From positions 1 through 31,165 of the IMG/VR virus record IMGVR_UViG_3300025131_000252: a DNA stretch of 31,165 bases. One strand, given 5' to 3'. The position numbers and the translations under genes are program-made. Of the stretch, positions 1 to 31,165 are shown one piece after another. The first letter of the stretch is position 1; every line of letters begins with the position of its first letter. The notes below the pieces were generated by a model. It was not told where the DNA came from, made no database searches, and was given only the letters and a program-made list of their open reading frames with translations. The stretch comes from a virus.

Positions 1-1
1 A

Positions 2-1915
2 AAATCAAAAGTGGTAGGCGGAAGAACCAACCCATCCTTTGTTGATCTTTTCTGGTATACTTCTGGAAGCCCATTTGTTAATAAAAGCACTAATCGTCGT
101 GACGATTTTAACGACACAATCGATCCTCATCGTGTTTGGAATTCTGACAATTTCCAACTTCTCTTAACTTACGGCTGGGCATCGCCAAAAGGAGATTTAG
201 GTCCTGGTCCACCATCATCGAAATATCTGAAGCGAGCAATTGATAAGTCTGAAAAGTCCTTGTGGCTGAATCTCACTGGGCACCATATAGATTTTAAACA
301 AGATGGTAGCGTTATACTGAAAGTGGAATATCAGGCAAATGTTTCGACAATAATGACAGATCCTTTGTCTGACATTTTCCTATTAGAGGATGAGGTGCTA
401 TTGGAACAGGAAAAGGCTAGACTTGATCAATATCTGACAGACACAAGTATTACCGAGCAAGAAGTGTCCAGGCCTTCAGTGGAAGCGTATGAAAGACAGA
501 GAGACGCACTCCCAAAGACGGAGGCTAACCAGCCTACTTTGGACGCTTTAAATAAGAAGATAGAAATTTTAAGAGGCGGCGCAAAAATTAGCAGGTCCGT
601 CGACCGACTTGAGAACGTTTCAAGGGTTAGAAAGTATTCTCGCATAATGGACAAATTAATTGAGGGAGGTCGAATATACTCTGTCGATTTAACTGTGCAA
701 CAAATTTCTGCTATGGCGTCGATGACGGGCGGCGCATTTTCGATTGGTCTGGCCGATCAGCTAACGACTAACCAAATCGGGTTCGTTGAAGAGGACTTCC
801 TTAAGCAATCGCTAGACTCGCAGTCTGAAAAGATAAGAGACACAGTAAACAGAAATGCTGCAAAGGCTTCTGGAGCCAAACCTAGGCCCCCAGAAAAAGC
901 CAGATCTGATTACAGAGTGCACTATTTCTTTTTTGGAGATTTGGTGGAGTTGGTTACTGACATTATGGACAAAAACTTTACTGGCGCCTCTCGCGAGAAG
1001 CCAAGCATCAATTTCATAACAGGTCCATTCGTATTTCACCATCCGATGGACAATCGTCCGGTTATGCACGTTAACCTGAGTGATGTTCCTATTTCGTTTG
1101 AATTATTTAGTGAGTGGTTTAACAATAAAATAGTCCAAAGAGGTGTTGACTCTCTCACTGCGCAAGCATTCTTAATTGAAGTGCTCAACAGCTTATTGGT
1201 GCCTGCAATGGGGACTCAGTGTTTTAAAAGAAACAGTATGGTTAAAAATGTTGTTGGAACAAGTGTGTTCGTAGCACCAAAAAAGAAAGGCTCAAAGAAG
1301 GTCCCTAGATTGCCAAAGGGTAGAGTGCATTTGGAAAAGTTTGAATCTGTGTATGACACGTTGCCAACCATTAGGGCAGACAATAAACAGGTGCGAGATC
1401 TGGAAAATTATATAACTTTATATATTACGAGTGAAGTTCCGGAATCATTAGATCCGCGCAATCGAGCTAGAGATGAAAAAGATGGAATATATCACTTGGC
1501 TTTAGGGTTAGACCGTGGTATTGTGAAGACAATAACATTTACTCAAGAAGATATGCCCTTTGTTAGTGCTGCCAAATTGACCGCTGGTGACTTGCTCCAG
1601 GCTCAAATGAGAAAGAAGTATAATGCGACAGTAGAGTTGATTGGTAACACTCTCTTTACGCCCGGCTCATATGTTCATATCAATCCATCGATCAAGGGAC
1701 TTGGATTGGGCGGCCCGAATTCTCTCTCTCGTATGATAGGTTTGGGTGGCTATTATAAAGTCATAAACGTTACTAGTGCGATAAGTAGTGACGCTGGCTT
1801 TACTACATCCTTAAATTGCGTTTGGGAAACTTTTGGCGGAGAAGAGGGTATGCCAGTTAGTGCAGCTTCCTCACCTGTTTCTGCGCAGAATTCTATTTCG
1901 GATCCTGTGGGGTAA
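2..1915 (+). CDS. Virion protein, probably baseplate hub or tail-associated (5' end missing)
   Basis: The reading frame is open to the left edge. The first possible start, GTG at 11, has no Shine-Dalgarno sequence, so this is most likely the C-terminal part of a longer protein. The visible 630 or so residues hold a central charged, coiled-coil-like stretch (about residues 110-200), then a mixed alpha/beta region. The last 90 residues read like the C-terminal barrel of contractile-tail hub proteins: a GN-x-LF-x-PG segment, then GGYYKV and a GFTTSLN strand, as in late-control-D/gp27-like proteins. The very end is Ser/Ala/Pro rich. It is followed six bases later by another virion-like gene, so the two probably belong to a late structural module running in from the left. 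The hub assignment is inference from fold-like motifs; 'virion structural protein' is the safer label. Confidence 0.6.
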   Translation, partial: KSKVVGGRTNPSFVDLFWYTSGSPFVNKSTNRRDDFNDTIDPHRVWNSDNFQLLLTYGWASPKGDLGPGPPSSKYLKRAIDKSEKSLWLNLTGHHIDFKQDGSVILKVEYQANVSTIMTDPLSDIFLLEDEVLLEQEKARLDQYLTDTSITEQEVSRPSVEAYERQRDALPKTEANQPTLDALNKKIEILRGGAKISRSVDRLENVSRVRKYSRIMDKLIEGGRIYSVDLTVQQISAMASMTGGAFSIGLADQLTTNQIGFVEEDFLKQSLDSQSEKIRDTVNRNAAKASGAKPRPPEKARSDYRVHYFFFGDLVELVTDIMDKNFTGASREKPSINFITGPFVFHHPMDNRPVMHVNLSDVPISFELFSEWFNNKIVQRGVDSLTAQAFLIEVLNSLLVPAMGTQCFKRNSMVKNVVGTSVFVAPKKKGSKKVPRLPKGRVHLEKFESVYDTLPTIRADNKQVRDLENYITLYITSEVPESLDPRNRARDEKDGIYHLALGLDRGIVKTITFTQEDMPFVSAAKLTAGDLLQAQMRKKYNATVELIGNTLFTPGSYVHINPSIKGLGLGGPNSLSRMIGLGGYYKVINVTSAISSDAGFTTSLNCVWETFGGEEGMPVSAASSPVSAQNSISDPVG

Positions 1916-1921
1916 TAAAAA

Positions 1922-3346
1922 ATGATTACAAGTATACCGTTACCGCTGGGTAGCAATGACAAAACAGCCAGCCTGACTCATTTTTATAGAAAGTTTTATA
2001 AAGAAGAGGCCTACCCGACAATGAAATCGAGACCCATCGATTTTTGGTATGACAGGCCACTATATGGTAAAATAGATAGAAAGGAAAATCCCGTCACTGT
2101 CAAGCTTGGCAGTCTAGAACAGTTGCCATCCGATAAGGGAACACACGTCGCTGTTGACTTTGTCGCCGCAGCATTTGCGGATTTCAGATCGTTAATGGCA
2201 AATAAGATCTACAGAAAAAGAGTCAACTCAGACATCTTGACCGAAATGGAGCCAAAAAGAGCTTATGTTGATTTTGAAAAAAATTATCTCAGATACTTAG
2301 ACGTTTATTTTGATGTTTTTACTGAGACCGACTTGTCGCTCCCAGAAATATCTGAAAAGATATTCGATTACGACGATTACATTGAGGCGTTCTTTTCATA
2401 TGCCACTACACATGCTGAAGTTTTACCAATTACGCCTAGTGGGTTTCTACTTTCGTCATTTTGCTCTCCGCTGGTTTCCGGCCTGGTGATAGAAATCGAA
2501 GCTGGGGATCATTCGACGGATAGTGAAAAAGTCAGCGATTTCATCAGAGGTAAGAATTTCGAATTATATTCAGAATATGCGAGAAGGTTTGGGTTTTATG
2601 TAGATAAAAATGCACCATGGCGCCTTGTTGCAAATTTAGCTTCTCCGCAAATGCAGAACTATTTTTCCGAAGGGTTGGTAAAAAGAAGTAAGTCCGCTTC
2701 AAATGTTTTTGACGTGAGTTATGATAGACTTATTTCTGGTGGACGCGGCTACGATATGCTCATGAACAATGTTGCACAGCAGTATGAGAGATATATTGAA
2801 CGAAATCCGCATGTTAAGAAAATTCACGTACACCGGTGCGGCCAGCCGTTTAATAAATATTTGGCTACTAGAGAAAAAAGACCACAGTATGCCTCCCCCG
2901 CCGCCGCCGAAAAGCTTTATATACAGGCGTACTATAATTATCTAGTCTGCAAGCACGCCGAAAACGGCCACCCGTTTGCTTCTGAGGTCGCCAATAAAAA
3001 TATGTTGTTTTTTTTGCACAGCGGCCTTGACATTGAGCGCAAAATGCGTTATATTGATACTCAGATCACTGGAAGAAATTCACGAAGGTGGTGGTTTGAC
3101 AACATCAGTGGTTTAGGGGCGAAAAGTAAAACAGCTTTCATGGAGAACATGGCTTTAAACGATATTAAAACCGCGGGCCCATTGCCATCTTTCTCGCCTC
3201 CGGAACTAATAACTGTTTTGGGAGACGAACACAAAGGGCAATTAGGAAAGAATCCACCCCTACCTTCTGCGAAAGAAAAGAGCGATATGCGAGCGATGGG
3301 TAGATTTATTGCTGATGAGTTAGCAAAACTCTCAGAAGAATGCTAA
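1922..3346 (+). CDS. Hypothetical protein, probably virion structural
   Basis: This 474-residue protein is not recognised. It is soluble-looking, rich in Tyr, Phe and Arg, without a signal peptide, membrane segment or enzymatic motif I can name. Residues 290-345 contain a basic segment with HVHRCGQPF, then an Ala/Tyr-rich helix. Residues 375-395 hold an Arg/Trp-rich patch (GRNSRRWWFDN). The C-terminus is a charged helix preceded by a Pro-rich linker. It starts six bases after the upstream virion gene, and the Shine-Dalgarno is poor (GGGTAATAAAAA before ATG), which suggests translational coupling. Position directly after the tail-like gene is the only argument for a structural role. The next gene, nine bases on, begins the replication block, so this marks the boundary between late and replication modules. 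Confidence 0.55.
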   Translation: MITSIPLPLGSNDKTASLTHFYRKFYKEEAYPTMKSRPIDFWYDRPLYGKIDRKENPVTVKLGSLEQLPSDKGTHVAVDFVAAAFADFRSLMANKIYRKRVNSDILTEMEPKRAYVDFEKNYLRYLDVYFDVFTETDLSLPEISEKIFDYDDYIEAFFSYATTHAEVLPITPSGFLLSSFCSPLVSGLVIEIEAGDHSTDSEKVSDFIRGKNFELYSEYARRFGFYVDKNAPWRLVANLASPQMQNYFSEGLVKRSKSASNVFDVSYDRLISGGRGYDMLMNNVAQQYERYIERNPHVKKIHVHRCGQPFNKYLATREKRPQYASPAAAEKLYIQAYYNYLVCKHAENGHPFASEVANKNMLFFLHSGLDIERKMRYIDTQITGRNSRRWWFDNISGLGAKSKTAFMENMALNDIKTAGPLPSFSPPELITVLGDEHKGQLGKNPPLPSAKEKSDMRAMGRFIADELAKLSEEC

Positions 3347-3355
3347 AGGCGGTTT

Positions 3356-4531
3356 ATGTCATTCTTGACAGTTGACGATTTATACTATTACGACGGAGTA
3401 TTTATGTCTGGTCCTCCATTAAAGTTAGATAAGACATGGCAAATAACAAATAGGACAAGAGGCAAATCCGACGTTGAATACGCTGCGCTCTATTGCGCGG
3501 GCCAGAATTTAGATTCCGTCGGAGAACAGCTAATCGGCGAAAAATGGAGTATATTGAAAAAGAAGATGGAGAGCCACTTCAAACCTTATAAATGCGTTGG
3601 TATGGATATAACTGGCCGCTCTATCCGCGATTTGATCCCACCGGCATTGCTTAGCGATTTCTTAAACGCTAAAATAGAAATTATAAATTCTGTGTTCGAG
3701 AATTACGACAAGCCCAGCAATTATGACTTTTTAAAAAAGTGCTCAGAACTGATCTACGACATCGGTTCTAGAGAGCTAAACTTAGACTATAGCGCGATGA
3801 AGGCATATACGCATCAAATCAAGGGAAAAGAGATTCTCAAGAAAATGAGATCTAGCCGCAAGGTCGTCGATTACAACCTGTTTGGGACAAAGACTGGAAG
3901 ACTGGGCGTGAAGAAAAACTCATTCCCAATATTGACGCTAAATAAGGATTATAGGGGAGTTATTAAACCACGTAATGACTTATTCTTAGAGTTGGATATA
4001 AACGCATGTGAACTGCGCGCCGTCCTAGCACTATTGGGTATGCCACAGCCATCTGAGGATATTCATGAATGGCATTCAAAAACTCTCTTCAGTGGGCTCT
4101 CCAGAACAGAAGTCAAGAACAAAACTTTTGCATGGCTCTACAATCCCGCTGCGCGCCTAGATGAACTGGAGAAAGTATATAATCGTGCAACGTTAAAAAA
4201 CAAGTACTATGATGGTACACTGGTAACTACACCATATGGAAGAAAGATAGAAACTGATGAGTATCATGCACTCAATTATTTGGTCCAGAGTACTGCTAGC
4301 GATATTTTCTTGACGCAAGCAATTAAAATAAATGAGTTTCTAAAAAATACAAAAAGCTTTGTCTCTTTTACCATACATGATAGTCTGGTTGTTGATCTCA
4401 GCATTGAGGATAAGAAATTGATAGACGACATTGTTTTACAGTTTTCAGATACAGAGCATGGTAAGTACCTAATCAACGTTATGATCGGAAAGAACTTCGG
4501 CGATATGAGAAAGATCACCAAAACGGCATGA
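3356..4531 (+). CDS. Compact family A DNA polymerase (polymerase domain only)
   Basis: The 391-residue product carries the polymerase signature of the Pol I family. A TGRL segment lies at 180-183. Motif A is DINACELR with Asp214 and Glu219, matching the DYSQIELR of Pol I. Motif B keeps Arg250, Lys254, Phe258 and Tyr262 at the R-x3-K-x3-F-x3-Y spacing. A Gln311 motif is followed by motif C, where His341-Asp342 is followed by Ser instead of the usual Glu. The N-terminal 130 residues are too short for a 3'-5' exonuclease plus thumb, and I see no exonuclease acidic motifs. Family A phage polymerases usually exceed 550 residues. Since a complete DnaE polymerase is encoded at 16917, this enzyme may serve repair, primer replacement or lesion synthesis. 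The start ATG follows AAAGGCGG. It is two bases from the next gene. Confidence 0.85.
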   Translation: MSFLTVDDLYYYDGVFMSGPPLKLDKTWQITNRTRGKSDVEYAALYCAGQNLDSVGEQLIGEKWSILKKKMESHFKPYKCVGMDITGRSIRDLIPPALLSDFLNAKIEIINSVFENYDKPSNYDFLKKCSELIYDIGSRELNLDYSAMKAYTHQIKGKEILKKMRSSRKVVDYNLFGTKTGRLGVKKNSFPILTLNKDYRGVIKPRNDLFLELDINACELRAVLALLGMPQPSEDIHEWHSKTLFSGLSRTEVKNKTFAWLYNPAARLDELEKVYNRATLKNKYYDGTLVTTPYGRKIETDEYHALNYLVQSTASDIFLTQAIKINEFLKNTKSFVSFTIHDSLVVDLSIEDKKLIDDIVLQFSDTEHGKYLINVMIGKNFGDMRKITKTA

Positions 4532-4532
4532 A

Positions 4533-5378
4533 ATGGAAGTTATAATTGGACTAGGCAGAGCCGGCTGTAATATCGCTGAGAAGTTCAACAAATACCCACA
4601 ATACGAAACATATTACATTGATACTGAGGAGAGAGAGGGAAAAAATTTCTTCCTCATGAAGCCTCAGAAAAACATAGAACAGTATGAGAAGAAGACTCCG
4701 AGCTTTAAGAGGTTTTTTTCTAAAATTGCAAAAAAGAGAAAAGAGGTGTTGTTCGTCATGGCCGGCGGCGGCGACATATCTGGTTCAGCCTTGAGAATTC
4801 TTGAAAGTCTTAAGGGGTGTCCGATTAGCTTGCTTTTCATAAAACCAGATTTAGATCTGATAAATGAAAAACAAAAGACCAAAAACAAAGTAGTATATGG
4901 TATAATGCAGGAGTACGCCAGATCTGGCTTGTTGGATAAAATGTACATCGTTGACAATCGCGAAGTTGAAAAAATGGTTGAAAGTGTTCCCATAATGATG
5001 TATAATGATATTATAAATGACAACATCGTCTCGGCGTTTCACATGATTAATGTGTTCAAACACAACGAAGCAATTTTTAGTAATTATAGTGATGAACTGG
5101 TGCCTTCTGCCCGTCTCTGTACGGTCGGAATTGCGGATTTCGTCACAAATGAAAATAAAATGTTTTTTTTACTTGACATGACGCGAAAAATAGATTATAT
5201 TTATGGTATAAACAAAACGAAGTTGGAAACAGAGGGAAATCTTTTAAAGAAGATAAAAGAACAGGTAAGCAACAATACGGTTGGCGATAGTGTCAAAGCA
5301 TCGTATACAATAATTCCTACGAATTATGACTACGACATCGTCTACTGCATTGCTGCATCGAATTTGATACAGAATTAG
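4533..5378 (+). CDS. Divergent FtsZ/tubulin-superfamily GTPase-like protein
   Basis: The order of motifs follows FtsZ. An N-terminal glycine loop (IIGLGRAGCNI, residues 4-14) corresponds to the FtsZ GxGGxGxN segment. VMAGGGDISGSAL (75-87) corresponds to the tubulin signature loop GGGTGTG. It is followed by a strand ending in KPDLDLINEKQK (104-115), matching the KPF-x-FEG-x-x-R region, then a helix and a strand ending in IVDN (139-142), matching the VIPND of FtsZ. A helix at 155-175 matches the nucleotide-contacting H7 helix. LCTVGIADF (195-203) aligns with the T7 loop LINVDFADV: Asp202 is kept, but the first Asn and Asp are Thr and Gly. At 281 residues it is shorter than FtsZ (about 320-390). 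I infer a polymer-forming or nucleotide-binding protein, possibly a distant PhuZ/TubZ relative with weak hydrolysis. It sits between a polymerase and SSB. Confidence 0.6.
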   Translation: MEVIIGLGRAGCNIAEKFNKYPQYETYYIDTEEREGKNFFLMKPQKNIEQYEKKTPSFKRFFSKIAKKRKEVLFVMAGGGDISGSALRILESLKGCPISLLFIKPDLDLINEKQKTKNKVVYGIMQEYARSGLLDKMYIVDNREVEKMVESVPIMMYNDIINDNIVSAFHMINVFKHNEAIFSNYSDELVPSARLCTVGIADFVTNENKMFFLLDMTRKIDYIYGINKTKLETEGNLLKKIKEQVSNNTVGDSVKASYTIIPTNYDYDIVYCIAASNLIQN

Positions 5379-5380
5379 CC

Positions 5381-5406
5381 GGGGCTTGGAAAATTAGCTG
5401 AGTCCC
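5381..5406 (+). promoter_or_regulatory. Leader hairpin upstream of the SSB gene
   Basis: GGGGCTTGG (5381-5389) can pair with CTGAGTCCC (5398-5406), giving nine base pairs including three G-U pairs around an eight-base loop. No T-tract follows, so it does not look like an intrinsic terminator. It lies ten bases before the AAAGGAG ribosome binding site of the gp32-like gene. By analogy with the structured leader of T4 gene 32 it could be a translational operator or an RNA end protector. That role is inference. Confidence 0.35.
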
Positions 5407-5426
5407 ATCATTAAAAGGAGAAAATA

Positions 5427-6203
5427 ATGGCTATCGATATGGACAGAATGAGGCAGAAGAAGAATCTTCTAGAGAACCGTGGATCCGGAAATTCAAATGT
5501 TAATTTTTGGCGACCCACTGACAATTCGGAGACTACTATTCGTATTCTACCGACGTCGGATGGTGACCCCTTTAAGGAATTTTGGTTTCACTACAATCTA
5601 GAGGATGCACAGGGAAACAAGGTTTCTGGATTTTTGAGCCCAAAGAAGAACTTTGGTGAGGACGATCCATTGGATAATTATATCCGCTCTTTGTTTGGCG
5701 ATGGCTCGGAAGAGAGCATTAAGATGGCGAAAGATCTGATGGCTCGTCAGCGCTTCTTTTCACCGGTAATCGTACGAGGTGAGGAGGACAAGGGAGTGCA
5801 GGTTTGGGGTTACGGAAAGATGGTTTATCAGAACCTGCTCAATTTGGTGCTGAATCCAGAATATGGTGACATCACTGATCCGGACGAGGGTACAGATCTT
5901 GTCATTCATTATGGCAAGCCAGCGGGCGCCCAATTCCCGCAAACTAAGATCACGCCCCGTCGCCGGTCTAGTAACCTGACTGAGGATCAGGAACAGAGCA
6001 CTCAAATGTTGGAAGATATTCCCGACTTTGATGAGATCTTCGAGCGGAAGACTCCGGAAACTGTACAACAGATTCTGGACGATTTTCTTCTCCGCGGAGA
6101 TTCTTCCTCTGAGACTGAGGAGACGCGGTTTGGTGGTAATGGAACGGCGGATACTGCAGTCGATCGCGCATTCAGCGAGTTGACTGGCGAGATGACTGCG
6201 TAA
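5427..6203 (+). CDS. Single-stranded DNA-binding protein, T4 gp32-like
   Basis: The N-terminus (MAIDMDRMRQKKNLLENRG) is a basic, helical segment like the cooperativity domain of gp32. It is followed by NFWRP and TTIRILP, the usual opening of the gp32-type OB fold, and by FWFHYN. The middle (residues 70-170) alternates aromatic strands (FSPVIVRG, VQVWGYGKMVY). The last 90 residues are acidic and Ser/Thr/Glu rich, as expected of the tail that contacts replication partners. I see no Cys/His zinc cluster, which T4 gp32 has but several marine T4-like homologues lack. At 258 residues it is slightly shorter than T4 gp32 (301). It has a strong ribosome binding site (AAAGGAG, then ATG at 5427) and a possible hairpin leader, and probably needs high expression. 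It would coat ssDNA for the polymerase, helicase and RecA-like protein encoded around it. Confidence 0.85.
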   Translation: MAIDMDRMRQKKNLLENRGSGNSNVNFWRPTDNSETTIRILPTSDGDPFKEFWFHYNLEDAQGNKVSGFLSPKKNFGEDDPLDNYIRSLFGDGSEESIKMAKDLMARQRFFSPVIVRGEEDKGVQVWGYGKMVYQNLLNLVLNPEYGDITDPDEGTDLVIHYGKPAGAQFPQTKITPRRRSSNLTEDQEQSTQMLEDIPDFDEIFERKTPETVQQILDDFLLRGDSSSETEETRFGGNGTADTAVDRAFSELTGEMTA

Positions 6204-6226
6204 CAACAGTTCCCTCCAGGCGCAGG

Positions 6227-6265
6227 AAGGCACGGCCTTAGAAAAAACAGGTGCCTTATTTTTTT
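6227..6265 (+). terminator. Probable intrinsic terminator after the SSB gene
   Basis: AAGGCAC (6227-6233) pairs perfectly with GTGCCTT (6251-6257), and a run of seven T residues follows at 6259-6265. The loop is long (17 bases) and could fold further as AAGG-CACGG-CCTT. This would let the abundant SSB message end here. It also argues against GTG at 6251 as the start of the RecA-like gene, because that GTG is inside the stem. Confidence 0.5.
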
Positions 6266-6283
6266 ACTAACAAGAGGGAAAAA

Positions 6284-7408
6284 TTGGCAAGTACATCAAA
6301 AAAGCAAAAGCCGGGTAAGTTATCTCCAAAGGAGATGATTGATATCATCAACAAGAAAGCTGGTGGTTCTGTAGCGTATGATTTACGTAAGGAAAACCCT
6401 ACCGACGTCAAGGATTGGATTCCTACCGGTTCTAGATGGTTGGATTCTATAATCTGTAAGGGTCAAGTCGGCGGGATCCCGGTTGGTAAATACGTTGAAA
6501 TTGCCGGATTGGAATCAACAGGGAAGTCATATATGGCCGCCCAGATCGCGGCCAATGCCCAAACCATGGGTATTAACGTTGTCTATTTTGATTCGGAGTC
6601 GGCAATTGATCCTGGATTCTTGACGGCCGCCGGTTGTGACTTAGAAAATTTGGTCTATGTGCAAGCTTCAGATGTGGAATTTGTTTTAAGCACAATTGAA
6701 GATTTTTTGGGCTTTGGCGAGCGCTGTCTGTTTATTTGGGATAGTTTGGCATTGACGCCGACTGTCTCGGATATAGAGGGCGATTTTAATCCGCAATCTT
6801 CGATGGCAATGAAATCTAGAGTGTTGTCCAAGGGTTTCCAAAAGCTTACACAGCCACTGGCAAACACAAAATCCACCTTATTGATTCTGAACCAGTTGAA
6901 GACCAACATCACCTCCAACATTGCGGAGGCAATGACGACGCCATATTTTACCCCTGGTGGTAAGGCTCCCGCATACGCGTGTTCCTTACGTATTTGGCTG
7001 ACTGGTAGAAAAGCAAAGGCCAGTTTTGTTTTAGATGAAAATGGTTTTAGAGTTGGATCGGAGGTTAAGGCTAAGATCAAGAAGTCACGATTTGGTACAG
7101 AGGGGAGAGAATGCACTTTTAAGATTCTTTGGGGAGGAGAGGAGATCAAGATTTGTGATGAGGAGAGTTGGCTGGATGCTGTCAAAGGGTCAGAATCTAT
7201 TCGAAATGCCGGCGCATGGTACACTTTAATATATGCAGATGGCAAGGAAGAGAAGTTTCAAAAAACGAACTGGTTGGAAAAACTACAAGAAGAGAAGTTT
7301 AAGACACGCGTTCTAGAATTGATGGATAATGAGGTCATCAAGAATTTTGAAAACAAGGTTGGGAAGGCTGCCAATTTTTATGATATCGAAGAGGAAGCGG
7401 TTAACTAA
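6284..7408 (+). CDS. RecA/UvsX-like recombinase
   Basis: From the chosen start the protein is 374 residues. It carries a Walker A loop GLESTGKS, close to the RecA GPESSGKT. This is followed by the VVYFDSESAIDP strand that matches the RecA YIDAEHALDP segment, then a Walker B strand CLFIWDSLA. The NQLKTNI segment corresponds to the RecA NQxR L2 region, and TPGG-x-A follows. I prefer TTG at 6284 because AAGAGGG lies just upstream at a good distance. An in-frame GTG at 6251 lies inside a terminator-like stem and would add eleven unusual residues. The protein would form filaments on SSB-coated ssDNA and drive strand invasion and recombination-dependent replication. It lies between SSB and the deaminase/nuclease/helicase group. 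An origin from bacterial RecA or UvsX cannot be settled by eye. Confidence 0.88.
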   Translation: MASTSKKQKPGKLSPKEMIDIINKKAGGSVAYDLRKENPTDVKDWIPTGSRWLDSIICKGQVGGIPVGKYVEIAGLESTGKSYMAAQIAANAQTMGINVVYFDSESAIDPGFLTAAGCDLENLVYVQASDVEFVLSTIEDFLGFGERCLFIWDSLALTPTVSDIEGDFNPQSSMAMKSRVLSKGFQKLTQPLANTKSTLLILNQLKTNITSNIAEAMTTPYFTPGGKAPAYACSLRIWLTGRKAKASFVLDENGFRVGSEVKAKIKKSRFGTEGRECTFKILWGGEEIKICDEESWLDAVKGSESIRNAGAWYTLIYADGKEEKFQKTNWLEKLQEEKFKTRVLELMDNEVIKNFENKVGKAANFYDIEEEAVN

Positions 7409-7416
7409 GAATTGAA

Positions 7417-7456
7417 CAAAAAACCTCTTGACTTTTAGGGTGCTATACGGTATCCT
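7417..7456 (+). promoter_or_regulatory. Sigma70-like promoter with A-tract (P1)
   Basis: A CAAAAAA tract (7417-7423) precedes CTCTTGACT. The -35 is TTGACT (7428-7433), the spacer is exactly 17 bases, and the -10 is TATCCT (7451-7456). The expected transcription start is about 7463, which is the ATG of the deaminase gene. The segment GTGCTATACGGTATCC (7440-7455) matches the promoter at 31053-31081 at 14 of 16 positions. Confidence 0.6.
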
Positions 7457-7462
7457 ACATAT

Positions 7463-7861
7463 ATGAAAATTTCTAATCGAGTGAGGGGGTATTTGGATTT
7501 GGCCCGTCGAGTCGCCCAAGGAAGTGAGCATGATCATTTTAAACATGGCGCCGTACTAGTCAAGGGCGGCTCAGTCATCAACGTTTCCTACAATAAAGAC
7601 AAGTATAAGAGATTTGGAAACAGGTTCCGCAACACTCGTGTGTGTGGTCACGCCACTCATCACGCAGAACTAGGTTGTGTCTTGGGTTTGGATAAATCGA
7701 TAACTCAGGGCTCCACGATGTATGTTGTCAGAGTTAACAGGCATGGCGAATATAGGTTGTCTAAGCCGTGCCAGATGTGCTCTGATGTTCTAAGATTCTG
7801 CGGCGTTAAGAAAGTTGTTTACACAAAAAATGAAGTAGGGATAGAAAAGGTAAAACTGTGA
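7463..7861 (+). CDS. CMP/dCMP deaminase-family zinc enzyme
   Basis: The 132-residue protein has the cytidine/deoxycytidylate deaminase core. A HAE triad lies at residues 67-69 (zinc His67, catalytic Glu69) and PCQMC at 102-106 (zinc Cys103 and Cys106). The glycine-rich strand HGAVLVKGG (28-36) precedes them. The likely reaction is dCMP to dUMP, which would feed ThyX, encoded at 12439. A different deaminase substrate cannot be excluded, because the protein lacks the extra zinc-binding motifs of larger dCMP deaminases. There is no Shine-Dalgarno before ATG at 7463, and promoter P1 is placed so that the message would begin at or near that ATG, so translation may be leaderless. An in-frame TTG at 7499 preceded by GAGGGGG is an alternative start. 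The stop overlaps the GTG of the next gene. Confidence 0.8.
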   Translation: MKISNRVRGYLDLARRVAQGSEHDHFKHGAVLVKGGSVINVSYNKDKYKRFGNRFRNTRVCGHATHHAELGCVLGLDKSITQGSTMYVVRVNRHGEYRLSKPCQMCSDVLRFCGVKKVVYTKNEVGIEKVKL

Positions 7862-8826
7862 AAAGAATTATGGTTGTTGACGCCCTCAACATGTATTTTA
7901 GGGCATATATAATTGATCCCTCGTTATCAACGAACGGTCAGCCAATTGGTGGGCTAAAGGGGTTTATGAAGATCTTGAACAAGCTGGTGCGCGAAGTATC
8001 TCCGGATACTGTAGTTGTTTGTTGGGATGGTATTGGCGGTTCTAAGAAGAGGAAGCTTGTTAATAAAAATTACAAAGAGGGTAGGAAGCCAATCCGGCTG
8101 AACAGAAGTATTAGAAACTTAACCGAGTCGGAGGAAGTTGCCAATAAGATATGGCAGCAGACGAGACTGTTCGAATATATCAATGAAATGCCAATTATAC
8201 AGTTAGTAGCTGACGGTATCGAAGCCGATGATATTATTGCGTACGTCTCTGGCCACCCTCTTTTGAGGGATTGGCAGAAGGTTATTGTTAGTTCTGACAA
8301 GGATTTTTTTCAGTTATTGACAGAGAAGACTGTCCTCTACAGACCCTCTCAGGGAGAGGTACTTAATAAAAACAAAATTGTAGAAAAATATGGAATTCAC
8401 CCGACAAACTTCGCCCTGGCACGTGCCGTGTCTGGAGACAAAAGTGATAACTTGTCCGGGATCCAGGGTGTCGGACTCTCGACTCTCTCAAAGAGATTCC
8501 CGTTCCTGTCAGAGGAAAAAACTTGTGAAATAAATCACCTTGTTGAATTCTGCAAAAACCAAGAAAGCAATCTCAAGGTTTATGCTAGAATAGTAGAGGG
8601 GGAGGATATCATAAGGGAAAATTATAAACTGATGCAGTTATACTCTCCTAGTATCTCGGCACAAGTAAAGAATAAGATTAATTACACGCTAAAAGAATTT
8701 ACGCCGGAACTAAACAAAACTGAAATTAGAAAGATGTTTATACAAGACGGCATAGGAGAATTGAATGTGGGTGAGCTATTCCGGTCATTTCGGAGGATCT
8801 GTCACGATCATAAGGGACAAAAGTGA
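7858..8826 (+). CDS. 5'-3' exonuclease / flap endonuclease, RNase H-like (FEN family)
   Basis: The product reads as the PIN-like FEN fold found in Pol I 5' nucleases and T4 RNase H. It opens with MVVDALNMYFRAY (catalytic Asp and the N-x-x-FR turn), then GGLKGFMK. A VVCWDG strand follows, and then the paired acidic motifs GIEADDII (about residue 120) and SSDKDFFQLL. The helix-hairpin-helix region contains SGDKSDNLSGIQGVG (about 187-201), with the expected Asp pair and GIxGVG. At 322 residues it is the usual length for a free-standing phage enzyme. It would remove RNA primers and flaps during lagging-strand synthesis, which fits a family A polymerase lacking its own 5' nuclease. It starts with GTG at 7858, overlapping the deaminase stop as GTGA, and ends with the same overlap into the helicase gene. 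Confidence 0.88.
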   Translation: MKRIMVVDALNMYFRAYIIDPSLSTNGQPIGGLKGFMKILNKLVREVSPDTVVVCWDGIGGSKKRKLVNKNYKEGRKPIRLNRSIRNLTESEEVANKIWQQTRLFEYINEMPIIQLVADGIEADDIIAYVSGHPLLRDWQKVIVSSDKDFFQLLTEKTVLYRPSQGEVLNKNKIVEKYGIHPTNFALARAVSGDKSDNLSGIQGVGLSTLSKRFPFLSEEKTCEINHLVEFCKNQESNLKVYARIVEGEDIIRENYKLMQLYSPSISAQVKNKINYTLKEFTPELNKTEIRKMFIQDGIGELNVGELFRSFRRICHDHKGQK

Positions 8827-10226
8827 TCGACAGTAAAGAAAAGGTTTCTTTATCTAAATTTGGAAAATCGTTTCAGGAGGATTTGGTGCATCTGATTCTC
8901 CGCGACCGCCCGTTCGCAGATCAGGTGAGCGAGGTATTAGACATAGGCTTTTTTGAACTTAAATATTTGCAAGTTTTTGTTTCCAAAGTCTACGGATATA
9001 GGGAGAAATACGATGTCCACCCTACTTGCAAAATTATGGCTTCTATCCTAAGAAGCCAGATGGATGATGAGAATGATCTAACAAAAAAGCAAGTGAGGGA
9101 TTATTATGCCAGAATATGTGGCACCGAAGTGGAGATCGAGGGCGCCGAATACATCAAAGAGACTTCTTTAGAATTTTGTAAGAAACAAAAATTGAAAGAG
9201 GCGATGGTCAAGTCTGTAAAGCTGTTGGAGTCTTCTTCGTTTGGGGATATTGCTTCTTTGATCAACGGCGCCTTAAATCTGGGATCAGATAATGACATCG
9301 GTTATGATTACAAAGCGGATTTCGAAGAGAGGTTCATGTTGAAGTCTAGGGATCCCGTGTCGACAGGGTGGCAAGAAATCGATAGCCTTATTAAGGGCGG
9401 CATGGGAAGGGGGGAATTGGGCGTAGTGATCGCGCCCACCGGAGCAGGAAAATCGATGGTTCTGACTCACTTGGGGGCGCACGCAGTGATGGCTGGAAAA
9501 TGTGTTGTCCATTATACTTTGGAATTGGCAGACACCGTGATTGCGTCTAGATATGATAGTTGCATAACAGGTGTTCCACTAAAAGATCTGACAATATTCA
9601 AAGAGCAGATTTATGACAAAATTCAACTGTTAGACGGCAAATTGATCGTCAAAGAATACCCAACAAAATCGGCCAGTGTACAGACAATTAAGGTACATTT
9701 AGAGAAATTAAACAGTCGCGGAATTAATCCGGATCTAATTATTGTAGACTATGGTGATATCTTAAAACCGATCAACAATAAGAGGGAAAAAAGGATGGAA
9801 TTGGAAAGCATTTATGAGGATCTGCGCGGTCTTGGTCAGATCTATTGCTGTCCTGTGTGGACTGCTTCACAGACAAACAGATCCGGATTGAATGCTGAAG
9901 TGATCACGATGGAATCGATCAGCGAAGCTTTCAATAAATGCTTTGTGGCAGATTTTATTTTTTCTGTGTCTAGGACGATAGATGACAAGGCGACGAATGG
10001 CGGGAGGCTGTTTGTTGCGAAGAACAGGAACGGCCCGGACGGGATCGTATATCCAATTTTCATGGACACTGCGGCTGTTAAAATTAGGGTTTTTGATCAC
10101 CTAGATGATTCTATTGAAAACATCGTAAAGAATGTTGCGAAGAAGCAAGAAGAAAGGGTTGTAAAAAACGCTAGAGAAAAGTATAAAGAGTGGAGAAGCA
10201 AAGACAAGAAAAAGGAGCTTAACTGA
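8823..10226 (+). CDS. Replicative DNA helicase, DnaB/gp41-like
   Basis: The 467-residue protein has an N-terminal helical domain (1-160), a linker, and a RecA-type ATPase. The motifs are TGWQEIDSLIKGGMGRGEL (entry to the core), Walker A APTGAGKS at 204-211, the HYTLE segment with the catalytic Glu, Walker B DLIIVDYGD, and a WTASQTNR arm that matches the Q/R-finger region of DnaB. The C-terminus is strongly basic. This architecture fits the hexameric 5'-3' helicase that unwinds DNA at the fork. The length equals T4 gp41 (475). The GTG start at 8823 overlaps the previous stop, preceded by AAGGGA. No primase gene is visible in the window, so its partner must be encoded elsewhere or supplied by the host. 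Confidence 0.9.
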   Translation: MIDSKEKVSLSKFGKSFQEDLVHLILRDRPFADQVSEVLDIGFFELKYLQVFVSKVYGYREKYDVHPTCKIMASILRSQMDDENDLTKKQVRDYYARICGTEVEIEGAEYIKETSLEFCKKQKLKEAMVKSVKLLESSSFGDIASLINGALNLGSDNDIGYDYKADFEERFMLKSRDPVSTGWQEIDSLIKGGMGRGELGVVIAPTGAGKSMVLTHLGAHAVMAGKCVVHYTLELADTVIASRYDSCITGVPLKDLTIFKEQIYDKIQLLDGKLIVKEYPTKSASVQTIKVHLEKLNSRGINPDLIIVDYGDILKPINNKREKRMELESIYEDLRGLGQIYCCPVWTASQTNRSGLNAEVITMESISEAFNKCFVADFIFSVSRTIDDKATNGGRLFVAKNRNGPDGIVYPIFMDTAAVKIRVFDHLDDSIENIVKNVAKKQEERVVKNAREKYKEWRSKDKKKELN

Positions 10227-12160
10227 TGTCAGGCACAAACGGCACAAATGGGGTTAACGGTACAAACGGAGCAACCAAGAGGGGCAACGATCTGTCCACT
10301 CAGATACTATCGGATATAACCATCCATATGAAATACGCTAGATATCTGGAGAAGAAGAAGAGAAGAGAAACTTGGAGAGAGTTGGTAACTAGAAATAAAA
10401 ATATGCATATTAAGAAATATCCCGATCTGAAAGAGGAGATCGAGAAAGCTTACAAGTTTGTGTATAACAAGAAGGTGTTGCCTTCGATGAGATCGATGCA
10501 GTTTGGAGGCAAGCCAATTGAGATCGCGCCAAATCGCATTTTTAATTGTGCTTTTTTGCCAATTGATGATTGGCGTTCATTTAGTGAAATTATGTTTTTG
10601 TTGCTCGGTGGCACCGGTGTAGGATTCTCTGTGCAGAAGCACCACGTCGAAAAACTCCCTGAAATAAATAAACCAAACGGGAAGGCTAAGAGTAAGAGAT
10701 TCTTGGTAACCGACTCTATAGAAGGTTGGGCTGACGCCGTGAAGGCACTGGTTCGCAGCTACTACAATGCCGGCCCCCGTCTCAGGTTTGATTTTTCCGA
10801 TATTAGACCCAAAGGTAGTCGTCTGGTAACATCCGGCGGCAAAGCTCCAGGCCCTCAGCCACTAAAAGAATGTTTGGTCAAAGTACAGGGTGTACTGGAA
10901 AACAAGGAGAATGGAGATAAATTGGAGCCGATTGAGGTGCACGATATTGTCTGCTATATAGCTGACGCTGTTTTGGCTGGTGGTATCCGTCGTGCCGCTT
11001 TGATTTCGTTGTTTTCTGCTGATGATGATGAAATGTTGGCAGCTAAGGCCGGCCAATGGTGGGAGAAAAATCCACAAAGGGGTCGAGCGAATAATTCTGT
11101 TGTTTTGTTGCGCCATCTAATCACAAAGGAATATTTTTTGAATTTGTGGGACAGGGTGCGAGCATCAAATGCTGGAGAACCCGGGTTTTATTTTACAAAC
11201 GATAAAGACTGGGGCACAAATCCATGTTGTGAAATCGCTCTGCGACCGTATCAGTTTTGCAATCTTACAGAGATTAACGCCAGCGATGTTAAAGACCAGG
11301 AGGATTTGAATTCTCGCGCCACCGCCGCGGCCTTTATTGGTACGTTGCAGGCAGGATATACAGATTTTCATTACCTGAGATCTATTTGGAGAAAGACTAC
11401 CGAGAAAGACGCTCTGATAGGGGTTTCTATGACAGGAATAGCTTCAGGTGAAGTACTGCGTGATGATATCGATATGTCGTCCGCGGCCGCCGCTGTGAAG
11501 AAGGAGAATAGAAGGATTTCCCGATTGATAGATATTAAGCCGGCCGCCCGGGCCACGTGTGTCAAACCCGCGGGCACCACATCTTTGGCCTTGGGAACAA
11601 GTTCTGGTATTCACGCATGGCACAATGAATATTACATTAGAAGACTTAGAGTGGGCAAGAATGAAGCGATTTATGATTATTTGGCCAAAGATCATCCCGG
11701 TCTAATAGAAGACGACTTCTTCCGTCCGCACGACACCGCCATAATTTCAGTTCCGCAAAATGCCCCCCCCGGCGCGATAACGAGAACTGAATCAGCCCTA
11801 TCTCTTTTAAGAAGGTTGAAGAAGGTCAGCAAGGAATGGGTCAAGAACGGACACAGAAAGGGCCAGAACACACACAATGTTTCTGCCACGATTTCCATTA
11901 GAGAGAGTGAGTGGGACGACGTTGGGGAATGGATGTGGGAGAACAGAGTTTCTTACAACGGCGTGACGGTTCTTCCGCATTCTTCTAAAGAACATACTTA
12001 CGTCCAGCCCCCGTTTGAAGACTGTTCCAAGGAAAAGTATGATGTTATGTCCTCAACTTTGAACAAAGTGGATCTTACCAAAGTGATCGAAGAGGAAGAT
12101 GAAACAAATCTGACTGGAGAAATAGCTTGCGCCGGCGGCGCATGCGAGATAACATTTTAA
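10226..12160 (+). CDS. nrdJ: Class II (adenosylcobalamin-dependent) ribonucleotide reductase, monomeric type
   Basis: The sequence parallels the Lactobacillus leichmannii RTPR. FNCAFLPI puts the first active-site Cys at 108. GGTGVGFSV and LDFSDIRP-like segments follow. NPCCEI (332-337) places the thiyl-radical Cys at 334 and the catalytic Glu at 336. FCNL gives the second active-site Cys at 345, and the C-terminus ends with CAGGAC (Cys635 and Cys640), the shuttle thiols. The spacing between Cys334 and Cys345 equals that of RTPR. The protein is 644 residues against 739. Cys335 replaces the Gly of the usual NPCGE. It reduces ribonucleotides to deoxyribonucleotides using B12 and needs no oxygen. 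The N-terminus carries a short TNG repeat. The start has AAGGAG upstream and a TGATG overlap with the helicase gene. Confidence 0.9.
   Translation: MSGTNGTNGVNGTNGATKRGNDLSTQILSDITIHMKYARYLEKKKRRETWRELVTRNKNMHIKKYPDLKEEIEKAYKFVYNKKVLPSMRSMQFGGKPIEIAPNRIFNCAFLPIDDWRSFSEIMFLLLGGTGVGFSVQKHHVEKLPEINKPNGKAKSKRFLVTDSIEGWADAVKALVRSYYNAGPRLRFDFSDIRPKGSRLVTSGGKAPGPQPLKECLVKVQGVLENKENGDKLEPIEVHDIVCYIADAVLAGGIRRAALISLFSADDDEMLAAKAGQWWEKNPQRGRANNSVVLLRHLITKEYFLNLWDRVRASNAGEPGFYFTNDKDWGTNPCCEIALRPYQFCNLTEINASDVKDQEDLNSRATAAAFIGTLQAGYTDFHYLRSIWRKTTEKDALIGVSMTGIASGEVLRDDIDMSSAAAAVKKENRRISRLIDIKPAARATCVKPAGTTSLALGTSSGIHAWHNEYYIRRLRVGKNEAIYDYLAKDHPGLIEDDFFRPHDTAIISVPQNAPPGAITRTESALSLLRRLKKVSKEWVKNGHRKGQNTHNVSATISIRESEWDDVGEWMWENRVSYNGVTVLPHSSKEHTYVQPPFEDCSKEKYDVMSSTLNKVDLTKVIEEEDETNLTGEIACAGGACEITF
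10232..10267 (+). repeat. Four tandem 9-base units at the start of the RNR gene
   Basis: The units GGCACAAAC, GGCACAAAT, GGGGTTAAC and GGTACAAAC run head to tail directly after the start codon. They encode a Gly-Thr/Val-Asn repeat (GTNGTNGVNGTN). The third copy is diverged. This looks like slippage-generated low-complexity sequence ahead of the folded domain. Confidence 0.75.
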
Positions 12161-12164
12161 TAAA

Positions 12165-12449
12165 ATGGTGAATACTATGAATTTTAAACCGACTAATCGT
12201 TATATCTTATTGCAGTGTGTTGAAAGCCCTACTGATACCGCCTCTATGCTAGTTCCGGAGGAATTTCGGACTAAGCCGCGGCATAGTCAATACAAAGTGT
12301 TGTCAACAGCACCTGATTGTACGATCACGCTGCACGCCGGCCAATCTGTGGTTGCTGAGAACTCTATGATCGAAGTTGTAAAGATCAAAGATCAGGAGCA
12401 CACACTTGTATTGGAGAACTACATACTAGGGATAGTGGATGCAGAATGA
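12165..12449 (+). CDS. GroES-like co-chaperonin
   Basis: The 94-residue protein has the GroES chaperonin-10 pattern. MNFKPTNRYILLQCVES forms the first strands, then comes a polar segment of the length of the mobile loop that contacts GroEL (around residues 18-40). QYKVLSTAP resembles the GxVxAVG strand, and VVAENSMIEVV and ENYILGIVD close the barrel. It would cap a chaperonin cage as T4 gp31 or GroES does. A complete GroEL gene lies 17 kb downstream at 29177, so the phage probably supplies both halves. The start is ATG at 12165, or ATG at 12177, which begins closer to the family's usual N-terminus. Neither has a strong ribosome binding site. The stop overlaps the thyX start by eleven bases. 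Confidence 0.75.
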   Translation: MVNTMNFKPTNRYILLQCVESPTDTASMLVPEEFRTKPRHSQYKVLSTAPDCTITLHAGQSVVAENSMIEVVKIKDQEHTLVLENYILGIVDAE

Positions 12450-13149
12450 GACAGAAATAAGATCTGTGGATCTGTATGGGGATGGGATTGGAAAAGTGGA
12501 ACTGATCCAACACTATGGAAACGATAAACTTGTTGTTAATTCTGCGCGCGTTTCTCACGGGAACTATAAAGAAGAGCTAGACTCTAAAGATGAGAAGTTG
12601 ATTAAATTTCTTATAAAAAACAGACACACATCAACTTTGGAACACTGTGGCGTCACGTTTAAATTTACAGTTCCGATCTACGTTAGATCACAACATCATC
12701 GGCACAGAACGTGGTCTTACAATGAAATAAGTCGGAGATATACGGATGAAAATATAAGATTCTACGAGCCCACATCTTTTAGAACACAACACGAGTCCAA
12801 CAGGCAGGCGTCAAATTCTGATGAATTAATAGATCCGGAATTGGAAGAATATTTTTATCTTAGGGCGAGCGACAAGATTATCGCTCATCATGTGAACTGT
12901 ATTGGCTTGTATGAGGAATTAATCACTTCTGGAATCTGTAGGGAACAAGCCAGAGGGGTTTTACCGCAAAACGCATATACAGAATATTATGGCACTGCCA
13001 ATTTAAATAATATTTTAAAGTTTATTGATTTACGCTTGGATTCACACGCCCAATGGGAGATTCAGGAAGTTGCGAAGGCTGTATTGGAAATAACATCTCA
13101 GTTGTTCCCGATAACAGTCGGTAGCTACCGGGAATGGAGGAACAAGTAA
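12439..13149 (+). CDS. thyX: Flavin-dependent thymidylate synthase ThyX
   Basis: The ThyX signature RHRxxSxNExSxR is present as RHRTWSYNEISRR at residues 88-100. It is preceded by the LEHC segment, which corresponds to the LEH strand near the FAD site, and followed by a second nucleotide-binding region (ICREQARGVLPQNAYTEYYGTANL, residues about 166-189). The length, 236 residues, is normal for the family. The enzyme converts dUMP to dTMP with methylenetetrahydrofolate, FAD and NADPH. With the deaminase at 7463, the dUTPase at 20985 and the class II RNR just upstream, it completes a phage route to dTTP. It overlaps the GroES-like gene, which suggests coupled translation, and abuts the next gene. 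Confidence 0.93.
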   Translation: MQNETEIRSVDLYGDGIGKVELIQHYGNDKLVVNSARVSHGNYKEELDSKDEKLIKFLIKNRHTSTLEHCGVTFKFTVPIYVRSQHHRHRTWSYNEISRRYTDENIRFYEPTSFRTQHESNRQASNSDELIDPELEEYFYLRASDKIIAHHVNCIGLYEELITSGICREQARGVLPQNAYTEYYGTANLNNILKFIDLRLDSHAQWEIQEVAKAVLEITSQLFPITVGSYREWRNK

Positions 13150-13500
13150 ATGTCGATTAACGACGAGAGAGACAGTACGGAGTCGTCGGAGACCCCGGAA
13201 GAGTTGGTACCCAAAGCCCCGTCAAAACTGGCCGCGCAAGGTATTAAAAGTTTCACAGTGTGTCGGAAACATGATGAAACTGGAATTTCTGGAGAAGGTG
13301 TTGTTATTGAAGGGGTTGTATTGGGGACCGGGCAATGTATTGTACATTGGCTGTATCCCCCGCCCCGCGGCGGCATTGCTATTTTCGACTCTATGATGGA
13401 TTTTATAAAAGTCCATATCAAGCCTCATCCGGCCAATAGAACAATAATCACTTATCAGGATGGGGAACAGGAAGTTTTTGGGGAAGACAAGAGTGAGTGA
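13150..13500 (+). CDS. Small conserved phage protein, function unknown
   Basis: The first 30 residues are polar, acidic and probably disordered. The rest forms a compact beta-rich domain: SFTVCRKHDETGISGEGVVIEGVVLGTG, then IVHWLYPPPRGGIAIFDSMMDF. That pattern (FxVxRxxDxTGxSGxGxVxxGVxFxxGxxxxxW, then FxSxxxF) recalls a small protein I remember from many tailed phages, usually annotated as hypothetical. No catalytic residues can be named. It begins directly after thyX with a GGAGG site and overlaps the region upstream of the adenylosuccinate synthetase gene, so it belongs to the same operon. A role as a small binding domain is possible but unproven. Confidence 0.65.
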   Translation: MSINDERDSTESSETPEELVPKAPSKLAAQGIKSFTVCRKHDETGISGEGVVIEGVVLGTGQCIVHWLYPPPRGGIAIFDSMMDFIKVHIKPHPANRTIITYQDGEQEVFGEDKSE

Positions 13501-13529
13501 GAGAGCTAATCAAATTACAGGAGAAGAAA

Positions 13530-14519
13530 ATGATTGCCGACGTAGTTGTTGATTTGCAGTACGGAGATTGTGGAAAGGGTAAGGTTGCACATCATTTGTG
13601 TAAGACAAAAAAATATACGCATGTAATTAGATATAATGGCGGTTGTAATGCGGGACACACCATTTATCACAATGGTAGGAAGATTATTACTCATCATATA
13701 CCTGCCGGTGTTTTTTTTGGGATTAAGTCCATTATTGGCCCTGGGTGTGTTGTCGAGCCTGGTCAGTTCTTTAAAGAAATTAAAGAGTTGGAGGAAGCTG
13801 GGATCCCGGCGCGAGATCTGGTCTATATCGCTAAGAATGCACATGTTATCACTAGCGATCACCTTCGCGAAGATAACACCGACACTACCATTGGCACAAC
13901 GAAACGCGGAAACGGGCCTGCCTATCGTGCCAAATATGGTAGAACAGGCGTACGCGCGCAGGACGTCCCCGCCCTCGAAGCGTTTTTGATCGATATCTAT
14001 GATGAATTGCACGGTACGGGTGAACGTGTTGAAATTCTTTTTGAGGGCGCCCAAGGGTTTGGCCTGGATATAGATTGGGGCGATTATCCATATGTAACGT
14101 CTTCACATTGCACTACTGCGTCCGCTCTCCTAAATGGAGTACCTCCGCAGGCAATAAGAAATGTGTTTGGGGTGGCTAAGATGTATGAAACATATGTCGG
14201 CGCCAAAAAGTTTGAAGGGTCTGATCCTATATTCAACAGAATAAGAGAACTTGGGGAGGAATATGGAGCGACTACTGGCCGGCCCCGACAATGTAACTGG
14301 ATGAATTGGAATAGACTGATTAAAGCAATCAAAATAAACGGCGTCACAGAAGTCATTTTTAACAAAGTCGATATCATCGAAGAGGTCGGACATGCTAGCA
14401 TCTATAATGACGGAGAGTTAGTTGATTTTGATGGGCCTACCGCGATGAAAGATTTTATCAGTGATTCTCTGCCCGGCAATGTTGTAGCTGTGTTTAGCGG
14501 CGATAAAGAAAGAATTTAA
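13530..14519 (+). CDS. Adenylosuccinate synthetase family enzyme, PurA/PurZ type
   Basis: At 329 residues it has the short archaeal/phage length rather than the bacterial 430. PurA landmarks are present: GDCGKGK (12-18) with Asp13 at the catalytic base position, GGCNAGHT with His43, GTTKRGNGPAY (122-132), EGAQG (172-176), DIDWGDYPYVTSS (180-192) and TGRPRQ (249-254). NKVD (278-281) sits in the place of the GTP-reading TKLD of PurA. Other features recall the 2-aminoadenine enzyme PurZ, notably DLQYG before the loop (PurZ of phage PhiVC8, as I remember it, has DLQFG) and AQGF. PurZ replaces Asp13 with Ser, which this protein does not. The product could be adenylosuccinate from IMP, or a dGMP-derived aminoadenine precursor. 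I chose ATG 13530 because AGGAG lies six bases upstream, not the GTG at 13497. Confidence 0.85.
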   Translation: MIADVVVDLQYGDCGKGKVAHHLCKTKKYTHVIRYNGGCNAGHTIYHNGRKIITHHIPAGVFFGIKSIIGPGCVVEPGQFFKEIKELEEAGIPARDLVYIAKNAHVITSDHLREDNTDTTIGTTKRGNGPAYRAKYGRTGVRAQDVPALEAFLIDIYDELHGTGERVEILFEGAQGFGLDIDWGDYPYVTSSHCTTASALLNGVPPQAIRNVFGVAKMYETYVGAKKFEGSDPIFNRIRELGEEYGATTGRPRQCNWMNWNRLIKAIKINGVTEVIFNKVDIIEEVGHASIYNDGELVDFDGPTAMKDFISDSLPGNVVAVFSGDKERI

Positions 14520-15040
14520 TGATTCCTTATGTACTATGTATGGCAGTTCTTACCATGGATATGCCCAGGGCTAAATACTCATGTAAATACATGGATGTTG
14601 TTTTGGAGTCGTCGGAAAAATTTAACATTCCTCCGGAGTTGCTCATATCGATGATCAAGGAGGAGAGTGGCTGGTGGCCAAACACTAGGAGCCGAGCCGG
14701 CGCTTGCGGCTTGACTCAAGTCATGCCCAAGTATTCGAAATACAGCTGCGCGCAATTGAAGGATCCAAAAACGAGTATACGAGAAGGTGCAAAAAAACTT
14801 TCTTACTGGGTTCATGACTATGGGGTTGGCGATTATAAAATAGGACTTTGTGGATATAATGGCGGTTATGTATGCAAGCGGGCTAGCGGGGCCAAAAGAA
14901 GCAAAATGTACGCTGATAGAATTATCAGGTACACGGAAAAACTCTCTATTGAGATAAAGAAGCGACTCGATTATGAAGATCTAATTAAGAATCTCGATAT
15001 TCCAATGAGCCCCCGCCCCGACGCGTCACCCACAAGGTAG
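14519..15040 (+). CDS. Lytic transglycosylase (SLT domain)
   Basis: Residues 20-125 form a Slt-type lysozyme fold. IPPELLISMIKEESGW contains the catalytic Glu (Glu49, before Ser50). It is followed by AGACGLTQVMP, matching the GxxGLMQxMP block, a helix with DPKTSIREGAKKLSYW, and LCGYNGG, matching the AYNxG block. The enzyme cleaves the glycan strand of peptidoglycan, giving anhydromuramic products. The N-terminus is moderately hydrophobic (MIPYVLCMAVLTM) and may be a weak export signal, but it lacks the usual basic start. It could act in lysis or as a virion-borne enzyme for DNA entry. Its place among nucleotide genes, directly overlapping the stop of the purine gene (TAATG), is unusual. A separate amidase endolysin is encoded at 26674. 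Confidence 0.88.
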   Translation: MIPYVLCMAVLTMDMPRAKYSCKYMDVVLESSEKFNIPPELLISMIKEESGWWPNTRSRAGACGLTQVMPKYSKYSCAQLKDPKTSIREGAKKLSYWVHDYGVGDYKIGLCGYNGGYVCKRASGAKRSKMYADRIIRYTEKLSIEIKKRLDYEDLIKNLDIPMSPRPDASPTR

Positions 15041-15042
15041 AG

Positions 15043-15921
15043 ATGCACGACCATGTCTATGAATATGAGAATATTGTAATTGGCGGCACACTCCCTGCCG
15101 TTTTATATTCGTTTATAAATAATATTCCGATTATATTTTATAAGCCCTCTCCACCATCTATTACTGAACGGATAGAGCATCTGGCCTCCGTGAGTTTTTT
15201 GAAATTGGCAGATGATACAAAAGAGCTGAAAACCAACGTATCGACAGAGATAGTCGGTATGACCAAACTTGAGCTTTGGAATAAGATAAACTTTATTTTA
15301 TGTATGTCGGGGCGTAATCTTTTGTCGGACAAAGCTGATACCATAAGGATACATGAGAACACCATTAAAGTTGCAACCACTGGGCATCGTTCTATAAAAA
15401 TGCATTTTGACAAATTATACCTATTCGACAAATCTGTTGAATTACTCCCCGGTACCCGCGATAAAGGAAAATCGTGCAAAGTGTATGACTGGTTTCACGT
15501 CAAATCCTCCTCTGAGCACGATTTTGACATTATTAAAACTGGTGACAAGTTTGTCAACAACATACAATTTTATAGTCTTCCACGCAAAGAGGGTGGGAAG
15601 ACATACAAGGATCTTGTCGTTGAGTCGATTATTGCACAAGAAAAATTAAATAATTTTGAGTATTCAGATCTGTATGTGAAGTTTAAAACAATTGACGATA
15701 TGGAGAGAGTTGGTATAGTGGGTTCAAAAAATGGTTCAGGGACAAGGATTCCGATTGGACTGGAGCATGTGAAAAGAGAGGTAAAAAAAATCAATGATTG
15801 GGTGTACAATGATACTGAAAAAGTGGAATTTGTTGACCTTGATATGAAGGGGGTTCTTGACACCACTGAAGACATACACAAGGAACTATGGAAATTGAGC
15901 CAAACCATTTGGCCGGCCTGA
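15043..15921 (+). CDS. Hypothetical protein with a Rossmann-like N-terminus
   Basis: This 292-residue protein is not firmly recognised. The first 35 residues (ENIVIGGTLPAVLYSFINNIPIIFY) have the strand-glycine turn-helix-strand pattern of FAD/NAD-binding proteins, though with GGTLPA instead of GxGxxG. The remainder has alternating strands and helices, including an SKNGSGTRIPIGL loop near residue 228, and no catalytic motif I can name. A resemblance to flavoprotein oxidoreductases or UDP-galactopyranose mutase-like proteins is possible but weak. It begins three bases after the transglycosylase gene (AAGG upstream) and overlaps the next gene, a nucleotidyltransferase-like protein, by 34 bases. 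The pair may act together, for example in sugar-nucleotide or surface-glycan chemistry. That is inference from neighbourhood. Confidence 0.55.
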   Translation: MHDHVYEYENIVIGGTLPAVLYSFINNIPIIFYKPSPPSITERIEHLASVSFLKLADDTKELKTNVSTEIVGMTKLELWNKINFILCMSGRNLLSDKADTIRIHENTIKVATTGHRSIKMHFDKLYLFDKSVELLPGTRDKGKSCKVYDWFHVKSSSEHDFDIIKTGDKFVNNIQFYSLPRKEGGKTYKDLVVESIIAQEKLNNFEYSDLYVKFKTIDDMERVGIVGSKNGSGTRIPIGLEHVKREVKKINDWVYNDTEKVEFVDLDMKGVLDTTEDIHKELWKLSQTIWPA

Positions 15922-16748
15922 TACCAATAACTGGACAGGATTTGGACTTTAACATGCCGTGGCACGATTCCATGCAACCGTTAAATAAGAATTATCTGGC
16001 TATAGAACATGCTGTATTAGAGTGTGCCATGGCCGGCTGCAATACGATTTGGATAGCATGTAATGATGATTTTCAGCCACTGATAAAGAGTCGTTTAGGA
16101 GAATATGTACTAGATCCGGTCTGGTCCAATAGAACATACAGCAAATTTCCGGAAGAACATAAAAAATATATACCAATATTTTATGTACCAATCCACTCAA
16201 AGGATTTAAGCAAAAGAGACTGCTTATCATGGGGCGTCATTTATGCGGCACAGATCGCATATCGAGTGTCTATGGATTTAAGTAAATGGATAGCCCCATC
16301 TAAGTACTATGTCTCTTTTCCGTATGGCGTTTACGATTTCACTTTTTTGCGAAAACATCGCGATATCTTACAAAAAGAAAATATTTTATTGACTTATAAC
16401 GATAAAAGTGTTATAAATAATGAATATCTCTCATTTACTTTCGGTGTAGATGAGTTTTTGGAGTTTAGGCGTATAATTAGAAAGGGCACTGGTATTATAA
16501 GTCCCGGTAAATATGAGGAAAAAGAGAGATTACCATTATCTGAAAGGTGGTCTGCGAGACATTTCACTGTTGAAGAGGTTTTTAAGCCCTTGGAACAGCT
16601 TGGAGAGTCAGAAATAGGAGTGGAAGAATATTATAACATCTCAAGTTGGGATGGTTATTGCGGATATATAAAATCGGGCCTTGACTTAAAAAGACCCGAA
16701 GAAAAAGTTTTCATAGGGAGAAAAACAAATGGAAGAATTAGTACTTGA
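15888..16748 (+). CDS. Possible nucleotidyltransferase-like protein
   Basis: The N-terminal 75 residues read like the sugar-phosphate nucleotidyltransferase fold: AGLIPITGQDLDFNMPWHDSMQPL (a loop plus the MP-x-x-x-x-x-PL turn), then a long helix and NTIWIACNDDFQPLIKSRLG, like the IVxxxxxxxIxxxLG strand and helix. The canonical G-x-GxRxxPLT loop is not intact, so activity is uncertain. A GVYDFTFLRKHRDIL stretch near residue 146 could be part of the second half. The C-terminal 60 residues are charged and variable. The start ATG lies inside the end of the upstream gene with AAGGA close by. The 3' end overlaps the next small gene. The assignment is a weak-motif inference; the sequence as a whole is not recognised. 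Confidence 0.5.
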   Translation: MEIEPNHLAGLIPITGQDLDFNMPWHDSMQPLNKNYLAIEHAVLECAMAGCNTIWIACNDDFQPLIKSRLGEYVLDPVWSNRTYSKFPEEHKKYIPIFYVPIHSKDLSKRDCLSWGVIYAAQIAYRVSMDLSKWIAPSKYYVSFPYGVYDFTFLRKHRDILQKENILLTYNDKSVINNEYLSFTFGVDEFLEFRRIIRKGTGIISPGKYEEKERLPLSERWSARHFTVEEVFKPLEQLGESEIGVEEYYNISSWDGYCGYIKSGLDLKRPEEKVFIGRKTNGRIST

Positions 16749-16917
16749 CACATCGGAGTATTTAGGTTATGATAGCACTACTCTATGCAGAGTTGCAGAA
16801 ACTCTGGAAGAATTAAGGCAGGAGATTGAGGATGGCGCTATGAGCGCCGAGGAGATTGTAACACAGTTGGAACAAATCAATACAAAACTTTACGATATAA
16901 TTGACGGGAGTCTTTAG
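16729..16917 (+). CDS. Small acidic helical protein, unknown
   Basis: The 62-residue product is acidic and almost entirely predicted helix: LCRVAETLEELRQEIEDG, then SAEEIVTQLEQINTKLYDIIDG, with heptad-like leucine and isoleucine spacing. No known motif is visible. It has a good ribosome binding site (AGGGAG, nine bases before ATG) and its stop overlaps the GTG of the DNA polymerase III gene, so it is translated together with the polymerase. That supports it as a real gene. A polymerase-associated peptide or adaptor is conceivable but only by position. Confidence 0.65.
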   Translation: MEELVLDTSEYLGYDSTTLCRVAETLEELRQEIEDGAMSAEEIVTQLEQINTKLYDIIDGSL

Positions 16918-19900
16918 TGGCAAAAAGGAAGAAATCTAGCATTCCCTTTGTAGGGTTGCATGCACACAGCAATTCGTCCGTTTTCGATGGCTTGGGATAT
17001 CCACAAGAACATATGGATTACGCTTTTGAGAATGGCTCAGACGCGTTAGCTCTAACCGATCATGGTAACATGAACAACTTCGCATATCAAATTATGCATG
17101 CGAAGAAAATGCAGTCCGAGGGAAAAGACTTCAAGCCAATTTACGGCATTGAGGCATACTTTTTGCCATCGATTTCTAAGTGGAAAAGGGAAGTTACGGA
17201 GTTAAGAGAGAAAAAACCTGGACGCTCCCAGGACTCCGGAATCTGTGTGGAAGAGGAAAACCACAGGAAGAAGAAGAAAGGTATCCTCAACAGAAGAAGC
17301 CACATCATTGTTTTGGCCAAGAATCAGACTGGTTTGAGCAACCTTTTCAATATGGTGTCTGACAGCTATGACGGCGACAATTTTTACAGATACCCCAGAA
17401 TTGATTATAAAATGTTGTCGAAGTATTCCGACGGCTTAATCGCTTCTAGCGCGTGCCTAGGCGGCGTATACGCTTCCGATTATTGGAAGAATCGTGACGC
17501 TGGTACTAGCGCTGTTCTTTCTGCTATGGAAAAAACAACTGAGCAGATGCAGTCCGTTTTTGGTGAAAGTTGGTATGCCGAGCTTCAGTGGAATAAAATT
17601 CCAGAACAGCATGAGCTAAACCTGTATATCATCAAGACAGCACAGAAATTTGGAGTGGACTTGATTTCTACTGCAGATAGTCATTATCCTGGTCCAGATT
17701 TTTGGAAGGATAGAGAATTATACCGAAGACTGGGGTGGATATCAAAGAAAGCTCGTCCGGATTGGCTGGAGAATGATCTGCCTGCTTCAGTCGATGCGCT
17801 GGATTATGAATTGTATCCGAAAAACGGAGAACAAATGTGGGAGGCGTATAAGAGTTATTCTGAACATGTCGGCGCACACTATGATGATGATCTCGTACGA
17901 GAGAGCATAGAAAGAACTCATGACATTGCACACAATCACATTGAAAGCTTCTTTCCGAACGCTACGGTACAACTGCCCGAGTTTGTTGTCCCAGAAGGCA
18001 AGACTGCCGATCAGGCGCTTGCACAACTTTGTGTCGACGGCCTTAAAGGTATCAGCTTAGCAGAAGATCAAGATTATATTGCTAGACTAAAGCATGAGAT
18101 TGAGACTATTCAGGAAAGGGGTTTTTCCAGATACTTTCTGACGATGAAAGCCATCGCCGATAAGGCGACAGAGAGTCAGCTAGTTGGCCCGGGCCGCGGA
18201 TCGGCCGCGGGTTCACTGATCTCTTACGTTCTGGGAATAACTCAGGTCGACCCGATTAAATATAATCTACAGTTTTCCCGCTTTTTGACAAAAGACGGTG
18301 AGGGGTACCCAGACATTGATTATGATGTAAGCGAGCCGATGGAGTTGAAGGAGAGGTTGATAGAGGAATGGGGTTCCACAACGGTGGTCCCGATATCCAA
18401 TTGGAACACTTTGCAGCTTCGAAGTCTGATAAAAGACGTTTCCAAGTTTTATGATATTCCGTTTACTGAAGTAAACATGGTTACTGGCAGAATGATGTTG
18501 GAAGCTACTCCGGAGGCAAAAAAGGCCAACGGTATTAAAGCTGGTATGTACAGTCCAACTTTCGAAGAAGTTATGATGTATAGCATATCACTGCAGAATT
18601 TTCTTAAGAAATATCCGCAAGTTAAAACACACATTGATGTTCTATATGGGCAGGTTAGGAGTTGTTCCAGACATGCCGGCGGAATTGTCGTTGGTGAAAA
18701 TTTGGATAAGAGGATGCCTCTAATCAATAGTAAAGGTGTCAGGCAGACTCCGTGGACTGAAGGGCAGCATGTTAGACATTTGGAGCCCATGGGCTTTATC
18801 AAGTTTGACATCCTGGGATTGGCGTCGTTGCGAATGATGGAAGAGTCTATCAAACATGTCTTAAAAAGACATCATGGGATCGCCGAACCTTCTTTCGATG
18901 ATGTCAAAAGATTCTATGATAAGAATTTGCACCCTGATGTGCTCGATTTTAATAATCAAGAGATTTACGAAAACATCTACCAGAACGGCAAATGGGCCGG
19001 AATATTCCAATTCACCGAATCTGGTGCACAGAGACTTTGTCAAAAAATCAAGCCAACAAATCTGGTTGACTTGGCTGCAGTGACAAGTATTTTTCGCCCG
19101 GGCCCGTTAAATGCCGGCGTCGATAAAGACTATGTTGCCGCCCGTTCTGGCGAGAAGTGGGTAGATTACCCACATGAAACATACAAAGAGGTCACACAAA
19201 GCACTTCAGGGTTTCTTATTTTTCAGGAGCAGATAGCTTCTTTGGCTCACAAGCTGGGTAAAGATATTTCTTTGGATGAGGGTAACAAACTTCGTAAACT
19301 TTTGACCAAGAAGGGAACTTCCGACGTAGAAGAGAAAAAGAAGAAAATTCATAAGAAGTTCATCGAAGGATGCGGCGAGAAAGAGATCGATGCCATGACC
19401 GCCCAGAGAATTTGGGAGAAGTTTGAGTACTTTTCTGGATACGGATTTAATAAGTCGCACGCTATGTCTTATAGTATGCTGTCGTTTCAATGTGCGTGGT
19501 TATTCAATTACTACCCAGCGGAGTGGATGGCTGCTTTCCTAGACAAGGAACCAGAAGGAAGGAAGGAGAGAGCCATAACAACAGCGAAGAGGTTTGGCTT
19601 TGAGATTGAGCCAGCTAACATTAACAAATCCGGAAAGGTTTGGGAGATCTCCGCTGACGGCAAAAATCTCATTCAACCACTAACTTCGATCAAAGGTTTG
19701 GGAGATGCAGCGATATCGCAGGTGATTGACAATCGCCCGTTTGACAACGTGGAAGATTTTATTTTCAGCGAAAATATAGTCTACAGCAAACTGAATAAGA
19801 AGGCGTTAGATGTGCTGATTCGGTGCGGTGCACTAGATGAACTGATTGATGAGCGATTTTCTGGTGCAAAGCATTTTTGGACTGCGGTCGCGATTGATCG

Positions 19901-20333
19901 CCCTAAGAACAAGAAAAGGTTTTTAGAAAACATAGAGATGTATAGAGAAGAGGGTAGTTTTTCCACCAAGGAGAAGATTAATTACTTCGTCGACTTAACT
20001 GGAATATTTCCGATTGAGTTGGTTATGGAGGATTCGATCCTTCAGAAACTGGAAGATTACAACATCCCACCGCTTGGGGAATGGGATAATGATTTACGTG
20101 TTGCATGGTTTATACCACGGGAGGTAATCAAGAAGAAAACAAAGAACGGAAAGACATACTGGATCGTCAAAGTGATCGAGTCTACTAGCAATATAACTGG
20201 CATAAAGTGCTGGGGGATCAGGGACAATGACCGGGTGTTGATCAATCATCCATATATGGCTAGGTTAGACTATAGTGAACAGTGGGGATTTAGTACCAGA
20301 TCGATAAAACATAACTTTAAATTGCTGGGGTGA
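16917..20333 (+). CDS. dnaE: DNA polymerase III alpha subunit (DnaE-type, family C)
   Basis: The 1138-residue protein is a complete family C replicase. The N-terminal PHP domain has HAHS (15-18), TDHGNM, GIEAY and TADSHYP, with the metal-binding His/Asp set largely kept. The palm holds GPGRGSAAGSL and YPDIDYD (about 463-470), which carries the catalytic Asp pair, and the third Asp in FDILGL (near 630). Fingers motifs (FRPGPLNAG, GIFQFT, YGFNKSHAMSYS) follow. A tandem helix-hairpin-helix region (SIKGLGDAAI) and a C-terminal OB-like domain (about 1040-1115) complete it. E. coli DnaE is 1160 residues. I cannot find a clear beta-clamp binding pentapeptide. GGGAG precedes the GTG start. It is probably the main phage replicase. 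Carriage of DnaE together with a family A polymerase is uncommon in phages. Confidence 0.95.
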   Translation: MAKRKKSSIPFVGLHAHSNSSVFDGLGYPQEHMDYAFENGSDALALTDHGNMNNFAYQIMHAKKMQSEGKDFKPIYGIEAYFLPSISKWKREVTELREKKPGRSQDSGICVEEENHRKKKKGILNRRSHIIVLAKNQTGLSNLFNMVSDSYDGDNFYRYPRIDYKMLSKYSDGLIASSACLGGVYASDYWKNRDAGTSAVLSAMEKTTEQMQSVFGESWYAELQWNKIPEQHELNLYIIKTAQKFGVDLISTADSHYPGPDFWKDRELYRRLGWISKKARPDWLENDLPASVDALDYELYPKNGEQMWEAYKSYSEHVGAHYDDDLVRESIERTHDIAHNHIESFFPNATVQLPEFVVPEGKTADQALAQLCVDGLKGISLAEDQDYIARLKHEIETIQERGFSRYFLTMKAIADKATESQLVGPGRGSAAGSLISYVLGITQVDPIKYNLQFSRFLTKDGEGYPDIDYDVSEPMELKERLIEEWGSTTVVPISNWNTLQLRSLIKDVSKFYDIPFTEVNMVTGRMMLEATPEAKKANGIKAGMYSPTFEEVMMYSISLQNFLKKYPQVKTHIDVLYGQVRSCSRHAGGIVVGENLDKRMPLINSKGVRQTPWTEGQHVRHLEPMGFIKFDILGLASLRMMEESIKHVLKRHHGIAEPSFDDVKRFYDKNLHPDVLDFNNQEIYENIYQNGKWAGIFQFTESGAQRLCQKIKPTNLVDLAAVTSIFRPGPLNAGVDKDYVAARSGEKWVDYPHETYKEVTQSTSGFLIFQEQIASLAHKLGKDISLDEGNKLRKLLTKKGTSDVEEKKKKIHKKFIEGCGEKEIDAMTAQRIWEKFEYFSGYGFNKSHAMSYSMLSFQCAWLFNYYPAEWMAAFLDKEPEGRKERAITTAKRFGFEIEPANINKSGKVWEISADGKNLIQPLTSIKGLGDAAISQVIDNRPFDNVEDFIFSENIVYSKLNKKALDVLIRCGALDELIDERFSGAKHFWTAVAIDRPKNKKRFLENIEMYREEGSFSTKEKINYFVDLTGIFPIELVMEDSILQKLEDYNIPPLGEWDNDLRVAWFIPREVIKKKTKNGKTYWIVKVIESTSNITGIKCWGIRDNDRVLINHPYMARLDYSEQWGFSTRSIKHNFKLLG

Positions 20334-20367
20334 GTAAAATCACTCATAAAACACGTGAGGAAAAACA

Positions 20368-20988
20368 ATGGAATGGTTAAAAAAAGAAACAATGGCTGGA
20401 TCCTCTGGATCCGACTCATCGGATAATTCGTATAATCAGGTAACTTCTGCTAACAATAGATTATATTTTTATTCCGAGGTTACTCGGCCAAAAATTCTAG
20501 AGTTGAACAAAAAGCTGAAGAATCTGGAGATTAGTATTTTAAATCAACAAAACACGCTTAGTACGGATTTTCCTGCGAAAATCTTTCTACACATTAACAG
20601 CCATGGCGGCAGCGTGTTTGCCGGTTTGTCCGCTGTAGATTATATTGCTAACTCTAGAATTCCAGTTGTTTCCATCATTGATGGTTGTGCAGCTAGCGCA
20701 GCCACTCTCATGAGTGTCGCCGCCGACGAAAGATATATGAGTGAACATTCCTTTATGCTTGTTCATCAATTATCTTCTTCTATGTGGGGAAAGTACGAAG
20801 ACCTCAAGGATGACATGAAAAACAATGAGAAATTGATGGAGACGATCAAAAGCATTTATGTCAAACACACAAAAATACCAAAAAGAAAATTAAATCAGAT
20901 TTTAAAGCGTGACTTGTGGTTCGATGCCCGAACATGCTTAAAATATGGTTTGGTTGATGATATTATTACTCGTAGGGAGGAGACATGA
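20368..20988 (+). CDS. ClpP-like serine protease (first of two)
   Basis: The ClpP fold is clear: FLHINSHGGSVFAGLSAVDYI (residues 73-93) with the oxyanion-hole glycine turn, DGCAASAATLMSVAA with nucleophile Ser110, FMLVHQ with His133, and KRDLWFDARTCLKYGLVDDI with Asp182. All three catalytic residues are present. The first 30 residues are Ser/Asn rich and probably disordered. At 206 residues it has normal ClpP length. GAGGA precedes ATG at 20368. It lies between the replicase and dUTPase genes, not next to a head gene, so a prohead maturation role is not indicated by context. It may form a peptidase with a host ClpX/A-type unfoldase or with the second ClpP-like protein encoded at 25825. Confidence 0.9.
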   Translation: MEWLKKETMAGSSGSDSSDNSYNQVTSANNRLYFYSEVTRPKILELNKKLKNLEISILNQQNTLSTDFPAKIFLHINSHGGSVFAGLSAVDYIANSRIPVVSIIDGCAASAATLMSVAADERYMSEHSFMLVHQLSSSMWGKYEDLKDDMKNNEKLMETIKSIYVKHTKIPKRKLNQILKRDLWFDARTCLKYGLVDDIITRREET

Positions 20989-21458
20989 TAATTGAGTATA
21001 CTAGAGTTAGGCAAGAAGCTCTGCCACCAGCTAGAGCAAACCCTAGCGACGCCGGCCTAGATGTGTTCTATTGCCCGGACGATGTCAATATCACAGCGAC
21101 GGCGATCTCGCCCGGGCGCAATGCGGTATTACAAACTGGTTTAAGGTTTGGCGTACCGCACGGGTTCATGTTAGAGGTAAAAAACCGTTCTAGCGTCGCC
21201 GCCAAAAGGAACATGGTCGTCGGTGCATGCGTTATAGATAGCGGATATGATGGTGAGGTGTTCATTGATTTACACAACATCGGCAACGAGACACAGTTTA
21301 TTACGCCTGGAGATAAAATTGCACAGTTGGTTATGGTCCCCGTCGTCGCGTTTAAAGCTATGGAGACCAGTACCGGCGATCTGTATGATTATTACCCGAT
21401 CACCATCAGCGATCGTGGTAACGGCGCACTAGGTTCTACGGATACGCATAATGGATAA
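20985..21458 (+). CDS. dut: Trimeric dUTPase
   Basis: All five motifs of homotrimeric dUTP diphosphatase can be read: DAGLDVF (motif 1), NRSSVAAKR (motif 2), VIDSGYDGEV with the catalytic Asp (motif 3), PGDKIAQLVMVPV (motif 4), and DRGNGALGSTD (motif 5, in place of RGxGGFGSTG). The length of 157 residues is typical. The enzyme hydrolyses dUTP to dUMP and pyrophosphate, keeping uracil out of DNA and feeding ThyX. The start overlaps the ClpP stop (ATGA) and has GGGAGGAG just upstream. The stop overlaps the methyltransferase gene by eight bases. Confidence 0.93.
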   Translation: MIIEYTRVRQEALPPARANPSDAGLDVFYCPDDVNITATAISPGRNAVLQTGLRFGVPHGFMLEVKNRSSVAAKRNMVVGACVIDSGYDGEVFIDLHNIGNETQFITPGDKIAQLVMVPVVAFKAMETSTGDLYDYYPITISDRGNGALGSTDTHNG

Positions 21459-21927
21459 AAATACTAGAGACATCATGTTTAGTTCAAAAAATGACAAATG
21501 GACCACCCCACAGCAATTTTTTGACAAGCTTGATAAGACAATAGGTTTTACTCTAGATCCTTGCGCAACAGAGGCTTCGGCAAAATGCGATACATTCTAC
21601 ACAGAGGAGGAGGATGGCCTAACCAAAGACTGGGCTGGTTACCGCGCATTTGTTAACCCCCCTTATGGTAGAAAAATTGGCTCATGGGTTAAGAAATCTT
21701 ATGAGGAATCCTTGAAAGGGGACACCGTCGTTGCCCTGTTAATACCTGCCAGAACGGATACTAAGTATTGGCATGAATACTGTATGCGCGCCGCCTGCAT
21801 ATATTTCGTCAAAGGCCGGCTTAAATTTGGAGATTCAAAAAACGCAGCACCCTTTCCATCTGCTGTTATTATATTCAATGGTAGTAGCATGGGTATGCCT
21901 TTCTTAGGTGTTATGGACGCCAAATGA
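21451..21927 (+). CDS. DNA N6-adenine methyltransferase, T1 Dam-like
   Basis: The product matches the small phage Dam family. SKNDKWTTPQQFFDKLDK opens the protein, FTLDPCA gives the DPCA motif, then AFVNPPYG carries the catalytic NPPY. It continues with VALLIPARTDTKYWHEY and RLKFGDSKNAAPFPSAVIIF, both typical of this family (about 160 residues here and in relatives). It transfers a methyl group from S-adenosylmethionine to adenine N6, most often in GATC-like sites, which protects DNA from restriction. Its presence suggests ordinary adenine in the genome, or a modified base still tolerated by the enzyme. The target sequence cannot be read from this. The start may be ATG 21451 or ATG 21475. Confidence 0.88.
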   Translation: MDKNTRDIMFSSKNDKWTTPQQFFDKLDKTIGFTLDPCATEASAKCDTFYTEEEDGLTKDWAGYRAFVNPPYGRKIGSWVKKSYEESLKGDTVVALLIPARTDTKYWHEYCMRAACIYFVKGRLKFGDSKNAAPFPSAVIIFNGSSMGMPFLGVMDAK

Positions 21928-22202
21928 GCATTAAAAGAGCAATTAAAAGAAACAATCAAAAACAGAATAAGAAGATGCACCAAGAAATTTCTGAAAAAGT
22001 CGCGTTGTTTGAACAGTTGCCAGACGCTTGCTCTGCATGCGCTGAAGCGTTTGATAAGAAGAACAGAAAGATGGTTTTTGAGTGGAATGTGGTTGTGAGA
22101 GAAAACGAAAATTTGGTTAGGCTTTATTGCCCCAATTGTTGGACCACCGCCAAGAGAGTGGTAAAGAAATATTCTGAGGGTGCCGACAGTGGAAAAGCTT
22201 AG
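21924..22202 (+). CDS. Small zinc-ribbon protein, function unknown
   Basis: The 92-residue protein begins with a very basic helix (SIKRAIKRNNQKQNKKMHQEISEKVALFEQLPD), followed by two CxxC knuckles: Cys36-Cys39 (CSAC) and Cys69-Cys72 (CPNC), which could bind one zinc ion. Between them is FEWNVVVRENENLVRLY, a beta hairpin. I remember near-identical architecture in T4-like cyanophages and pelagiphages, where it is unannotated. Nucleic acid binding is plausible because of the basic helix, but nothing direct shows it. The start overlaps the methyltransferase stop (ATGA) and the end overlaps the downstream gene. Confidence 0.7.
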   Translation: MSIKRAIKRNNQKQNKKMHQEISEKVALFEQLPDACSACAEAFDKKNRKMVFEWNVVVRENENLVRLYCPNCWTTAKRVVKKYSEGADSGKA

Positions 22203-23226
22203 GGAATGTTTGAGCTATGATGATGTATTGCTCGTCCCCGCGCACAGCAATATACTCAGCAGAAGTGAAATCAGTATCTCAAGTGAGATGGATGAATACA
22301 TTAAATTGGACATGCCGATTATAGCCAGTCCGATGGACACGGTTTGCGAATGGAAAATGGCAGCGACAATGTCTAGACTAGGCGGCTTGGGGATCATACA
22401 TAGATACAATACTATATCAGAGCAGACTGCTTTGGTTGGAAGGACAGTACGAACCCTCTCAATATCTGGCGAAAGAATCTGTGTTGGCGCCGCTATTGGT
22501 GCCACGGGGGATGCTATTGAGCGAGCACACGAATTAGTGGATGCGGGAGTTGAAGTGTTGTGTATAGACATTGCGCACGGCCACCATTCCCTAATGAAAG
22601 AGGTTCTTTACCGCATTAAAAAGAATCTCGGCGCCGCTGTCCATGTCATGGCCGGCAATATCGCGACCCGTAACGCTTATGAGGAATTGTCGGAGTGGGG
22701 AGCAGACAGCATTAGAGTTGGCATCGGCGGCGGGAGCATATGCTCGACGAGAATACAGACAGGACACGGCGTACCCACGCTCACGTCTATATTAGACTGC
22801 GTGGGTTCGAATTGTGACACTCCTATAATCGCCGATGGAGGAATAAAAAACTCTGGTGATATGGTCAAAGCTCTAGCAGCCGGCGCTGATTTTATCATGA
22901 TTGGCTCGTTGTTGGCGGGCACGAATCAGACCCCCGGCGCCGTTTCAAGTGTCGATGGCAATAAATATAAAATTTATAGAGGAATGGCCTCGAAGGAAGC
23001 TCAGACAAATTGGAAGGGTACCGCCGGGTTTTCAGAGGGAATCTCCACCATGGTACCATACAAAGGCGACGCAGGCTACGTCCTGAAGGAACTAAGGGAG
23101 GGTGTGCTATCGGGGTTTTCTTATTCTGGAGCGAAAAACATGGAAGAGTTATGGTTTAAATCAAAATTCATAAGACAGACTGCAGCAGGGCAGTTTGAGA
23201 GTTCGACCCACATTACAAAAAAATGA
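22189..23226 (+). CDS. IMP dehydrogenase / GMP reductase family enzyme without CBS domains
   Basis: The (beta/alpha)8 barrel is clear over 345 residues: LSYDDVLLVPAHS, SPMDTV, GGLGIIHRY, DIAHGH, VMAGNIAT, GIGGGSICSTR with the catalytic Cys185 and Thr187, ADGGIKNSGD and IYRGMAS. The CBS pair that splits most IMP dehydrogenases is missing. The flap (about residues 265-290) is short and lacks the Arg-Tyr pair of IMP dehydrogenases, resembling GMP reductase. The N-terminus, however, is IMPDH-like. So it could oxidise IMP to XMP, or reduce GMP to IMP. Either reaction connects to the PurA/PurZ-like enzyme at 13530. The start is GTG at 22189, chosen because GAGGG lies eight bases upstream. GTG 22180 is less likely. 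It overlaps the gene on each side. Confidence 0.85.
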   Translation: MEKLRECLSYDDVLLVPAHSNILSRSEISISSEMDEYIKLDMPIIASPMDTVCEWKMAATMSRLGGLGIIHRYNTISEQTALVGRTVRTLSISGERICVGAAIGATGDAIERAHELVDAGVEVLCIDIAHGHHSLMKEVLYRIKKNLGAAVHVMAGNIATRNAYEELSEWGADSIRVGIGGGSICSTRIQTGHGVPTLTSILDCVGSNCDTPIIADGGIKNSGDMVKALAAGADFIMIGSLLAGTNQTPGAVSSVDGNKYKIYRGMASKEAQTNWKGTAGFSEGISTMVPYKGDAGYVLKELREGVLSGFSYSGAKNMEELWFKSKFIRQTAAGQFESSTHITKK

Positions 23227-23549
23227 GCGATTACGGTAACTTAGCTAGGAAGATAACTCTTCTGGAGACAGACAAAAGATTCGCAGATCTAAAGATACGA
23301 CTTTTTCATGATAATATATCTCAGGCTAAGTTTTTTAGAGAAATTATCACAGGGTACATAGAAAAAAATGAAGATATTTTAGCTTTTGTTGACTCTGTTA
23401 AAGAAAAGCGTGGATATCAGAGTGTTGGTAAAATTAAAAAGACAAAGAAAATGGTTACAGCTGGACGAAAGAGCAGCTATGATTTTCGTTTGAATCAGGA
23501 GGAAATAGAGGATTTGTTTGACATCATAGAAATGGAGGAAGAACTATGA
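23223..23549 (+). CDS. Small phage protein, possible ribbon-helix-helix DNA binder
   Basis: The 108 residues begin with a charged helix, then FADLKIRLFHDNISQAKFFREIITGYIEKN (about 20-49). The strand-turn-helix-helix order recalls a ribbon-helix-helix domain, with alternate LKIRL residues able to form the strand. The second half is basic, then acidic at the tail (EEIEDLFDIIEMEEEL). I associate similar proteins with T4-like marine phages, where they stay unannotated. The start overlaps the upstream stop (ATGA) and the end overlaps the next gene by four bases. A regulatory function would fit the adjacent sigma-like miniprotein but is inference. Confidence 0.55.
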   Translation: MSDYGNLARKITLLETDKRFADLKIRLFHDNISQAKFFREIITGYIEKNEDILAFVDSVKEKRGYQSVGKIKKTKKMVTAGRKSSYDFRLNQEEIEDLFDIIEMEEEL

Positions 23550-23797
23550 GAAAGTGTGCTGAATTGTGTGTGGGCTTGGACGTAACCTGTCCGAATGAAG
23601 ACTGCAGGCAATGGATTAATTATGAAGAGGATAACAACTGCACCTTGATTGCGGTAGAGAAGAATAAAGACATGACTCTCCAAGAGGTTGGAAAGAGATT
23701 GGGAGTCAGTTTGGTTAGAATTAAGCATATAGAGGACAAAGCGAAGATCAGAATGAAGAAGAGAATGAGATATAATAATATTATTGATACTTTTTAA
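23546..23797 (+). CDS. Zinc-finger plus sigma region 4-like miniprotein
   Basis: Residues 41-72 read as a sigma70 region 4 helix-turn-helix (MTLQEVGKRLGVSLVRIKHIEDKAKIRM). It matches the consensus TLEEVGxxLGVxRERIRQIExxAL, the -35 recognition helix of housekeeping sigma factors. The first 35 residues hold five cysteines (4, 8, 15, 20, 32) that could bind zinc. Regions 2 and 3 are absent, so this is not a full sigma factor. It could dock on host RNA polymerase, replace region 4, or bind -35 sequences, as T4 AsiA/MotA-type factors change promoter choice. At 83 residues it is small but has a strong GGAGG site before its ATG and continues the operon from the previous gene. Confidence 0.65.
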   Translation: MRKCAELCVGLDVTCPNEDCRQWINYEEDNNCTLIAVEKNKDMTLQEVGKRLGVSLVRIKHIEDKAKIRMKKRMRYNNIIDTF

Positions 23798-23853
23798 CAT
23801 CCTAATGACTACTTATTTAAGAGAATAGATCTAATTCTACAGGGAGCAAAACA

Positions 23854-24468
23854 ATGAGCAAGAAAAGCATCTTAAAAGAATCTACGGTTAGGAGATTCAT
23901 GAAATTGGCTGACATAGATAGCTTCACAAACGACTTTGTCACTACCGGCCTCGAAGAGGCAGAAGAAGCAGAGGAGCTTGAAGAGACCGACGATCCTGTC
24001 GAGGAGGGTTTAGAGACCCAAGGTGGCAACAAACACAAAGGGCCTGCTCATTCTGATCACAAAATGACGTCGGCCAAGGGCGCGCCTAAGGGCTCTCTGG
24101 CAGAGAATGAGGAAGATGAAATGGAGGTGGAGCTAGGTGCTCCTGAAGATCTTCCGGTCGATGATCTTGGTGATGTTCCTGAGGGACCCCCGGCGGAAGA
24201 GGGCGACGATCGCGAATCTCGCTTTGTCAGCGCTGTACAGGAATTAGCTGATCTCGCCGGTCTAGATGTTGATGTCGCCGGCGAAGAAGGCGTCGGTGAT
24301 GAGATGGCACCTGACCTTCCAGACGCCCCCGCGGGCCCACTTGACGACGAGCCACCCCCCGACGAATTGGCGGAAGAGACGGACGACTTGACGAATAGCA
24401 AGCTTAATGATCTTGTTAACGAGTTGACCAGCAAAGTCGCTAAAAGAATTCTAAACTCTAAAAAATAG
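23854..24468 (+). CDS. Highly acidic protein, possible virion-associated or scaffold-like
   Basis: The 204-residue protein opens with KSILKESTVRRFMKLADI, a short basic helix. It is followed by about 160 residues dominated by Glu, Asp, Pro and Gly, and ends in a basic helix (LNDLVNELTSKVAKRILNSK). That dumbbell shape, two helices linked by a disordered acidic spacer, occurs in prohead core and DNA-mimicking proteins. The N-terminal ES-x-xRRFMKLA phrase resembles one I recall in virion-associated proteins of marine phages. No enzyme motif is present. AGGGAG precedes ATG 23854. It is followed at once by a membrane metalloprotease gene, which could process it. Both points are inference. It begins a new cluster after a 56-base gap. 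Confidence 0.55.
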   Translation: MSKKSILKESTVRRFMKLADIDSFTNDFVTTGLEEAEEAEELEETDDPVEEGLETQGGNKHKGPAHSDHKMTSAKGAPKGSLAENEEDEMEVELGAPEDLPVDDLGDVPEGPPAEEGDDRESRFVSAVQELADLAGLDVDVAGEEGVGDEMAPDLPDAPAGPLDDEPPPDELAEETDDLTNSKLNDLVNELTSKVAKRILNSKK

Positions 24469-24475
24469 AGTAGTA

Positions 24476-25111
24476 GTGGCCTCCCTGTATAGTGACAAAC
24501 GTAAAGCCCTGGAATCACTGATAAGTCAGCTGATTCCGGGGTTTTCTATTGAAAGCAAGAAAGAAAGCACACTTTGCCGATTTTATTCAAAGATACTTTT
24601 TTTTAACAAGTCGTTCATGACAGAATATGTTACGACACTATACCCTAAAATTTTTGTACCAGAGTTACCATGGCGCGAGGATGACGACCTAGAAGCTACC
24701 GTTATACTGGCACACGAATTCGTACATTTATATGACAGGAAGAGGATGTGGCTCTGGTTCAACCTTTTGTATCTATCTCCACAGGTTTTAGCACTTTTCG
24801 CAGTCGCGACCTTTTGGTCACCAATAAACATTTTGTGGCTGGTTTGTCTAGCTCCGATGCCGTCACTCGGCCGAGCATGGCTCGAATATCGTGGGTACAG
24901 GGCTACGCTAGCATCCGTATATTGGTTAACAGGTAAAAAAGTAGAGTTAGATTGGCTTTTACTACAATTTTCCGGGCCGGCCTATTATTGGATGTTCCCG
25001 TTTAAAAATATATTGTCAAAGAAATTTGAAAAAGACTTTATAAGAATAGAGAACGGTGATATACTAGGTGAAGAGTTAGAGCTTATGAAAACGGTCCTGG
25101 ATGCAAGTTGA
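24476..25111 (+). CDS. Membrane zinc metallopeptidase (HExxH)
   Basis: A classic zincin motif HEFVH (residues 80-84, in ILAHEFVHLYD) provides two His ligands and the catalytic Glu. Glu137 in AWLEYRGYRA, about 53 residues on, is a candidate third ligand, as in many gluzincins. Between them, residues 93-130 form two hydrophobic segments (FNLLYLSPQVLALFAVATFW and INILWLVCLAPM), so the active site probably faces one side of the membrane near the helices. The 211-residue chain has no signal peptide. The family is not identified; M48-like or SprT-like relatives are possible. The GTG start at 24476 has only a weak purine-rich leader. It is placed between an acidic protein and another membrane protein, which it overlaps. 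Confidence 0.65.
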   Translation: MASLYSDKRKALESLISQLIPGFSIESKKESTLCRFYSKILFFNKSFMTEYVTTLYPKIFVPELPWREDDDLEATVILAHEFVHLYDRKRMWLWFNLLYLSPQVLALFAVATFWSPINILWLVCLAPMPSLGRAWLEYRGYRATLASVYWLTGKKVELDWLLLQFSGPAYYWMFPFKNILSKKFEKDFIRIENGDILGEELELMKTVLDAS

Positions 25112-25496
25112 GTCAGTCATGGTTACAAGTGCGTTGTGGTTTTTGTGCGGCGCCGTCGCACACAAGTTCCTTTGTATACTCATAAATTATGTGCATGCAC
25201 TGAATTTTATTACAACATCCACCATCATCGTCTTAGAGACAATATCGATCTTCTGGGAAGAGGTAAACTTTTTAATTCAACTGAAGTATATTGCCTTAGA
25301 AGATTTGAATGTTGAAAAAGAGGAAATAAAGAAGATCAAGTCTAGTGACCGGAAAGTGGTCGATGTGTGGAAACGTAGTTTGATCAAAAAGATTATTGCT
25401 TCCTATCCGCCTAGGTTACAACGACAGTTACCTTTCCACGATTGGCATAGTGCGATGAAACTTATAACTGAGCAAAAAAAAACTCTTGACAAATAA
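25101..25496 (+). CDS. Membrane protein of unknown function
   Basis: The N-terminal 45 residues (from VMVTSALWFLCGAVAHKFLCILINYVH) contain one or two hydrophobic helices. They are followed by a soluble helix with EEVNFLIQLKYIALEDLNVEKEE and a basic C-terminus with LPFHDWHSAMKLITEQKK. I recall similar small membrane proteins in large marine phages, unannotated. The start may be ATG 25101, inside the protease gene's end, or ATG 25119, eight bases after its stop. The 3' end holds the A-tract and the -35 of promoter P2, so coding sequence and promoter overlap. Partnership with the metalloprotease is a positional guess. Confidence 0.6.
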   Translation: MQVESVMVTSALWFLCGAVAHKFLCILINYVHALNFITTSTIIVLETISIFWEEVNFLIQLKYIALEDLNVEKEEIKKIKSSDRKVVDVWKRSLIKKIIASYPPRLQRQLPFHDWHSAMKLITEQKKTLDK

Positions 25497-25514
25497 AGAA
25501 TTATATCTTATTAT
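25473..25514 (+). promoter_or_regulatory. Sigma70-like promoter with A-tract (P2)
   Basis: An A-tract of nine (25474-25482) is followed by CTCTTGACA. The -35 TTGACA (25486-25491) is a perfect consensus, the spacer is 17 bases, and the -10 is TATTAT (25509-25514). The CTCTTGAC octamer and the preceding A-run are shared with the promoter at 7417. It would drive the gene at 25547 and those after it. Confidence 0.75.
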
Positions 25515-25546
25515 ATATGGTGTGTATAACAGAAGAGGAGTAACAC

Positions 25547-25828
25547 ATGTCTAAGATTTTTGTTTGGAAGGAGTCTAGGGACTCTGTTTATTATAGGCTA
25601 CAGGTTGAGGGTGCTGACGATGGAAGGAGTAGACGCAAGATTTTGAATAAGTTGACTGACTGGAAACCTGCCGGTCATGGCACCAACTCCACTGGGCCTG
25701 TATATATCTTTGTAAAATCGTTTGAGTCTAGAACTCGATTGGTAGAGTGGGCTAAAGAGTTTCCTCATGAAATTTTTCTAATCAATAGAAAGGGAGATCA
25801 TGTGTCAATCAACAAGAAGAAACGATGA
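25547..25828 (+). CDS. Small protein, unknown
   Basis: The 93-residue product is basic, with SKIFVWKESRDSVYYRLQV forming a beta hairpin, a GADDGRSRRKIL basic loop, and GPVYIFVKSF with RLVEWAKEFPHEIFLIN as a strand-helix-strand. No family is recognised. It is the first gene after promoter P2 and has a strong GAGGAG site, so it is probably well expressed, perhaps early. The start of the next gene overlaps its stop (ATGA). Its small size and position behind a consensus promoter would suit a host-interaction protein, but nothing in the sequence proves it. Confidence 0.65.
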   Translation: MSKIFVWKESRDSVYYRLQVEGADDGRSRRKILNKLTDWKPAGHGTNSTGPVYIFVKSFESRTRLVEWAKEFPHEIFLINRKGDHVSINKKKR

Positions 25829-26673
25829 ATGAAGCCACAAGGCGTGAACGTATTAAAAATTTATTAAAGTATAAACCACCCAAGCTGATGCCTAGCAAAT
25901 TGACGGTGGTTTTGGAGGACTCCTATCAAGAGGTAATTGATCGAATAGGGATCTTGCAAGGAGAATCCAAGTCCGCTGTCATTCGGTCTGCTCTTGACTG
26001 TTATGCAGAACAATTCGGGACTGGTATCTTGTTTCCGTCTAGTCAACCACTTCCCGATCCGCAGTATGATTCTTCCGTTGTAGACGAGTATGTTGTTGAG
26101 TCCCCCCCACCACGCCTCCGCGTGTCTGGTCTTTACGGTGCCGTGGATGAACAAAAAAGTCTTGATTTGATATCGAGTATGCTTGTATTCCACCACGAAG
26201 GCGTACGCTCGCCAGCTACGAGTTCTGAACAAGAACACCCTGAACAGGCACATACCCACGAACCTTTTAAGATAGTAATTAACACTCCGGGCGGAAATGC
26301 TTCTGATATGTTTGCGATCTACGATCTCATGAGGGGCCTGCGACAAGACTGCGATATAGAGACGCTAGGTATCGGCGAAGTAATGTCGGCTGGTGTACTG
26401 ATACTTGCCGCCGGCACAAAGGGTCACAGGGAAATTGGCGCCAATTGTAGAGTGATGCTTCACAGTGTACAAGCTGGCCACCATGGATCCATTGAAAACT
26501 TGCAAAATGAAATGAGGGAATTGCAGTGGATTCAGGAGAAGTATATTGAAGCGATGGTTTCCGAAACAAAAATGACAAAACGACAACTAAAGAAGCTTAT
26601 TTCTAGTAGCGTAGACTCCTACCTGGGCGCGGAAGAAGCAGTCAAATACGGCATCGCCGATAGGATTGTTTAA
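25825..26673 (+). CDS. Ribbon-helix-helix / ClpP-like protease fusion (second ClpP-like)
   Basis: Residues 25-65 (KLTVVLEDSYQEVIDRIGILQ, then GESKSAVIRSALDCYAEQFG) have the strand-helix-helix pattern of ribbon-helix-helix DNA-binding domains. Residues 65-97 form a Pro-rich linker. The C-terminal 180 residues form a ClpP fold: NTPGGNASDMFAIYDLM for the oxyanion strand, EVMSAGVLILAAG with Ser188, RVMLHSV with His213, and VDSYLGAEEAVKYGIADRI with Asp264. All catalytic residues are present. A HEGVRSP-to-PFKI segment with many His/Glu (122-147) is an insert before the fold. Fusion of a sequence-specific DNA binder to a ClpP peptidase is unusual. It may place the peptidase on DNA or tether oligomers. 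The gene follows a small protein gene with no strong ribosome site. Confidence 0.8.
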   Translation: MNEATRRERIKNLLKYKPPKLMPSKLTVVLEDSYQEVIDRIGILQGESKSAVIRSALDCYAEQFGTGILFPSSQPLPDPQYDSSVVDEYVVESPPPRLRVSGLYGAVDEQKSLDLISSMLVFHHEGVRSPATSSEQEHPEQAHTHEPFKIVINTPGGNASDMFAIYDLMRGLRQDCDIETLGIGEVMSAGVLILAAGTKGHREIGANCRVMLHSVQAGHHGSIENLQNEMRELQWIQEKYIEAMVSETKMTKRQLKKLISSSVDSYLGAEEAVKYGIADRIV

Positions 26674-27597
26674 ATGGCGATAGATGCCAATTTCTATAAT
26701 TCTGCCTCAGCCGCAAAGCTCGGGTGGGATCCGACTTGGTTCGATGCGGAAAATTTTGATGAGAAGCTATCTAAGAATGTAAGAAAATTTCAGAAAGATT
26801 TCAACCTCAAAGCCGATGGCTTAGTTGGTCCAATCACGTATAGGAGGATCTTAACTTCCAGAGAATTTATGAAGGGCTTGGACAACATAGAGAAGGGAAT
26901 GGCTAAATTCTCGGATACAGTTGCGCCCGGAAATATTATTTGTGGCGGAGAAGAGGTGCCTATAGAGTGGGAGAAGACTGTTAATATCAACTCATCTGAC
27001 GCATTGACCCTCCCGAAAGATTGCTATAAAATTTCTGATACTGAACGAGAGCCTCGCATGATCGTAACGCATTGGGACGCAGCCTTGTCTGCAGATTCCT
27101 GCTTTAACATATTGAAGAGGCGAGGTATTTCTAGCCATTTTGTAATTGACAATGATGGCACAATTTATCAAATGGTGGACACTAACGATATTGCGTGGCA
27201 TGCCGGATCTGTCAACAAGCACAGTGTGGGGATTGATTTCAGCAATGCCTATTACACAAAATATCAGAAATGGTACATCAAAAAGGGCTTTGGTCGCCGA
27301 CCGGTCCTGGAAGACTCGATGGTGCACGGCAGGAAAATGAAAGCTCACCTGGGATACTACGAAGTTCAGCTTGAAGCGTATAAGGCGCTAGTTAAAGCTT
27401 TGTGTACACACTATGATATTCCCCTGGTATGTCCGGTTGATCAGCAAGGACGATATTTAACCACGATTTATAAGCCTGCTGTTAGTGGAAAGTTCAGTGG
27501 CATCGTTGGCCACCTTAACCTTTCAAAACGGAAGATAGACTGCGCTGGTTTAAAAATAGGTAAATTGATCGGAGAGATTACCAGCGGTACAACCTAA
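26674..27597 (+). CDS. Endolysin: N-acetylmuramoyl-L-alanine amidase with peptidoglycan-binding domain
   Basis: Residues 30-62 contain a peptidoglycan-binding module (VRKFQKDFNLKADGLVGPITYRRIL, with the usual DGxVGPxT). A linker follows, and then an amidase_2/T7 lysozyme fold from about 125: MIVTHWDAAL with zinc His133, SSHFVIDNDGTIYQMVD, AWHAGSVNKHSVGID, and near the end GHLNLSKRKIDC with His280, Lys287 and Cys290 as the second zinc His, catalytic Lys and zinc Cys of T7 lysozyme. The enzyme cleaves the amide between muramic acid and the stem peptide at lysis. It lacks a signal peptide or anchor, so it would need a holin. The ATG is directly after the ClpP stop, with AGGAT eight bases before. 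Confidence 0.92.
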   Translation: MAIDANFYNSASAAKLGWDPTWFDAENFDEKLSKNVRKFQKDFNLKADGLVGPITYRRILTSREFMKGLDNIEKGMAKFSDTVAPGNIICGGEEVPIEWEKTVNINSSDALTLPKDCYKISDTEREPRMIVTHWDAALSADSCFNILKRRGISSHFVIDNDGTIYQMVDTNDIAWHAGSVNKHSVGIDFSNAYYTKYQKWYIKKGFGRRPVLEDSMVHGRKMKAHLGYYEVQLEAYKALVKALCTHYDIPLVCPVDQQGRYLTTIYKPAVSGKFSGIVGHLNLSKRKIDCAGLKIGKLIGEITSGTT

Positions 27598-27604
27598 TTA
27601 TATT

Positions 27605-29110
27605 ATGCAGACAAATAAACAATTGGTGGAAAGCCACTTTCGCAATAAAAAAACTAGGATCGCCGAAAACGTAAATAATCAACTTTCCAAGGTGATTGAG
27701 CGGTACGTTAAGATGTTTGAATCTGGCGCCCTGATGGTTGAGGAAGGTCCCGCACCCGGAATGGTAGACATTGAGGATTCTTCTTCTGAAAGGCTGATTC
27801 GGTTCCCCAAAATTAAAATTACTGAAAATTGGGGTAAAAAGAACAATGAGGATAGAGAGATCTTTGAGACGTTAATGACTCGAATAGCGGGAAATACTGT
27901 CGAACAAAAGATCCGCTCAGTAGAAGAATTCCTTGCACACAAAGAGGGTTTAACCGTCGCGGAAATTTTATCCCACCTCATGTTTTTGGAGATATTCTCC
28001 AATATTTTGGAAGAGTTTAATCCATCTGTGGCTGGGTTCCTCTTTGAGGCGTTTTTGGCCGGCCTGTTTCAGGGCGTACAGATCGATGATCCCGTAGGCG
28101 GTTCGTTACCCATTGAGGACGTTAATCTGTTCGTTCAACGTGGCTTCGGAGAGACAGAGGAAATTGTCCCTTACAGCTTAAAAGTTCTTAGCCCCACCAC
28201 CGATCTGAAGGGTAGTTTTAAGAATCTGGTTGACTTCTTTAATAAAGAGGGAAATGATTCGGTTATTTATTTGGCTGTAATGAAACTTGGGGGCACAAAA
28301 GATCCAACTTCTAAACTTAAGTTTTTCGAGTTTGAGATCAATAGAGCGACTTTCTTTGATTGGATTGGGCACGAGAATATTGTCTCTAAGAAAATTACAA
28401 AAGAGTTGAAATTCGTTCCCGCTGAACACCTGAGTGCTGAATCAGGCCGAGTTGAGGTTGGAAACTTAGTTGTCGCTTCGGCCCCGAAGCTGCACAAGTT
28501 CCACGACGGGTCTCTTCATCCACGCCCTGTAAAAGGCGTTGCCAAAATTCGTGCATACGAAGAGATTCCTGCGGAAGAGAAGCGATATTCGAAAGCCTCG
28601 ACCACCGCCACTAACGACTTGCACAACCTTTCTAGTGTTTCGGGTAAAATCGGCCCTGGTTCATGGATTGACTTGGACGCGGAACACACAATAGTGATCT
28701 ACACAGGAGAACAGGAGTGGGTTAAGACAGGTGAGAGAAAATCAGATTTTGAAAAGCTGTTTGGTGATATGGAATTCAACACCGACGATCCAGGCGTTGA
28801 CCTTTTCAGCAGATTACGAGACACTCCTGGTTATATCGGAAACAAACAATGGCACGTTTCGCCGAGTTTTTACAGGGAAATGGGAAGGACTATTGGAGAA
28901 TTGGATCTAACAGAGGAAACCTTGAGGCGAACTGCGGAAGCATATGCTTCTAATTTGGGTGAAAGTTTGATTGAGCTTTATAATTCTATGTCCCTGTTGT
29001 CTGTTAATGTCAATAAATATTTCTTGGCTAGTGATAAGGCAGCCGGCGTCGCAGCCATCGGAAATGCAAATAGTGTGAAAAAAGAGTCGGCCAAATTGAT
29101 AGATTCGTAG
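27605..29110 (+). CDS. Unknown 501-residue protein, possible restriction-endonuclease-like fold
   Basis: The protein is not recognised. A central region (140-210) has features of PD-(D/E)xK nucleases: a helix with VAGFLFEAFLAGLF (Glu148), then IEDVNLF (Asp172), then PYSLKVLS with the S-L-K triad (Lys193), and GSFKNLVDF. The spacing of acidic residue, strand and lysine suits that fold, but no trace of a known enzyme is certain. An N-terminal basic helix (10-30) and acidic loop (45-62) precede it. The C-terminal half has strands with GPGSWIDLDAEHTIVIYTG, then a helical tail with Ala-rich segments. The start ATG 27605 lacks a clear ribosome binding site, in an AT-rich leader. A structural or DNA-processing role is open. 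It lies between the endolysin and GroEL genes. Confidence 0.5.
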   Translation: MQTNKQLVESHFRNKKTRIAENVNNQLSKVIERYVKMFESGALMVEEGPAPGMVDIEDSSSERLIRFPKIKITENWGKKNNEDREIFETLMTRIAGNTVEQKIRSVEEFLAHKEGLTVAEILSHLMFLEIFSNILEEFNPSVAGFLFEAFLAGLFQGVQIDDPVGGSLPIEDVNLFVQRGFGETEEIVPYSLKVLSPTTDLKGSFKNLVDFFNKEGNDSVIYLAVMKLGGTKDPTSKLKFFEFEINRATFFDWIGHENIVSKKITKELKFVPAEHLSAESGRVEVGNLVVASAPKLHKFHDGSLHPRPVKGVAKIRAYEEIPAEEKRYSKASTTATNDLHNLSSVSGKIGPGSWIDLDAEHTIVIYTGEQEWVKTGERKSDFEKLFGDMEFNTDDPGVDLFSRLRDTPGYIGNKQWHVSPSFYREMGRTIGELDLTEETLRRTAEAYASNLGESLIELYNSMSLLSVNVNKYFLASDKAAGVAAIGNANSVKKESAKLIDS

Positions 29111-29121
29111 GTATTCAAGCG

Positions 29122-29150
29122 TTTAATAAACATCACATATATGTTAGAAT
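29122..29150 (+). promoter_or_regulatory. Extended -10 promoter upstream of groEL (P3)
   Basis: TAGAAT (29145-29150) is preceded by TGT, giving an extended -10. TTTAAT lies 17 bases upstream (29122-29127) as a weak -35. Transcription would begin near 29157, ahead of the AGGAG site at about 29167-29171. The A-tract seen in two other promoters is absent here. Confidence 0.5.
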
Positions 29151-29176
29151 TTAGAAATACAACAACAGGAGTATAA

Positions 29177-30745
29177 GTGTCAAAAATATTTGATAACGGA
29201 GCCTCTCTGCGAGAGAAGCTTCTCAAAGGTGTTAACACAGTGGCGGATAATGTTGCGTCGACAATGGGCCCCCGCGGCCGCAATGTCATTTTGTATCGCA
29301 AGGATAAGTCGCCCGTGATTACCAAGGATGGCGTCACCGTTGCTAGGTTTATAGACCTGGACGATCCAATTGAGAATGCTGGGGCGCAAGTTTTGAAGCA
29401 AGCCGCTTCTCAAACTAACACTAATGCCGGCGACGGCACAACAACTGCGGCTGTGTTGGCTCGGGAAATATATAGGAATTCGCTTAAATATATTTCGGCA
29501 GGAAGTTCCCCCGTTGAATTGAAAAGGGGGATGGACTTGGCAGTTACCGCAATCGTTGAGAATCTTGAAGAAATGGCGACCCCCATCACTAGCCAAAAAG
29601 ATATACAACATATTGCCAAGATAAGCGCCAATGGCGATGAGGTGATCGGCAATTTAATAGGGATGGCAGTCGACAGCGTCGGCAAAGACGGATCAATCAC
29701 AGTTGAGGAAGCACGTTCCCTAGAAACGAGTCTAGATGTTGTAGAAGGGTTCAGGTTTGATTCCGGATATGCCGCCACTGCATTTATAACAAATGAGCGG
29801 AAGGGTATTTGCAAATATGAAGATTGTTTAGTTGTGGTCACTGATGAAAAGATTGAATTTGTAGAGAATATGCTACCGATCTTGGAGATCGCTGCTAGAG
29901 AATCTAGGCCGCTGTTAATTATCGCAGAAGAGATAGAAGGTCAAGCCCTCGCCGCGTTAATAATGAATTCCATGCGCGGAACGATGAGAATTGTGGCTGT
30001 TAAGGCACCACGTTACGGCGAGGAGAGGAGAAACTTGTTAAAAGATCTGGCTCTCTCTGTCAACGCATCTTTAATTTCACGAGAGAGCAGCGTAAGACTA
30101 CGCGACGCTAAATTAAATCATTTTGGTTTGGCCAAATCTGTTTATATTGAAAAGGGGATGACAACTATCATAAGCGGAGAGTGTGAGGTCGATGAAATTG
30201 ATCAAAGAATAGACGCCCTCAAAGAAGAGCTTAAGCAGACAGCCAACTTGCATGAATGTGAAAAGATCCAGGAAAGAATAACTAGACTGGCCAGCGGCGT
30301 CGCGATTCTCAGGGTCGGTGCACCAACTGAAATTGAAATGTTGGAGAAAAAGCATAGAATTGAGGATGCATTGGAAGCGGTTAAGTCCGCTCAAGAGGAG
30401 GGGATTGTTCCCGGCGGCGGAGTCGCTTTGCTGCGCGCCGCAGAGAAGATCCGAGTTTCGGCGAAGAATGAAGATCAAAAGTTTGGTGTGAAAATTATAA
30501 AAGAGTCGATTCAAGCGCCTATGCGTCAGATGGCCGAAAACACTGGAGAGTCGGCCGACCTTGTAGTTGCGACGGTTTTAAAATCTCCTGCGAACAAGGG
30601 TTGGGATTTTGTCGATGGAAAGGTAGTTGACATGGTCAAAAGGGGGATCGTGGATCCCGTGAAAGTGACGCGATGTGCACTACAGAACGCTGCATCGGTT
30701 TCTTCGACGCTGCTGACAACGAATTATGCTATTATAGAAGGATGA
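29177..30745 (+). CDS. groEL: Chaperonin GroEL
   Basis: The 522-residue protein is full length apart from the C-terminal GGM tail, which is absent. ATP-site residues are kept: TMGPRGRNVIL, DGVTVA, NAGDGTTTAAVLA with the catalytic Asp, and VGAPTEIEMLEKKHRIEDAL with Asp398-equivalent. GGGVALLRA and the PMRQMAENTGESADLVV segment of the equatorial domain follow. The apical helices that bind substrate and GroES lie between. It would fold phage capsid or other proteins with the phage GroES-like cap (12165), replacing or supplementing the host pair. The start is GTG after AGGAG. A promoter-like sequence precedes it. T4-like phages usually encode only the cap (gp31), so carrying both is uncommon. Confidence 0.97.
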   Translation: MSKIFDNGASLREKLLKGVNTVADNVASTMGPRGRNVILYRKDKSPVITKDGVTVARFIDLDDPIENAGAQVLKQAASQTNTNAGDGTTTAAVLAREIYRNSLKYISAGSSPVELKRGMDLAVTAIVENLEEMATPITSQKDIQHIAKISANGDEVIGNLIGMAVDSVGKDGSITVEEARSLETSLDVVEGFRFDSGYAATAFITNERKGICKYEDCLVVVTDEKIEFVENMLPILEIAARESRPLLIIAEEIEGQALAALIMNSMRGTMRIVAVKAPRYGEERRNLLKDLALSVNASLISRESSVRLRDAKLNHFGLAKSVYIEKGMTTIISGECEVDEIDQRIDALKEELKQTANLHECEKIQERITRLASGVAILRVGAPTEIEMLEKKHRIEDALEAVKSAQEEGIVPGGGVALLRAAEKIRVSAKNEDQKFGVKIIKESIQAPMRQMAENTGESADLVVATVLKSPANKGWDFVDGKVVDMVKRGIVDPVKVTRCALQNAASVSSTLLTTNYAIIEG

Positions 30746-30761
30746 TACTATTTAATTCGTA

Positions 30762-31043
30762 ATGGAAGATCACACCCTCATAGAAGTTAGCACAAAGCTC
30801 AACTCCGTACTGGACGGAATAGACTCAATTAAGGAAAAGCAGGATGCCCTGGCATCTGATATATCCAAAATTAAAGAAGCAATGTATGACCCAGATCAGG
30901 GTTTGTACGCGAGAGTTCGAGAATTAGAAAGAAGGATTCTTGAGCTAGAGTCTTTTAAAGCAGTAACTTCTCGTATAACCTGGATAACAATCACAGGTGT
31001 CATAGGGCTTGCGATAATAGCATTTAAAAACCACTTTATTTAA
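30762..31043 (+). CDS. Coiled-coil membrane protein, possible holin/XhlA-like
   Basis: Residues 1-65 form a coiled coil (EVSTKLNSVLDGIDSIKEKQDALASDISKIKEAM) with a DPDQGLYARVRELERRI phrase that I associate with many phage membrane proteins of unknown role. Residues 71-89 form one membrane helix (ITWITITGVIGLAIIAF), and the tail is short and basic. The layout resembles XhlA-type hemolysin/holin accessory proteins, with the N-terminus cytoplasmic. It could help the endolysin at 26674, though three genes separate them. The ribosome site is poor. A role in lysis is inference from architecture. Confidence 0.6.
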   Translation: MEDHTLIEVSTKLNSVLDGIDSIKEKQDALASDISKIKEAMYDPDQGLYARVRELERRILELESFKAVTSRITWITITGVIGLAIIAFKNHFI

Positions 31044-31052
31044 ACAAAAGAG

Positions 31053-31081
31053 TTGATTAACGCAAGAAGTTGTGCTATACT
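31053..31081 (+). promoter_or_regulatory. Sigma70-like promoter (P4)
   Basis: TTGATT (31053-31058), a 17-base spacer and TATACT (31076-31081) form a strong sigma70-type promoter. A CAAAAG tract precedes the -35. The segment GTGCTATACTGTATAC (31072-31087) matches promoter P1 at 14 of 16 positions. Transcription would begin at about 31088, just before the gene at 31110. Confidence 0.7.
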
Positions 31082-31092
31082 GTATACAGTAT
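31077..31092 (+). promoter_or_regulatory. 16-base perfect palindrome over the P4 -10, candidate operator
   Basis: ATACTGTATACAGTAT equals its own reverse complement and covers the -10 box and the likely transcription start. A dimeric repressor bound here would block RNA polymerase. The CTGT and ACAG half-sites are separated by two bases, not eight, so it is not a standard LexA box. Confidence 0.45.
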
Positions 31093-31109
31093 TAAGCATG
31101 GAGCGCCCG

Positions 31110-31165
31110 GTGCAAGAGCTACACACAGACTACTATATCAATAAGTTGGTTGGCTGGGTTGAAGA
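31110..31165 (+). CDS. Start of an unknown gene (3' end cut off)
   Basis: An open frame runs to the right edge from GTG 31110, which has GGAG six bases upstream. An in-frame ATG at 31098 lies just after the likely transcription start but lacks a ribosome site. The visible product begins VQELHTDYYINKLVGWVE. It is too short to identify. The strong promoter P4 and its palindrome suggest a tightly regulated, probably early gene. Confidence 0.4.
   Translation, partial: MQELHTDYYINKLVGWVE

Follow-up and report, generated by a model that had tools for sequence, protein, structure and literature searches.

Most of what is known of phage tubulins concerns two forms, the GTPase spindles of jumbo phages that form a nucleus and the partition filaments made by TubZ. 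The roles of the T1 glycine loop and of the guanine-contact positions in T6 and H7 are established in tubulin and FtsZ. In phage tubulins the catalytic aspartate lies in the T7 loop (PMC3678025). The T7 mutant D190A of PhuZ forms stable, non-dynamic filaments that depend on GTP, and catalytically dead PhuZ disrupts the positioning of DNA (PMC4244570). The dynamics of TubZ need its C-terminal tail (PMC5322520). Metagenomic phages, too, have been reported to encode tubulin homologues (for example PMC7162821, PMC10980836). In the open-access literature searched, no tubulin family was found that is described as having T7 and H8 deleted or as having a fixed place next to a polymerase and a single-stranded DNA-binding protein (SSB), with its gene between the two.

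The stretch of viral DNA analysed in this study (the window; 31,165 nucleotides, IMG/VR record IMGVR_UViG_3300025131_000252) encodes a protein with a predicted tubulin fold, whose T7/H8-less family is named fam1 here. Phage tubulins as such are already known, and fam1 is a variant of them. TubZ, the plasmid tubulin-like GTPase (for example of pBtoxis and of B. cereus and Paenibacillus plasmids), has about 400-490 amino acids and is part of a TubR-TubZ partition locus, whereas the window protein has 281, is without the T7 DxxD, H8 and the C-terminal helix or tail, and is encoded in a replication operon (polymerase, SSB, UvsX). PhuZ of the jumbo phages 201phi2-1 and phiKZ is, like fam1, a tubulin fold in a tailed phage. 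However, the phage type and gene context differ, and PhuZ possesses both a catalytic T7 and a long C-terminus on which its filaments depend (PMC3678025, PMC4244570), neither of which is present in fam1. FtsZ has the fold in common with fam1, which is without the T7, H8, H9 and C-terminal tail of FtsZ. The archaeal tubulin-like CetZ has about 330-360 amino acids in the solved chains, and its catalytic and C-terminal elements are unmatched in fam1.

The fam1 gene and its place in phage genomes

Analysis of the window revealed an intact open reading frame for the tubulin-fold protein (Table 1), starting (4533) one base past the stop of the upstream polymerase gene. The original prediction had placed the gene between a polymerase and an SSB, and the two flanking genes were identified as a family-A polymerase (Pfam DNA_pol_A) and an SSB (phrog_1192).

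Table 1. Coordinates of the tubulin-fold gene, its sequence elements and its neighbours in the window
Feature	Residues	Position (strand)	Evidence or remark
Tubulin-fold protein fam1, 281 aa		4533..5378 (+)	ORF; AlphaFold; Foldseek; VIA; 48- and 120-sequence alignments
T1 glycine loop IIGLGRAGCN	4-13	4542..4571 (+)	aligned with TubZ IGAGQKG
T4 loop AGGGDISGS	77-85	4761..4787 (+)	aligned with TubZ AGGGFGTG
Family hallmark QEYARSG, end of helix H5	126-132	4908..4928 (+)	
T6 asparagine N142	142	4956..4958 (+)	guanine-contact position
Central helix H7, with N162 and H170	154-176	4992..5060 (+)	model helix
Expected T7/H8 site	177-194	5061..5114 (+)	short linker, no catalytic Asp motif
Strand S7, LCTVGIA	195-201	5115..5135 (+)	DSSP strand in model
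Family-A DNA polymerase, 391 aa		3356..4531 (+)	upstream neighbour; Pfam DNA_pol_A 4e-10
Single-stranded DNA-binding protein (SSB)		5427..6203 (+)	downstream neighbour; phrog_1192 1.8e-24
UvsX/RecA-like recombinase		6251..7408 (+)	same gene block; phrog_97 1.8e-59; syntenic

Other genes of the window were annotated alongside. Besides the short family-A polymerase adjoining fam1, the window encodes a DnaE-type (PolIII alpha-like) DNA polymerase (16917-20333), and hence the main replicase may be either this enzyme or the PolA-type neighbour. Upstream of the family-A polymerase, two proteins (1922-3346 and 2-1915), for which no informative match was found in Pfam or PHROG, are conserved in order in many relatives. 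A PurA-like protein of 340 amino acids (13497-14519) carries the PHROG name '2-aminooxy adenylosuccinate synthetase'; PurZ models fit it less well than PurA and GDCGKGK is kept, so that, judging from the motif, ordinary PurA-like activity is likelier than 2-aminoadenine synthesis. The window also contains a phage-encoded GroEL at 29177-30745 (phrog_5725, E 8e-144).

Scans of Pfam, PHROGs and NCBIfam gave nothing above cut-off for the window protein, including the FtsZ family model TIGR00065 of NCBIfam, and a pattern search with it matched only an identical fragment. Relatives were reached through the neighbouring UvsX gene, which led to 80 related phage contigs, nearly all with a fam1 homologue at the same place. 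A 48-sequence alignment was built from members 33-46% identical to the window protein; none of these 48 members reached the gathering score of Pfam PF00091 (tubulin/FtsZ GTPase), and nine gave weak matches to it (best E 0.012). A search of IMG/VR from this alignment found at least 590 loci with fam1. The residue conservation counts given below refer to 120 full-length homologues.

No relative was found when three fam1 members were compared by tblastn with 50,697 phage records. The single match in a bacterial genome (L165, CP070664.1) lies in a candidate division WOR-3 MAG, where phage replication genes stand between runs of N within a bacterial 'chromosome' scaffold. Because the phage piece lies between runs of N, this match is uninformative about the host; it is likely a scaffolding or binning artefact in the public genome.

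The gene order in the block is PolA-type polymerase, fam1, SSB and UvsX. In 143 of the 144 loci carrying fam1, the first recognised gene on the downstream side was SSB; on the upstream side it was the polymerase in 123, a contig edge was met in 20 and neither in one. Loci seemingly without fam1 were mostly cut at the contig end, and in three cut loci the C-terminus of fam1 was present just upstream of SSB. The sole true exception was L037, with other genes in that slot. Almost without exception, the members of this large clade of uncultured phages retain fam1. In about half of the loci measured, the polymerase gene and fam1 overlap or nearly touch (junctions of -16 to +3 nt), and about a third of the measured junctions hold an insert of ~300 nt. 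The insert is often a small ORF, MazG/NTP-pyrophosphatase-like by the motif KLVRDKIPEI (L028, L015, L030, L083, L095 and L100).

The nearest cultured relatives, Microcystis phage Mel-JY01 and Flavobacterium phage immuto, and an uncultured 484 kb phage were also considered as carriers of fam1. The gene upstream of SSB was not fam1 in any of the three, which share the SSB-exonuclease-helicase block and have other genes in the fam1 slot.

Predicted fold and relation to TubZ

The AlphaFold model of fam1, built from the 48-row alignment (pLDDT 92.7, pTM 0.91), has the two-domain tubulin fold with a central helix H7. Comparison with the PDB by Foldseek gave E-values of 4.4e-13 to FtsZ and 6.3e-13 to TubZ. 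In VIA-align the highest structural scores were found for CetZ (Z 25.3 and 24.1; 257 residues at 2.6 A for the better one, at about 15% identity), followed by TubZ (Z 23.9, 277 residues, 3.1 A) and FtsZ (Z 23.1, 270 residues, 3.4 A; about 22-23 for FtsZ in general). These matches span residues 1-281 of fam1, with Z of 21-25 to hundreds of tubulin, FtsZ, TubZ and CetZ chains. PDB chains other than tubulin relatives are absent from the VIA list, an absence that carries no evidential weight.

The evidence from sequence, which does not rely on the structure prediction, comes from phmmer and hhalign, since the 48-row profile, run by hmmsearch against the sequences of the PDB, matched Hsp90 alone, by chance. 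A single-sequence phmmer search against the PDB gave six matches, individually weak (E about 0.3) and all to TubZ, with GGG, PD, DN and NDN in register. In hhalign, a profile made from the 120 homologues aligned with TubZ of a Paenibacillus plasmid at a score of 49.9 (E 2.9e-6), against a maximum of 30.5 for 300 shuffles of TubZ and of 27.9 for 63 other phage ORFs. This alignment runs through T1, T4, T5, T6 and H7, and fam1 and TubZ share the H7 pattern 'NDxIxSTxHexN'. Scores for E. coli FtsZ (15.3) and PhuZ (16.8) were at noise level; for FtsZ, T1, T4, T5 and T6 are nevertheless in register with fam1, while for PhuZ no sequence link was detectable. By profile comparison, TubZ is the closest sequence relative of fam1 among those compared.

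Given the full-length fold matches and the TubZ profile score, the prediction of a tubulin fold is secure, and we are nearly certain that fam1 has this fold. The original prediction had described a divergent FtsZ/tubulin-like protein within a replication cluster and had proposed structural comparison with FtsZ, TubZ and PhuZ as its check. Structure prediction returned a tubulin fold end to end, and the description is strongly supported by fold, TubZ profile and synteny.

Nucleotide pocket, T7/H8 site and a second tubulin

Among the 120 homologues, the T1 glycines were found in 116 (G6), 114 (G8) and 115 (G11), D30 of T2 in 106, and asparagine in 113 each at N142 of T6 and N162 of H7. The glycine loop and the T6/H7 asparagines are therefore present in 95-97% and 94% of the family, respectively, and are lost in some lineages. 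In the alignment they fall on the glycine-loop and guanine-contact sites of tubulin and FtsZ. At the T4 loop, G78 and G80 occur in 104 homologues each, S83 in 98 and G84 in 85, and the position between the first two glycines is occupied by serine (67), alanine (27) or glycine (11). The family pattern is G-[SAG]-G-x-x-[ST]-[GA], with AGGGDISG in the window; neither agrees with the canonical T4 signature GGGTG(S/T)G. The GGG that had been expected to be conserved is thus kept in its flanking glycines and is variable in the middle. Judged from these residues, binding of GTP or GDP through T1-T6/H7 has most likely persisted in the majority of fam1 lineages.

The losses are confined to a few lineages. 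T1 is lost in seven sequences, by two changes on the tree. The seven sequences that have lost N142 are precisely the ones that have lost N162, with three changes for each residue; all three tree events agree, a number too small for significance. Outside the pocket, Y24, Q126, R130, S131 and H170 are invariant in all 120 homologues, pocket-less lineages included, and Y128 occurs in 118.

At the place of T7 and H8, segment 176-194 has 18-19 amino acids in all 120 homologues, and an NxDxxD motif was found in this segment in none of them. In the model, H7 (154-176) leads through a loop to strand 195-201 with no helix between, so that neither a catalytic NxDxxD/E loop nor an H8 after it is present. 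H9 is likewise missing before strand 217-227, and the chain ends right after the last strand, with a median tail of four residues past Q280. As a control, the canonical tubulin described below (fam2), modelled likewise, has a helix after T7 (249-256) and the next helix (277-287).

These results alter the reading of the sequence segments that had been noticed in FtsZ order. The glycine loop (T1), the GGG...G loop (T4) and KPD (T5) stand in tubulin register. The fourth, LCTVGIADF, is not T7, as residues 195-201 form the strand after H7, equivalent to FtsZ S7 YAMMGSG; the two T7 residues taken to be substituted belong to a loop that is deleted, together with H8, in all 120 homologues. The expectation of a slow or inactive GTPase gains support by this other route, through deletion rather than substitution, and fam1 is probably unable to hydrolyse GTP. 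Since the T7 catalytic acid is absent, it could not form GTPase-active head-to-tail protofilaments.

A Pfam Tubulin search of ten long contigs gave one additional match, on a 165.9-kb contig. This second, canonical tubulin (fam2; L169:7387-8481, - strand, contig IMGVR_UViG_3300025131_009739) has 364 amino acids and relatives in L172-L250. In IMG/VR 107 fam2 relatives were confirmed, and none was found in the phage record collection. It has the tubulin fold, as fam1 has, but with T1 GVGGGGGK, T4 GGGGGTGS, T7 FDSKDL, H8 and H9 all present, and G138-S143, D248 and D251 are invariant in its family. The fam2 profile matched E. coli FtsZ at E 2.1e-9, with T7 aligned to NVDFADV, and the fam2 model matched TubZ at a VIA Z of 32.7. 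Between the fam1 and fam2 profiles the match was weak (score 29.2, E 0.0036) and within the range of the shuffled controls. Six contigs carry both families, with fam1 in the same slot between polymerase and SSB and fam2 elsewhere in the genome. In several contigs of 147-184 kb carrying fam1, fam2 was not found; judging from these contigs, which may be incomplete, it is therefore not an obligate partner.

Possible roles of fam1

We tentatively propose, with slightly less than even confidence, that fam1 serves the phage replication complex as a tubulin-fold accessory incapable of hydrolysis. Its ancestor would have been a GTP-binding, probably TubZ-like protein. From this state fam1 would have lost the elements of the fold that serve activation (helices H8 and H9, the T7 loop and the C-terminal helix or tail), so that it could not supply the T7 catalytic acid to the nucleotide of a neighbour. 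Made next to a small PolA-type polymerase and SSB, and presumably often translationally coupled with them, it would attach, in the form of a monomer, a small oligomer or a static patch, to a partner in replication and act as a non-dynamic structural part of the complex. A replication role is favoured by the fixed slot and the coupled junctions, and the slot beside polymerase and SSB points more to replication than to the inhibition of host FtsZ that had been offered as an option. The link is circumstantial, coming as it does from the conserved gene slot, and against it stand the DnaE-type polymerase of the window, given which the PolA-type neighbour may not be the chief replicase, and the absence of fam1 from related phages that have the same replication block. 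The more specific claim that fam1 is an obligate, non-dynamic pseudo-GTPase bound to polymerase or SSB throughout the clade, with some of the phages being two-tubulin phages, appears rather doubtful to us.

A different role would be that of a cap or antagonist that terminates or poisons a tubulin-type filament, either host FtsZ or fam2. The loss in fam1 is asymmetric, with the nucleotide face largely kept and the T7/H8 face deleted; a subunit with a T1-T6 face and no T7/H8 face could accept a T7 loop and could not be built on further. The six contigs that also encode fam2, with its intact T4 and T7, would provide such a filament. However, T1 has been destroyed by two or more lineage changes and N142/N162 by three, and a GTP-dependent cap should not survive these changes; the repeated loss of the pocket therefore disfavours a cap that depends strictly on GTP. 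Moreover, the fam1 contigs of 147-184 kb in which fam2 was not found speak against this role, and a gene for host takeover would not normally be fixed in a slot flanked by polymerase and SSB throughout its relatives. We consider a cap unlikely.

A positioning filament of the PhuZ/TubZ type, dynamic or static, that places replicating phage DNA is in our estimate improbable. It would agree with a fold common to the phage and plasmid tubulins that move DNA, and a static filament is conceivable given that the D190A change leaves PhuZ able to form stable filaments that depend on GTP (PMC4244570). Nevertheless, T7, H8, H9 and the C-terminal tail are all missing from fam1, which disfavours a dynamic filament and makes a dynamic PhuZ/TubZ-like spindle unlikely. 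The D190A filaments are themselves non-dynamic and catalytically dead PhuZ disturbs DNA positioning (PMC4244570), and the tail is required for the dynamics of TubZ (PMC5322520). In an unsystematic look at the genes, neither chimallin nor a jumbo-phage setting was noticed. The replication-site positioning filament of the original prediction is weakened accordingly, because published phage and plasmid tubulins use GTPase-driven dynamics and a C-terminal tail, and fam1 is without the parts for both.

Of similarly low probability is a pure scaffold, in which the tubulin fold would be a relic, nucleotide binding incidental or structural, and the side with QEYARSG and H170 the working part. The pocket-less lineages, which persist in the same slot with Q126, R130, S131 and H170 unchanged, are consistent with such a scaffold, but about 94% of the homologues keep the pocket residues under strong constraint, and a relic would not need them. 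The last alternative, a Rossmann-like NAD(P)-binding protein resembling tubulin by chance, was suggested by weak TrkA_N/Pyr_redox_2 matches (Pfam TrkA_N E 0.023, below cut-off) and was rejected as extremely improbable, since the predicted fold is that of tubulin end to end, with Z of 21-25 to hundreds of tubulin-type chains and a TubZ profile match through T1, T4, T6 and H7.

Taken as a family, fam1 presents a tubulin fold without its catalytic half, retained across a large uncultured phage clade. The clade constitutes a natural series in which the pocket is intact, the pocket is lost (at T1 or at T6/H7), or a canonical second tubulin is present in the same phage, and this series can serve to test which elements of the fold are required to bind, assemble and hydrolyse. 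If the proposed accessory role in replication is true, fam1 would be, as far as is known, the first tubulin-fold replication accessory and would show the use of the tubulin fold without polymer dynamics.
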